DNA of 64,000 nt from Hexactinellida sp. DTS-2022 (Eukaryota; Porifera; Hexactinellida): contig JAPNXP010000015.1 of the NCBI GenBank assembly GCA_028753945.1, positions 372,001-436,000 on the forward strand, in the 5' to 3' direction. Positions 1 through 64,000 of the stretch are shown here, in pieces. Position numbers and translations under genes: made by a program. Position 1 is the stretch's first letter. Every line of letters begins with the position of its first letter. A model generated the notes under the pieces. That model had not been told where the DNA came from. It saw only the letters and a program-made list of their open reading frames with translations, and searched no databases.

Positions 1-1
1 T

Positions 2-955
2 TCCTGTGCAAGGATTCACGAAAGTATTCCAGAAATTAACGACAGAATTGTACGAATCGACACGTATGATTGGTCAGTCGAGGAGGTAGCAGGGGTAAGG
101 GGGAATTCGGTTAATTGGGAATTGGAGAAATTCGTTCCAAATTATTTCGTGAGACCGACGCCTGGGGGAGAAAGGGTTTATGAAGAAATATACGCACGCG
201 CGAAATATGTTACCAAACTTTTCGAGAATATTCCTGGGCAGAAATTAAGCCCTTCCACCTCTGGGCTTAAGACAGGGAATCTCCTGTTTATAGAGACCCT
301 TCTTGATGGGTCCATTATTTGGTACCCCAGGTACCTCTCTTTGGAGGCACACGAACTAAACGTGTACCAATCCAGAATCGGACTTGAACCGATACTAACT
401 ATAAAGTTAGACGATTTAGTCGTTAAAATGGAACAAGAGAAGGATACAGTTACCAAAGGCCTCGCGTTTATTCATTTCTACCAACAAGGGACTTGCCCTA
501 ATACCTATTATTTCTTTTCAGATCCCAAAGAGACCATAGATTGGTACTACGCCATTTTATGCGCTCAATCCCATTCAGACCGCAGACAACGGGCCGATCG
601 AAATAAATTCGCTGCTTCGACAACTCTTAACAGATCGGGGTACATCCATAAAACCGGGAGTCGGATTAACGACAAGTGGCGTAAAAGATGGTTTGTTGTC
701 CGCGACACAACTGTATGCTACTATAAAACTAAGGACAGTCACAAACCTCGTGGTGTATTCACGCTATGTGGTAATACACGCGTGGCTAAAATAGAAAGTG
801 GCCCGTTTTACCACACCCATAAATCTCCTACTCCTAACACATTTCTTGTAAGCACACCAGGGCGCATTTATAGACTGTGCGCTGAATCTAAACAAGATGA
901 AGAGGAATGGATTAAACTTTTTGAAAATATTCTGTTCTTAAAATATATTGCTTGA
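2..955 (+). CDS. ADAP: ArfGAP with dual PH domains (ADAP/centaurin-alpha-like), 3' part
   Basis: The reading frame is open from the first bases of the window to a TGA at 953-955, so the 5' end lies outside. The first ~40 codons match the end of an ArfGAP domain (a CARIHESIPE-like stretch, then a VRIDTYDW segment). A YFVRPTP motif and two PH domains follow, one before and one after about codon 200, the second with a KWRKRWFVV motif typical of PH strand 2. ADAP proteins are GTPase-activating proteins for Arf6 that bind phosphoinositides (PIP3, inositol phosphates) at the plasma membrane; this is family knowledge. Order and spacing match human ADAP1 along the whole visible part. The last exon seems to hold most of the protein without an intron. 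The GAP zinc finger and arginine finger are mostly upstream and cannot be checked. Confidence 0.92.
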   Translation, partial: SCARIHESIPEINDRIVRIDTYDWSVEEVAGVRGNSVNWELEKFVPNYFVRPTPGGERVYEEIYARAKYVTKLFENIPGQKLSPSTSGLKTGNLLFIETLLDGSIIWYPRYLSLEAHELNVYQSRIGLEPILTIKLDDLVVKMEQEKDTVTKGLAFIHFYQQGTCPNTYYFFSDPKETIDWYYAILCAQSHSDRRQRADRNKFAASTTLNRSGYIHKTGSRINDKWRKRWFVVRDTTVCYYKTKDSHKPRGVFTLCGNTRVAKIESGPFYHTHKSPTPNTFLVSTPGRIYRLCAESKQDEEEWIKLFENILFLKYIA

Positions 956-1860
956 ACTGTTTTACAATATTAATATTATACTGTCGCTTCGACTGTATAT
1001 GTACTGTCTTGCTCATCTAAATTAGATTTGTTTTTAAGGTCTTTATATTGCCCAATTGTCAACAAATAAAGTAAACAAATACTTTCGTTATATCGAAGTT
1101 GGATATAACGAAATTCCGCTTATAACGAAATGGAGATTTCCCCCAGAGCAATAAATGAATTAATTATTATCCGCTTATAACGAATATTCGGATATAACAA
1201 AGAAATTTACAGGTCCCAAGCACTTATTAGGTATAAATTATATACGTACATCATGTTGGTAAAAAATTTCCGAATAATATTTATAAATATAACCTAAATT
1301 CTCTGAAACATAAATATTACAGTAAATTCCAATGTTACTTTGCAGTATCGGGCGAAAGGTTACAAACGCATGATTAAATAACTTTTCTGTAAACAACCAA
1401 AATTCACATTTTTGTACTTACTACAACTTGCACTCATCATTGCAATAAAATGCAACTAAATTAGAAAATATTATTACCCATCTGGTTTAGTCATACTATC
1501 AGTACAATACACTTCCATTTCACTTTCTATAGCACACACTAAAGGACAGTATCCGTTATTATATTATTTGTTCTAATAGTTTGCTTATTGTGGCTCTGAT
1601 AAGAATGCGTTTCAATGAACAAAACTTTATACGTTAATATGACGTTTCTCAATGAACAAAACTATGTACACGTATAATACGTTTCAATTAATAAAACTTT
1701 GTACTATAATAAGATCGTGCTAATTCACTCTTATTTGTACCGTATATTCTCGAATAAATCGCCTTTTTATCTCAATATAAATACTCCCTCCCTTATGGTT
1801 CTAAATTGAGGGAAAATGTCCCCTTCCCCTCGAATACTAGCCCCTATAAGTAACTTGAAT
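956..1860. other. AT-rich intergenic region with a decayed inverted-repeat element
   Basis: No convincing coding sequence is visible. About 1081-1235 contains words such as GGATATAACGAAATTCCGCTTATAACGA and a GGTCCCAAGCACTT end, shared with the elements at 37441-37620 and 44731-45044. It is a degraded copy of the same MITE family. The missing 5' exons of the TEX11-like gene could lie here, but I could not find them. Confidence 0.6.
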
Positions 1861-3807
1861 TAACCCCTGTTCCTATTATAACGAGTGCCACACAGAATAC
1901 CCCTGTCCCTATTATAAGGAGTGCCACACAGAATACCCCTGTCCCTATTATAACGAGTGCCACACAGAATACCCCTGTCCCTATTATAACGAGTGCCACA
2001 CAGAATACCCCTGTCCCTATTATAACGAGTGCCACACAGAATACCCCTGTCCCTATTATAACGAGTGCCACACAGAATGCCCCTGTCCCTATTATAAGGA
2101 GTGCCACACAGATTACCCCTGTCCCTATTATAACGAGTGCCACACAGAATGCCCCTGTCCCTATTATAACGAGTGCCACACAGAATACCCCTGTCCCTAT
2201 TATAACGAGTGCCACACAGAATACCCCTGTCCCTATTATAAGGAGTGCCTCACAGAATGCCCCTGTCCCTATTATAACGAGTGCCACACAGAATGCCCCT
2301 GTCCCTATTATAACGAGTGCCACACAGAATACCCCTGTCCCTATTATAACGAGTGCCACACAGAATACCCCTGTCCCTATTATAAGGAGTGCCACACAGA
2401 ATACCCCTGTCCCTATTATAACGAGTGCCACACAGAATACCCCTGTCCCTATTATAACGAGTGCCACACAGAATACCCCTGTCCCTATTATAACGAGTGC
2501 CACACAGAATACCCCTGTCCCTATTATAAGGAGTGCCACACAGAATACCCCTGTCCCTATTATAACGAGTGCCACACAGAATACCCCTGTCCCTATTATA
2601 ACGAGTGCCACACAGAATACCCCTGTCCCTATTATAAGGAGTGCCACACAGAATACCCCTGTCCCTATTATAACGAGTGCCACACAGAATACCCCTGTCC
2701 CTATTATAACGAGTGCCACACAGAATACCCCTGTCCCTATTATAACGAGTGCCACACAGATTACCCCTGTTCCTATTATAACGAGTGCCACACAGAATAC
2801 CCCTGTCCCTATTATAAGGAGTGCCACACAGATTACCCCTGTCCCTATTATAACGAGTGCCACACAGAATGCCCCTGTCCCTATTATAACGAGTGCCACA
2901 CAGAATACCCCTGTCCCTATTATAACGAGTGCCACACAGAATACCCCTGTCCCTATTATAACGAGTGCCACACAGATTACCCCTGTCCCTATTATAACGA
3001 GTGCCACACAGAATGCCCCTGTCCCTATTATAACGAGTGCCACACAGAATACCCCTGTCCCTATTATAACGAGTGCCACACAGAATACCCCTGTCCCTAT
3101 TATAAGGAGTGCCACACAGAATACCCCTGTCCCTATTATAACGAGTGCCACACAGAATACCCCTGTCCCTATTATAACGAGTGCCACACAGAATACCCCT
3201 GTCCCTATTATAACGAGTGCCACACAGAATACCCCTGTCCCTATTATAACGAGTGCCACACAGAATACCCCTGTCCCTATTATAACGAGTGCCACACAGA
3301 ATACCCCTGTCCCTATTATAACGAGTGCCACACAGAATACCCCTGTCCCTATTATAACGAGTGCCACACAGAATACCCCTGTCCCTATTATAAGGAGTGC
3401 CTCACAGAATACCCCTGTCCCTATTATAACGAGTGCCTCACAGAATACCCCTGTCCCTATTATAACGAGTGCCACACAGAATACCCCTGTCCCTATTATA
3501 AGGAGTGCTACACAGAATACCCCTGTCCCTATTATAAGGAGTGCCACACAGAATACCCCTGTCCCTATTATAACGAGTGCCACACAGAATACCCCTGTCC
3601 CTATTATAAGGAGTGCTACACAGAATGCCCCTGTCCCTATTATAAGGAGTGCTACACAGAATACCCCTGTCCCTATTATAACGAGTGCCACACAGAATAC
3701 CCCTGTCCCTATTATAACGAGTGCCACACAGAATACCCCTGTCCCTATTATAACGAGTGCTACACAGAATTAACCCCTGTCCCTATTATAAGAGTGCCAC
3801 ACAGAAT
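1861..3807. repeat. 36-bp minisatellite, about 54 tandem units
   Basis: The unit is 36 bp, containing CACACAGAATACCCCTGTCC then CTATTATAACGAGTGC. It repeats without a length change from about 1889 to 3770. Variants are single substitutions (AAC/AAG, GAATAC/GAATGC, GAATAC/GATTAC, CCACAC/CTCACA) scattered among units, as expected from unequal exchange or conversion. Because 36 is a multiple of three and one frame on each strand lacks stops, it forms long open frames (a 12-residue VALVIIGTGVFC repeat on minus, CHTEYPCPYYNE on plus). Most unit variants change residues in both frames, and there is no flanking gene structure, so I do not call it coding. Confidence 0.95.
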
Positions 3808-3829
3808 GTCATCTGCTGTGCTCCGATAG

Positions 3830-6800
3830 GTCCGTCTGCTTGCCTGTAAGTCTGAGGCCTGGCTAGGCCTATCCGAGCAGGAGAGAGCTCTGGATTGCAT
3901 CGGACAAGCCAAACAGCTGTTATCGCATGTCTCCCAGTCCGAGAGAGCCTGGGTGTCCGTGCTCTGCTATAACCTGGGCCTAGACCTGTATAAGCAGGGG
4001 GGGTACATACAGTGTCTGGCTTGGCTAAAGGAGAGCTATGAGATAGGCAGACAGGGCCGGTGCATGGAGCCTATAAAGCAGGCCAGGACCCTGCGACTTA
4101 TCGCCCTAGCCTACCTGGAGTCAGATGCAAGCGGGGAGTGCGTTAAGGCTCTCAATACTGTGGAGCTCTCTCTAACAGAGCACGTGCATCCCTCCGGCCT
4201 ATTCTTGAAGCTACGCGTACTACTCCAGGGGAGACAGGTATACTGTAGACACTATATACTGTAGTACTGTAGTATATGTTAGTAGGAACACGGATAAGGG
4301 GAATATCGGTTAAGGAGTACAAGGTTAATTCCCCTAGCCTATACAAATGCATGCAAGTGACTCCGGTTAATACGAATTCCGGATAATAAGAACATATTAA
4401 GGCGGTCCCCTGGTGTTCCTATTAACAGAGTATATACTATACTGTGCAGTTAGTTACATAGATACTATTGTTAGGTCAGAGTTTTGAAAGTTGGAATTAT
4501 TTCATTGTATAACTATGCAATCTATACTTATTTGTAAAGCCACTTTCATAACCAATTTATTTGTAAAGCCACTTTCAGAACCACTGCATTCCTGTATGCT
4601 CTCATAACACGGTTGTCTATAAATAGGTGTCAAGTGGTCAGGAGGTTCAGATCAGGAGTTCTCTCCTCGATCTCATTCGCTGTCCGGACTGTGACATTGA
4701 CCTGTGTCTGTCAGCTGTCAGAGCAACAGCCGATGCCCCTGGCCTGTCCGACCTGGCCCTCTCCTCCCTCTCGACCCTCAGGGAGTGCCACAACGCACCA
4801 CTTGACACCTCCAAATGTGTCCTCCTACATCTAGAGCTCCTGCTCCGGGCTGACAGACTAGAGGAGGCAGTGGGGCTGCTATCGGCCAATCAGGAGGCGG
4901 GGTTTGAGGCAGAGGTTTGCAAGCGGGTTGTTATGACGCTCTGGGAGAGCGCCACCCGATTGGTGGACACAGACAGACACCACCAGGCACTCATACTGTA
5001 CCAGCTGTGTCTCGATAGGTATTCTAACACTCTAGCTTATATATAGCGAGTGTAAAGTCAGTCCTTATTAGTAGCTTATTATACAGTCAGTTAGTGTAAA
5101 CAGATTTCGTATGTTCAATATGAAAATTTTAATATGAACAAGCCCTATGGTCCCAATTTAACAACTTACATAGGATTTGTATTAAGTGAGTTCGTTTATT
5201 ATAAAGTCTCTGTATTATACAGCCATTTGTAAATACGCTCCTAATCCTGGTCTGATGCTATTTTCATACCCCTAAATCACAAATTTATGTTACGGTATAG
5301 GAAAAGATTCCAAAATTTTGTGCTCCTAAATAAAAAATTTCCAAAAAATCATACTCCAAAAAGAGCGTCTCGCGCTCCTGGATAAATCCTTACAGTACAC
5401 TAACACTGTATCTCTATTATGACAGTACATATAACCTGACTGTATAACCATATAACCTTACACTAACACTACACTACACGTGTGTATCTAGATACGGGTC
5501 GACAGGTCTGGGAGATAGCAACCTGTCTAAGCTGCACCGGAACCGAGCCTCCTGTCTGATAGAGCTGGGGAGACTCGAGGAGGCGGCCTCCTCTCTCCGA
5601 TCAGCTGTTCGTATCTCCCACAGCAGTCCCTACACGCACTACGTAGGATACAAGCTGGCCCTCCTGCAAGATGATACCTCAAGTGTTAGTGCTCAGTCTT
5701 ACACAGTAGTACAGTAGATATAGTATAACCTCGTTAGTACGGTTAATACGAACACTATTCAGTCTCCTTCAAAGCCTTTCAATACTAATGATATTGGTTA
5801 ATCGAATTCCGGATAAGGCGAACGCGTTTTGACGGTCCCCTGGTGTTCCTACTAACGAGGTTATACTGTAACATTCCAATGTTATACGAACATGCCGGTT
5901 ATAATAACATTCTACTGGAAAACGGTTGCCATATACCCTATATAGTTTATGCCGATTATAAGAACACTATATGCAGTTACCGACGATGTTCTTATAACCG
6001 GTATCCACTGTTCCTATTAAAGAGGTTATACTGTAACATTACAATGCTATGCATACCTTTACGCCAGTTGTGTCGCTAGGCCGGGGAGCACCTGGACCTG
6101 ATGATGTCATGCTACCGCTCCTCTGATGACGTCAGCGGAGAGGTGAGTGTGGAGGGTCTCCTGTCTCTGTCGGTGCAGGTCGCATTCGAATGCGGGAACC
6201 GAGAAGTGGCCTGCTCCGCCCTGGAGGCCCTGGTGGTGTCGCGGGGGCACTCGGGGGGCCTGGGGGCCATGCGGTGTCTGGTGAGACTCAAGCTGACGCT
6301 GATAGAGGGGCTCGGGCCTGAGGGGGCGCAGGACGTGAGGAGACAGGTGTCCCGACTAATCGGACACGCGTACAAACAGCTGGAGGAAAGGGGCGAGAGT
6401 GGGAACGGAGACATTGGAGTAGAGGTACTGATAGACACTTGTGTGCCCTTATTGTGCCTCTTATGTGCCCCTTATTGTGCCACTTGTGTGCCCACTTATT
6501 GAGCCACTTGAATGACCTTATTGTGCCCCTTATTGTGCCAGTTATTGTGCCCTTATTGTGCCATCTTATATGCCCCTTATTGTGCCACTTGTGTGCCCCT
6601 TATTGTGCCACTTGTGTGCCCCTTATTGTGCCACTTGTGTGCCCACTTATTGAGCCACTTGAATGACCTTATTGTGTCCCTTATTGTGCCATCTTATATG
6701 CCCCTTATTGTGCCACTTGTGTGCCCCTTATTGTGCCACTTTAACTCCCCTTATCGTGCCTCTTATTGTGCCCTTATAATGCCACTTGTGTACTACTTAT

Positions 6801-7915
6801 TACCCTTATAATGCCCCTCTAGGTGGACTGGTTCTCGCGAGTCTCCTGGAACCTGGCCCTGCAGTGCGGCACCGACTACGCGGCCATGAAGGAGCTCTTC
6901 TCCCTCTCCATGCGTCTCAACTCTCTCTCCCCTCTGGACCCCTCTCTGCAGGCCCGACAGAGGTCCTGTCTCGTGGGGGCGGCCGCCGCGGCCCTCAAAC
7001 ACGCAAAGACAGGAACAGAGGAGGAGGGCAAACAGGTGGCAGAGGAGGTGTTGCGGTTTGTGGAACAGGGCAAGCGACTGTGTGTCTCAGAGAGGGTAGC
7101 GGTACAGGATAGGACCATGGATAACTCGCTTGTGTTCTTTCACTTGTTTGAGTTGGAAGCCAAGCACAAACTTGGTTATCAGAACTTGGGAACTTGTTTG
7201 GAAGAAATAGCACTTTTACCAACAGCCGACACGAAGGTATTCCTATTTATAACCATGGATATCAGCTTAACCAGACATGAGCCAAATCCATAGGGAAAAT
7301 GTAAAACTCAGGGAATGGGAATGGGAATTAAATCCCAAATTTATACTAACTAATGGGAATTAATGATTAAATTATAATTTCCCGTCTCTGATATTTCTCT
7401 CCTCTCAGATATTCGAAGCGATAGCCTCCATCACCTGTGAGGGGTCTCTATATTCAAAACGGATTTCTATCAAGGCTCTTCAGCTGGCAATTGAGCGACA
7501 CAAGAATTCTGAAAATGGAACTGACACTAACAAACTGGCCCAGTTACACCATTCACTCATAACTTTGTTGCTGTCTAACGATGTGCTTATAGATACCGCA
7601 GGGCGAGAAAACGCGCTTAGCACATTCAAACATATCCTTTCTATCCTAGATACCACAGACGGACATGGCATGCATAGATATCCCGAAATAGACATAGTTT
7701 GGTTGATGACAAAGGCCTGGAATTTGGGTGTAATCCAGTTCAGCAAACACCAGTTTATAGAGGCCGAGAGATGGTGTGGTTTGTCGCTTAAGTTCATGTA
7801 CCAACTCAAGGAAATGAGAACCTCTTACGAGGAACAAATGACTAATGTATATTCAGAGATTCTGGCTAAACTCCCAGATTCCAACGAGAATATTAACCAG
7901 CACTCCGATCACTAA
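3830..7915 (+). CDS. TEX11: TEX11/SPO22/ZIP4-like meiotic TPR protein, 5' end not found
   Basis: Six exons join in phase: 3830-4237, 4627-5018, 5492-5684, 6080-6424, 6823-7236 and 7409-7915 (752 codons plus stop). Each boundary has GT-AG. The protein matches the TEX11/SPO22 family: a VLCYNLGLDLYKQ segment in exon 1, WFSRVSWNLALQC in exon 5, and a C-terminus with WLMTKAWNLGV and AERWCGLSLKF. TEX11/Zip4 proteins are TPR scaffolds that promote meiotic crossover formation in germ cells (family knowledge). The family is usually about 900+ residues, so roughly 190 N-terminal residues are missing. The frame upstream meets TAG at 3827 directly beside the 36-bp minisatellite. An ATG at 3806 is in frame but is cut off by that stop. 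Either upstream exons lie beyond the minisatellite or the 5' end is damaged. Introns hold MITEs and a satellite-like repeat at 6440-6800. Confidence 0.9.
4272..4444. repeat. MITE, family I (GTTAATAGGAACACCAGGGG type)
   Basis: Lies in TEX11-like intron 1. It shares GGTTAAGGAGTACAAGGTTA, TATACAAATGCATGCAAGTG and a CCTGGTGTTCCTATTAACAG end with copies at 13826-13979 and 54646-55017, in inverse orientation to these. The left end is degenerate. Confidence 0.75.
5084..5395. repeat. Composite of two repeat families in TEX11-like intron 2
   Basis: TA followed by CAGTCAG begins a truncated family-C element with AACAAGCCCTATGGTCCCAA, compare 22407-22593. From about 5218 a different family follows (CAGCCATTTGTAAATACGCT ... 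GTCTCGCGCTCCTGGATAA). This second family also occurs at 17400-17550, 43605-43770, 47830-47915 and 60295-60480. Confidence 0.75.
5721..5868. repeat. Pogo/Tigger-like MITE, family A
   Basis: Flanked by TA on both sides. Terminal inverted repeats read TAGTATAACCTCGTTAGTAC at the left and CTAACGAGGTTATACTG at the right. The interior words TTCCGGATAAGGCGAACGC and CCCCTGGTGTTCCTACTAA are shared with 18746-18902 and 24466-24622. A family-D-like element in reverse orientation follows immediately (about 5870-6030). Confidence 0.85.
6440..6805. repeat. Irregular tandem repeat in TEX11-like intron 4
   Basis: Repeats of CCCCTTATTGTGCCACTTGT with unit length of roughly 21-22 bp and variable spacing fill most of the intron between the exons ending at 6424 and starting at 6823. 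The frames through it are open by chance only. Confidence 0.85.
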
Positions 7916-8049
7916 CTTATGTTAATCAGATGATTGTATGTATCGCTAATCAGGTGTGATGTACGTATGTATACTAGCATAGGTGTATTATATATATATA
8001 TATATCCCTTCAAAACTGGGGGTTACTAAACCATTAAATAATGAGATAT

Positions 8050-8218
8050 CTTATATGTAGACCGTCTAGAAATAGACCAGGTTTTATTCCCTATGCATTA
8101 GTATTACCCATAAAAAGCAGGGCAAGTGGTCTACAGAATTTATAGACGGTCTACAAATTTTTGGCTTATTTGTATGGGCTTTTATAGACCGTCTATTTCT
8201 AGACGGTCTACATATAAG
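8050..8218. repeat. MITE with 26-bp perfect inverted ends, family G
   Basis: The ends CTTATATGTAGACCGTCTAG and its exact complement at 8193-8218 bound a 169-bp element. Interior copies of GGTCTACA-type words make it partly palindromic throughout. Related copies lie at 19622-19774 and, truncated, at 43470-43570. Confidence 0.85.
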
Positions 8219-8277
8219 GAAGCTCTTAAATAATTCTTACTTCGACTATTCACCAACAACAAATAATATTTTAAGAA

Positions 8278-8442
8278 TTTACTTATACAGCGATCATCGG
8301 CGTTTTTTTAAATAACCTGGCTACTTTCTACCGATGGTGTTTTTTATAAACTTAAAAAAACAATCGGTAGAAAGTAGCGAGGTTTTTTAATACAAACGCC
8401 GATGATCGGTGATACCGATGATCGCTGTATAAGTAAACTCAT
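8278..8442. repeat. Long hairpin element (CAGCGATCATCGG ends)
   Basis: TTTACTTATACAGCGATCAT at the left is matched by its complement at the right, with further paired blocks inside (TACTTTCTACCGAT against ATCGGTAGAAAGTA). It is a foldback element. Together with the neighbour at 8050-8218 it fills most of the gap between the TEX11-like gene and NHL gene A. Confidence 0.8.
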
Positions 8443-8650
8443 ATTTTAAATAGATATGATGCCCATTCAATAATTATTCATAGTGGAAATTTGAAAACAT
8501 TGTTTACCTACTTAGTAAACAACAACAGTATATCTTAATGCACGTATATGGGTCAACACTTTTTCTAATGTAAATGGCAAAATTTTCTGCTCGCCTAGAT
8601 TAGTTTGAACTCGCACGTGCCTAAACTATTCATTTAGTTCCAATAATATA

Positions 8651-8847
8651 ATGAAAGTATTTCCTTTCACTACATTCCTGACTGGATGGAGTCACCATGT
8701 GCATCAGAAGAGGCGGCACACAAACAGATGCCACATTCCACTCAGTTCCACCACCTAGCTCTGCTATAAGATACGAGACACATTCTCTATAGCATTCTAA
8801 TAACAAACTACTTTCCTTTCAATAGCTAACTAGCAAATAATAACAAA
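8651..8847 (+). promoter_or_regulatory. Upstream region of NHL gene A, conserved with NHL gene B
   Basis: About 195 bp before the start codon are nearly identical to 30747-30956 before the second NHL gene. Shared words include AAAGTATTTCCTTTCACTAC, GACTGGATGGAGTCACCATG and a TATA-like CTGCTATAAGATACGAG about 75 bp upstream of the ATG. Conservation by recent duplication is certain. A promoter or 5' UTR role is inferred from position. Confidence 0.5.
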
Positions 8848-10065
8848 ATGGCCGTTCGATTCCCTGACCCGATACACCCCGTAGACCCTGTCGAGTTGGA
8901 AATACACCAACTGTTCGACCGCATAATTATGTGTGTCCAGCAGCGACGAGTGGCACTCATAACTACATACCGCGACACACGCGACCAAATAGCCGCTAGG
9001 CCCATAGCCCGCGCGCGAAAAGAAGAAGAACTGATCCGACTGAAAACCGAAACCGAGCGTCTCTTCCAAATGAACGAACTGAGAGAGACCCAGGAGCGAA
9101 TCCTAGCGGAACTAGAACAAGCGCTAGCAGAGGTGAGGGTACCCCAGCCCGAGACACGCGTGGTGTTCCGAGGCACCTGTGGACACCTGGAGCAGGTGAT
9201 CGCAGGTGTGGGAGAGGTAGTCGAGGAGGATGTACCCGTTGTACCCCGATATGAACAAATGAGACCGATTGTAGCTGTCGGGAAGATAGGAAATGCTCCT
9301 GGAGAGCTCTTGAATCCTCGTGGTGTCGCAATCGATGGGAACACAAATCTGATTTATGTCACAGAAGGGTTTGGTTCCTGTAGAGTCTCAATCTTCTCGG
9401 AGACAGGCGAATTCCTAAACACTTTCACGAACCAAGACATGAGAGAGCCACACGGTATTGCGATCCATCGAGACAACCTGTACGTGACGGACACAGGAGT
9501 ACACGCTGTGTTCCGATTCAAAATAGAGGCTGACATGCGTCTCGTCGCTAGCCTAGGGAATAAGGGATCTGGTGTGGGACAGTTCGATGACCCTTTCGGA
9601 CTCTCCGTCTCTACCAACGGAGATGTGTTCGTATCGGATTCTAACAACAACAGAATCCAAGTCCTAGATGACTCCCTACACTTCCAAAGATCCATAACGC
9701 TTGGGGCAATGTATTTCCCGTATGACATTAAACTGACACCAAATGAGGTGTACGTGCTAACTAGTGGATACATACACGTGTTAACCTACACAGGGGATAG
9801 GATACGCTCTTTCGTTACACAACCTGGTTATGGGGCATTTATCCTTGCTCCCTTCTTCTGTTTGGACGCACATCATAACATAATAGTCGGAGACTGGGAT
9901 ACTAATAATATCAGAATACTAACCAAAGAGGGCACACCCCTACACACCATACAGACACCAGAGGATGGAGGATACTTGTTGGGAATAGCTCTAACTAATA
10001 ATCTAAATATAGTAACTGTGTATAGCTATGTAGCTAACCAGCTAATAATATTCTCTAGCTACTAA
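8848..10065 (+). CDS. Coiled-coil plus NHL-repeat beta-propeller protein (copy A)
   Basis: An intronless gene of 405 aa. Residues ~10-110 are helical and charged, resembling the coiled coil that follows the B-box in TRIM-NHL proteins, but no RING or B-box cysteines precede it. Residues ~145-405 form NHL/six-bladed propeller repeats, with recurring P-x-G-[IVL]-x-[IV] and [IV]-Y-V-[TA]-[DE] strand motifs (GVAIDG, LYVTD, VFVSDSNNNRIQV, NIRILTKEG). NHL propellers in TRIM-NHL proteins bind RNA or proteins, so the ligand here is unknown. There is no signal peptide or membrane segment, so a cytoplasmic location is likely. Copy B at 30957-32171 is a close paralogue with a matching upstream region. 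The coiled coil is almost unchanged between the copies, while the propeller differs at many loop positions. Confidence 0.85.
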   Translation: MAVRFPDPIHPVDPVELEIHQLFDRIIMCVQQRRVALITTYRDTRDQIAARPIARARKEEELIRLKTETERLFQMNELRETQERILAELEQALAEVRVPQPETRVVFRGTCGHLEQVIAGVGEVVEEDVPVVPRYEQMRPIVAVGKIGNAPGELLNPRGVAIDGNTNLIYVTEGFGSCRVSIFSETGEFLNTFTNQDMREPHGIAIHRDNLYVTDTGVHAVFRFKIEADMRLVASLGNKGSGVGQFDDPFGLSVSTNGDVFVSDSNNNRIQVLDDSLHFQRSITLGAMYFPYDIKLTPNEVYVLTSGYIHVLTYTGDRIRSFVTQPGYGAFILAPFFCLDAHHNIIVGDWDTNNIRILTKEGTPLHTIQTPEDGGYLLGIALTNNLNIVTVYSYVANQLIIFSSY

Positions 10066-10579
10066 TGTGTTTTAAATATTAACTTATTATTGTTGTTGTG
10101 TTGTTACAATGCCCTGAATGGGTAGGACAGCTAAGCCGGGGAACAGACATAGGAAATAAGAATTCATGAAATTATACGGGAGAGGCTAGTTTGGAACGGG
10201 TTTCAAGGTTATTTAGATCCTGATTCCGAATTAATAGTGTCAACGTACCATCTTATTATAATTTGCTGTTGTTAAGCAAAATAAATAAAATTACGCTTGA
10301 CCGAAATGCGAGTTCCATTAAATTATTTACCAATGACCCGATAGTTATCATATATACCCATAGATAGAATATTCCTTCATAACACACAAGTTATATAATA
10401 AATAAATAATATCCCTAATATTCCTTCGCCCCAAACGGATTTTAGAGAGAACATAATCCCTTATGGGAGTGTAAGTACTACCAGAGAGTTAATTAATAAA
10501 CTTGTGTTTAGCATATAACAATAGCTGTTAAGTTATTGATAAGAGTACACAAATGAATATATATTGTATATCTATAATG
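10066..10579. other. Intergenic, AT-rich, no feature recognised
   Basis: This is the space between the convergent NHL gene A and the minus-strand LRR gene. I see no repeat or coding signal beyond AATAAA-like words usable as polyadenylation signals on either strand. Confidence 0.5.
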
Positions 10580-11593
10580 TTATCCCATTATGTCGGATAA
10601 TATGTGTCTCCTTCCCCTTGAATCGATGCAGTAGCCGAGTATTGTCGTGTTTGGTGCTTTTGTTAATAGAGCTTTGGTAATGCTACAGTCCATTGGGTTC
10701 CCATTTAAATCGAGTAATTTCAGATGTTTAGGAAGTCCGTATTGAATTGGAAATTCTGTTAATTTGTTGAAACCTAAGTTTACTTCCTCGATTACCGGTA
10801 AGCCTTTGAATAGCTCATCGTTTGAGGATAAAATACTGTTTTTGAAGAGGTTTATTTGTTTTAGTTCTGTGTTGTTTGCGAATGTGTTGTTGTTTATGTT
10901 TGTTATTTTGTTGTTTGACAGGTTTACAATTCTCAATTTGTTGTTTGCCTGAAACTGGTTTGGGTTAAGTGTAAATATTCTGTTTTGCGATAAATCTAAT
11001 TTTGTTAAACTTTTGCAACTTTGGAAAGTTATTTCTGAAATAAGTTCAATTCTGTTGGATGAGAGATCGAGGTGCCTCAACTTGTCGAGTTCATAAAAGG
11101 TGTTTGGTGTCAGTTCCACTATTAAATTCCTGGCTGCGCCTAGATACGTCAATGCCTTCAGTCCAGTTAAATACAGGTCTGTCAAATCCGTTAGTTCGTT
11201 TCGTTCTAAGTTTAGAATTTCCAAATTTGAGAGGTTTTTAAATACGTTCTCTGGGAGAGATTCAAATCTGTTTCCTTTTAAACTCAAAGACTTGAGTTTA
11301 TTCAGACCAGCCAGGGCATTAGGCGGCAGAATTGGGTTTGTAAATTGATTCTGTATAACTATCTTTAAGTGTCGCAATTTCTCACACCTTTCCCAATTCG
11401 GTAGAGTGAGACATCTGTCAGTGCCTAATTTCTGTACAAATATAAGTTGCATTTCTTCATGTACTTTCTCCATACAATAATCTCTGAATTCTGAGTCCAA
11501 ATATTCTGTCTCGTTTGCCCAGAAAATCCCTTCCTTCATGCATTCGGCACTAACAACAAGCAACATTATTAAAACTATCCCAAGCATATCCAT
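10580..11593 (-). CDS. Secreted leucine-rich-repeat protein
   Basis: An intronless frame of 337 aa. The first ~18 residues (MDMLGIVLIMLLVVSAEC) are a typical signal peptide. From about residue 85 there are eight or more LRRs of about 24 residues with the LxxLxLxxNxL pattern (LKSLSLKGNRF, LEILNLERNEL, LRHLDLSSNRI, LTKLDLSQNRI, LRIVNLSNNKI), ending in a short capping segment with paired cysteines (NPMDCS, then GYCID). No transmembrane helix follows, so it should be secreted. Extracellular LRR proteins act in adhesion or recognition, and no specific orthologue can be named. The N-terminal part has four cysteines (ECM, DYCM, DRCL, ERCE) that could form an LRR N-cap. Confidence 0.85.
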   Translation of the reverse strand: MDMLGIVLIMLLVVSAECMKEGIFWANETEYLDSEFRDYCMEKVHEEMQLIFVQKLGTDRCLTLPNWERCEKLRHLKIVIQNQFTNPILPPNALAGLNKLKSLSLKGNRFESLPENVFKNLSNLEILNLERNELTDLTDLYLTGLKALTYLGAARNLIVELTPNTFYELDKLRHLDLSSNRIELISEITFQSCKSLTKLDLSQNRIFTLNPNQFQANNKLRIVNLSNNKITNINNNTFANNTELKQINLFKNSILSSNDELFKGLPVIEEVNLGFNKLTEFPIQYGLPKHLKLLDLNGNPMDCSITKALLTKAPNTTILGYCIDSRGRRHILSDIMG

Positions 11594-12160
11594 ATTGTTA
11601 AGTCGAGTGAATCTGTGCTTATATTCACAGTATTGTTGCTTGTATGGTTTTAGGCTGTGCTGCCACTTGTGTCTATTTCAGCCATCAGATGTACCACAAG
11701 ATTAATTTTAATGAATTCATTTTCAATGCATTCTATTGAAATTATGCAAAATGGCACAAGAATTACTTGTACGATTTAACATGTTTACGGCCTCAACTGT
11801 TTTGGTATATATTTGTTAGTATTTTTTATTGTAAAGCCTTGCCAATAATCTCGAGAAATCCGTCAATAATCGAAGTTTTAGTTTGTTTCAGTTCCAAAGA
11901 GATTCTCTGTTATCGAAACTTTGATTTCCTTAGTTTATCAACTTCTACATTCTTAACTGAGCCCCTATAATATGATTACACATCTATAGTTCCATATCTT
12001 GACTTATTGCTCGCCGTTCGTAATTTCTGCTATCTTACAAATCCCATCTGTCCTACGTGTTTAGAATCCCTTCTTATAAGAATCCTTTCATAACACAAAT
12101 TATCAAATTCCTCCAGTTATTTCCCGTTATTGTAGTTGTATTTTAATTATTTATTTGTGT
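11594..12160. other. Intergenic region between divergent genes
   Basis: AT-rich spacing between the minus-strand LRR gene and the plus-strand Rab gene. It must hold both promoters, but no element is distinctive enough to name. Confidence 0.4.
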
Positions 12161-14353
12161 ATGGATTTGCTTTATAGAATGATCAGTTCTTCGTCCCTTC
12201 CCTCTATAAGTTACTGCGGAGATTCAATACGAAAGGATAGCTTGACTGAATACGCATATTTTATATTCTGTAACTGTCTTCCCTCCCCCACTGACAAGCG
12301 ACAACAGGGGTCGATTAAACTGCTGCGTAAGAAATTCCCGGAGTTGTATGTACGCGTGTCACACGACCTTTCGGCCTGCCAAACGAAAGGTTTTCCTGTG
12401 TCGGCCACGGCTCGTAAACAGGAGTTCGCTATGTGTGACCTTGAGACCGCCCTGGAGCAATACTGCGGCAGAAACGGGTACGAATGTCTCCCGTATACAG
12501 CGGCCGCCAGTGCCATATTAGCGCATCTGCAGAGCACGCAGGCAGGGGCCAGGGGCAAGGGGGGGCTAGGCGGAAGCAAGAGCGGGGAATTTATAGATAT
12601 AGGCGGGAAATTAGATAAATTAGGCGGGAAAACAAATAGTAAGGGCGGGGAATTAGATAAATTAGGCGGGGGAATTGATGAGGATATGGAACTGTCCAAT
12701 CAGCGCTCAGAAGAGGCGCCGATTGTCGCGAATAATTCCCAAACTGAGTCTTTCTTGATGCCAACCGAGGCAAGTGGCAGTCCCGAGGTGCTGGATAAAC
12801 CACTTGACACCTCTTCTGAGCCACTAGAAAGTGGCACCCCGAAGAGTAAAGTGGCATGTTTTTCCACTTCTGTGGTTTCATACGACGCAGATCTCAGCTC
12901 CGAAACCGACACATTCCATTCGACACCCCTGCATGACAACAAGAAAAAAGTTAAGCAAACTGATCCGAAGAAACACGCTTCTAAAAAGCAAACTGGAACT
13001 AAGATTCCTGCACAGGTGACAGGGCCGGACTGCCACGGACCGGATAGAATATTCAAAGTAAGTTCATTAGATTAATACTACTCATACTACTAAGCACTAA
13101 ATGGTTGATACATACAGTATACTCCGCTTAATAGAGCCACAGGTTAATAGTTAATAAATTAGTTTGAAATACTACTCTTATACAGTATACTCCGGTTAAT
13201 AGATTTCAAAATTTCACTTTTCAAAATTTCACAGGATTTATAGGACAGAATTACATTTTGGCTTAAAATATTTCATTAATAATTTCTCCGCTTAATGGGG
13301 TCAAGTAACCTGGTCCCGAGGTGCCTCTATTAAGCGGAGGTGACTGTCTATAACATTCCTATCTTCCCTCTAGGTTGTCATGCTGGGTAACTCCGGAGTG
13401 GGCAAGTCCTCCTTGGTGTCAGCACTGGTCCTTGGCAACGCGAGGTATGCGATAGCCACAATAGGCGTAGACATGGTCGTAAAGACCTTTGTTGTTCAGG
13501 GCATGAAGGTGTCGCTCCAGATTTGGGACACAGCTGGAGAGGAGCGGTTCCACTGTATGGCGCCTAGCTATATTCGCAAGGCGGATGCTGTTGTTGTTGT
13601 TTACGATATTTCTGATCACAGGTCCTTTGTGGATATCCCCATGTACTGGCTGCCTTTCATACGCAAATACATGACTGGTGAGTTTAGCCCTTGTACCCCT
13701 GTACCCCTAGGGGGCGAGTAGTTGTACCCCTTGTACCCCTAGGGGGCGAGTATTTGTACCCTTGTACCCCTAGGGGATCTTATATTAAGAGACTTTATAC
13801 TCACAATCTAAGCTATTATTAAATACAGTAGACTCTGTTAATAGGACACCAGGTGACCGTCTTAAATATGTTCGTATTATCCGGAGTCACTTACATGCAT
13901 TTGTATAGGCTAGGGGAATTAAACCTTGTACTCCTTAACCGATATTTCCCTTATCAGTGTTCTTATTTACAGTCTACTATAATTCCTACTAACAGACTAC
14001 ACTGTAGGTCCTATTAACAGAGTCTATAAACAGTTCCTAACAATTATTATTATTGCTATTTAGGTGAGAGTGTGTCCTTGGTCCTGCTGGGCAATAAGAT
14101 CGACAAGAGCTCCCAGAGAGTTATAACCGGAGAGGACGGCTGCGTTCTATCCCGAGACGCCGGTATGGCATTTCGAGAAGTGTCCTCTCTCGACTGTGAC
14201 ACGATTAGTGGCGTGTACCACTCTCTAGCGCAGTCTCTAGTGGCGAGGGAAAACGAGGAACTGGACAAGTTCTCGCAGCTAACTATTACGATAAGACGCG
14301 CTCAAAACGCGTACGCATCTTCTCCGAAACACGGGTCTTCTTGCTATTGTTAA
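12161..14353 (+). CDS. Rab-family GTPase with a ~299-residue N-terminal extension
   Basis: Three exons, 12161-13057, 13374-13677 and 14064-14353, give 496 aa in phase. The first 299 residues are not recognised. They include a cysteine-containing segment (about residues 30-125) and a low-complexity GGKLDKLGG-type stretch, then Ser/Thr-rich sequence ending in basic residues. The C-terminal ~197 residues are a Rab: P-loop GNSGVGKSS, switch I ATIGVD, G3 WDTAGEERF, G4 NKID, G5 EVSS, and a C-terminal CYC (CxC) for double geranylgeranylation. The frame runs through FKVVMLGNSGVGKSS across the first splice, which supports a real fusion rather than two genes. Large Rabs (RASEF, Rab44, CRACR2A) carry N-terminal EF-hands and coiled coils, and none is visible here. 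The first Met could instead be at 12179. Confidence 0.82.
13115..13346. repeat. MITE, family B (CTCCGCTTAATAGAGCC ends), with internal duplication
   Basis: TA then CAGTATACTCCGCTTAATAG at the left, TATTAAGCGGAGGTGACTG at the right. The left terminus is repeated at about 13190. It occupies most of Rab intron 1 and ends 27 bp before the exon. Related copies lie at 38338-38512 and 62494-62562. Confidence 0.82.
13685..13775. repeat. Short tandem repeat (GTACCCCTAGGGGGCGAGTA)
   Basis: About three imperfect copies with period ~30 bp lie just inside the donor end of Rab intron 2. Confidence 0.8.
13826..13979. repeat. MITE, family I
   Basis: TA then CAGTAGACTCTGTTAATAGG at the left, with interior CACTTACATGCATTTGTATA and a decayed right end. 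It lies in Rab intron 2. Confidence 0.75.
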
Positions 14354-14634
14354 TTACTGAAGCTTTAATCACTTGTTTGTATAAATTCCGATAATTCCAG
14401 ATAATTCGAGATAATTCCAGAAAATTCGAGATCATTCCAGAAAAATCCAGAAAATTCCAGAACTCACTTGTATAGTTTATAATGTAAATTTTGTTAAATT
14501 CATCTCTATTATTTGTTTATACATTTGCGTGCAAATATATTTGTATACTAATTTCATATTCCACCCGTTATTCAGTTTATATTATAATAATTATATAATA
14601 ATTATGGTTGTTGTTGTTGTTTACAAGTGTAGTT

Positions 14635-16883
14635 ATGTACAACGCATCCCAATTCCTGGCTGGGTTTCGCCACTATTTCCCAGAGGGCGAGCTGTTTATT
14701 CTTGACACCTTAGAGCAGGAGAGACTCTCCCCAGAAGCTAGGGAATCTTTGGAAGAAATACAATCTAATCTTAGGTCGTTAGTAGCTGAAAGTAATACGT
14801 CACAACATGGCTCTAATAATGTGAAGTTTTATTTGAAGTCAAATTTTTCGATTGCTTCACCTGAAGATTCAATTTCACCTGAAAATTCATTGGAAATTCC
14901 TCTTTCGCCTGGAAACTTGTCAGAAATTCCTCTTTCGCCTGGAAATTCGTTAGAAATTCCTCTTTCGCCTGGAAACTTGTCAGAAACTTGTTATCTTTCG
15001 CCGCCTGACGAATTTCGCGATTCCGAGGCTTCTTCTAGCCAAACTACAGAATTTATATTAAATTTTGATTCCCCAACCAACAACAGTAATAATAACAGCC
15101 CAGTTTTGGAAATAGGAGGCATAGGGGAAACAATAACAACAACAAACAACAGTCCAGAGTTAGAAATAAGAGAAACAACAACAATCAACAACATTCCACT
15201 TTTAGGAGAAAGAGAAACAACAACAACAATAACAACAACAACAGAATCACGTGCTCTGAATACAAAATTTTTTAAAACAATAAAAATTAAACGCAAGAAG
15301 AGTCCAGAGTTTATTTCCAAGAAGATTAAGCTAGCAACAGACAGTCCGCTCATAATATCTGACGACGATACTCCACCAATGGAATGCGAGATAGTTCCAA
15401 TTGGAACCAATCTCATAGAGGACTTCTCTAATTTCAGTTCCAGTTCCAGTTGTACCTCTATTTCCAGCAGCTCTGATTCTCCCGAGAGGTTTGTTGTTTG
15501 TTTGTTTGTTTGTTTGTTTGTTTGTTTGTTTGTTTATTTGTTTGTTTGTTTGTTTGTTTTTTTGTTTGTTTGTTTGTTTGTTTGTTTGTTTGTTTACTTG
15601 TTTACTTTAGAGGTTTAAAGTAGTATTTATACTTTATACAGTACCAAACATGGCATTTTCCCAACACTAATTTCCTAATTAGGTCCCATAGCATTAGTTA
15701 AGTATGCTGATATAATTGCTATTATGGGAACTGTGAATAAAGTCACTTGTTAATTAACGGATCTATTACGTTTAGATTGCCCTAATGTAATACAAATACT
15801 ACAAATCTAGCCCAAAACCATTTTATCATTCATTCCCTGTTCGAAATGTGTTCGTATTAACTGGAGTCACTTGCATGCATTTGTATAGACTAGGAGAATT
15901 AACCTTGTACTCCTTAACTGCATTAACTGCGCTTAACTAATTCGGTATATTCTGTAGAGAACTATCTCAGGATACTGGGATCAGTGACGTAATAGATCTG
16001 CATGTGGCCCCAGAAGATGCGTTTTCCTCCTCTGAGAATAACACCCCTGAGACTGAGAATATTGTGGCACAAGTGGCACAGGAAAAGTTGCCAGTAAAAT
16101 CCCGTCTGGGAACGCGAGTGGCACCACAGAGCGACACAATTGGTAGAAACCCGTTTTGAAATATTTGTCATTATTTTGATTTTGTTACTATTTTTGAAAT
16201 ATTTGTTATGTATTTTGAGTGTATAATTAGGTCTATTTATAGAACTTCAGCCTTCGCTAAATTTGAAGTTCCACTCTCAGAAAGTCCAGCAGTTATACTC
16301 GGAGCGACCCATTCTATGCAACGACTGCCACTCTCCTCTGCCACTTGTCACCTCGGGTTTGCTGAAGTGCAATCACTGCAGATGTAAATACAAACAAACG
16401 GAGTTTGAGAAACACAGGTCCCCTAATCGCGACACACCGTCTCAATGCCATTTCTGTAAAATAACATTCAAAACAGAATGTGAGATGAATATTCATAAAA
16501 ACTGCAAACACCCGAAAATAGTCTTATGCGACACATGTGTCACTTCGCGGCTAGCCAAAAAGTTAGTTCCGGTAGTTAGTTCCAGTTCCGATTCCCCCAA
16601 GCACTCAGTGGACGGCAGCTACAAATGCCAGGATTGTTGCATGCGTTTCAAAACTATATTGGACCTCAGTAGTCACAGTAGTGTGTCCCACGCGGCACTT
16701 AACAGTTCCCCTCTGGTGCCAGAGGTGCATCTGTCCTCTCTCCCGGACAGGGTACCCTCCCTTCCAACACCTAGCGTCCCCCGGACCCCTGGACAAGAGT
16801 TGGATCCAAACTGTGAACTGCAACTCTCTAAGAATTACGCAACACGGGAATTTGAATCTGTGATCAGCAAACAGAATTTGTAA
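14635..16883 (+). CDS. C2H2 zinc-finger protein with long Ser/Asn/Thr-rich N-terminus
   Basis: Three exons, 14635-15488, 15958-16142 and 16243-16883, give 559 aa in phase. Residues 1-50 look folded (FLAGFRHYFPEGEL, then LEEIQSNLRSL). A disordered region follows with three tandem LEIPLSPGN-type units, Asn/Thr runs encoded by AAC/ACA repeats, and a KRKK-type nuclear signal. The last exon has two C2H2 fingers, CHFC...H...H and CQDC...H...H with C-x2-C-x12-H-x4-H spacing, plus two CxxC pairs (CNDC/CNHC and CDTC) that may form additional zinc sites. A nuclear DNA- or RNA-binding role is likely from the fingers. I do not recognise an orthologue. The start Met is the first ATG in the open frame; an acceptor-like TGTAG just before it leaves an upstream exon possible. 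Confidence 0.72.
15489..15610. repeat. (GTTT)n microsatellite abutting a splice donor
   Basis: Runs of GTTT begin at the donor GT of the zinc-finger gene's intron 1 and continue about 115 bp. Similar (GTT)n or (GTTT)n tracts start at or near donors at 21191 and 55387. Confidence 0.9.
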
Positions 16884-17100
16884 TTATATTTCAAGTTTCT
16901 TTTTTGAGCCTAAGTCTCCATGTATTTTTCAGTTTTAACAAAAAAGTTGTTTAAACGACAACAAAAATTTTCCAGAATAAAGCCTGACAACAACAACATA
17001 GAATACACTTTAGTATTGATCTCCTGTAGGTGTGAAAACATGCTTAATCTAACATACGAATGCTTCTATAAATAGCTCTCTGGTGACTAGCTGACATAGG

Positions 17101-20100
17101 ATGCTGGCTGATCTTTTCCAGGAGGAGGACGAGTCATCGGGGGGCGCATCTGTCCCCCCTGAGACGAGGGACAGGATATCCGTGGAGCGGGTTAACCCCC
17201 CCCGGAACGAGACAAAGCTCTGCGGGCTGGCTAATCAGGGGGCGACCTGCTACCTGAATGCCCTCCTCCAGACACTCCACTTCACACCTGAGTTCCGACA
17301 GGAGCTCTTCAAGCTGGGGGCACCCGAGATCGGGCACTGCCCCGCGGACACAATTAAGGTATACACAGGGTAGCTATGCCTATAGTGTTATATTATATAC
17401 AGCCATTGTATATACGCTCCTAATCCTGGTATGATCCAATTCCATACGCCTAAATCACAGATTAGTGTTACGGTATAGGAGGAAATTCCAAAATTTCACG
17501 CTCCTATTCGAAATTTCCCAAAAATGACGTCTCACGTTCTTGACTAATTTCTTCACCTTTCCAATTAAAAACCCCGCTTTGTAGATGAGAAGTTGAAAAA
17601 TCTAAAATTACAGCTGTGCCGACAGCATTTTCTGGTGGAGGCACTACTAATCATTGAACCACCAAATGTAGTGCCTCCAAATTAAAATGCATTCGGCACA
17701 GCTGTAATTTTAGATTTTTTGCAACTAATATATGTTATCAGAAAACACTTTTACGGTCCCTTTATAACGAGTTTATCCTATACTTCTATCCATGGTCCAT
17801 ATCCCTCCTATAGCACTCACTGGAGTACCGTCTCATCCCAATACAGTTGCAGAGACTCTCGGCTCGATTGCTCCTCGCAGACGAACAGTGCATTAGCACA
17901 GCTTTTCTAACCGACAGCTTTGGCTGGTCAGACAGCGAGGAGCTGTTCCAACATGATGTAGATGAGATGAATAGGATCCTGTTTAGTGCTATAGAGAAAT
18001 CGCTTATGAATACTTCCGGGAGTAAGATTATATCTACTATATACCACGGGACATCTGTTAACCAGGTTAGTGGCAGTTCATATACAGTCAGGTTCTTATT
18101 ACGAACATTCAAAGGACCAAAAATTGTGTTCATAATAGAGAGACTTTATAATAAGCGAACTCAACATAATACAAACCCTATGTAAGTTGTTAAATTGGGA
18201 CCATAGGGCTTGTTCATAATAAAAAGAGGTTCATAAGAATTTTGTTATTTTTGCAAAAGTAACTGATACAGTGGATCGGACTAAATTCATTTCTCAAAGG
18301 ACCAATTTACGGTCCCTGGGTGTCGTATAGAGAGGTTTTAGTTTAGTTCCAATTGGAACCAACTTTAGATAAGATGCAAGAACTGCAACGCCTGTCGTGA
18401 GATTAAAGAGGATTTCCAGCACATCCCAGTTACCGTGGTTGGCATCCACAGTCTGGAGGAATCTCTCTCCAAACAGTTCGTCTGTACCGAGACACTTGAG
18501 GGCGACAATAGGTACCACTGTGGGAGCTGTGACCAATTGGTGGATGCGGTTAAGGGCTGTAGGCTCACGCACCTGCCGCCTATTCTCTCTATAGGTTTGT
18601 TAGCCACTGTAGTGTGTCTGCTTATAGTATAGTGGGATAATATACAGTAGAAACCCGGCTTCGCAAAAGTTAATTTTGGTGCTGAAAAAAATTACCCTAC
18701 TAGTGCTTAAAATACATTAGAAAGGTGTTGGCCGATATATAAGTACAGTAGAACCTCGTTAGTACAAACACGGTTAATACGAACACTATTCAGTCCCCTT
18801 CAAATCCTTTTCAATACAAATGACGTTGGTTAATACGAATTCCGTATAAGGCGAACTTATTTAGACGGCCCCCCTGGTGTTCCTACTAACGAGGTTCTAC
18901 TGTTTTTATCAGTATAATATCAGAATACAACTATACATATCCTATATAGACTGTACAACTGTATATATGCTATATAGCTCTGATGAGATTCCAGTACGAC
19001 TTCGCTAGAGACGAGAGATACAAAGATGTAACAAAGTTCAGCTTCCCGCAGCTGCTGGACATGAGTCCCTATCTGGAGCCGGAGTCCGAGGGGGCGGCAC
19101 CCTCCGACCCTCTCTACGAGCTATTCTCTGTGGTTATACACAGCGGGAGCACCTATGGGGGGCACTATAAGACATACATACGAGATATACAGAACCTGGG
19201 CAACTGGGTGCCCCCCGAGGAGGAGAAGATACTAGTTAGTTATAAGGAGTTATTGGAGGTTTCCATTTAGCTCACTTCAATTTAGAGATATTCAAGTTTA
19301 AGTAGAATATAATAAGTGATGACCAGTGTAGTATACAGCAATTTGTAATTACGCTCTATTATTTCCCAGAATAAGCCTCGGTGCTTATTGTTTGTGAGCC
19401 AAATTATCCTTAATATTATTGGAAAACTAGGAAATCATTTTAGGTGGATTCTAATGGTTATTAGCAACAGTAAAATACTGAAATTAACATACTGAAATTG
19501 TCTAAAACAATGTCATTACACTTCAGTATCAACTAATGGATATTAATGTTATAATACAAATGCCATTTTATTGCCCAGGCGGTTATTCGGGGAAATACCA
19601 TAATCTTATTTTTAGAGCATCCTTATATGTAGACGGTATATAAAAGCTCATACAAATAAGACAAAATTTGTAGACCGTCTATAAATTCTGTAGACCAAAA
19701 GCCCTGCCGTCTATGGGTAATACTAATTTATATGTAAGAAAACCTGGTATAAAAATAGACGGTCTACATACAAGTTATTTATAATATCAATATAACTTGG
19801 TGTGTGCATTAGGTGCCAGCCTCCAAAGACGACTCAAACCCGTGTGGCTACGCGAACTATACAAACGCCGTTGAGCTGATGGCTGCCATTCTATCGCGCA
19901 TGCGCGCCCCGGCGACTTGTAGTCAGATGTGCGACGCGCTCAGGACCGAAACCGGCCTCACCTGGAGTCAGAGATTCAAACCGAGACACGGGACATTCAT
20001 GAAGTTCATAAAGAAGCATCCTCAGGTGTTCCTGGTAGAGGGGGGCACAAAGGTGTCGCTGCATCCTGATTATGTACCTGACACCTCTGATGTGTCGTTT

Positions 20101-23100
20101 GTTAGCGCCACACCAAGTGACACCAACGAGTCCACACAGGTAATCAATATATTAACAGACAACAAATATAGTATATACCAACAAATAAATACAGAAATAA
20201 ATACACAAATTTACTAACTAACAAACAAACGTGCAAACTAACTAACTAACTAACTAACAAACTAACAAACAAACAAACAAACAAACAGACAAATAACAAA
20301 CTAACAAACTAACAAACTAACTAACTAACTAACTAACTAACTAGCTACCTAACTAACTAACTACCTAACTAACTACATATAACTATCTCCCCCAGTCTTC
20401 GCAGCTTAACGGCTACCTCTCCCCGATGGACACGACTGTCCCAGAACAGGAACAAGACCCCCGTACGGACCCCGGAGAGTCCCCCGCTTCTAAGAAGCTC
20501 AAGCGGCACAGCCCCTCCTGCCCCCCTCCCGGGTACCGCTGGTTCGAGATCAATGACAGGTGTTGCCGCCCCATCCACGAGAAGTCAATAACAACAATGT
20601 ACGGTGGCAAGGAGTCAGCTTACATGCTATTCTACCGCAGGGCCTCTATACAGCTGGCTGAGACAGCCATGGGCCGACCGGACACCTGGCTCCAGCCACA
20701 TTGGGTGGCAGAGGTGGCGCAGTACAACCATAAGCTGGCCACACAGCGAGAGGAGTACGAGCTACACCTTAACTCTATTTGTCTGCATATACACTTCGCG
20801 GCTACTTATGTGTACATAGATAACAAGCTGCAACACGTGCCGCTAGATGACGGAGAGACGAGCGGCGCCCTTCTGACCATATCGGTGGACAGACGGTCCC
20901 CTATAGGCCTAATCAGGGAGGATATTATCAGCCAGGCCAACCCAGAGTTCCTACCGGAAGGGGACATGTTTGTTCTGCACGAAATCCGCGATTTGCCGGG
21001 TGGCTTTCATTTGTACGACAAAGTCCCGATTGAAGAGGAATGCGAAATTAAGAAACACCTCTCAGATAACGACCATCTGTTTGTATGGAACGGACACGAT
21101 GTGCACACCATAGTGCCGCCTATAGGGGAGGAGTCAGAGCCGGTTCTGATCACGCTAACTTATCCAGATCCTAATGACGACTATGGGAAGGTTAGTTGTT
21201 GTTGTTGTTGTCAGGCTTTATTTAGGCAAAAAAATTGTTGTTGTTGTTGTCCAAAAAATTTCCTTTCAAATCTACGAGCATGGATGAAATTTTGCTTGTT
21301 TGTTGTTGTTGTTGTTCTTCTTCTTCTTCTTCTTGTTTTTGTCTAAAAATTTCCCCTTCCAAATGTACTCGCATGGATGATATAATACCTTGTTATTTGT
21401 TGTTGTTGTTGTTGTTGCTGTTGCTGTTGTTGTTGTTACTGTTGTTGTTGTTGTTGTTGTTTACGTGTGTGTGTGTAGCGAGACGAGGAGGTGACGCGAC
21501 AGAGAGACACGCTTCTCTCGGACATAAGATCCGAGCTGCTCTTCAAGAGCGAGATCCCGCACCAACAGGCGGTGCTCACATTCATTAAGGGCTGCGAGAC
21601 CGACACGGGCACCAGGTCCAAAGGGGGCCTCACCCCTGTGCCGCTCCCCCCGAACAAGGACACACAGACCCTGTGCCAGCTGGGAATAGACAACGGGTGT
21701 CAGATCATAGCCGACAAAAAGGGGAAGAAGAACATCACATCTCAAGTACGTGGCAGTACAGTGGATGCCGGTTATAAGCACATCGTCGGGAACTGCACTT
21801 AATGTGCTTATAACCGACATAAATTATATAGGGTATATGGCAACCGTTTTCCAACATAATGTTCTTATATCCGATATGTTCTTATAACCGGTGTGCTTAT
21901 ATCCGACATATACTGTAGTGTGAGCTATAGTATAGTACACGTTAATACGAATTTCCTGATAAGAGAATCGTTACTAGCATTTGAGTGCCCTTACATTCCA
22001 TTACGGCTAGGTGGTTGACGAGAGAAGCAAGACTATCCATCTCAGAATAGAGGACAGATGCACCCCTATCCCCAACCTCGCCACGCCCTACCGCTCCTTC
22101 GCTCTCGACACCATGTGCGACCAGTCGGTCTCCTCTCTCAAGGGAGCCATTCTCTCGCGAATGGACCCCTCACACCTCGGGGAGGAGGTGCGCCTCAGAA
22201 TGGAGGACGAGTCGAAGGGGCTGTGTCCCCCCATCCACGAAGATCAGACACTCAAACAGGCGGGAATGAAGCAGAACCGGAAGGTCGTCATAGAGAGAGG
22301 GACTCCGCCCTCCTCCACACAGATAACCATCTGCTATCACGTGTCCCCCATATCAGACGACCTGGAGACCAGAGAGGTACACTGGAATGTGATTTGTATA
22401 TAGTTACAGTCAGGTCGCTTAATATGAACATATTTCGTCTGCTTATTGTGAAAACTTTATTATGAACAAGCCCTATGGTCCCAATTTAACAACTTACATA
22501 GGTGTATTAAGTTGAGTTCGCTTATTATAAAGTCTCTCTATTATGAACACAATTTTTGGTTCCTTGAATGTTCAGAATAAAAGAACCTGACTGTACATGT
22601 AAACTGTGGATCTATTAAGCTCTATTAAGCGGAGTAGACTGTAAAGTAGAACCTGACTATAACGGTCCCTTGAATGTTCATATAACATAACCTGACTGTA
22701 CATGTAGACTCAATCTCGCCTGGTACTCAATTTCGCCTGCGTCATATATATGACAATGTGTGTGTGTATAGGTGTATTATATTGTTAATATATATGTAGG
22801 TGTTGGTGGAGGAGAGTGGGACCGTTGGAGAGTGCCTTCAGGCTATAACGTCTCACGCTGGGCTGTCCGGGGGCTGGCATCTGCGGAGAACGAACTGGTG
22901 CGGCGAAGCGGCGGACATCTTAGAGGATGAAGAGAGACCGCTTAGCGAGGCGGGGGTGTCGGACGGGGGGTACCTCTTGGTGGAGGAGGGGCGCCTGCCC
23001 CCTAAGGGGTTCGTACGTCTCGAGATATTCCATCTCAGGCCGGTGCCGGACTTAGAGGGGGATGAGTCTCGGAATAGCGAGCTGACAGAACTGAGTAGTA

Positions 23101-24149
23101 GCATAGATTGCTACCTAGCTAAGTTTGGTAAGGACTCGAAAACCGTAGCTGTTAAAGATGGAGAGGGTAAAAAGGAGGAATCCAGTCAGGATAATGTGCC
23201 AGGGGACACCGCGACACCTCTAAAGGACACAAATTATGTTCCCAAAGACATCGACCTTATGAAGGTGTACCCCCCTACTCATCTGGATATTAGGTTCCTA
23301 GACCAGATTGATATCAATCAATCGGATACGATTAACGATCTTAAGATGCAACTATTGACTCTTGAGAGGATGTCGGATATTGTTCCTGTCCCCTCTTGTC
23401 TCAGGGTGCAGGAAATCGTAGACTGGAGACCCCAGAGGGTGTTTAAAGAGGGACAGCACACCCTCAAGAGGTGCAAAGTGGGCTCAGGCTGCAGATTAGG
23501 GGTTTCTGCTATGAGCCATGAACAGATATTCCCAAATTCCTGTCTCCTCCTAAAGCTGTCCCTCCATGTGTCCACTGAGCAGACAGGAGGACAGTTTCTG
23601 CCCCCAGAAGAGATTATATTTAACACCACCGACACCTCCACCCCTACCGCCCTGCTACAATGCATATCACAGCATTCCAACATACCACTCGAGTATCTAC
23701 GGGCAGCTAAATACAGAATGGATCGGTTCGAGTGGTTCAGAATACAAGAGCCACCTGGGACGCCTAGAAAGAAGCATCGAAAGAATAAAACCCCACCCCC
23801 TAAGCCCAGTGTCCGTAACGCGCCTCTGAGCCTCAAGGACAACGACCTTATAGGTGTCAAGGACACTCGTCAGGAGGGCGAGGGGACATGGGACGAGTGG
23901 TGCCTAGAATGGGACCACGTCGGTATTAAGCTAATGACCGCTATAAAGGAAGAAAAGCGACGCAAAAGGAGTAATAAGACAACAAAAGATGTGTTCGCAC
24001 CAGAAGTAGGGGGTAGAAGGAGCAAGCGTCCGGAAATAATCCCGGTTATAAAGTTCGGTGACTTTTTAAATTTTGAGCCAATGGAGACCAGTTCTAATGG
24101 GGTGGAAATAGAAGGTTTGTTGGATGGTTCTTTCATGAATGACAATTAG
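17101..24149 (+). CDS. USP40: Ubiquitin carboxyl-terminal hydrolase 40
   Basis: Nine exons, 17101-17358, 17814-18065, 18369-18594, 18978-19258, 19813-20139, 20396-21190, 21479-21745, 22011-22376 and 22800-24149, total 4122 nt (1373 aa plus stop). The N-terminus carries the USP catalytic domain: Cys box NQGATCYLN with Cys50, a TDSFGW segment, a zinc-ribbon-like CKNC...CGSC pair, and the His box YGGHYKTYIRD with His308. Downstream, KESAYMLFYRR and the ubiquitin-like stretches follow human USP40 order to the end (LVEESGTVGECL, GVKDTRQ). USP40 removes ubiquitin from substrates. It is a cysteine protease with several ubiquitin-like folds in its tail (family knowledge). It is longer than the human protein, mainly through low-complexity insertions in the last exon. 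Nearly every intron is filled by a MITE or microsatellite. All splice sites are GT-AG and phase-consistent. Confidence 0.95.
17395..17719. repeat. Two repeat elements filling USP40 intron 1
   Basis: 17395-17555 is the CAGCCATTGTATATACGCTC family, also seen at 5218-5395. 17590-17719 is an independent foldback element whose ends AAAAATCTAAAATTACAGCT and complement pair over about 30 bp. Confidence 0.8.
18085..18240. repeat. MITE, family C, right end truncated
   Basis: TA then CAGTCAGGTTCTTATTACGA. The interior TAATACAAACCCTATGTAAG matches 61123-61313. It lies in USP40 intron 2. Confidence 0.82.
18645..18743. repeat. MITE, family E (GGTGTTGGCCGATATA type)
   Basis: CAGTAGAAACCCGGCTTCGC at the left and AAGGTGTTGGCCGATATATA at the right. 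Other copies lie at 24940-25065, 37918-38045 and 51640-51770. It directly abuts the family-A element that follows. Confidence 0.75.
18746..18902. repeat. Pogo/Tigger-like MITE, family A
   Basis: TA then CAGTAGAACCTCGTTAGTAC at the left and its complement ACTAACGAGGTTCTACTG at the right, about 157 bp, in USP40 intron 3. Confidence 0.88.
19622..19774. repeat. MITE, family G
   Basis: CTTATATGTAGACGGTATAT at the left and GGTCTACATACAAG at the right, in USP40 intron 4. It is a diverged copy of 8050-8218. Confidence 0.75.
20215..20385. repeat. (AACT)n/(AAAC)n microsatellite
   Basis: Fills USP40 intron 5 up to the pyrimidine tract before the exon at 20396. Confidence 0.9.
21759..21915. repeat. MITE, family D (157 bp)
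   Basis: TA then CAGTGGATGCCGGTTATAAG at the left and ATATCCGACATATACTG then TA at the right. It is almost identical over its full length to 59601-59757. It lies in USP40 intron 7. Confidence 0.9.
22407..22593. repeat. MITE, family C, complete (187 bp)
   Basis: TA/CAGTCAGGTCGCTTAATATG at the left and AATAAAAGAACCTGACTG/TA at the right, in USP40 intron 8. It serves as the reference copy for the family. Confidence 0.9.
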
Positions 24150-24325
24150 ATCGAGATTCGAGTGTGTTTATTGTTTGTAAATAATATTCACTGATTATAG
24201 TTTTAATATTAGATTCTGTTTGTATCCATTTCTTAACGTGAGTATATGCTTTATGTGGCTTAAGTGGTTAATGGGTGGTTTAATGGGTGGCTGAAAGGTG
24301 TTATATATTGTGGGTGATTAGTGGA

Positions 24326-27300
24326 ATGTGGCACGAATCACGGAGACAAGAAAAGTTGGTGAAAGGAATGATTATTGATTATCAAAAGCGAGCAGAACGC
24401 AGGAAAGACCACTATGAGAAAATGGTATATTTTCTGGCTTATATTGGCCAACACCTTTCTATATACAATAGAACCTCGTTAGTAGGTACACGGTTAATAC
24501 GAACACTATTTCAGTCCCATTCAAAGCCTTTTCAATACAAATGATATTGGTTAATACGAATTCCGGATAAGGCGAACGCATTTTGACGGTCCCTTGGTGT
24601 TTCTACTAGCGAGGTTCAACTGTAAAAGCCTTCGTAAGGCGCCTGAAAATTCCATTTAGAAAAGGTGTTAGTCTATTTGTGACCCATGGGGGCAAATATG
24701 TCCCGTTATACGATACAAGAGACCTGTTTATATTTATATTTTAGAAAAGCGACCCCCTCCAGTTACTACGGGTCACAGGGACTTCGTGTAAGCTCCATAT
24801 CAACCCTTCTGTCTCCAACAATGAATGTTCCGTTCTGTCAGTATAGTATAGATCTGTTTATTGTACTCTCAGAGCATATTACAGCGACACGCGATATATT
24901 AGTCTTTATTTGCAACTTGTAAACACTATTCTATAATCCAGGGCTTACTTATATATCGGCCAACACCTTTTTAATATAAAACCCGGCTTCGAAAATATGA
25001 ATTTTTGAGGCTAAAAAGTGACCTGAAAATACATTAGAAAAGGTGTTGGCTGATATATTAGTAATTCCTTGTTTTCAACGTTTTATTTGTTTTATTCGTG
25101 TAGTGTGTCATGGCAAGGTGACAGTGACATAATGATATCGAGGTAAACACCTGTTTACGATATAAATACACACATTGTTGTTGTTGTTTTCTTAGATTTG
25201 ATGTTAGAGCTCATCTTGACTATATACGTATACCAGATCTGTCTCCTAGAGATAGGTACAGTCATAGTTCCACTTATAGTTCCAGTTCCGTTTATATTCA
25301 TATTATCACACCTCTCTGTTTAGACCTGTAAATACAGAATTGGAGTCTCGAAGTGATTATGAAAGATACCGGCAAATTATATATAATAAATTCAAAGGCA
25401 GTATGTTCCCATTTGTTGTTGTTGTTGTTGTTATTGTTATTGTTGTTTACTTATTTGCATCAATTTAGTTTCACCAGAAAAAGCTCTTGCAGAAATCAAC
25501 ATAGAAGAATCATATCCGATTTCAAAACCGATTCACTCAGAAAAGTAAACACAAACACTCCTGTGACACAATTTGTATATTTTCGTGTGTTCAAATTGTG
25601 TCGCTTATTTAGGAAATCTTCCAATAAAACAGCCATTGGATATCAATACGATTCAGCGACACAATTGTATGCCACTAAACCACCTAAACCACCTAAACCA
25701 CCTGAGGCGACACACGAGTCAGCTGGAGAAACCAGTTCCGATGAAGTTCTTAGCGAAATAGGTTAACTAATTAATTAGTTTCAGTTCCATTAAGAGCAAA
25801 TTTGTTTATACAACTAAATCACTATTTTTAAGATAACGAATGAAACTACGGTCCCGAGCACTTCGTTATAACGGGAGTTAACTACTATATTTACTTGTTT
25901 GTAGGAAATGATTTGCATTTGAATTCACTGGATAGGAAACAGGTACTTGTTTGTATTTGTATTTTGTTTACATAAATATTATTTTGTTGTTATTTAGTTC
26001 GATTCTCTGGATGAAATATCTATTCAGTTCGGACTGAATTCAAAGGAATTTTCTCAGTATGTTGTTTGCATTTGTTTGTTGTTATTGTTGTTTGTATTTA
26101 CTTTATTTATATAGCTATCACCGTAGCGATCTAGCTGAACACAAATTATTGAAAGAAGAATTATTGTTAGAAAAACAGAAATCAATAACTAAGGTATACT
26201 ATGCCACCAAAAGTATTTGAACAACAGAATCGTATTACAGACACAATATACTTCATTTAGTGCATTAATGGCTGCTTAAACTACTCTGAAATTACATTAA
26301 TTATATTGCTATACTTATCCTATATAACCTAAATATGCTACACTCTAACAGAGCAAGGGTAGCACGAGAAAAGAGAGGAGAGCTCTCAAAATGGAACTCA
26401 AATCTAAACTTCCGGAAGTGCCATACAGACCCAATTCCCCGCTCAGGTATTTGCAATTCTTAATACACTCGAAACCGGTTTATTCTACTATTAGGGATAC
26501 AATCTTTTGTAAGAAATTCCAAATTTTCTAGTATTTTTCATCGGTTTTTTCTTACTATTTTTATCTGAAAAGAATCGTTAGAAAAACCGGTTTCAACAAT
26601 GTGGAACTAACTTATACTTGGTTCCAGTTTCGCGTGTCGGCAGAGCCCCACCTACCGCGCCAGAGCCCGATCGGACAGCTCCTCCCCAGAGGCCCCCGGC
26701 AGGATAGAGTACATAACAGAGTTCGGGACCCCACCCCCGCCCCTGCCCCTGTCCCTGCCACGGTCCCATTCAGGGGACAGGAACAGAAAGAGGGACACCA
26801 GGGGACACCTGTCCCACTCCAGTCTCAGACACAGGAGGTCCAGATCCAGGTTAATAGGGACACCAGGGGACCGTTAATAGGACACCAGGGGACCGTCTTA
26901 ATAGGGCACCAGGGGACCGTCTTAATAGGGACACCAGGGGACCGTCTTAATAGGGACACCAGGGGACCGTTAATAGGGACACCAGGGGACCGTCTTAATA
27001 TGTTCGTATTAACCGGAGTCACTTGCATGCATTTGTATAATATACTACCTAAATACCTGTATGATACTTATTTTTTTAATAATGCCATTGGTAATATACA
27101 TATATTTATTCATACAATACATATATTTACTGTACATTGGTTATGGCTATACATGTATAATTTAGAGATCGGCACAGAGAGAAGTACCGACGTCCGAGGC
27201 GCCACAGCTCCAGCGGGTCTCGCTCCAGGAGCAGAGAGAGGCACTACAGGCATTCCAAATACACAAGGTTGTAACTATGATAATACAGTAAAACCTCGTT

Positions 27301-30300
27301 AGCACGAACACGGCTAACACGAATTTCCGGATAAGATGAACAAACAGTTCCACAAAATCAGGTCCCTACAATGGCTATTCAATGGGTATTACTCCGGTTA
27401 ATACGAACTCCGGATAAGCGAACACATTTTTACCGTCCGTTGGTGTTCATATTAACGAGGTTATACTGTAGTTAGTTCCTATTGGAACTAACACATATTC
27501 CTGTTAGAGATAGAAGCAGGAGTTCGAGTAGTGTCTCAGAAGTGGACAAGCCAGCTGTGAAGAGGAACAGTATTGTCACCTCAGATATAAAGTGGGTATT
27601 TCTATAATTAATGGGGATATTTGGTTGTTTGATAAATTATTTGTTTGTATTTAGGAAAAAAGATGACCAGGTTGTTATTAATTGCAATTGTAGCTAATCT
27701 GTGTTGTACATTTGTTTATTTATTGTTTACAAAATCAAAGGTGACACATCTCGAGAAGATGCAACAGCGAATGCAAAATAAGATATCCAAACAATGTGAG
27801 ATTAATAAACAAACAAACTAACAAACATACAAACTGACTAACTAACAAACAAACATACAAACTGACTAACTAACAAACAAACATACAAACTGACTAACAA
27901 ACAAACTAACATACAAACAAACAAACAAACAAACAAACTGACAAACAAACAAACAAACAAATAAACAAACAAACTAACAAACAAACTAACAAACAAACAA
28001 ACTAACAAACAAACAAACTAACATACAAAACTGACTAACTAACAGCTACGTAGTTGCATCATATACTATTTAGTGAAACAGGACCACAAGACCGAACAAG
28101 ATAAATTGAGAGCTAAAGTGGCTGTTCAAGAGGTGAGTGTACGAATTTGTATCCGTGAAGCGACAGAATATTCCTAGTGCTACCTGGGAGAGATTCCTCG
28201 CTTATCCATAGTCCACACTGTATTATTAACTCCGCCGTGAGCACTTTTAGCATAGGCGGTGCGGATTGTAAAATATATATTTTCTTGTGAATAGTCGAGT
28301 TTTGTTTGTTCTTGTTTATATTTCGCAGAATTAAGTCGATACAGGTGTCTCCATTTATATTCTTAGCATAGGGATATGCATTTCTAGTTAATAGCTCAGT
28401 TATTAATTCTGTATCCTTCGTGTTAATTGCTACATGTAAACAAGTGTTTGTCTCTTCATCCAAATTGTTTATTTGTACTTCCAAAAACTCGAAAACTATT
28501 TCTAGTTTATTTCTCCATTCAAACTCGACCAGTTTGCTGCTACGCTCATCAGCTATTCTATAATTAGATTTGGTACCAGAGCACATTTCTATTACCCTAT
28601 GGAGTATACTGTGCATCCCGTGCTTTGTAATGAGAGAATTGAGAATTTGTTTGCCTGTTGTTATATCCAGTGGAGTAAGGCCGTTTAGTAGAATTAGCAG
28701 ACAAGCTGCCCCAAGGGTATTTAAACTGTGACTATATTTGATCCTAAATCTCTCAATTGAAATACCAATAAAATTATCGAGAATATTCTCAAAGCATTTG
28801 ACACCATGTGTGCCACTTAACACCTCCATTTTATCCACATAAACACTCAACATGTCTTCGAAAGAGATATACATAGATTCTTCACAAATCAACAAGTTTA
28901 AGGCGCCATATAACCCTGCCACTCCAAATGTGTCGTATACACCTAACACGTCTTTAACCTCGTTCAACAATTCAATTTCCCTTAACGGAAATATTTCATT
29001 CATGAATTGTCCTTCTAATGGTAGCACCAAAGGAATGTAATCTGGGAGAAGTTTGCCTTTAAAAACCTCGTGTGAATAAACTAGGATAAACAGGTCACAT
29101 TTGTGTGCCATTAATTGTGCCATTGCCGACACATTCCATTCTATGTTGCCTAGATACCAACACCCATGCTTGACTGACAATGCAACTATTTTTAGCAACC
29201 GTTCCCTGTCTCTGATTTTACAAAGTTTGATAGTGAACAGTTCGAAAATATCTTTCACAGTTAAATCCACAGGAAATAATTCCTGTACGTTCCTAATTTC
29301 CATTTCTTCGCTTTTCTGTCGCACAAAGTATAGGGCTAGAGGTGTCAAGTTGTGTGGTAGGTTTCGGACAATTCGAGCGCCACTTTCTAAAATTAGTATC
29401 GCTGCATTTTTGGCGGCTAATCCTTCATTTTTCTCAATGTTTCCGATTGGAAAATATTTCTTGACAAGTGCCCATACGTTCGACACTTCTATTTCCTCTG
29501 GGTCTCTGCCCAGGCTTAGAATGTGGAGTGGCGTGTAACCGAGGGTGCGTGATGGTGTGTCTGTGTTCGCACCTTGTGAGAGGAGCCACTTTATTGTGTC
29601 CAAGTTGTCGCTTTCCTGGGATGGGTGGCAGTACAGCTGTTTAACACATAACCAGTGGAGTGGAGTCATGCCACCCAAATCTGAGGTGTTGTTAATGTCA
29701 TGAGGTGTGAAGTTGGGGATAACACCTATGAACAGTGATTGGTTAAATCTGAGCCAGTTGTCAGCCATATAATGTCTCATGGTTATTATTCTGTATTGGA
29801 TTGTAATACAATACTTGAGTTCGGGTTTGCTATTAATATTATTGGAGCTCTTTAATCTCTGTGATGTTATGTTTTCTAACTAATTTTATGTGTATTATTC
29901 TATTTATTCCTCTTGAGCAATTGGACCTGTTATGCAATGCTTCATAAGGGCCGTTCAAACGTTATATAAGTTAAACGCTTCCAAGGGATGAATTAACTAA
30001 TGTGTGACATCCTTTGTATATTACAAATTGGTCAGAAAAGCGTGAAGGGCCCAAAGTATATCTATATTTTATCAAACAATATTATTCTTAATAAAAGAAT
30101 ATTTGTTGTTGTTGTTTACTTGTAAGTATGACACCTAATCTAGGATAGAGAGAATGACATAAGAGTTCAGATGAGGAGATGGAAAGACAAGTGAGTTGTC
30201 CCATTATTGCTTGTTCCCAATTAAGTTAGATTGTGTACCTATTTATAATCTGTATATAGAACAGTTGATCCTATCTTATAATTCATTTTTAGGGAGCGAG

Positions 30301-30332
30301 AGAGACTTGGAGAAGACGATTACTATCATTAA
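24326..30332 (+). CDS. CLASRP: CLK4-associating serine/arginine-rich protein (SWAP2/CLASRP)
   Basis: Nineteen small exons join in phase to 495 aa: 24326-24424, 24745-24836, 25104-25142, 25196-25255, 25324-25400, 25469-25544, 25613-25761, 25905-25942, 25998-26056, 26115-26193, 26352-26446, 26628-26849, 27166-27267, 27508-27591, 27655-27670, 27741-27795, 28074-28132, 30144-30190 and 30293-30332. The start MWHESRRQEKLVKGMIIDYQ and later SWQGDSDIMISRFDVRAHLD match the SWAP N-terminal domain of human CLASRP. An SR-rich centre follows (exons 12-14), then a basic coiled coil at the C-terminus. The human protein binds CLK4 and affects splicing in the nucleus (family knowledge). This version is shorter, with a reduced RS domain. 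Exon 15 is only 16 nt. Intron 17 (about 2 kb) contains an antisense ankyrin gene whose end overlaps exon 17. The exon 2 donor is the least certain join. Confidence 0.9.
24441..24690. repeat. Family-E element interrupted by a family-A MITE
   Basis: The outer element begins ATATTGGCCAACACCTTTCT and resumes with GAAAATTCCATTTAGAAAAG and GTGTTAG. Inside it, at 24466-24622 and flanked by TA, is a complete family-A copy. The family-A insertion is therefore the younger of the two. Confidence 0.85.
26467..26600. repeat. MITE, family H (CGAAACCGGTTTATTCTA type)
   Basis: CGAAACCGGTTTATTCTACT at the left and GTTAGAAAAACCGGTTTCAA at the right, in CLASRP intron 11. Other copies lie at 37790-37900, 54757-54971 and 63668-63832. 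Confidence 0.75.
26852..27045. repeat. Family-I MITE fragment with amplified ~25-bp unit
   Basis: GGGACACCAGGGGACCGTCT is repeated about six to seven times, then runs into the usual family-I sequence (GTTCGTATTAACCGGAGTCA, CTTGCATGCATTTGTATA). It is a tandem expansion of the element's own left end within CLASRP intron 12. Confidence 0.85.
27286..27468. repeat. Pogo/Tigger-like MITE, family A variant (183 bp)
   Basis: TA/CAGTAAAACCTCGTTAGCAC at the left and ATTAACGAGGTTATACTG/TA at the right. The interior CAGTTCCACAAAATCAGGTC is shared with 36960-37130. It lies in CLASRP intron 13. Confidence 0.88.
27800..28050. repeat. (AAAC)n/(AACT)n microsatellite
   Basis: Long AAAC/AACT tracts with ACATACAAACTGACTAACTA sub-repeats in CLASRP intron 16. 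Confidence 0.9.
28113..29780 (-). CDS. Intronless ankyrin-repeat protein nested in CLASRP intron 17 (FEM1-like tail)
   Basis: A single open frame of 555 aa on the strand opposite its host. Ankyrin motifs are clear near residues 38-115 (GGMTPLHWLCVKQ, LGYTPLHILSL) and 440-490 (ETNTCLHVAINTKDTELITEL). The middle is helical and unfamiliar. The last ~70 residues, after the final ankyrin repeats (LKVLTAELIIQCG then LPGSTRNILSLHG), resemble the C-terminus of FEM1 proteins, which are substrate receptors for CUL2 ubiquitin ligases. That likeness is weak and remembered, not computed. The stop at 28113-28115 lies inside CLASRP exon 17, so the two coding regions overlap tail to tail by 20 bp. It has no introns despite its 19-exon host, which suggests a retrocopy or insertion origin. 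Confidence 0.75.
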   Translation of the reverse strand: MRHYMADNWLRFNQSLFIGVIPNFTPHDINNTSDLGGMTPLHWLCVKQLYCHPSQESDNLDTIKWLLSQGANTDTPSRTLGYTPLHILSLGRDPEEIEVSNVWALVKKYFPIGNIEKNEGLAAKNAAILILESGARIVRNLPHNLTPLALYFVRQKSEEMEIRNVQELFPVDLTVKDIFELFTIKLCKIRDRERLLKIVALSVKHGCWYLGNIEWNVSAMAQLMAHKCDLFILVYSHEVFKGKLLPDYIPLVLPLEGQFMNEIFPLREIELLNEVKDVLGVYDTFGVAGLYGALNLLICEESMYISFEDMLSVYVDKMEVLSGTHGVKCFENILDNFIGISIERFRIKYSHSLNTLGAACLLILLNGLTPLDITTGKQILNSLITKHGMHSILHRVIEMCSGTKSNYRIADERSSKLVEFEWRNKLEIVFEFLEVQINNLDEETNTCLHVAINTKDTELITELLTRNAYPYAKNINGDTCIDLILRNINKNKQNSTIHKKIYILQSAPPMLKVLTAELIIQCGLWISEESLPGSTRNILSLHGYKFVHSPLEQPL

Positions 30333-30746
30333 AGATAATTTTAATATTTTCCATAATTCTAAAATAGGAATTAACTAAACAAATTACTGTAATTATTTAC
30401 AATTAATCTAATAATTTATTTGTTTACGAGCCTTTCGGTCTCGATCGCTCTTATAAGTGCATCAGTGCTCTTAAGGACACATTTATTATAAGACCCAATC
30501 ATACTGTTTGTCAATAACTACTATACTACGGTATTGTAATTGGAACTATTTATATTTGAGAGTCGACCCATGGGACACGTTAGTTCCGGTTACATTGTCT
30601 CATAGCGGCCAACTGCTATCATGTAAATACAAACAATGCCAGGCTAATAGGAACTATAATAGGAAGTTAGGAACCATAATGTAACTACTCAATTTACTCG
30701 AAGTCCAATTATTTTTGAAAATATGAAATACGATACCAAAAGTTCT
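30333..30746. other. Intergenic, no feature recognised
   Basis: AT-rich sequence between the CLASRP stop and the duplicated block that carries NHL gene B. I see no clear repeat. Confidence 0.4.
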
Positions 30747-30956
30747 GAAATGAAAGTATTTCCTTTCACTACATTCCTGACTGGATGGAGTCACCATGTG
30801 CATCAGAAGAGGCGGCACACAAACAGATGCCACATTCCACTCAGTTCCACCACCTAGCTCTGCTATAAGATACGAGACACATTCTCTATAGCATTCTACT
30901 AACAAACTACTTTCATTTCCATAGCACTAACTAGCTAACTAGCAAGTAATAATAAA
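30747..30956 (+). promoter_or_regulatory. Upstream region of NHL gene B, duplicate of 8651-8847
   Basis: Nearly identical to the region before NHL gene A, including the TATA-like CTGCTATAAGATACGAG, but with a short insertion near the start codon. The duplication boundary on the left is at about 30747, where similarity starts abruptly at AAATGAAAGTATTTCC. Confidence 0.5.
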
Positions 30957-32171
30957 ATGGCAGTTCGATTCCCTGACCCGATACACCCCGTAGACCCTGT
31001 CGAGTTGGAAATAAACCAACTGTTCGACCGCATAATTATGTGTGTCCAGCAGCGACGAGTGGCACTCATAACCACATACCGCGACACACGCGACCAAATA
31101 GCCGCTAGGCCCATAGAGCGCGCGCGAAAAGAAGAAGAACTGATCGCACTGAAAGCACATACCGAACAAAGTCTCCAAATGAACGAACTGAGAGAGACCC
31201 AGGAGCGAATCCTAGCGGAACTAGAACAAGCGCTAGCAGAGGTGAGGGTACCCCAGCCCGAGACACGCTTGGTGTTCCGAGGCACCTGTGGACACCTGGA
31301 GCAGGTGATCGCAGGTGTGGGAGAGGTAGTCGAGGAGGAGGTGCCCGTTGTACCCCGATATGAAGAAATGAGACCGATTGTAGCTGTCGGGAAGACAGGA
31401 CAAGCTCCTGGAGAGCTCTTGGATCCTTGTGGTGTCGCTATCGATGAGAACTCAAACCTAATTTATGTCGCAGAATTGGGTTCCTGTAGAGTCTCAATCT
31501 TCTCGGAGACCGGCGAATTCCTAAACACTTTCACAAACCAAGCCATGAGAGCGCCACACGGTATAGCGATCCATCGAGACAACCTGTACGTGACGGACAT
31601 AAAAGTACACGCTGTGTTCCGATTCAAAATAGAGGCTGACATGCGTCTCGTCGCTAGCCTAGGGAGTAAGGGATCTGGTGTGGGACAGTTCTATAGCCCT
31701 CTCGGACTCTCCGTCTCTACCAACGGAGATGTGTTCGTAGCAGATCATATCAACAACAGAATCCAAGTCCTAGATGACTCCCTACACTTCCAAAGATCCT
31801 TAACGCATCAGGCAATGCAATGCCCGCGTGACGTTAAACTGACACCAGATGAGGTGTACGTGCTAGCTCGTATATACATACACGTGTTAACCTACACAGG
31901 GGATAGGATACGCTATTTCGGTACGCAACCTGGGTATGAGGGATTTCTCTTTGTTCCTCTCTCCTTCTGTTTGGACGCACAGCAAAACATAATACTCAGA
32001 GACATGGCTACTAATAATATCAGAATACTAACCAAAGAGGGCACACCCCTACACACCATACAGAGACCAGGGGACAGAGGATTCTTGAGGGGAATAGCTC
32101 TAACTAATAATCTAAATATAGTAACTGTGTATAGAGGTGCAGCTAACCAACTAATAATATTATCTATCTAA
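30957..32171 (+). CDS. Coiled-coil plus NHL-repeat beta-propeller protein (copy B)
   Basis: An intronless gene of 404 aa with the same plan as copy A: a helical coiled coil to about residue 110, a linker with CGHLEQVIAGVGEV, then an NHL propeller to the end. By eye, the segment from about residue 255 to the end differs from copy A at about 40 codons that change the residue and only about 5 that do not. It also has one codon gained and, earlier, one lost. Changes cluster at corresponding places in successive blades (FDDPFG versus FYSPLG, SDSNNN versus ADHINN, TSGY versus ARIY, VGDWD versus LRDMA), which are loop positions. Strand cores such as NRIQVLDDSLHFQRS and IHVLTYTGDRIR are unchanged. 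The ligand is unknown. The frame is intact, so both copies are probably functional. Confidence 0.85.
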   Translation: MAVRFPDPIHPVDPVELEINQLFDRIIMCVQQRRVALITTYRDTRDQIAARPIERARKEEELIALKAHTEQSLQMNELRETQERILAELEQALAEVRVPQPETRLVFRGTCGHLEQVIAGVGEVVEEEVPVVPRYEEMRPIVAVGKTGQAPGELLDPCGVAIDENSNLIYVAELGSCRVSIFSETGEFLNTFTNQAMRAPHGIAIHRDNLYVTDIKVHAVFRFKIEADMRLVASLGSKGSGVGQFYSPLGLSVSTNGDVFVADHINNRIQVLDDSLHFQRSLTHQAMQCPRDVKLTPDEVYVLARIYIHVLTYTGDRIRYFGTQPGYEGFLFVPLSFCLDAQQNIILRDMATNNIRILTKEGTPLHTIQRPGDRGFLRGIALTNNLNIVTVYRGAANQLIILSI

Positions 32172-32651
32172 TGTGTGTTATTCTTATTGTTATGACACTG
32201 TTCGTAGTAAACTTGTTTCAACTCCACCAACCGCATCATATTTCCTACCGTACAGTATTGCCACATTATTATAACTTAAAGTTGTGACATTAATAGAGCC
32301 ACTGTCGCTCCTATAAGAGCATCTATTTAAGATCACACAACTTGACTGTATTTATACTTTCCGTGTACTGTTGCAGGTGTTGTTATCTGTATCACAGACA
32401 GAATAGCAGATGTCTATAGTATAGCAGTAGCAGGTGTTATTCTCTGATAGTTATAGTTCCACTTATGTGAACACCTGTGACATACTCCACATACAATTTA
32501 CAACAGGGAATTAGTTTTTAAAATTTTGCACTCAAATTCCTTCTTGAATTTATTCTCACAAACAATCAACAAACACAATCGAGTATTAATAATTAATAAT
32601 ATACACATGTTGTTGTTGTTTACGTTTTTCCTCCTGTCACTAGTTGTATAG
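32172..32651. other. Intergenic, no clear element
   Basis: Contains a short TTGTTGTTGTTTACG tract and family-B-like fragments near 32290 (AATAGAGCCACTGTCGCTCC), but nothing complete. Confidence 0.4.
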
Positions 32652-35600
32652 ATGGACCGTCCGATTATCCCCGTATCCCATTCCCACGAGGACCAAATAT
32701 ACAAAGTCCTCGGGAACGAATCCTCTCCACTCCTAGTTCTAATTTCTAACCGAGTCAGGTGTTCGCAGAACCTAACAGAAATGACGCACCCTAATGTAGT
32801 TGTCCCGGTTCTATACAAATATGAGTCCAGTCTTGATATGATCCTAGGTATGGTGACCCAAGCGCTTAACGGGAAAAGAGCAGCCAGCATAGCTCTTATT
32901 TGCCCGGGCAGAAAAGGGGTTATTAATATTTGCAGTCAGAAAGAGTTAACTCTTGAGTCAGTGAAGACTGGAGAAATTAAATACTTTTTCACACATTTAG
33001 TTGGGGACCATATGGACTCTAATAATGAACAGAAAAGATTGGATATCCTTGGTTCGCCTGTAGCGGAATGTTTAGAAGGAATCCAGTTATTAGAAATTCT
33101 AGAACACACCCTCAAAGTTGAGGTATTCTCCTCGAGCAGTTTTTACGGACAGGAACTTAATTTCTGCATCAAAGGGGATGAGTATGTTATGCCTATCAGC
33201 TATTTCTATTTCGATAGTAACAAACTAAAAGAATGGCAGGGGTTAGTACCGCCAAGTCTTGAAATGTTTGAGAAAATCCGGACAGTCGGTCGAGGCACAT
33301 TTGGTGCTGCTGTCTTATACAGAAGAAAAGGGGACAACATGTTTGTTGTTCTTAAAGAGATATCCATGGTTGATCTCCATGAAAAGGAGAAGGACTTAGT
33401 TAGGTCGGAAGTTAGTATACTTAGCATGCTAGAACATCCCAATATAATAACGTACTACGACAACTTCTATCTAGATGATGGGAGTCTCATTATTGAGATG
33501 GAATATGCTGATGCCGGCACTTTAGCTCAATACATACAGAAAAGAGAAATCCCGATCCCGGAGCACCAAATCCTGTACATGTTCCATCAAATGTCCCAGG
33601 CTGTTGGCTACATTCATTCTAGAAAAATCTTACACAGAGACTTGAAAACTGCTAACATATTCCTCACGCGAGAAGAGACAGTAAAACTCGGCGATTTCGG
33701 GATTTCTAAAGTTATGGATTCCACGCAACAAAACGCACAAACTACCTTAGGCACTCCGCATTATATTTCCCCTGAAATTTGTGAGGGAAAACCTTATAAC
33801 GCCAAGAGCGATATATGGGCCCTGGGTTGCATTTTGCATGAAATGGCTGAACTTAAGAAACCGTTTGATGGCACAAACCTTCCAGCTTTGATCAAGAAAA
33901 TCGTAGACGGGACTTATGAATTGATAAAGGGTAACTATAGCAACGGGTTAAGGCAATTGGCATTGGAAATGCTTCATAAGGACCCGGACAAGCGACCGTC
34001 TAGCACCCAAATAGTTCAGGAATTCCTTCCTAACCTATTGGAGTCCATGCAAGAGCGAATGCAAATGGAAGCTAGTAAACACAACAACAAAACGTATCTC
34101 TATAAATTCAGTAGTTCTAAGCTCTCAACTCATCCCATCGGTCTCCCAGAGGGGGTTAAAGTGGACCAGGTGTCCGTGGGGTTCAGTCACATGGGTCTTA
34201 TCACGACCGAGAAACAGGTGTTAACCTGGGGCTCCGGTACAAGGGGACAATTGGGTCACGGTCACACCGGCTCATTCATGGAGCCGACACAAATCCAGTT
34301 TAACAAGGACGCCTGTATAGTTAATATCCAATGCGGGAAGGACTTCACTTTGTTCCTTAACGAAACCGGAATAACTTTATCCTGCGGGGCCTGGGACCAG
34401 TTCTGCATTGGGAAGCGAGCTGAATCGGATGTGCACCTCCCGACTATAGTGGACGGTCTGGTGACCTGTCAAGTGGTGCAGCTGTCCTGTGGCGAGCTCC
34501 ACGCGATGGGGGTCACCTCTGAGGGAGAGGTGTTTGGGTGGGGGGTCGGCAGGGACGGGAGACTGGGGACCGGAACTGAAACCAACTGTCTGGTTCCTAA
34601 AGAGATTGTGGTCATGTCAGCTGACAATGTTAAAGAGAGCATCAAGCAGGTCGAGTGTGGCCTGGATGGCACCATGTTCCTCACTACTTCTCACACCCTG
34701 TACGCATGTGGCAGCAATAGGAATAATAAGCTGGGTCTAAACAAGAAACCGACCATGCTCATGACAATGCGGCTATTCACGAAGGAACAGAAAATGTTAG
34801 TCGAACGGAGTTTGCTGCCCACGCCTGTGAAGGTGTTGATTAAACACATGGTTCTAGATGTGTCGCTTGGTGCCACGCACTCTGTTGTCCTGGTGGATAA
34901 CGGGAAGGTGTTGGCGTTCGGTCGGAAGAAGGAGGGGCAGAGGGGCTTGGAGAAAGCTAAGATTTCGGAGGGTGACAATAAAGATGTGTCGTATATCCCT
35001 GTAACAGGTGGCAGTATTGTGGCTTGTTGCGAGTTCATGACGATTGTCGCGTGCGAGGACCACTCGATGCAAGTGGCAGGGTCCCGACAGTTCTTCCAGC
35101 TGCCCCTTGAGAAGTACCTAGAGCTGAGAGCGGACCAGAATACGGACTCGGTCCCGCCCCCCCTGTCCCCCACACCGGATGTGACGGTCTCACACTCAAT
35201 TCAGTCGCGAGAGTTCATAAGAGGTGTCAGAAAGTTGTCGCAATCCGGGAACAAATTCCTGAGTATCCTAGACCTCTCGCAGGATCCCAATACTAAGCTG
35301 GTGTATCTGGATCTGCTTAAGAACTGTCTCAAGCAGCTATACATAGAACCTGAGTCTGAGAAAGGGCGGAAGAGACACAACTCGGTTCTGCCAGTCGACA
35401 CGCGAGTGGTCGGGTCTCTAACGAGTGTCCCATTCCTCCTGGAGGGGTGCGAGCTCAACCAATCGGAGTACGTTATAAAGCAGATATCATGTTTCGGGAG
35501 TAATGTGGTTATCCTAGTTGAGAGCGCCGGTTATAAGGAGTCCGCGTATAACGAGAACATTAAGCGCATATTCGGTTGGAAACAGAACCGACCCTCTACA

Positions 35601-36731
35601 TCCAGTCATAGAAGAGTGCCCCCCTCCTACTCGCCCCTCCCCCCCCTGGCCCCTGTGGAGCAGACCGCTAAGCGGACCGATATGTTCCTATCGGACGAGT
35701 TGACAATAGCCCCCTGGCTTCAGAACGAAATGTCCATCCCTAGTCCACCCTGGCATCCTAATATTGTGCAGCCTAATGCTCTCAAACATTCCTATAACGA
35801 GGTGTCGTATCCAAGGGCCGACAGAAAGGGGTCAGCCCCTGTACTAGGGGACTCGAATGGGGGTGTGGCCCTAGAATCGATGCGCTTGGTTAACCAGAGA
35901 AAGAAGAGTTACCAGCCAGTAGAGGATAACCCGAACTTACGTCACACGCCTTATAACAACCTGACCGTGTCACATTCCATAGACGGATTTGTGGAGAGTA
36001 GGAAGCAGGTGGCCCAAAGCAGGGAGCACCTAATTGGAATCCTAACGCGTCGATCTATCGAGAAGCAGCCTATACAGGTCCTGCCGATACCGGTTGATAA
36101 GAGCACACACGTGCTACAGAATAACTCTATAGCGATGGCTCCTTTGAAACCACAATCTGAAGATTCCGAATCCGGACCCAGGAACCTGGCCCCCCGGCCC
36201 AACAAGCCACGGAAAAGATCATCAACTAACGAGGCGAAGCGACTCAAAGAGGAAAACCTGAGTTTTCAACAGCGGTACTTAGAACTGGAGGATAAAATGA
36301 AGATTATAGAGAGACAGAAAGTTGAGAAGAGTATCGAGCTCGAAAAACAGATTCAACAGTTGGAACACGATCTCTACGACACTATAAATAGGGGCGAAGA
36401 CATGAAGATCGAGAGCGAGAAGAGTGTCAACCTTTTGCGGATTGAGCACCAAAAGGACATACTTAGGCTCCAATCCGATCTCCAGAGAGAGAAGTCGGAT
36501 AATTTGGACAAAAGTAACGAAATCAGTGTTCTCAAATACGATATTGAAGCGGCCAATGATTCGATAGAAAGACTCTTGAAGCCCAATGGCATGTTCCCCT
36601 CTAGGAGCAGGAGGAGGACACTTGACACCTCCCATTCCTCCCCCCCTTGTACCCCTTCAGCCTCCTCTGCCCCCCCAACACCTACCAACACTGGGAACTT
36701 TACCAGAAGTGGAATATGCAGTGTCATGTGA
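32652..36731 (+). CDS. NEK8/NEK9-like kinase with N-terminal DUF4347-like domain and RCC1 repeats
   Basis: A single exon of 1359 aa. Residues ~26-175 resemble DUF4347 (LLVLISNRV then [11 protein letters not shown]), a domain I recall before the kinase in some invertebrate NEK9 proteins; this call is tentative. The kinase runs ~205-467: glycine loop VGRGTFG, Lys235 in [14 protein letters not shown] with Asp330, DFG at 348-350, and SPE. Next, about residues 500-850 hold RCC1 repeats ([43 protein letters not shown]). The tail is Pro/Ser-rich and disordered, then a predicted coiled coil at ~1195-1320. NEK8 and NEK9 share kinase plus RCC1 and act at centrosomes, spindle and cilia (family knowledge). 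The long tail and coiled coil favour NEK9 over NEK8. A 4-kb intronless gene stands out beside the multi-exon neighbours. Confidence 0.87.
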
Positions 36732-36876
36732 AGCCAATAATATTTTTATAAACACCCATACCAATTTTATAAATACAGTCCATATTTTACATTTTTTGAA
36801 TTCCTTTCTATTAATATTATTATTGTTTGTTTTATCCACAGCTCGCTGACTCATTGGTTATTCATGTAAAGTAGAA

Positions 36877-36959
36877 CAGCGATTCCCAAACTTTTTCAAC
36901 CGTGGACCCCCTCCCATTGACCGTAATACATATTGTGGACCCCAGGTTGGGAACCACTG
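36877..36959. repeat. hAT-like short inverted-repeat element
   Basis: CAGCGATTCCCAAACTTTTT at the left and AGGTTGGGAACCACTG at the right are typical of hAT-type nonautonomous elements. An imperfect 8-bp flank repeat (AAGTAGAA/CAGTAGAA) fits hAT target duplication. Confidence 0.75.
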
Positions 36960-37130
36960 CAGTAGAACATCGTTAGTACGAACACGGTTAAGAGGTTAAG
37001 ACTAACAAACAGTTCCACAAAATCAGGTCCCTACAATGGCTACTCAATGGGTATTACTCCGGTTAATACGAACTCCGGGTAAAGCGAACACATTTTACCG
37101 TCCGTTGGTGTTCGTATTAACCAGGTTATT
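36960..37130. repeat. Pogo/Tigger-like MITE, family A variant
   Basis: CAGTAGAACATCGTTAGTAC at the left, interior CAGTTCCACAAAATCAGGTC as in 27286-27468, and a decayed right end GTATTAACCAGGTTATTC. It ends about 30 bp before the next gene's start codon. Confidence 0.75.
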
Positions 37131-37158
37131 CATGTATTAACTTAGTTCCTGTTTAACC

Positions 37159-38247
37159 ATGGAGAGTCCACAAATCAGTTCCACCAACAGTTTGAATAAA
37201 GAGGATAAATCCACCTCCATTGGACAACCCGATACCTTAGAGAAATCTCCTTCCTCCAGTTTTGGATTTCTCTGCCAAAATGTTCGATTTCTTAACCAAC
37301 CAATTTGTACATTGGTTGGAGACCAGAATAAAGTGGATTATAGACAGCAGTTTGTGGCTCAAAATGTGTCGCTTGTCGCCACTAACACCTCTGATAAAAA
37401 ACCGAAACCAAAGTATGTAGTAAATATTCTAATTTCTATGTACTACAGTCAACTCTCGTTACAACGAAGTGCTTGGGACCTGTAAATCCCTTTGTTATAT
37501 CCGTATATTCGTTATAAGCGATAAAATTAATGCATTTAGTGCTCTGGGAGAAATTTCCACTTCGTTATAAGCGGTTATTTCATTATATCCGACTTGGTTA
37601 TAACGGGAGTTCATGTATACCTTTACATTCTATTATTTACTGTACATTCCTTTACAACAGTGTTGTATCTAGGTACGCTATCGATTCCACTCAGAGACAG
37701 GATTTCCCGAATTTCAGTGAAATGAGACCCGAGAGGCCCATTCGTGTTCCCCAGCAACCAGCACAGGGGATAGGTATGCATACACTTATAGCTAGTTTTT
37801 CTAAAAACTATCTATAAAGTAAGGTTTTTCTAACCTATTCTTTGCATGGAAATAAAGTATGAAAAATCCGATAGTTAGAAAAACCACTTTCGATTGTGTG
37901 CCTAAATTTAATGGGATAACTTATATGTCGGTCAACACAACTTTTCTTATGTAATTTTCAGGACTGACAATTTTATTTTTTATCATCAAAATTCACCTTT
38001 GCGAAGCCGGTTTATATTTACAGGTGTTAGCCGATATAAGTAAACTAATTTGTTTACTTGTTTAGTTCCAGGAGTTAGTTCCATAAGTGACACCAAAAAG
38101 CGCGAAAAGATTTCCTACGAACACAGCTACGATTCCAGAACAGAGAATAATTATCCGCCGAGAGGAAAAGTGAGTCCGTTGTTGTTGCGATTTGTTGTTG
38201 TTTACATTTATATTCCTTCTTTCTAGAGATTGGGGACATTCGTATAA
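37159..38247 (+). CDS. Small protein, possibly C2orf73/CIMIP6-like ciliary protein
   Basis: Four exons, 37159-37412, 37673-37773, 38066-38169 and 38227-38247, join in phase to 159 aa. The N-terminal half is Ser/Thr-rich and probably disordered. The C-terminal half holds DSTQRQDFPNFS, a RPERPIRVPQQPAQGIVP linker, and HSYDSRTENNYPPRGKRLGTFV. The end resembles what I recall of the C2orf73 family, now described as a ciliary microtubule inner protein (YDAR...PRGKRxGxFV-type ending). This is from memory and not confirmed. Introns 1-3 hold respectively a family with GGGAGTTCATGTATA-type ends (37441-37620), family H and E elements, and a (CAA)n tract after the last exon. Confidence 0.6.
37445..37615. 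repeat. Pogo/Tigger-like MITE (CAACTC...CGTTATAAC family)
   Basis: TA then CAGTCAACTCTCGTTACAAC at the left, GGTTATAACGGGAGTTCATG at a decayed right end. The complete reference copy is at 44731-45044. Confidence 0.82.
37918..38045. repeat. MITE, family E
   Basis: TTATATGTCGGTCAACACAA at the left, AAGCCGGTTTATATTTACAG and GTGTTAGCCGATATAAG at the right, within the third exon's upstream intron. Confidence 0.7.
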
Positions 38248-38337
38248 CTATAATATATCCTCACAACAACAACAACAACAACAACAACAATATGTATCAC
38301 ACTGTTTATACTATCAATAATATCATTTATTCCTATA

Positions 38338-38512
38338 CAGCTTAATAGAGTCACTTCGGGACCAGGTTGCTTTGACCCAATTAAGCGGAGAAATCTATTA
38401 ACCGAAAATATTTTAAGCCAAAATGTAATTCCGTCCTATAAATCCTGCAAAATTTTGCCCCGATTAGCGGAGAATTCTATTAACCGGTGGTTCTATTAAG
38501 CGGAGTCGACTG
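38338..38512. repeat. MITE, family B
   Basis: TA/CAGCTTAATAGAGTCACTTC at the left (slightly truncated) and TATTAAGCGGAGTCGACTG/TA at the right. It is intergenic, upstream of the Ki-67-like gene. Confidence 0.82.
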
Positions 38513-38645
38513 TATATATCATTGATTTTCTTTAGGATCTCATTTCAGTTAATTAACTCGTATTAAAAGGCCAGGTAAAATACATTTTAACCAAGCTATT
38601 TATTTGATATGGCCTAAGTGTTACTATAATTAGAAACAGCATAGA

Positions 38646-41600
38646 ATGCAGCCTAATTCCCCGCCCCTGTCTCCCTCTAACATTTCCCGATTCTCCTCTC
38701 CCTGCGCCATACCGGACCATCTAACCGCAGCCCTCCTGGTCCTGGTCAACAAACCGGACACACATTTCTATCCGGTCTTCCACATACAGAAGGACCCGCC
38801 TCCGGATATATCCGGTGTTGACACCTTGGGACACAAAATAACCGCGTTTGACCAGATTATAATGGGCAGTGACGTGGAGTCAGATCTGCGCATGTTCTTC
38901 GCTGAGCCGAAGCACTGTTCGCTTGTTGTCGACGCAAGCGGACAGATATACGTTCTCAACTTCAGTTCGGGTAACCCGTGTCTCTTGAACTCCGCCACTC
39001 TGCCCACTAACACCTTGCGTCCGCTGGTGCACAAGGACGTTATACACGTCGCGGGAAAGGATTTCCGCGTCGAGTACAAACCCGGGTATCCACTTCCGGT
39101 CCCCGAGGCGACACACGAGGACACAGCGACACAATTGTCCGACACAATTGAGCCACCTGCCGATTTCGCTGTCCCGAGTCCCTCCAGTTCCCCGAAGGAA
39201 GACAAAGCGGAGAATAATTCCTATCCTCTGGCTGAAATAACCGCGACCCCCCCGCCCGTGAGAAGTGGCACTGTGCCACTTGACGCGACCCCCCCGCCCG
39301 TGAGAAGTGGCACTGTACCACTTGACACCACTGACAACAGTCTCGCCAGCATGGAAGTTAACACCTCTCAGCCCAGCCTGGTGGCGCGAGACATGAGTGT
39401 CACCATGGATGTGTCGCTCCCGGAAAAGAGACGAATGTCTGACCCGCCAAAGAAGGCAATCCCCTCTCCGATAAAACTAAAGCGGAAAAGCGCTCCCATC
39501 ACTCACTACAGAACTCTCAACCAATCTATGGTAATGTTATAATATAGCTGAACCATGGATTGTTATTGCCTATAGCTACAGTAGAACTGTGTTAATAACG
39601 GTCACACAAGAAACTGGTCAAAATGGCCATTATACACAGGTTGATTATAATATGTGGGGACCTATTCTAAGTGGCCTTTATAGATAGGTTATACTGTATA
39701 TACTTATGTTTAGACAGGTTATACTGTACATACTTATGCTATAGACAGGTTATACTGTACATACTCCTGTTTAGGATACAACTGACGAGTCCCCTAGCCC
39801 GAGACGGTCCTCTCGACAGGCCCCTCTGCGGGCCCCTACCCCTCCCATAAAGCGGTCCTCCCCCCGACTCTCCGCCGGGACTCACACCCCCGGACAGTTC
39901 CCCTCTGCCTTCAAGCACCCTCACGCCACAGGGCAGTCCTATCGGAAGTCCCTGGGGTCCAGAAAGAGCGTCCGGTTCGGACCCAGTTTGTCCCCAGAGG
40001 AATTCAGTCGAGACATGCCCCCTAGCACCCCCGTTAAGCGGGGCGGAACCCCCATTCCGAAGTCGGCCACAAAAGCGGTCCTCAGGAGGTCCACTCCCTA
40101 TAAGGTCCCGATCCCCCTATCCGGTCAGCGCGCCAAGAGGGCCACCAAATCGATATCTTCCTCCCCAGAGGACTCCCTCGTGAAAACACCCAAATTCTCA
40201 CTTTCGCTTTCTCCAAAGCCTAGAACGCCTAAGTTGCTTCAGATTCTCTCTCCAGTGAAAGAAGTCCCGGTGTTCATAAACCCTAGCAGACCATTGGTCA
40301 TTGAGAAGCCCCGACTAAGGCGGGGGTTCGCCACGGGCGTGCTTTCGGAGATGGCTGAGTCTCAGACTTTCAAGTTGTCGTCTCGTATCTCCACGCCCAC
40401 CTCGCTGCATTCCAAGCAACCAGTTAGGTTGCTAGACAAAGGAACCCCCACTGGCACCCACTCCAGAAGAGCCACTAACTTGGCCACTTCCCAATCCTTC
40501 GTTCCGAAAACAGCTGATATTAGTGCTCAGCAGAAACGAAATTCCAAATCACCAGAGGCGTTACTAGTGAAACAAACTCCCAAACGAACATCTGTATCTC
40601 CTGGTAACCAACCTGGTCAAAAGGAATCTCCAAACATTCTGAAACGCAGCCCCATAATTTCTAAATCTCCTCCCCCCATCCATAGCAACGAATCTGGTGA
40701 ATTGGAATCCCAAGGAATTCAAAGACAGAGTCTCAGACTATCAAAGTCCCCTAGTCCCCATCTGTCCCCGAATAGTCAGTCTGATGCCAAGGTGCGCACG
40801 CCCAAGTTTCTCTCCAACAGTACCCCTAAGCTGTCCCCTGTCCTCTCTCCTTGGACCCCTGCCCCCTCCCCTAGGACCCCTAAACTGGCCACTCCTTGGA
40901 CCCCTGTCCTCTCTCCTAGGACCCCTGCCCCCTATCCCAAGAGGGACTCCATCCAGATACCGAGGACACATTCTGTCGGGGACACTCTGGGGTCTCGTCG
41001 CGTGTCCCAGCGCCTATCCAGGTCTCCGGACACCTTCCATACCCCGGTCTCCTCTCGACCCCAATCCCAAGTTCCCACCCCTCAGCAGTCTAAAGACTCT
41101 AAACCGTATGGCCTCAGGTCTCCAGCTGATTTCTATAAGTCCCCAGCTGTTGTTACGAAGTCTCCAGCTGATAAAGTGAAGTCTCCAGCTGTTGTTACGA
41201 AGTCTCCAGCTGATAAAGTGAAGTCTCCAGCTGTTAATACGAAGTCTCCAGCTGTTAGTTCCAAGTCCCCAGCTGTTAATACGAAGTCTCCAGCTGTTGT
41301 TACGAAGTCCCCAGCTGATAAAGTGAAGTCCCCAGCTGTTAATACGAAGTCTCCAGCTGTTAGTTCCAAGTCCCCAGCTGTTAATACGAAGTCTCCAGCT
41401 GTTGTTACGAAGTCTCCAGCTGTTAGTTCCAAGTCCCCAGCTGTTGTTACGAAGTCCCCAGCTGTTAATTCGAAGTCTCCAGCTGTTGTTACGAAGTCCC
41501 CAGCTGTTAATATAAAGTCTCCAGGTGATAAAGTGAAATCTCCAGCTGTGACTAAGTCCCCTGGTGTACAAACTATTTCCCCTAGGGGCAGATCTAGGAT

Positions 41601-43182
41601 TTCCTCTCCTGCTCTCTCCTCTCAAACACCTGTCCCCACAAAGCCCCGTGTCTCCTCTGCAAGCACCCTCTCCCTGCCCCCTAGCCCCCTCTCCCCCTCT
41701 GACGAGTCCCCTCGGAGGAGAGGGCGGTCAGCTGGCACCCCTAGGTCCCCCCGTCTGGCCTGGGTATCCCCCCCTCCAGACCCCCTGTCCCTCCCTCTCC
41801 GCTCAAACGCCGCAGTTCTGCTCAGAGAAGACGCGTTCAATCCCAGACTATTCCAGACACCCAAGTCTAGAAACAGAACTTCCCAAGCGGAGGCTAACTT
41901 CTCGCCCTCTCTCTTCGACACCCCCAAGTCCCCTCGAGGCGCCAAGCGGTCCATTTCTGCCCCCTTCGACACCTCCCCTGCCACTCGGTCGGAAAGCAAG
42001 CGTTCCAAATCCCTCCCGATCTCCAAGGAGCCTCGTAAGAAGAACACGGCTCTTCCAGAGGACACATTCTGTCCCTACCTATTCAGGTCCCCCCGAAACA
42101 AACCGGTTTGTACCCCGCATAAACCGGAGGACTACTTTTCCCCCGGAATGTTCCGGACGCCCCCTACCCCCCAGACCTCTGCCAGAGGTGTCAAGAGGCC
42201 TCTGAGCCAACACGGCCGTAAACCGACGAAGATAAAGAGAGGACCCCCCCGGGTATCTGAGGTATCTCCGCTATTAATACCGGACCCCTCGCCCCCGGAC
42301 ACTCCGGTTCTGAGAAAGAGAGTACTGCTCAAGAGAGGTGTTAACAAGAAAGCCACTTCCTCGCCCGCTAAAGTGGTTCTTATCAGCAGTCCCAAAGCCA
42401 CCCCTGTCACACCCAAACTCGAAACTTCTCTGTTCGTAATCAGAACGAGCCTCAGTTCCGATTCTCCCTCCCCTGTGTCCGTAAGGGTAACCAGGAGTCA
42501 GCTCTCCAAACAGAATAATGTGTCCCCCACCAAACCCACCAAACCCGCTATCTCCTCTCCTATAAGGATACCCACACGAGCTAATAGCCGGGCTAAAGAT
42601 GTCAAAATAAAATCCCCCTTACCCAAACAAGTTAAAATACAATCCTCCTTATTCAAACAAGTCAAAATACAATCACCCTTATTCAAAGATCTCAAAATAC
42701 AAAGCACCTTACCCAAACAAGTCACAATAACAGCCCCCTTACCCAAACAAGCTATTGAGATAGGCCTGTCTCCTATCCCGTTGCGTAGCAACAAAGGGAG
42801 GTATGTGAGGAGTCCTAGGCCTATCCGTCTGAAGAGAGAAGTTGTACCTAAAGTTGAGAGCAGGGTATCTTCTCCTGGAGACATCGGAAGAGTTCTGAGG
42901 GTTCTGAGGGTCCGGAATGATGAAATAACTGCCCCCCTCGCAAACCCAGCGAAAAGTATCCTCAAAACCCCCTCAAAACGCCAAGTATTCTCTCCAGCTG
43001 AGCCTAAAATAGACATGCCTGTCTCCCCTACCGTATCCAAGTTGCGTAACCTCAAGAAGACAGAGAGAGGTCGAACAACCGCTGTATTTTTCGCCGCTAT
43101 TCCCAAGCGAGTCTCGAGTCTCCCTAAGCCTCCGAATCGTATTTTGCGATCCCACAAAGGTCGGGATAGCCGCAACAAGTAA
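38646..43182 (+). CDS. MKI67: Ki-67/Repo-Man-like chromosome protein with FHA domain and PP1 motif
   Basis: Two exons, 38646-39530 and 39775-43182, give 1430 aa in phase. Residues ~28-140 resemble an FHA domain (SLVVDASGQIYVLN, then LHKDVIHVAGKDFRVEY-like end). Exon 2 begins with SR/Pro-rich sequence, then KSVRFGPSLSPEEFSRDMPP followed by STPVKRGGTP. This matches the RVxF-PP1 docking block shared by Ki-67 and Repo-Man (CDCA2). Ki-67 has FHA plus this motif, Repo-Man lacks FHA, so a Ki-67-type ancestor fits best. Near 41120-41560 there are about 20 copies of a 7-residue KSPAVxT unit, each with a Ser-Pro site. Further on, four F-x-P-x-[LM]-F-x-[TS]-P motifs occur. The C-terminus is basic. Ki-67 coats mitotic chromosomes and recruits PP1 (family knowledge). 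The human 122-residue repeats are absent. The symbol is by resemblance, not proven orthology. Confidence 0.75.
39579..39696. repeat. MITE-like element in the Ki-67-like intron
   Basis: TA/CAGTAGAACTGTGTTAATAA at the left, TAGATAGGTTATACTG/TA at the right. Two or three partial copies of its right end (ATAGACAGGTTATACTGTAC) follow in tandem to 39770, just before the exon at 39775. Confidence 0.75.
41128..41560 (+). repeat. In-frame 21-bp tandem repeat (KSPAVxT) of the Ki-67-like gene
   Basis: About 20 units of AAGTCTCCAGCTGTTGTTAC plus one base. Variants KSPAVVT, KSPADKV, KSPAVNT and KSPAVSS alternate in a partly higher-order order. Every unit keeps Lys-Ser-Pro. Confidence 0.92.
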
Positions 43183-43391
43183 TACTGATAGGATTTGTAC
43201 TCTATATAATCTCAATTAGAACTTTTCTAGAACTCATCTATCGATTATTTGTATTTCCATTCATACTTCGCTTCACTTACCAACTCTATTGTTGCGTACT
43301 AATTATATTATAGTAATTATGTTATTTGTTTGTTTTATAAGGCCAAGGGGTACTTTGGGATTTATTTACGTCTAGTCCGACTATTTATATA

Positions 43392-43458
43392 CAGGTAAAC
43401 CTCCCAAAGCGGCACAAAATCATTCTCCCGATGGGTGCCGCTTTGGGAGGTTTACCTG
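43392..43458. repeat. 67-bp near-perfect hairpin element
   Basis: TA/CAGGTAAACCTCCCAAAGCG, then a short loop, and its complement CGCTTTGGGAGGTTTACCTG/TA. Almost the whole element is inverted repeat. A family-G fragment and a CAGCCATTTGTAAATACGCT-family copy (43605-43770) follow before the MPPED gene. Confidence 0.88.
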
Positions 43459-43789
43459 TATAACGATCCTTGTATGTATACGATCTGTAAAAGACCATAC
43501 AAACTAAGCTAAAAATTTGTAGTTCGTCTATAATTTGTATACCAAAACCCTTGCCGCTATTGGGAATACTATTTAAGTCAAGATAACTTTAAACAGTGTA
43601 TTATACAGCCATTTGTAAATACGCTCCTAATTCTGGTCTGATCCAATTTTAATACGCCTAAATTACAAATTAATGTTACGGTATAGGATAAGTTCCAAAT
43701 TTTCGCGCTCCTAATTAATATTTCCCAACAAATCATACTCCAACAAAAGCTCCTGGATAATTCCCTCACTTTAAGGTGTCCCATAAGAT

Positions 43790-44704
43790 ATGGCAGCTAG
43801 GTACCCTATGGGGGAGCCCTCCTCGCCAACGCACCCCTCTTTCTACTTCCGGTCTAACGTGGCTGGGTTAACACCTATTCCCCCTCGGGTTGGCACCTCT
43901 CTTATACAGGTTTACAAATACACACAAGACCCCACCAAATCATGGAGTATTCTTAAAATAAAAGTTCCCTCTGACATTGTCCCACAAGCCCCCCATGGCT
44001 CCATTAAGCCGGAGGGCCACACACGTTTCGTGTGTTTATCCGACACCCATAATAGGACGGACAGTCTAGCTGTGCCAAGGGGGGACATTCTTATTCACGC
44101 GGGGGATTTCACACTAAAAGGGCTGCCACGAGAAGTGACTAAATTCAATGAATTCCTAGCCCGTTTGCCACACAAATATAAAGTAGTTATTGCGGGTAAT
44201 CACGATGTTATTTTCGAAAGTGGAAAATATTCTGATATACTTTGGACTCGGTTAAAACACCCCAAAAAGTTTAGTTCACCCGAAGTAAAAAGTTCTTTGA
44301 ATAACTGTGTTTATTTGGAGGACTGTGGTGTGGAAGTGTTGGGATTCAAAATATTTGGGTCCCCATGGCAACCGGAATTTCACGGCTGGGGTTTCAATTT
44401 GGAGAGAGGAGCGCCCCTTTTGGAAAAGTGGAACCAAATTCCTGAGGGGACGGATATATTGGTAACGCACGGTCCCCCTGTTGGACAAGGGGACCTCACC
44501 AAGGGCGGGATCCGGGCAGGGTGCGTGGAGCTGCTAAATACCGTCCGTAACCGAGTTAGGCCTAAATACCACATATACGGACACATTCATGAGGGCTATG
44601 GGGTTGCAACAGACGGACACACGACCTATGTTAATGCGTCTACTTGCAACCTACAGTATAAAGCTGTAAATCCCCCAATTGTATTCGATCTGCCTAACCA
44701 TTGA
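43790..44704 (+). CDS. MPPED: MPPED1/2-like metallophosphoesterase
   Basis: A single exon of 304 aa. Calcineurin-type phosphoesterase motifs appear in order: SDTH (motif I), HAGDFTLKG (II), AGNHDV (III), THGPPVGQ (IV) and YGHIHEGYG (V). Motif V reads GHIHEGYG, close to vertebrate MPPED1/2, which bind two metal ions and hydrolyse cyclic nucleotides weakly (family knowledge). The N-terminal ~70 residues carry FYFRSNVAGLTPIPP and TQDPTKSWSILKIKVPSDIV, also seen in the family. No signal peptide or membrane segment is visible, so it is probably cytosolic. Its length matches vertebrate MPPED2 (about 294 aa). The complete MITE at 44731-45044 lies 27 bp after the stop. Confidence 0.92.
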   Translation: MAARYPMGEPSSPTHPSFYFRSNVAGLTPIPPRVGTSLIQVYKYTQDPTKSWSILKIKVPSDIVPQAPHGSIKPEGHTRFVCLSDTHNRTDSLAVPRGDILIHAGDFTLKGLPREVTKFNEFLARLPHKYKVVIAGNHDVIFESGKYSDILWTRLKHPKKFSSPEVKSSLNNCVYLEDCGVEVLGFKIFGSPWQPEFHGWGFNLERGAPLLEKWNQIPEGTDILVTHGPPVGQGDLTKGGIRAGCVELLNTVRNRVRPKYHIYGHIHEGYGVATDGHTTYVNASTCNLQYKAVNPPIVFDLPNH

Positions 44705-44730
44705 ATGTGTTATTGTTGTTGTTGTTATTA

Positions 44731-45044
44731 CAGTCAACTCCCGTTATAACCAAGTCGGATATAACTAAGTACCTGCTTATAACGAAGTCATTCAATGGTC
44801 CGGAAATCCTTCTATCTTATTACATTATCAAAACTTCGGTCACAACAAATGGATGTAACGAAATTCCGCTTGTAACGAAGTCATTTAAACCCATATAACC
44901 TCTAAGCTATTGATTTTACTCCGGTTATAACGAAATTCGTATATAATGAACTCTGGTTACAACGAAATTCAACTTGTAATGAACTCTTTTAATCTCGAAC
45001 TGAAACTAAGGTCCCGAGCACTTCGTTATAACGGGAGTTGACTG
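44731..45044. repeat. Complete pogo/Tigger-like MITE (314 bp)
   Basis: TA/CAGTCAACTCCCGTTATAAC at the left, GTTATAACGGGAGTTGACTG/TA at the right: perfect 20-bp inverted ends with a TA duplication. Interior repeats of TATAACGAA words. It fills the gap between the MPPED and ESF1 genes. 1081-1235 and 37445-37615 are decayed relatives. Confidence 0.92.
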
Positions 45045-45066
45045 TATTTGTGTGTTACATAATAGG

Positions 45067-48000
45067 ATGTCAAGTGAGGTGTTAATGGGTCTAGAGGACA
45101 AGAGGTTCTCCTCGGCTAAATCGGACCCTCGGTTCAAACGGGTTCCGCGAAAAGTCCGGAAAATAGAGATAGACGATAGGTTCAAAGGAATGTTCCATGA
45201 GGAGAGATTTAAGCTGGAGTACTCTATGGACAAGCGAGGCCGGCCGGTCCAAAGGAGCTCTAAAGAGGATCTACAGAGGTTCTATCGGGTGGAGGGGACA
45301 GGGGACCAGGGGGCAGAGGAACAGGGGGCCACTGCTGCTGAGCTCGTGTGTCGGTCCAGAGGGGAAATAGAGATCGAAACGTCTTCGAGTGATGAGTCAG
45401 ATATAGAAGGTGGATTGTTTAGTTATAACTCAGTTTGTAGGCTTAGTCAGGGATTCCAAACCTTTTTCAACTGTGGACCAAACATTAACAAACATTACCA
45501 AACATAACCAAACATCACGAAACTTCACCAAACATTACCAAACATTACCAAACATCACCAAACATTACCAAACATTACCAAACATTACCAAACTTCACCA
45601 AACATTACCAAAACATTATGTAGACCCCTCCCATTGCCCGTATTACAAATTTAGAGATATTGTGGTAAAAATGGGAGGGGGTTTAACCAATCTGTGACAG
45701 ACCATCCTTTTGTATAACAAAATAGTAAAGAAACCGTGACATAAGGAGTATTTAATTTCAACGTTTATGCGTTTGCCTGACTTATGAGTTCTATTTATAG
45801 GTGCGGGGGAGGTGCGAGAGGAACTGGTGCACGCGTGGGCGGAGTTTGACCAATCAGTGGAGAGCACGGCTCTCTCCACTTCCCGTCTGGCCGTATGTAC
45901 CATGGATTGGGACAGAGTAACTGCTAACGACTTATTCATACTGCTGTCTAGCCTCGCTCCGGACCATGGATGCATACGGAGTGTGAGTGTGTACCCCTCT
46001 GAGTACGGGGCAAAGCGACTCGCCATAGAGGAGGCCACAGGTCCCGAGGAGCTAATGGGGACAGGGGAGGGGGACACGGGGGGAACAGAGGACCCCAGCG
46101 AGGCGCAAGAGACCGAAAGGGTTAGGAAGTACCAGTTTAATCGACTGCTATACTACTACGCTATTATTGGTAAGCATACTAATCTACACAGCTAATCACT
46201 AAGCTAACTAGTCGCTATAATAGCCACATTCCAATGTCTCACTTTGAGAGCATGGATAGGATGAGGGCGAGTATCTTAAACCCGTTCTTCATATCTGCTA
46301 GGCTGGCATACTCGTTGTCTGCGTGGTAGACCTTGGTTAGTCCGTACCCGGTTATCTGTATGTCGAACCCTTCTCCCTGCATGGTCCCCACCAGGGGGAG
46401 GCTGCCCCCCACTGAATAGGGGTTGGAGCTACCGAGTATCCTCTCGGTCGCCGCACAAAGCGCCTTATAGCCCGGGGAGTCCAGCTTACATGCTATGCCA
46501 CCTAGGTCCGCTGGGTCGAATTGGATGCTTAGTTTGCCTGTGACCACCTCTCCCGTGTCTAGCTTAATCTGGAACTGAGACTGGGGATGGCTGGTTTCTA
46601 GTTCCGTTATGTGTGCGTTCATGTGTGCCACCCTATCTGTGATGTCTTGCTTGCACTTGTTCGGATCGTAGAAGGGCACCAGACGTATGTCCCCACACAT
46701 CTCTGTCCAGGCGGGAATCTGGTTAACACTCCCCTCCATGTTCCTGACCTGCGTCTGCTTCATGCTGGAGGGCCCCAGGAACCTGTAGGCGTCCTCCTGA
46801 CCATGCTTAGGGTACCGACCATAGAAGTACTTAACAAGGTCTCGTATGGCTACGGTTGCTAGCTCGAGGGAGTTAATCCCATTCCAGGGCAGGCCCGAGT
46901 GGCACAGCCGTCCCTCCGCCCTCAGCTTCCACATCAGGGCACTGCAGCACCCGACACACGGATGGGAGTCCGAGGAGTCCACCCAGAAAACCGGCCCCGG
47001 CTTAAGGAACTCCAGACGTCCGTCCTTGACCAGCTGGTCCACCCCCACACCGGGGATGCTGGCGTTCTCCTCCGAAGCTATAAATACAGCCACCACCCTC
47101 ACATTCAGCTTCGGTTTCTTCTCGCCCAGCTGTCGAAACAGCTCCGTTATAAGCGCCACGTGTCCGAGACAATCCGTGGTCCCCCTGGCGAACAGTTTGT
47201 CCCCCTCTCGTGTGAGGGAGAAGGGATCTCGGTCCCATGTCTCGGGGTTAGCCGGTACCACATCAAGGTGACTCCCCACAAAACTAACTATCCCATCCTT
47301 GCAATCTGAGTTGTACTCTATGATGAGATTAGCTCTGTTCGGCTTATACTCTATTAGCTCTAGTTTAAGGGGTCCGTTGTTCTCTTGGGAATACGGGCTT
47401 AGGACCTCCATTGCGTGGAGGGCGGCTCGCTTCTCCTCAGGGACATACGTGGGAGGATTGTTCTGCAGGAATCTGCTCTCTCCGATCAGCTTAGTGAGCA
47501 GGTCTAGGAACTTAGTTTCGTCCAATTCGTAGGATTCTATTGACTCCCCTACAGTCGCCATTTGTCGCTATCGCTATCTATATCTGTAAGGGAAATATCG
47601 GATAAATGCAAGGTTTAATTCCCTAGCATATACACAGTTGCCATTGGGATAATAATGGCTAACAGTAGTGGAAATATGTATAAGGTGGCAATGTACCTTT
47701 TTCCCTAATAAGCGCCGGGGTAATACAATAGAATTTGTATGATATAAATTAATGCCAATTAGTTGATAACTCAAGTATAACTACATTTGTTTAGGCAATT
47801 TCAATATATTTCCTATCGCTGAGAACTTTAAGAGTCAAGGAATTATCCAGGTATCCAGGAGTGCAAGACGCTCCTTTTACAAATTTACAAATGGCTGTAT
47901 AATACACTTGATAAGAATCCACCTAAAAATCCTAAATATTACTTTTTGGACCCCCCAGTTGAGATAATTATAAGATAATAAGATTAATTAGTATAATGTG

Positions 48001-50252
48001 CATATAATAATTAGCTATGGTTCCAATTACAGTTATAATAGTTCCGAATATCTACATATTAATTACGGATACTTGGATTACATATGATTGCTTACTATTA
48101 CAGAGACGGACAGTGCTACTACATCTGATTACTTGTACGAGCAGTGTAATGGGATAGAGTACGAGCTAACTGGGACCAGACTTGATATCCGTGTTGTTCC
48201 GGACGAAATGGACTTTAGTGGCACTGCCCCCGCCTCCAGAGCCACTTCAGAGACGCTGCCACTTGACTACCACCCGGCCACATTCCATAACTCAGCTATG
48301 CAACACACGAAGGTACAACTAACCTGGGACGAAACAGACCCGGACCGACAGAAATTACTGAACCAGGACTTCTCAAACACGGATATTAGAGAGATGGATT
48401 TCCAGGTAGTTAGTGGAAACTTACATAGGATTGTACAAATAAACAACTTTTGGAACTGTTAATCGGACACATTTATACTGCGTTGTTTTCATAATCAATG
48501 GATTTGGAAGGTCCAAACGTTATGTAACTCAAAAGTTCCCGAAATTTCACCTTTTCTACCATTCTTTATACAAAAGGATGGTCTGTCACACATTGGCTAA
48601 CACCCCTTGGAAGCGTTAGTTTTAGTGTTCAGTACATTAATCCTAATGTAAAATGCCTTAGCCATTGTTAATTGTTTATTGTATAAGATTAACGGGAGAC
48701 CACACGTAATGGATTCCTGCAAAGTAGGCGGGGAATCCAAAAGGCAGCCTTTTTCCCGCACAAAAAATAAGCGGGCAAAGCCCCGTTCCCGTGTCAGCAG
48801 GAACTGTGATTTTCCTTACGTTAGGTTCGGCATACCTATGGTGTAAAGCCGTTGCCTTATTAGCCTGAGTTCATATTATAGCTTATGGGGATACAATAAG
48901 TTAACTTTTCAGTTAAACTTTAGAGTATAAACTCGTTAATACAAACCCCAAAGGGACCGTCAAAATTTGTTCCTTTTAACCGAATTTCGTATTAACCGTG
49001 TCATTGGTATTGGAAATCCTTTGAAAGGCCCAAAAATGTGTTCGTACTAACCGGAAATTCGTTTTACCCATGTCCATACTAACGAGGTTCTACAGTATAT
49101 AACTGTTTGCTTCACAGGCGTATTTGGCTTCTGCCAGCGAATCAGAGGAGAGCTCTGGGGGCGAGGACGAGTCTCGTTCGGAGGAGAGGACCATAGCCAA
49201 GTTCCGGTCCCTCTTATCGGAACTGGAACCAACAGATGGTTCCGGTAAGCACAATGACGTAGACTTAGAGATCAGCTGGGAACCAGGGCGGCTGGCCCCG
49301 CTGGAGGAGACTATAAATAGGAGGACAGGGCCCGAGACAGCCCTCACTCCTTGGGAGGAGTATAAGCATAAGCGGGCCGAGAAGAGAAAGCTAAAGAGGG
49401 GTAGGAATAGGGAGAGAGGAGACAGCGTTATAGGGGAAGAGGAGACTCCTCAACCTCAGATTGAGAGCGTGTTCACTGAGCTAGGAGGTGAGTAGCATAG
49501 TGTACTGTTACCAATAAGTGTATTTATAATACAGAGACTTTATACTAAGCGAACTAAACTTAATACAAACCCTATGTAAGTTGTTAAATCAAAAGATGTT
49601 CGTATTTGCAGACGGAAATTGTTCACAATAATTAGACCTGACTGTAGTTAGTCCAGTTTTTAAATATGATACATGTCTGAATACGTATGAATAGTTGCAT
49701 TAGTAGATAACTTGTGAATATAATGAGACTGTCCCTTTCCCAGGAAGTAAGAAGAAGGGCCGGTCCCGGGACAAGCTGCCCCCTGAGGACCAGAGGGGGG
49801 CAGGGGAACTGGAACTACTGATGGTGTCAGATTCCGAAGGGGAGGGGAGGGAGAAAGAACACTTCAACATGAAGGAGATTTGGAAGAATAATAAACTATC
49901 TGAAAAGAGGAAAAGGAAGTTAGCTAAGAAGGGGCTAGCTCTAAAAGATGATTTCAATTTGGATTTAACCGACAGTAGATTCGTTGGGTTATTAGAGTCC
50001 CCTCAGTTTGCACCGGACCCTTCTGATTCCCAATTCCATCAGGGCAGAAATCTGAAGGGAATTATCGATGAGAGGAAAAGGCGGAGAGAAATACAGCTGT
50101 CCCTGGGGATAGGGGCAAAGAGAGCGAATAGTATAAATACTGGTTCCACTCCTGGTAGCAAGGAACAAACCGAATTAATAGCCTTAGTCAGGAAATTGAA
50201 AAATAAACAAAACACATTTAAAAATAGGAAAGCAAACAAGACAAAAATATAA
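45067..50252 (+). CDS. ESF1: ESF1 nucleolar pre-rRNA processing protein
   Basis: Five exons, 45067-45409, 45801-46169, 48104-48405, 49118-49487 and 49744-50252, give 630 aa in phase. It matches human ESF1: KSDPRFKRVP then DDRFKGMFHEERFKLEYSMD near the N-terminus, the WDRVTANDLFILLSSLAP block, YNxIEYELTGTRLDIRVVPD in exon 3, LTWDETDPDRQKLLNQDF, and a lysine-rich C-terminus with EIWKNNKLSEKRKRKLAKKG. ESF1 acts in 18S rRNA maturation in the nucleolus (family knowledge). It is shorter than human ESF1 (851 aa), mostly through loss of acidic linker. Intron 2 (1.9 kb) contains an intronless antisense deacetylase gene. Intron 1 contains a hAT-like element with an internal tandem repeat. Confidence 0.95.
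45428..45640. repeat. hAT-like element with an (AAACATTACCA)n expansion
   Basis: TCAGGGATTCCAAACCTTTT at the left and GTAGACCCCTCCCATTGCCC at the right are related to the hAT-like element at 36877-36959. Between them AAACATTACCA-type 11-bp units repeat about ten times. It lies in ESF1 intron 1. Confidence 0.75.
46239..47561 (-). CDS. M20 peptidase, N-acetylornithine deacetylase-like
   Basis: An intronless gene of 440 aa, antisense inside ESF1 intron 2. Motifs of the M20/ArgE family: SFVGSHLDVVPANPETW with the metal-binding His and Asp, then ARGTTDCLGHVALITEL, the catalytic Glu pair in IASEENASIPGVGVD, then WVDSSDSHPC, HSGLPWNGIN, and a late His in YHADNEY. The string of motifs and the AGRGTTDCLGHVAL-type core resemble plant and protist acetylornithine deacetylases more than CNDP or ACY1 enzymes. 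Such enzymes remove the acetyl group from N2-acetylornithine in arginine synthesis. Whether the animal makes arginine this way is unknown, and another acyl-amino-acid substrate is possible. No signal peptide is present, so it is probably cytosolic. Confidence 0.85.
   Translation of the reverse strand: MATVGESIESYELDETKFLDLLTKLIGESRFLQNNPPTYVPEEKRAALHAMEVLSPYSQENNGPLKLELIEYKPNRANLIIEYNSDCKDGIVSFVGSHLDVVPANPETWDRDPFSLTREGDKLFARGTTDCLGHVALITELFRQLGEKKPKLNVRVVAVFIASEENASIPGVGVDQLVKDGRLEFLKPGPVFWVDSSDSHPCVGCCSALMWKLRAEGRLCHSGLPWNGINSLELATVAIRDLVKYFYGRYPKHGQEDAYRFLGPSSMKQTQVRNMEGSVNQIPAWTEMCGDIRLVPFYDPNKCKQDITDRVAHMNAHITELETSHPQSQFQIKLDTGEVVTGKLSIQFDPADLGGIACKLDSPGYKALCAATERILGSSNPYSVGGSLPLVGTMQGEGFDIQITGYGLTKVYHADNEYASLADMKNGFKILALILSMLSK
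48920..49095. repeat. Pogo/Tigger-like MITE, family A, diverged
   Basis: GTATAAACTCGTTAATACAA at the left and CATACTAACGAGGTTCTACA at the right, in ESF1 intron 3, ending about 22 bp before the exon at 49118. Confidence 0.7.
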
Positions 50253-50332
50253 TGTATATTTCTAAATATATTTGTTATCTCAGTTCCTATAATAAAGTTC
50301 TATTAAGACCTGACAGTAACATTGTTATAATA

Positions 50333-50477
50333 CAGTAGAACCTGCATAATCCGACCCTCTATAATCAGGAATTCAGCAGAACCGACACTTTTCCTTATCC
50401 CAATGAGCGTCGGACTATGCATTAGAACCTGCATAATCCGACATGCTTTCCCTATCCCAATAAGACAGGTTCTACTG
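50333..50477. repeat. MITE, CAGTAGAACCTGCATAATCC family (145 bp)
   Basis: TA/CAGTAGAACCTGCATAATCC at the left and AATAAGACAGGTTCTACTG/TA at the right, with an internal repeat of the left arm at about 50425. Intergenic between ESF1 and the RNA ligase gene. Confidence 0.85.
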
Positions 50478-50576
50478 TAGTTACTAACACAGTTAGTTAG
50501 TCCGTAGCATCAACAATACTACAGATTACTACTGTACCTATCAACTGTAATTAATGACACATTTAAGTCTCGAATA

Positions 50577-52125
50577 ATGGCTAGTGCAGGTGTGTCTGGA
50601 CAAGAGGCTATTTATAAGTTCCCTCGAACGAAACACCTGTTTGCAGTCGGCAGGGGGGTGTCCCGAGATGACCTGTTGATGGACAGGGGAGAGGAGGCTC
50701 TCTTCTACTCCTCACTTAGGTCTGCAGATGCTAGAGCTGTTAGTGTGGAGGAAAAGGTATTATTTTGTTCTTAATGGGGAGTTATAAGGTATAACTCGGT
50801 TAGTACGTACCTGGTTAGTACGTACTTATTTGTAGACAAGTTTATATAGAGTAGTATGTATTCTATGCAGGGTAAACACGGTTAGTACGTACTTATTTCC
50901 ATTTCCGAGGGGGTACGTTATAACCGAATTCTACTGTAGTATAAACAGGTATATTAGTCTATTGAGTAGCTAACTAAGTTCGAGGGCCCGGAGAGAGAAA
51001 TGCTCAGATTAATGCTACTCTGTTTGTGTAGGTAGATGGGGCTAATCTGGGGATTTCAATTGACAAGAGCTACAAGTTGTTGTGTCAGAACAGGTCCCAT
51101 TTTGTGACTAGTGCGACCCACAAACAGTTCTCTGCCCTGGACCCCTGGATACAGGACCACTCAGCCCAGCTGTTCCAAATATTAGGTAGTGTATAATGTC
51201 ATGCTATTAGGAACTGGATTACATTAGACTCTCGTTAGTAGCAACACCAGGGGACTGTCAATATCGGTTCGCCTTATCAGGAATTCGTATTAACCAATAG
51301 CATTTGCATTGAAAAGGCTTTGAAATGGACTGAAATAGTGTTCGTATTCACCGGAATTTCGTACAAGTACTACTGTTTTATTCTATTTATAGAACCAGAG
51401 AGACATATTCTATTCGGGGAATGGCTCTACGCTAAGCATACCATACACTACACACGGTTGCCATCCTATTTCATAGCGTTTGACCTGTTTGATAAAAAAG
51501 AGAATAAGTTTTATAGTCGCAGAGAAAGAAACAGAGTTTTGGAAGAAACTACGATTCCCTATGTTCCTCTTATTCAGGAACAGGCATTGAATAGTCAGAA
51601 AGATGTGAGTGTTACTTGTTTAGTTGATGGGCTTACTATACATACTTATATATCGGTAACACCTTTTGAATGAAAACTCCAAAAGTGAAAAAGTGAATTT
51701 TATGTTAAAAAAATGACTTTGCAGGTGCCTGAAAATTACATTTAATAAGGTGTTGGTCATTATATAAGTAATTCCTCTGCTTATTTGTTTGTTTGTTTGT
51801 TTGTTAGTTTGTTAGTTAGTAGTTTGTTTGTTTGGTTGCTTACTTATCTATCAGCATTACTATCTACTTTACACATTTATAGATTCTGAATATATTGAGG
51901 GTACAACAGTCCCTCTACTACCCAGGCCCCATAGAGGGGGTTGTTCTAAGAACAGACGAGGACTCTCCTCTCTGTAATCCTGTGCCCGTTATTATTAGCC
52001 CCAGCGGAGAGGGCGGCACTAAGTACAATAGACTTAGAGGTAAGGTCGTGAGAGAAGAGTTCCTAACAGGAATAGAGGAGTTCTGGACACGACAGGCCTT
52101 CACAAAGAATGTAGTCAGATTCTAA
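50577..52125 (+). CDS. RNA ligase-like nucleotidyltransferase (T4 Rnl2-type domain)
   Basis: Four exons, 50577-50756, 51032-51185, 51393-51604 and 51883-52125, give 262 aa in phase. Motif I reads EKVDGANLG, with the exon junction between EEK and VDG, so the putative AMP-accepting Lys is the last codon of exon 1. Then come CQNRSHFVTSATHKQF, ILFGEWLYAKHTIHY (motif III), FIAFDLFD (IIIa), IEGVVLR (IV) and LRGKVVREEF (V). These are covalent-nucleotidyltransferase motifs of the RNA ligase family. The enzyme probably seals RNA breaks; its substrate is unknown, and it is not the RtcB or RLIG1 type as I recall them. RCL1, an RNA-cyclase-like protein, starts 308 bp downstream on the same strand. Confidence 0.82.
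51225..51375. repeat. Pogo/Tigger-like MITE, family A, in RNA ligase intron 2
   Basis: TTAGACTCTCGTTAGTAGCA at the left, interior CGCCTTATCAGGAATTCGTA and GGACTGAAATAGTGTTCGTA as in 53792-53965, and a right end near TACTACTG at 51375 close to the next exon. Confidence 0.7.
51640..51775. repeat. MITE, family E, followed by (TTTG)n
   Basis: CTTATATATCGGTAACACCT at the left and AAGGTGTTGGTCATTATATA at the right. A (TTTG)n tract follows to about 51840, in RNA ligase intron 3. Confidence 0.7.
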
Positions 52126-52189
52126 TCCAGTCAGTAACAGTTTTATAAAGTGTATATGTATATTAGCAATTATATAGATATCTTGAATG

Positions 52190-52375
52190 CTTGCTTACAC
52201 TAAACACAAATACAAATGCGAATGCAAACGCAAATGCAAACGCAAACGCAAACGCAAACAAACAAACAAACAAAAACGCTAACAAACTCAAAATTCTCAA
52301 ATACAAACAAACATCAACGAACACAAACACAAATGCAAATGCTAATGCAAACAAACAAACAAACAAACAGAGTAG
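52190..52375. repeat. Low-complexity (AAATGC/AAACGC)n and (AAAC)n tract
   Basis: Hexanucleotide AAATGC/AAACGC repeats in two blocks separated by (AAAC)n, between the RNA ligase stop and RCL1. The open frames through it are chance. Confidence 0.9.
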
Positions 52376-52433
52376 GTACCTTTACTCTAGCTCTTCCCTA
52401 TCCCCTACAGCTAACTAGACACATAATACCTGA

Positions 52434-53549
52434 ATGAGTGTACGTGTGCGTCGACTCGAATACTCGGGTCCCAGTTTCTTCCGACAGAGACTGATCCTCT
52501 CCACCCTAAGCACGGTTCCACTCCTCATTAGAGACATACGATCTGAGGAGGAGGCTCCAGGGATTAGGGACTACGAAGCTGGGGTTATTTGGCTCCTGGA
52601 GAAAATCACAAGCGGAGCTGTTATAGAGATTAATGAGACCGGAAGTAGAATATCCTACCGCCCCGGGATTCTTATAGGGGGACAGATTGAGCATGACTGT
52701 AACCCAAACCGGTCTCTAGGGTACTATTTAGAGGTGTTGCTTATGGTGGCACCTTTCTGTAAAGAGCCAATCAAAGCCCGTTTGCGAGGTGTGACTAACG
52801 CAAGTGGCGATGTCTCTGTTGACTATATAAAGCACACCAGTATTAAGCTTATGGAGAGAGCCGGTATAAGTACCGTGGATATTAGGATTGTCAGTCGCGG
52901 CGCTAAGCCCCTAGGCGGGGGCGAGGTGGTGTTCTCCTGTCCGGTCGTTAGGAGCTTAAAGCCGATTCACTGGCTGGACCCGGGGCTCGTTAGGAGGGTC
53001 AGGGGCGTGGCTTGCACCATGCGCGTGGCGCCTGCGAATTCTAACAGAATGATAGACGAGACGAGGGGCGTGCTAAACCGGTTTGTGTCGGATATGTTTA
53101 TTGTGTCGGACAACGCGAGGGGAAATGAGTCCGGGAAGTCGCCTGGGTACGGAATGTGTCTGGTGGCAGAAACCACAAGTGGCGCGCTTCTCGCAACCGA
53201 CACATTCAGCTCCGCGGAAAGTGGCACGCGGCCTGAGCCACCCGAGGACATCGGGAGGGATTCCGGACACTTTTTGTTGGAGGAAATATTCCGCGGCGGT
53301 TGTGTGGACACGCGAAACCAATCCCTGGTCCTTCTTCTGATGGCCATGGCTTCCGAAGGCGTTTCGCGAGTTGTAATGGGAGACCTTACCGATTATGCTA
53401 TAGAATTCCTGAGACATCTGAGGGACTTTTTCGGAGTAATGTTTAAGATCGAGACGAGACCTGATTCCACTGGAGAGGTACAGCGACACCTGGTGTACCT
53501 CTCCTGCTCGGGCATGGGATATTGGAGCATAGGGAGACCCACGTTCTAA
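52434..53549 (+). CDS. RCL1: RNA 3'-terminal phosphate cyclase-like protein
   Basis: An intronless gene of 371 aa matching human RCL1 along its length: FFRQRLILSTLS at the start, PGILIGGQIEHDC, LRGVTN, GGGEVVFSCPV, SGKSPGYGMCLVAETTSG, LLEEIFRGGCVDTRNQSL and IEFLRHLRDFF near the end. RCL1 belongs to the RtcA fold family but lacks the catalytic His of true RNA cyclases. It works in the U3/SSU processome for 18S rRNA maturation, with BMS1, in the nucleolus (family knowledge). Length fits (human 373 aa). The start Met is the first in frame and aligns with the known N-terminus. Confidence 0.95.
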   Translation: MSVRVRRLEYSGPSFFRQRLILSTLSTVPLLIRDIRSEEEAPGIRDYEAGVIWLLEKITSGAVIEINETGSRISYRPGILIGGQIEHDCNPNRSLGYYLEVLLMVAPFCKEPIKARLRGVTNASGDVSVDYIKHTSIKLMERAGISTVDIRIVSRGAKPLGGGEVVFSCPVVRSLKPIHWLDPGLVRRVRGVACTMRVAPANSNRMIDETRGVLNRFVSDMFIVSDNARGNESGKSPGYGMCLVAETTSGALLATDTFSSAESGTRPEPPEDIGRDSGHFLLEEIFRGGCVDTRNQSLVLLLMAMASEGVSRVVMGDLTDYAIEFLRHLRDFFGVMFKIETRPDSTGEVQRHLVYLSCSGMGYWSIGRPTF

Positions 53550-53791
53550 TTATAGCACATGGATACCATTAGACACAATGGAAAGTTAGAATTGTAAGCA
53601 TAACCCGATATGTCAGTAGAATTTAATTTTTTGATGCAACAATTTTGATGCAACAAGCTTGTCAGAGTTATTCAATCTTGTAGGAAGATATTGAACACAC
53701 CTGCTATGCATATTTGGGCGTTGTTAGGGGCAACACACACCCTTCCATTGACGTTAATGATTATAACTTCCATTATTTGTGTCTCTAATTA

Positions 53792-53965
53792 CAGTAGAAC
53801 TTCGTTAGTACGAACACCAGATGACCGTGGAAATGTGTTCGCCTTATCCGGAATTCGTATTAACCAATATCATTTGTATTGGAAAAGGCTTGGAAAAGGA
53901 CTGAAATAGTGTTCATATTAACCGGAATTTGTATAAACCGTGTTCGTACGAACGAGAGTCTACTG
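53792..53965. repeat. Pogo/Tigger-like MITE, family A (174 bp)
   Basis: TA/CAGTAGAACTTCGTTAGTAC at the left and CGAACGAGAGTCTACTG/TA at the right. Intergenic between RCL1 and ARMC5. The rest of 53550-54266 shows nothing distinctive. Confidence 0.88.
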
Positions 53966-54266
53966 TAATAGTATTTTATGTTATTGGAGAACTTAATTAC
54001 TAATTGTGGGGCCACCATTTAATTAAACCGACTATATTTGATGTGTTATAAATTATCCGGTTTACCAACTACTGTATATAGTAATAACAAAATGCCAACT
54101 CAAGTAGAAAATAATACTCTCTTTATATTTGGAACCTAATTGCACTATAAACTTATCATTTACTTACTAATTACATTCCAAAGAAGTATTTAGGTGATTG
54201 TACATACATTTGCTTCGTTGTAAGATCTTAAGCCTATGTTTAGAGGTGTCAAGTGACCGCTCAATA

Positions 54267-57200
54267 ATGTCATTGCAGAGCGAAAAAGGTGGCACTGCCA
54301 CTTCCAAACCACCAGACCAAATATTTCCCGAAATGGAACTGAAACTAACTCAGTTGATAGACGAGCTAAAAACCAGTCACGAAAATAAGAATTCTGAATC
54401 GATTCTGGACCTACTTCGTGAATTGAAGAAGAAATATATAAATTCTAAATCGATAGTTCGTTTTTTGAGAGAGTCGCATGGTTTGGAGTTTCTAGTAACG
54501 ATGTGGTTGGTTTATACGAAGGAATATGTTACACAGCCATCGCAGGAGAGATCTCAGTTGACCTCGCTTCTTGTGGGCATTCTGGGGAATTGTTGTATCC
54601 TCTCAAACTCAGTGCAATCAGCTGTTAGTTATTTCGTTAATAGTGCAGTAGATTCTGTTAATAGGAACACCAGGGGACCGTCGGAATATGTTCGTATTAA
54701 CCGGAGTCACTTGCATACATTTACATTTGTATAGGCTAGGGGAATTCAACTTTGTACAGTCGAAACCGGTTTATTCTAACTCGGGTTATTCTAACTCGGG
54801 CTATTCTAACTCGGGCTATTCTAACTCGGGTTATTCTAACTCATCGGTTTATTCTAACTATTAGTGATACGATCTCTTGTAGAAATTCCAACTTTGCTAG
54901 TATTTTCATCGGTTTTTTCTTACTATTTTTATCTGAAAAGAAATGGTTTTAAAAAACCCCGGTTTCAACTGTACTCATTAAACAATATTTCCGTGTTCCT
55001 ATTAACAGAGTCCACTGTATATCCTATAAATTACCTGTCAATACCTATAGATACTATCAAAGGATACGCTTGAATGTCTTATGAGTATTCTCTCTACTGG
55101 CGAGCTTGATACGAGCGGAAAGCTCTGGCCCGACACAGTTAAACTGCTGTTCGTACTAAAGCCGCACAGACCAACTCACATAGAGCTGCTGTGTGAGCTG
55201 GGGGTGGTGGAAATAGTGTTAAAGGCATTTGAACGGGAAGATAAGAAGTCTATAAGTTCTGTTATAAAACTGTTGACGGGTTTAACTCACTCGCCTATGG
55301 TTTGTATCCGTATGATAGATACCTCCGGGATTAAGCTGCTCATCGAGTATATACACTCTGTGGAGGAGGATAGTACTGTCATAGAGGTGAGTAGTTAGAT
55401 GTTGTTGTTGTTGTTGTTGTTGTTGTTTGTTTGTTTGTTTGTTTGTTTGTTTAATTATTTGATCACTTGTTTGATTATGTTATTGATAAATTGTTTTTTT
55501 ATACATTTTTTGCATGTTTAATTGTTTGTTTATTGTTTGTTTAATTGGTTGTTTATTATTTGATCACTTGTTTGACTAATTTTTATGAATTGTTTTTTTG
55601 CAAGTTTGTTAAGCTGTTAATATGTTTGTTTATTTGTTTGTTATTAGTTGTTTGTGTGGCCATATGAACTTAATAATAATATCCAAATGATATATGATTA
55701 ATAATAATCTTACATTTAATAGCACAACAACCTATCTATAAGATAACACACCTAACACAATAGCACAAGTATAAATCAGGTTAATACATTCCTGTTAGTC
55801 ACACCATGGATTCACTGAGGGCGTCTCCTGGGCGGGGGTGTGGCCCCCTCCGCGGGTCTCCGGCGGCCCCCGTTCTCCCCTGGCGCCGGTCCCGTCCTGT
55901 GACCCCCTCTGCGCCTCGGTTCCTCTGTCGGTTCTTCTATTGGCCTGGTCCTATGTTGTTGAGGTTCCTCAGGCCTGGTCCTATGTTGTTGAGGTTCATC
56001 AGGCCTGGTCCTATGTTGTTGAGGTTCCTCAGGCCTTGTCCTATGTTGTTGAGGTTCATCAGGCCTGGTCCTATGTTGTTGAGGTTCATCAGGCCTGGTC
56101 CTATGTTGTTGAGGTTCATCAGGCCTGGTCCTATGTTGTTGAGGTTCATCAGGCCTTGTCCTATGTTGTTGAGGTTCATCAGGCCTGGTCCTATGTTGTT
56201 GAGGTTCATCAGGCCTGGTCCTATGTTGTTGAGGTTCATCAGGCCTGGTCCTATGTTGTTTAGTACCCTCAGGTCTCGTTCTTGGGTGTTTAGGTTCCCC
56301 AGGCCTTGTCCTATGGGGTCCTGTTCCTTCGGGTCTCGATTCTTCGGTTGGTTCTTTTACTGGCCTGGTCCTTGGGGTGTTTAGACCCCTCAGGTCTTGT
56401 TTTCGGGGGTCTTATCTTGTCCCCTTCCCCTGGTTCCCGTGGGTCTACTGGACGGGGCCTTCCGTTCAGACGCGGACGCGGACGCGGTCCCTTCTTATCA
56501 TGGTGCTTGGCGAAACACGGCTTCTTTCTACTTTCTAAAATGAGGATTCCATCCAGATGCGTTTCGTTAATTTCGCATTCAGAATCAGAATCTGAATCAG
56601 AATCTGAGTCAGAATCAGAATCCGAATACATTTCGCACTCCGGATCATTAGGATCGCACTCTACTTCTGCAGTTCCTATTCCCCCTGGCACCGGGCACTC
56701 AGACACGTCGATACACTCCCCCTTGCTATTCCTCACCTCTCCGTAGGTACAGTAGCAGCCTTGTCGACACACCGCGGCACACATCACCATTGTTCCCGCG
56801 GTCTCACAGGTAGGTTCGCAACCTCCACACGTCGTGTAGAGCTCGCCGTCCGGACACTCTTGTGCCAGCACAAATCCAGCCACTGCAGCTAGCAGCACAC
56901 TCGTTAGAAATCCCCGCATCGTATGTATGTACTCCATTTCAACCCACCTACTGTATATATAGCATGCTTAGGGTATTGAGTTTCATGAGGTAAGAGTTCA
57001 TTTATGTGTAATTCCTTTTTGCCATCGTGACACAATCTATGGACTTTCATTTAGCATTTCTAATTGCCAGTTATGATGCCATATATAGTTGTCTCTTAAT
57101 TGTTTAACGTAATTTGAAATATATTGTTATGTTTTTTTAATCTAAATAGTTACAAAACAAATAATGGGTATACTTATTAGTTATTAATTGTACAAACTGG

Positions 57201-60200
57201 TTCTTCTTATTGTTCTGGTGTCTTTGCTAGTGCTTGGGGCCACGGCCATGCCCTCCCTTCTTTGGGCCGCTTTCATGTCTACGGCCAGGTCCGGGTCCAC
57301 CCCTTCCCCTGTGTCCTCCTTCATTTCCACGTCCACGTCCACGTCCATGACCACGTTCATATCCATTTCCTCCTTCGTTTCCATTTCCGTCTCCTTCGTT
57401 TCCATTGCCTTCTCCTTCGTTTCCATTTCCGTCTCCTTCGTTTCCATTACCGTCTCCTTCGTTTCCATTTCCGTTTCCTTCGTTTCCATTTCCGTCTCCT
57501 TCGTTTCCATTGCCTTCTCCTTCGTTTCCATTTCCGTTTCCTTCGTTTCCATTTCCGTTTCCTTCGTTTCCATTTCCGTTTCCTTCGTTTCCATTGCCGT
57601 TTCCTTCGTTTCCATTGCCGTCCCCTTCGTTTCCATTTCCGTTTCCATTTCCGTTTCCTTCGTTTCCATTTCCGTTTCCTTCGTTTCCATTGCCGTCCCC
57701 TTCATTTCCATTTCCGTCTCCTTCATTTCCATTGCCGTCTCCTTCATTTCCATGACCATGACTATGCCCATGACCATGCCTAGGACCATGTCCATGACCA
57801 TGTCCATTTCCTCCTTCATTTCCTCCTTCATTTCCATTTCCTTCTCCTTCGTTTCCATTGCCGTCCCCTTCATTTCCATTACCGTCCCCTTCATTTCCAT
57901 TACCGTCCCCTTCATTTCCATGACCATGACTATGCCCATGACCATGCCTAGGACCATGTCCATTTCCTCCTTCATTTCCATTGCCGTCTCCTTCGTTTCC
58001 ATTGCCTTCTCCTTCGTTTCCATTTCCGTCCCCTTCATTTCCATTGCCGTCCCCTTCATTTCCATGACCATGACTATGCCCATGACCATGCCTAGGACCA
58101 TGTCCATGACCATGTCCATTTCCTCCTTCATTTCCATTTCCGTCTCCTTCGTTTCCATTTCCGTCTCCTTCATTTCCATTTCCGTCTCCTTCATTTCCAT
58201 TGCCGTCCCCTTCATTTCCATGACCATGACTATGCCCATGACCATGCCTAGGACCATGTCCATGACCATGTCCATTTCCTCCTTCATTTCCATTGCCGTC
58301 TCCTTCGTTTCCATTGCCTTCTCCTTCATTTCCATTTCCGTCTCCTTCATTTCCATTGCCGTCTCCTTCATTTTCATGCCCATGTCCATGACCATGACTA
58401 TGTCCATGTCCATTTCCATGACCGTCCCCTTCATTTTCATGTCCATGCCCATGCCCATGCCCATGACTATGCCCATGACCATGCCCATGCCCTCCTTCAT
58501 TCTCATTGCCGTCTCCTTCATTCTCATTGCCGTCTCCTTCATTCTCATTGCCGTCTCCTTCATTCTCATTTCCTTCTCCTCCTTCGTTTTCATTTTCATC
58601 TGTACCCTTGCCAGAGCACTCAGAAAGTTCAACACACATTCCGTCAATGTTTACAAGATTGTCTTTACAGTGGCACCCGGCCCTACAGTAGGTTAGGTTG
58701 CATTTGAAATTTTCGCCATAGTTGTCGCAGGTCTGGTCACACGCACTGCCACACTCCTTGTACACCTGATTTTCTCCGCAGAGATTGTTGTCTCGCGGAC
58801 AAGCAAACATGCTCACACAGTGACCACTTGAATTCCTGGCGTGTCTAGCGATACAGAAACAACCCTCATTGCAGATCGATTCTGTACATTCAATCCCTTG
58901 GTCAAAGTTATCGCAGGTTATGTCACATCCACATCCAAAGTACTTTTCATTATTCCCACATGTTGGTTTCCCTTGTACTGCTATAGCAAAAGTTAAGACA
59001 AGTATTATTGTCTTAAACAGGTTCATTTTTGCTCTGAGGTTGTTTTGAAGTTTTTTATTTTTATTTTTTACATAGTTTCTTTATATACAAAGTTTGTTTG
59101 TCACTTCATCCTAAGGATTACGTTTGCAACCAGAACTTGATGGTTTAATTTCCTAGAATTAAACGTTGGCGTTGAATTATAATTTACTGTGCAACTACTC
59201 ATTTAGAGTGGGCTATAAGTTTCAGTTCAACAAATAATGTTAGGGTAAAGTTGCTATTTTACTTGCATATTTACTCTATCTTCCTTAATCGTGGTAAACT
59301 GATGTGTTTGTTCTGTACAACTCTAATAATTGGTCTCAATACTAATGTTAGGGGAAATTCGTATTTCAAGCTTAATTCGATAAGAAAATGCAGTCAAATC
59401 AGACCATAATTTAGTATTAAATCATAGATTAGAGATTCATAATATCCAAATTAGGATATAGCAACTTTTGTTGATTAACCAAAGCTTTAAGTTCCACCGG
59501 TTCCATCTCTGGCCAACTCTCATTTTCCGCTCTGAAAGTTGGAAATTAATGCGTTCACGAGCCTGCAATATTATTAACATTACAGTTGTTAATATTGCTA
59601 CAGTGGATGCCGGTTATAAGCACATCGTCGGGAACTGCACTTGATGTGCTTATAACCGGCATATATTATATAGGGTATATGGCAACCGTTTTCCAACATA
59701 GTGTTCTTATATCCGATATGTTCTTATAACCGGTGTGCTTATATCCGACATCTACTGTATCTAAGGAATACCCCCGAATACTAATAAGTTAAAATATACT
59801 TTTAGTAATTTAAAATAATTCTTACATTCTTGTAAAGTAAACACACTTATTAATATAAACTGGGTTTATAACAGTATACATGATACTATATTTAGAATAA
59901 GGTTACAAGATTAACTAACAATCCAAATATTGCCAAAATTGGTGCAGTGTTCACATTGACAGCTCCATTTCCAAATAATAAGCCAAAACAAGTGGATTCT
60001 TCCACGCATTCTGATTCATGAATAACGTAACCATCATTACAGAAGCATCCAGGTACACACAGTTGTGTACAGAGTAAGTATTCGTTTGTGTCACAAGTGG
60101 CAGGACAAGAAGTGCCACACCTGTTATAGTGCCTATTGATCGGACATCCCTCTTTGTCGGGGCACTCGGAAGTGTGGACACATTCGCTTGACGTGTTACT

Positions 60201-63200
60201 CAATAGGACATAGCCCTGTTCGCAGAAACAGCCATACCTATAGTAAATATATAAATATGAATACGGACATAAATACACAAGTTATAATATACCCAAGGAA
60301 TTATCCAGGAGCGCGAGACGCTCCTTTTGGATCATGATTTTTGGAAATTTGAATTTAGGAACGCGAAAATTGGAATCCTTTCCTATACCGTAACATTAAT
60401 TTGTGATTTAGACGTATGGAAATTGGATCAGACTAGGATTAGGAGCGTATTTACAAATGGCTGTATAATACACTGATTAGGAGCATATTTACAAATGGCT
60501 GATAATACACTGATTAGGAGCGCATTTACAAATGCCTGTATAATCACTGATTAGGAGCGTATTTACAAATGGCTGTATAATACACTGATTAGGAGCGTAT
60601 TTACAAATGGCTGTATAATCACTGAACATACCTACAGATCTCAATGCATACTTTGTTTTGCTCAAAGTTGTCGCAGGTGTCGGGACACTCAGTGCCACAT
60701 TCGTACTTCTGATTGGTGTCACATTGGTACCCCTCGCACTCCGAGAGGGGGACACACGCCCCCTCCGGAGACCGCACCCTCCCGTCCTCGCAGAAACACC
60801 CGGGGACACAAACAGTGGGACACACCCTATCTGTCATGGAGAAGTTGTCGCATGTGTCCGGACATGCTGTGCCACATGACGTGTACACCTCTCCCACGCC
60901 ACACTGACCACTTGCAAGCGACAATATTGATAGCACCAGAAGGATTGATAGTAGCATAACTAGCTTGTTTGAATTGTTCAATTCTATACGAGAGTTATGG
61001 TAGATTCTACTGCTAAGGGTTTAAGAGAATGCTTATTCTAAAAATATTTAGCTCGTCTCCAAATTGTTGTTGTTTGTTTTGTTTGTTGTTTGTTTGTTTG
61101 TTTATTCGATATACAGTAAATACAGTCAGGTTCTTTTATTATGAACATTCAAAGGGCCAAAAATTGTGTTCATAATAGAGAGACTTCATAATAAGCGATC
61201 TCAACTTAATAGAAACCCTATGTAAGTTGTAAAATTGGAACTATAGGGCTTGTTCATATTAAAAAGTTCTTAATAAGCAGACGAAAATTGTTCACAATAA
61301 GCAGACCTGACTGACAGTGACTGTATAACGATTATTTGTGTTCTCATATACTTAATTAATCAGAGACACAATAATCAATTTCGGAGAAATTAAAACCGAC
61401 TCAATTGCATTTAGACTCATTTGGTGAATGATATGATTAATTAATTATGGTATGTTGTTTTTGTTATACGTACCTCATCTTATAATATAATGCAACTGTG
61501 ATGACATGTATGATGTATCCATTTTCAGAGAAAATCACTGCTTGCATCGCATCTACTCATTTTAATTATCCTCCAAAATTATACAATTTTTCAGCAAACA
61601 ATTTGTCCTAATTTACTGTCAACATATCTTTATTTGTTGTTGTTTGTTTATAGGTGTTAAAAGTATTTACAAACATATTGCACCATAGACAAGAGGTCCT
61701 TGCTTACAATTTCAACTCACACGGTGGAGTATACAAAGTTATAGAACTTTGCCAGAACAAGAATAAATCTATAAAATCCATTGCTTGGGAATGTTTTCTG
61801 GAATGTAACTATTGTAGCGAAACTCGAGCTAGCATTGGAAATGCAGGCGGGATTCAATTGCTGTTGAAAAAACTAAATTCTTATTCTCCAAACGAAATCC
61901 CTCACCATCTCTTCGATATTTTATCCGATTGTAGCAAAGATCCGAGTAACAGACAACACATTAAATCCTCAAACGCTCTCCAGTTTGTAATTAATGTGAT
62001 TAAGCAAGTTAAATCTGAAAAAGCACTTAGTTTGCTACTGAATACTGTAACGGCATTCTATTTCGATGAAGAATCGTTTGTATTTATGGTTAAGCGGTTA
62101 AACCTTGTTGAGACCTTAACCCATGTACTTCACAAGTAAGTAATTATAAGTTGTCACTTAGTGGCCCACACAATATTGTGGTATTTGGTTGCATTTCCTA
62201 AGGAATATCATAATTAATTAATAGACATGTCGAGACTAATTAATTTCAGTTTGGTCTACTTGCTTATGTTAGTTCTTAATAAGTTACGTATGTAAGTGTT
62301 GTGTAATACCACAAGTTAGCCGATATATTCGTATTAATTAATTAATTAACAAATATTGCTCTGTAAGAAAATGAATACAGTCAGGTCTGCTTATCGTGAA
62401 CAGTTTTCGTCTGCTTAATATGGTGAACAAGCCCTATGCTATGGTCCCAATTTATCAACTTACATAGGGTTCATATTCGCTTATTATGAAGTACAGTAAA
62501 CTCCGCTTAATAGAGCCAAAGTAACCTGGTCCCGAGGTGACTCTATTAAGCGGAGTCGACTGTATCTCTATTATGAACACAATATTTGGCCCCTTGAATG
62601 TTCACAATAAAAGCCTGACTGTATAAATAATTTAGGTTATACTAACTGAGAACCGTATGTCAGTTGAGTTCCTGTATCTCTATTAACTATTCCCTGTTTA
62701 GTATAAACGACGCCTTTAAGTCCGAGGACAGAGATTTCTCTTCCGGAGAGTCTCGCGTCTGTCCGCAGCTGAGCGAGCTCTCCTTCCTCTCAGCTGATGC
62801 CTTCATACAATCAGCTGTTAGTTCCGGAGGCAAGGAGGGGGCATACTCACTTATCAGATGTTTGGAAAACCAAGTGTTAACCCTCCTCTCCAAGTTTGTT
62901 GCTTTAACACATACTATAGCAGTGGTTCTCAACTTGGGGTCCGCCGCGTAACCTATCACGATAATAGTATCATTAAATAGTATAGTGAAACCTCCAAAAG
63001 TGAACCTTATTCTCGGGCCAAATTTTCTTAATTGCTTTAGACACACGTTATGATATAAAAGTGAACACCTCTCAAAAGTGAACATTTTGGCTGGTCCCCA
63101 GGGTTCTTATAACCGGCATAAATTATATATGGTATGGCAACCGTTTTCCAGTATAATGTTCTTATAACCGGTGTTCTTATATCCGGTATCTATTGTATAC

Positions 63201-64000
63201 TGACTAATAATACGTACATATTTGTAGGACGAGTCACACTAGAAGCTGCCTGCTATATCTAGCCGCTTCTGAGGTGTTTGGCGCCCTAATTCTATACATT
63301 CTCACCTCGAATAACCCTCATTCCAAGTCTGCAAAGATCTTAAACAGAATATCACAGGACAACGCTTGTTTCGAGAAGTTGCTCCGAGACGGGAACATCC
63401 CGTTATTCTACGAGCTCTGCATTCACGCTGAGAACCTCCCCCCCGGGGCAGTGGGCCTATCGAAGCTGGATATTCCCAGCTGTCCCGTGTACGTGCCTAC
63501 TCAGGAGTACAACCTGTTGGATAACGTGGCACGGGCGGCCGAGACCCCCTTCGGAATGGGAGTTATAAATAGTATGCTTAAGGGGTCCGTCTCGGAGAGA
63601 AGTACTTGTGTTCTCTCGCTACCCTATCTATGCAGGTAGGAATGTGACTATAGTGTGTATGTGTGTACAGTCGAAACTGGTATTTCTAATCGATTATTTG
63701 CATGGAAATAAAGTAGAAAAATCGATTGAAATACAACAAAATTGGAATTTCTTACACAATTAGTTTAGATAGTTAGTTAGAAAAAACCGATTAGTTAGAA
63801 AACCCCGGTATTAGAAAAACCGGTTTCAACTGTACCTAATTTATCTGTGTTTATTTAGGACTAAAAAGAAGAGGTTTTTCCACGACTTTAGTGGCACTGT
63901 AACTTCCCTGATTGAGATTCTATCTAGCCCAATCGATGAGGACCAGTTCCACCAATCCATCAAGGTATTCAGTTACTTCTGTGAGTCCCTTCACAAGCCC
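54267..64000 (+). CDS. ARMC5: Armadillo repeat-containing protein 5, 3' end beyond window
   Basis: Six exons in the window: 54267-54623, 55051-55386, 61654-62135, 62702-62893, 63228-63635 and 63859-64000 (continues). All join in phase, giving 639 codons. It resembles ARMC5: an N-terminal RFLRESHGLEFL segment, LLVGILGNCCILS, armadillo-type helices (NAGGIQLLLKKL, SALQFVINV), and TPFGMGVINSMLKGSVSERS with CVLSLPYLCR, corresponding to the ARMC5 block before its C-terminal BTB domain. The BTB region should lie past 64000. ARMC5 is a substrate receptor for CUL3 ubiquitin ligase acting on RNA polymerase II subunit RPB1 (family knowledge). Intron 2 is about 6.3 kb, far longer than the others, because it carries three antisense TIL-domain genes. 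The start Met is tentative; an upstream in-frame acceptor-like GTTTAG leaves another 5' exon possible. Confidence 0.88.
54646..55017. repeat. Family-I MITE with a nested family-H MITE
   Basis: The outer element runs from CAGTAGATTCTGTTAATAGG to TATTAACAGAGTCCACTG/TA. At its TTGTA|CTC site a family-H copy (54757-54971, CAGTCGAAACCGGTTTATTC to CCCCGGTTTCAACTG) is inserted with TA duplicated on both sides. The inner copy has an extra (GGGTTATTCTAACTC)n expansion. It lies in ARMC5 intron 1. Confidence 0.9.
55390..55650. repeat. (TTG)n/(TTTG)n low-complexity tract at a splice donor
   Basis: Follows the ARMC5 intron 2 donor by a few bases and continues as degraded TTTG and TTGTTTA words. Confidence 0.85.
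55930..56270 (-). repeat. 30-bp tandem repeat, about 11 units (downstream of the TIL gene)
   Basis: Unit GGCCTGGTCCTATGTTGTTG followed by AGGTTCATCA, exactly 30 bp. On the minus strand one frame reads PDEPQQHRTR in each unit, in line with the Arg/Pro tail of the TIL gene at 56311-56937 if a one-base shift is allowed. Stop-free frames on the plus strand are shadows. Confidence 0.9.
56311..56937 (-). CDS. Secreted single-TIL-domain protein with acidic and Arg/Pro-rich tail
   Basis: A frame of 208 aa. Signal peptide at the N-terminus (MRGFLTSVLLAAVAGFVLAQ, preceded by a possible upstream Met). One TIL domain follows with all ten cysteines in order (EC...TCGGCEPTC...MC...VC...GCYC...EC...EC). 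Next is an (SD)n/SDSE run, then basic Pro-rich sequence. TIL domains are protease-inhibitor folds that also occur as structural modules. The frame stops at TAG 56311, but the sequence downstream repeats the tail theme (KHP then RTRPxEP) in the next frame, through about 11 copies of a 10-residue unit, to a TGA at 55812-55814. An extra C in CACCCC near 56385 (the parallel copy has CACCCA) would explain the break. It may be a true truncation, a polymorphism or a sequence error. Confidence 0.78.
   Translation of the reverse strand: MEYIHTMRGFLTSVLLAAVAGFVLAQECPDGELYTTCGGCEPTCETAGTMVMCAAVCRQGCYCTYGEVRNSKGECIDVSECPVPGGIGTAEVECDPNDPECEMYSDSDSDSDSDSDSDSECEINETHLDGILILESRKKPCFAKHHDKKGPRPRPRLNGRPRPVDPREPGEGDKIRPPKTRPEGSKHPKDQASKRTNRRIETRRNRTP
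57227..59026 (-). CDS. Secreted two-TIL-domain protein with His/Gly and Asn/Glu/Gly repeats
   Basis: An intronless frame of 599 aa. Signal peptide MNLFKTIILVLTFAIAVQG, then two TIL domains with ten cysteines each (CGNNEKYFGCGCDITC... and CGENQVYKECGSACDQTC...). From about residue 145 the protein is nearly all repeat: 7-residue NGNEGDG units alternating with His blocks (HGHGHGPRHGHGHSHGHG) in several higher-order copies, then a Gly/Arg-rich end RGRGNEGGHRGRGGPGPG. No transmembrane segment follows. His-rich and acidic stretches would bind metal ions or cationic surfaces. Similar compositions occur in secreted matrix and biosilica proteins of glass sponges (glassin type), but that link is only by composition. 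Flanked by two other TIL genes on the same strand. Confidence 0.85.
   Translation of the reverse strand: MNLFKTIILVLTFAIAVQGKPTCGNNEKYFGCGCDITCDNFDQGIECTESICNEGCFCIARHARNSSGHCVSMFACPRDNNLCGENQVYKECGSACDQTCDNYGENFKCNLTYCRAGCHCKDNLVNIDGMCVELSECSGKGTDENENEGGEGNENEGDGNENEGDGNENEGDGNENEGGHGHGHGHSHGHGHGHGHENEGDGHGNGHGHSHGHGHGHENEGDGNGNEGDGNGNEGEGNGNEGDGNGNEGGNGHGHGHGPRHGHGHSHGHGNEGDGNGNEGDGNGNEGDGNGNEGDGNGNEGGNGHGHGHGPRHGHGHSHGHGNEGDGNGNEGDGNGNEGEGNGNEGDGNGNEGGNGHGPRHGHGHSHGHGNEGDGNGNEGDGNGNEGDGNGNEGEGNGNEGGNEGGNGHGHGHGPRHGHGHSHGHGNEGDGNGNEGDGNGNEGDGNGNEGNGNGNEGNGNGNGNGNEGDGNGNEGNGNGNEGNGNGNEGNGNGNEGNGNGNEGEGNGNEGDGNGNEGNGNGNEGDGNGNEGDGNGNEGEGNGNEGDGNGNEGGNGYERGHGRGRGRGNEGGHRGRGGPGPGRRHESGPKKGGHGRGPKH
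59601..59757. repeat. MITE, family D (157 bp), near-identical to 21759-21915
   Basis: TA/CAGTGGATGCCGGTTATAAG at the left and ATATCCGACATCTACTG/TA at the right. By eye it differs from the USP40 intron copy at only a few positions. Confidence 0.9.
59892..60981 (-). CDS. Three-TIL-domain protein with C-terminal hydrophobic anchor
   Basis: Two exons on the minus strand, 60632-60981 and 59892-60237, joined through CTGTAG|GTATG...TATAG|GTATGG, give 231 aa. Signal peptide MNNSNKLVMLLSILLVLSIL, then three TIL domains of ten cysteines each (CGVGEVYTSCGTACPDTC..., CDTNQKYECGTECPDTC..., CPINRHYNRCGTSCPATC...). The splice falls inside the second domain. The last ~30 residues are hydrophobic (APILAIFGLLVNLVTLF), suggesting a GPI-anchor signal or a membrane tail. 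Multi-TIL proteins often inhibit serine proteases outside the cell. Its intron holds tandem copies of an ATTTACAAATGGCTGTATAA word (60480-60625). Confidence 0.85.
60295..60625. repeat. GCTCCTAATCC-family element with tandemly repeated end
   Basis: 60300-60470 is the complement of the family at 5218-5395 (GCGAGACGCTCCTTTTGGAT ... AGGAGCGTATTTACAAATGG). Its last ~45 bp (GATTAGGAGCGTATTTACAA ATGGCTGTATAATACACT) is then repeated four times in tandem to 60625, inside the intron of the three-TIL gene. Confidence 0.85.
61123..61313. repeat. MITE, family C (191 bp)
   Basis: TA/CAGTCAGGTTCTTTTATTAT at the left and AATAAGCAGACCTGACTG at the right. It lies in ARMC5 intron 2 upstream of the TIL cluster. 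Confidence 0.87.
62378..62621. repeat. Family-C MITE containing a 69-bp family-B MITE
   Basis: The outer element spans TA/CAGTCAGGTCTGCTTATCGT to ACAATAAAAGCCTGACTG/TA. At 62494-62562 sits CAGTAAACTCCGCTTAATAG ... TTAAGCGGAGTCGACTG, flanked by TA on both sides. The outer sequence resumes exactly where the intact copy at 22407-22593 predicts. It lies in ARMC5 intron 3. Confidence 0.93.
63110..63200. repeat. MITE, family D fragment
   Basis: TTCTTATAACCGGCATAAAT, a GGCAACCGTTTTCCA block and a TATCCGGTATCTATTGTA end, in ARMC5 intron 4. Before it (about 62925-63000) a hAT-like CAGTGGTTCTCAACTTGGGG start is visible. Confidence 0.75.
63668..63832. repeat. MITE, family H (165 bp)
   Basis: TA/CAGTCGAAACTGGTATTTCT at the left and TTAGAAAAACCGGTTTCAACTG/TA at the right. 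It nearly fills ARMC5 intron 5 (63636-63858). Confidence 0.88.

Follow-up and report, generated by a model that had tools for sequence, protein, structure and literature searches.

Diversified recognition repertoires are known on immunoglobulin, LRR, B30.2 and lectin scaffolds. The B30.2 repertoires of the finTRIM/TRIM5 type are expanded TRIM-like families of vertebrates, with selected C-terminal recognition loops and a RING domain, and PRDM9 and the KRAB zinc fingers, which bind DNA, carry hypervariable contact codons within a homogenised repeat framework. The gene family described below resembles the former in its expansion and in its selected C-terminal residues, although these are placed on an NHL instead of a B30.2 scaffold, and resembles the latter in the pattern of its contact codons, although in another fold and role.

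Two further systems are of direct relevance. WD40 is a known scaffold of diversified recognition in the NWD/HNWD genes of Podospora anserina (het-d, het-e and het-r; ten family members), as described in the available portions of PMC1805685 and PMC2873952. According to the former, the selected codons are 7 and 9, located around the conserved codon 8 (d-a loop), together with 25 and 27 (b-c turn), and the repeats evolve in concert. The second system comprises the TRIM-NHL proteins (TRIM71/LIN41, Brat, Mei-P26 and TRIM2/3) and Thin, which have a C-terminal NHL propeller. The accessible part of PMC5908797 names ten residues of TRIM71/LIN41 as RNA contacts, reports that most RNA-contact residues are identical between the LIN41 domains of different species, and states that LIN41 binds via a basic cavity.

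The window analyzed in this study is a stretch of 64,000 nucleotides (bases 372001-436000 of contig C7), taken from a host genome of 112.4 Mb in 18 contigs. The genome is probably that of an animal and has an NK2-like homeobox, as judged by eye. The best of three matches to an AbdB-like homeodomain reached 52% identity, and Xenoturbella bocki, which possesses Hox genes, was dropped as the host for this reason. A sponge was considered as well; a pattern for the silicatein-type active site occurred at one place only, with the sequence CGSCYAF, which is the form of a cysteine protease. It contains two genes of the same layout, each with a C-terminal NHL propeller, as in the TRIM-NHL proteins and Thin. 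The features referred to below are as follows (window coordinates):

30957..32171, plus strand: W_A, the focal gene; single open frame of 404 aa, Pfam NHL 55.4 bits (cut-off 20)
8848..10065, plus strand: W_B, the paralogue; single open frame of 405 aa, 84% identity to W_A, NHL 65.4 bits
30957..31376, plus strand: conserved N-terminal third of W_A (residues 1-140); purifying selection, with omegas of 0.54 (type 1 genes) and 0.47 (type 2 genes)
31377..32168, plus strand: NHL propeller of W_A (residues 141-404), six blades by motif register, bearing the diversified positions
31419..31481, plus strand: blade 1, variable codons 155, 156 and 158 (around P157), 174 and 175 (after E173)
31551..31604, plus strand: blade 2, variable codons 199 and 201 (around P200), 215 and 216 (after D214)
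31692..31751, plus strand: blade 3, variable codons 246, 247 and 249 (around P248), 264 and 265 (after D263)
31818..31874, plus strand: blade 4, variable codons 288, 289 and 291 (around P290), 305 and 306
31950..32009, plus strand: blade 5, variable codons 332, 333 and 335 (around P334), 350 and 351 (after D349)
32082..32138, plus strand: blade 6, variable codons 376 and 378 (around L377, which takes the place of P), 393 and 394

A Pfam scan of W_A and W_B (E up to 1) revealed no RING, B-box, NACHT, TIR or death domain, so that the output pathway is not visible in these proteins, and WD40 was absent from their Pfam matches. Since RING and B-box are missing, W_A is by definition not a TRIM protein (RBCC class VII). 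No TRIM coiled-coil family was matched in either protein by Pfam, and a crude test of helical periodicity gave no support for such a structure. A membrane span is unlikely, because no window of 19 residues exceeds a hydropathy of 1.4. When a profile of 30 family sequences was compared with solved structures, the best matches were the NHL domains of Drosophila Thin, TRIM71, TRIM2/3, Brat and Mei-P26; blade 3 of W_A is the one that this profile aligns to the blades of TRIM71.

In the frame adjoining W_A downstream (32652-36731; 1359 aa), RCC1 repeats, which form another propeller, are encoded together with a protein kinase and a DUF4347-like stretch. Between W_B and W_A, the minus strand carries an LRR protein in a single frame (10580-11593) and a protein with ankyrin repeats (28113-29780).

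Protein searches with four queries against the host genome, when merged, revealed at least 377 separate places of the family (partial copies counted; places were taken as separate if more than 1.5 kb apart, and all counts are lower bounds), 340 of which are free of internal stops. The search with W_A alone gave at least 107 matches, and three queries from other subfamilies gave at least 102, 100 and 103. The proposal of a large variable NHL repertoire, made from the window alone, is supported.

The distribution of these places suggests that they cluster near chromosome ends. Excluding contig C1, 215 of 262 lie within the outer 20% at either end of a contig, versus 40% expected from length; with C1 included the figure is 245 of 373 (four places on C9 and C18 are left out of this count). 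The median distance between nearest neighbours is 12 kb. C1 itself carries 111 places, most of which, as judged by eye, are in its right half.

The original prediction had been based on a comparison by eye of W_A with W_B, in which about 40 residue-changing and about five silent differences were noticed from residue 255 onwards. Codon alignment gave very similar numbers, 38 nonsynonymous and 5 synonymous differences (pN 0.139, pS 0.054, ratio 2.75; one-sided Fisher p = 0.009) from alignment column 255 to the end, a region that was picked post hoc, after inspection. For columns 130-235 the estimate of about 13 versus 6 was exact, with a pN/pS of 0.82; the ratio is 0.66 in columns 1-129 and 1.45 over the entire gene (p = 0.09). 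The pair by itself is suggestive of an excess of amino-acid-changing differences, and this excess becomes firm when the codons of the family are compared.

For this comparison we gathered 62 genes, i.e. W_A, W_B and 60 regions from the matches of the W_A search. Four of them (L028, L050, L065 and L067) were truncated, contained a stop or lacked the usual start, and the remaining 58 were aligned and sorted by their C-terminal motif into 24 type 1 genes (including W_A and W_B) and 25 type 2 genes; nine fitted neither motif and were excluded from the class tests.

The N-terminal part is conserved in both types, with a dN/dS of 0.52 (type 1) and 0.54 (type 2) for residues 1-124, and pN exceeds pS there in just 19 of 276 and 14 of 300 pairs, respectively. 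In the propeller the values for residues 141-254, 255-300 and 301-404 are 1.51, 2.07 and 1.71 in type 1, where pN is greater than pS in 239, 254 and 252 of the 276 pairs, and 1.44, 1.03 and 0.89 in type 2 (256, 176 and 113 of 300 pairs). A ratio below 1 across the propeller, which would have spoken against diversifying selection, was thus not found in type 1, and in type 2 it is confined to residues 301-404. As a yardstick for type 1, the 75 bases 5' of the start codon differ by 9.1%, which is near the type 1 pS of 8.0%. Pooling of 29 closest pairs, chosen greedily from all 58 genes, gave only 1.14 for the whole propeller and 0.98 for residues 255 to the end, and the nonsynonymous excess is therefore an effect of particular sites.

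In order to locate these sites, the RNA contacts of TRIM71 were placed by hand on the family alignment with the chain 8j72, as far as they are given in the available text of PMC5908797 (chain number + 587 = human number; the offset was fitted on the first pair of contacts and the other eight were then matched by residue identity). With reference to the motifs xxPxG and ADxxN, the contacts fall into four classes: (i) P-1 (R608, R655, Y702 and R796), (ii) P+1 (R751), (iii) D+1 (R625 and K672), and (iv) D+2 (D673, R720 and R814). Four classes in six blades define 24 positions of the family propeller, which are referred to below as contact positions.

These positions are by far the most variable of the propeller. 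Their mean entropy in type 1 is 2.24 bits, compared with 0.42 at the 234 other propeller positions (those outside the four classes and P-2; rank-sum p = 5e-16), and in type 2 it is 2.24 versus 0.31 bits. Averaged over the six blades, entropy has its maxima at P-1, P+1, D+1 and D+2, and the P and D places are conserved, as anticipated by the observation that differences sit at matching places in successive blades. When the set of 24 positions was shifted by 1-12 residues, its mean entropy of 2.24 bits fell to 1.2 bits or less.

Nonsynonymous changes are concentrated at the same positions. Counting gave a contact pN/pS of 3.96 in type 1 and 2.83 in type 2. The corresponding ratios are 1.17 and 0.70 for the remaining propeller codons, and residues 1-140 have 0.57 and 0.58; in type 2 the excess is thus limited to the contact positions. 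For blades 1-3 only, the contact ratio rises to 7.5 (type 1) and 4.7 (type 2), and the other residues of these blades have 0.89 and 0.71. Codon likelihood, for which fixed trees were derived from the non-contact codons and each site class was assigned its own omega, gave contact omegas of 17.8 (blades 1-3) and 10.9 (blades 4-6) in type 1, and 18.9 and 11.3 in type 2, compared with 1.33, 1.57, 0.94 and 0.69 elsewhere in the propeller for the same four blade sets. Forcing the contact omega to 1 caused a loss in 2dlnL of 391, 325, 481 and 355. The recombination present in the family may inflate these tree-based omegas; the pairwise counts and the third-base test described below are tree-free. The diversifying selection that had been postulated is borne out by these values, together with the predominance of pN over pS throughout the type 1 propeller.

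At a threshold of 0.9, a site-by-site grid posterior of our own making singled out 24 of the 30 class positions in type 1 (counting P-2), besides 40 of the 234 remaining propeller positions and 2 of the 140 N-terminal ones; the type 2 figures are 21, 8 and 2, respectively. The class positions that fail the test (6 of 30 and 9 of 30) include a few in blades 2, 4 and 6. The selected set of type 1 is therefore wider than the four classes, since 40 of the 234 other sites pass. A scatter of variable sites through the propeller core, which would likewise have spoken against the first interpretation, was not found, as seen from the loss of signal upon shifting of the set, although these 40 additional type 1 sites show that the confinement is incomplete.

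The pattern recurs outside the two types. In a second subfamily (five genes, none of them among the matches of the W_A search) contact pN/pS is 5.48 versus 0.42, and 22 of 24 contact columns vary versus 58 of 245 others. A third subfamily of four genes is a weak replicate, with 1.81 versus 0.42 and varying columns 18 of 24 versus 42 of 249. All 49 type 1 and type 2 genes have distinct strings of contact residues, pairs of which differ at 1 to 24 of the 24 places (median 18).

Such a distribution might also arise from mutation aimed at certain codons (DGR-like or deaminase-based), with no selection on amino acids. Bases 1 and 2 of the contact codons are highly variable and base 3 is near-fixed at most positions, which resembles NN-fixed randomisation. 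However, where the third base of a contact codon departs from the common one, it does so mainly when the residue is altered (TGG, CAA, AAG): 55 departures are replacing and 20 silent in type 1, and 82 and 16 in type 2 (these tallies count sequences, not independent events). The proportions are reversed in the rest of the propeller (163 silent and 106 replacing in type 1; 203 and 62 in type 2) and in residues 1-140 (108 and 29; 128 and 51), and the share of silent opportunity is 0.70-0.71 at contact codons versus 0.74-0.76 elsewhere. The third-base changes of contact codons mostly replace the residue, which indicates that it is the protein that is under selection; mutation directed at the first two codon positions does not explain the pattern, and we rejected DGR-like or codon-targeted hypermutation on the basis of this test. 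Inspection by eye revealed no sign of an adenine template at the contact codons, whose commonest third base differs from position to position (any of T, C, G and A), and the combination typical of DGR targets (codons templated by adenine, third base unmutated) was not found in the type 1 and type 2 genes. We consider this explanation very improbable.

Even less credible is an origin of the pattern in relaxed constraint, or in block conversion from divergent donors, without positive selection. Recombination between copies is indeed well supported (see below) and some copies are broken, but relaxation predicts a ratio near 1, in contrast to the 2.8-4.0 obtained by counting and 11-19 by likelihood at contact positions, and would be difficult to reconcile with the lack of an internal stop in 340 of 377 places (partial copies counted). 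Donor blocks, in turn, would carry silent changes too.

The residues found at the contact positions bear on what the propeller may bind. Compared with the expectation from codon bases, Trp is enriched (5.3%, expected 1.9) and Lys depleted (1.1%, expected 3.5), and Tyr (12.1%, expected 9.0), Gly (11.0, expected 10.2), Arg (10.2, expected 9.8) and Ser (9.1, expected 9.7) are the other residues tallied. The net charge of the contact positions ranges from -3 to +4 per gene, with a median of 0. One reading of the family is an RNA-recognition repertoire, in which each member would bind and repress a different RNA (transposon, viral or endogenous) via the face used by TRIM71 and Brat. The variable positions correspond to the RNA-contact classes of TRIM71 derived from the available text on that protein, and the nearest solved NHL domains include the RNA binders TRIM71 and Brat, besides Thin and TRIM2/3. 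The cavity of LIN41, as described in the same source, is basic, whereas the family has few Lys residues at these positions, Arg at the expected level, enriched Trp and a median charge of 0. The abundance of Trp and Tyr at the contacts, together with the scarcity of Lys, leans against a common basic RNA groove; a groove like that of LIN41, shared across the family, appears unlikely from this composition, and we regard the RNA repertoire as a whole as an unlikely reading. The family may instead bind varied protein, peptide or glycan ligands, or may read RNA bases in the manner of Brat.

The family copies also share sequences upstream of their coding regions, and some of the genes are mosaic. The features concerned are:

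30754..30899, plus strand: upstream module of W_A, 146 bp (putative promoter/5' leader); homology between copies begins abruptly at its left edge
8655..8799, plus strand: copy of the module upstream of W_B (C7:380655-380799), 100% identical over 145 bp
31860..31865, plus strand: chimaera boundary at residues 302/303, inside blade 4; types 1 and 2 are near-identical to the left and deeply diverged to the right

Of 40 scored copies of the module (77 first-look candidates, on several contigs), 22 are 100% identical over 146 bp and 39 are located 41-62 bp 5' of a family gene, a count that drew on 54 of the 107 places found with W_A. One copy (C5:5234833-5234978, minus strand) has none of the family places used here behind it, and the gene was possibly lost or is unlisted. 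When cut at fixed offsets, the stretch from -210 to -76 differs on average by 5.4% between type 1 genes.

Types 1 and 2 have in common a 5' homology that begins sharply approx. 210 bp ahead of the start codon: the 5' flank adjoining the gene matches in 575 of 600 cross-type pairs, with a median identity of 93.9%. The adjoining 3' flanks match in 75 of 276 type 1 pairs, 3 of 300 type 2 pairs and none of the 600 cross pairs. The sharp common 5' edge prompted us to consider a mobile cassette, but the 3' edges are mostly not common to the copies.

In blocks of 25 codons, silent divergence between the types lies at 0.02-0.26 as far as residue 300 and at 0.35-0.63 beyond it. The type label changes nine times on a tree of residues 1-300 and once on a tree of residues 301-404. 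Moreover, the compatibility of neighbouring informative sites was reached by only 1 of 500 shuffled sets in type 1, and by none of 500 both in its N-terminal part and in type 2; in the joint set of both types (residues 1-300) compatibility did not decay with distance (311 of 500 shuffles did not exceed the value observed). Exchange of sequence between family copies is well supported by these comparisons, and it appears to homogenise the framework outside the contact positions. Conversion from variant donors had been named as an alternative source of the differences; the exchange itself stands, but since it seems to make the framework more uniform, it cannot alone yield the nonsynonymous excess.

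The silent divergence of type 1 is itself uneven, ranging from 0.015 to 0.20 per 25-codon block (residues 26-50, 51-75 and 201-275 of W_A), and may reflect hot spots of conversion or silent constraint.

The family has much in common with the NWD genes of Podospora, as far as these are described in the text available to us: both have a beta-propeller with four selected codons per blade and concerted evolution between members, and the top face, which is diversified in Podospora, is also the predicted place of variation in the NHL family. Two traits of HNWD-type genes were found in the NHL family, namely positively selected residues in the d-a loop and the b-c turn of every blade, and concerted evolution, here in the form of exchange between copies within one genome. 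The same source describes the Podospora genes as ten members that combine WD40 with NACHT, with repeats up to identical within a gene, whereas the NHL family has at least 377 places and blades that are divergent within a gene, and neither NACHT nor WD40 was found in W_A and W_B. The family does not belong to HNWD, yet appears to follow the same geometrical way of working. From the TRIM-NHL proteins it differs in its hundreds of copies and hypervariable contact residues, and W_A and W_B differ from them in lacking RING and B-box. No description of a diversified NHL repertoire was found in the open-access full-text literature, among the matches listed.

As judged from the codons, the close relatives have a near-fixed framework in which approx. 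four residues per blade, located where TRIM71/LIN41 binds RNA, have been driven apart between genes by selection on amino acids, and the copies exchange sequence. Could such divergence serve adaptors for many endogenous targets (e.g. in scaffolding or degradation) that arose by duplication and then diverged through subfunctionalisation? The TRIM-NHL relatives act on endogenous targets, and duplicates often diverge in specificity. Nevertheless, contact omegas of 11-19 over 49 genes, with a like pattern in other subfamilies, appear to exceed what is usual for subfunctionalisation, and we find this origin rather improbable.

W_A is part of an NHL-propeller family of very large size, whose single-frame proteins are presumably cytosolic, and we believe that this family probably constitutes a germline-encoded repertoire recognising varied non-self ligands. 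The approx. 24 variable residues would form a single binding site on the top face, so that each gene would have its own specificity. Their location on one face, which had been predicted, agrees with the fall of these positions into the contact classes of TRIM71 and rests on blade-register homology to that protein. The conserved N-terminal part may join chains, or may couple binding to one common output, the common upstream module would drive the copies alike, and exchange between copies would keep the framework uniform. Likely ligands would be molecules of pathogens or symbionts, or products of another individual. Such a repertoire may serve allorecognition, RNA sensing or immunity, as had been suggested from the window alone. 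In its build the repertoire would be like the fungal HNWD WD40 allorecognition proteins, presumably by convergence, on an NHL propeller instead.

A broader picture can be offered only tentatively: an early-branching animal may use several hundred intracellular NHL propellers, every one with a binding face of its own, for anticipatory germline-encoded recognition, renewed by gene conversion between clusters near chromosome ends, as an animal counterpart of fungal HNWD that possibly discriminates self from non-self, or microbes. If an NHL propeller varies at the residues with which TRIM71 holds RNA, the list of known recognition scaffolds would grow by one, and fungi and an animal would seem to have reached the same solution, four residues per blade, independently. 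The near-fixed framework, with approx. 24 main varying positions, would make the family a practical test bed for ligand discovery and for work on a binding code.
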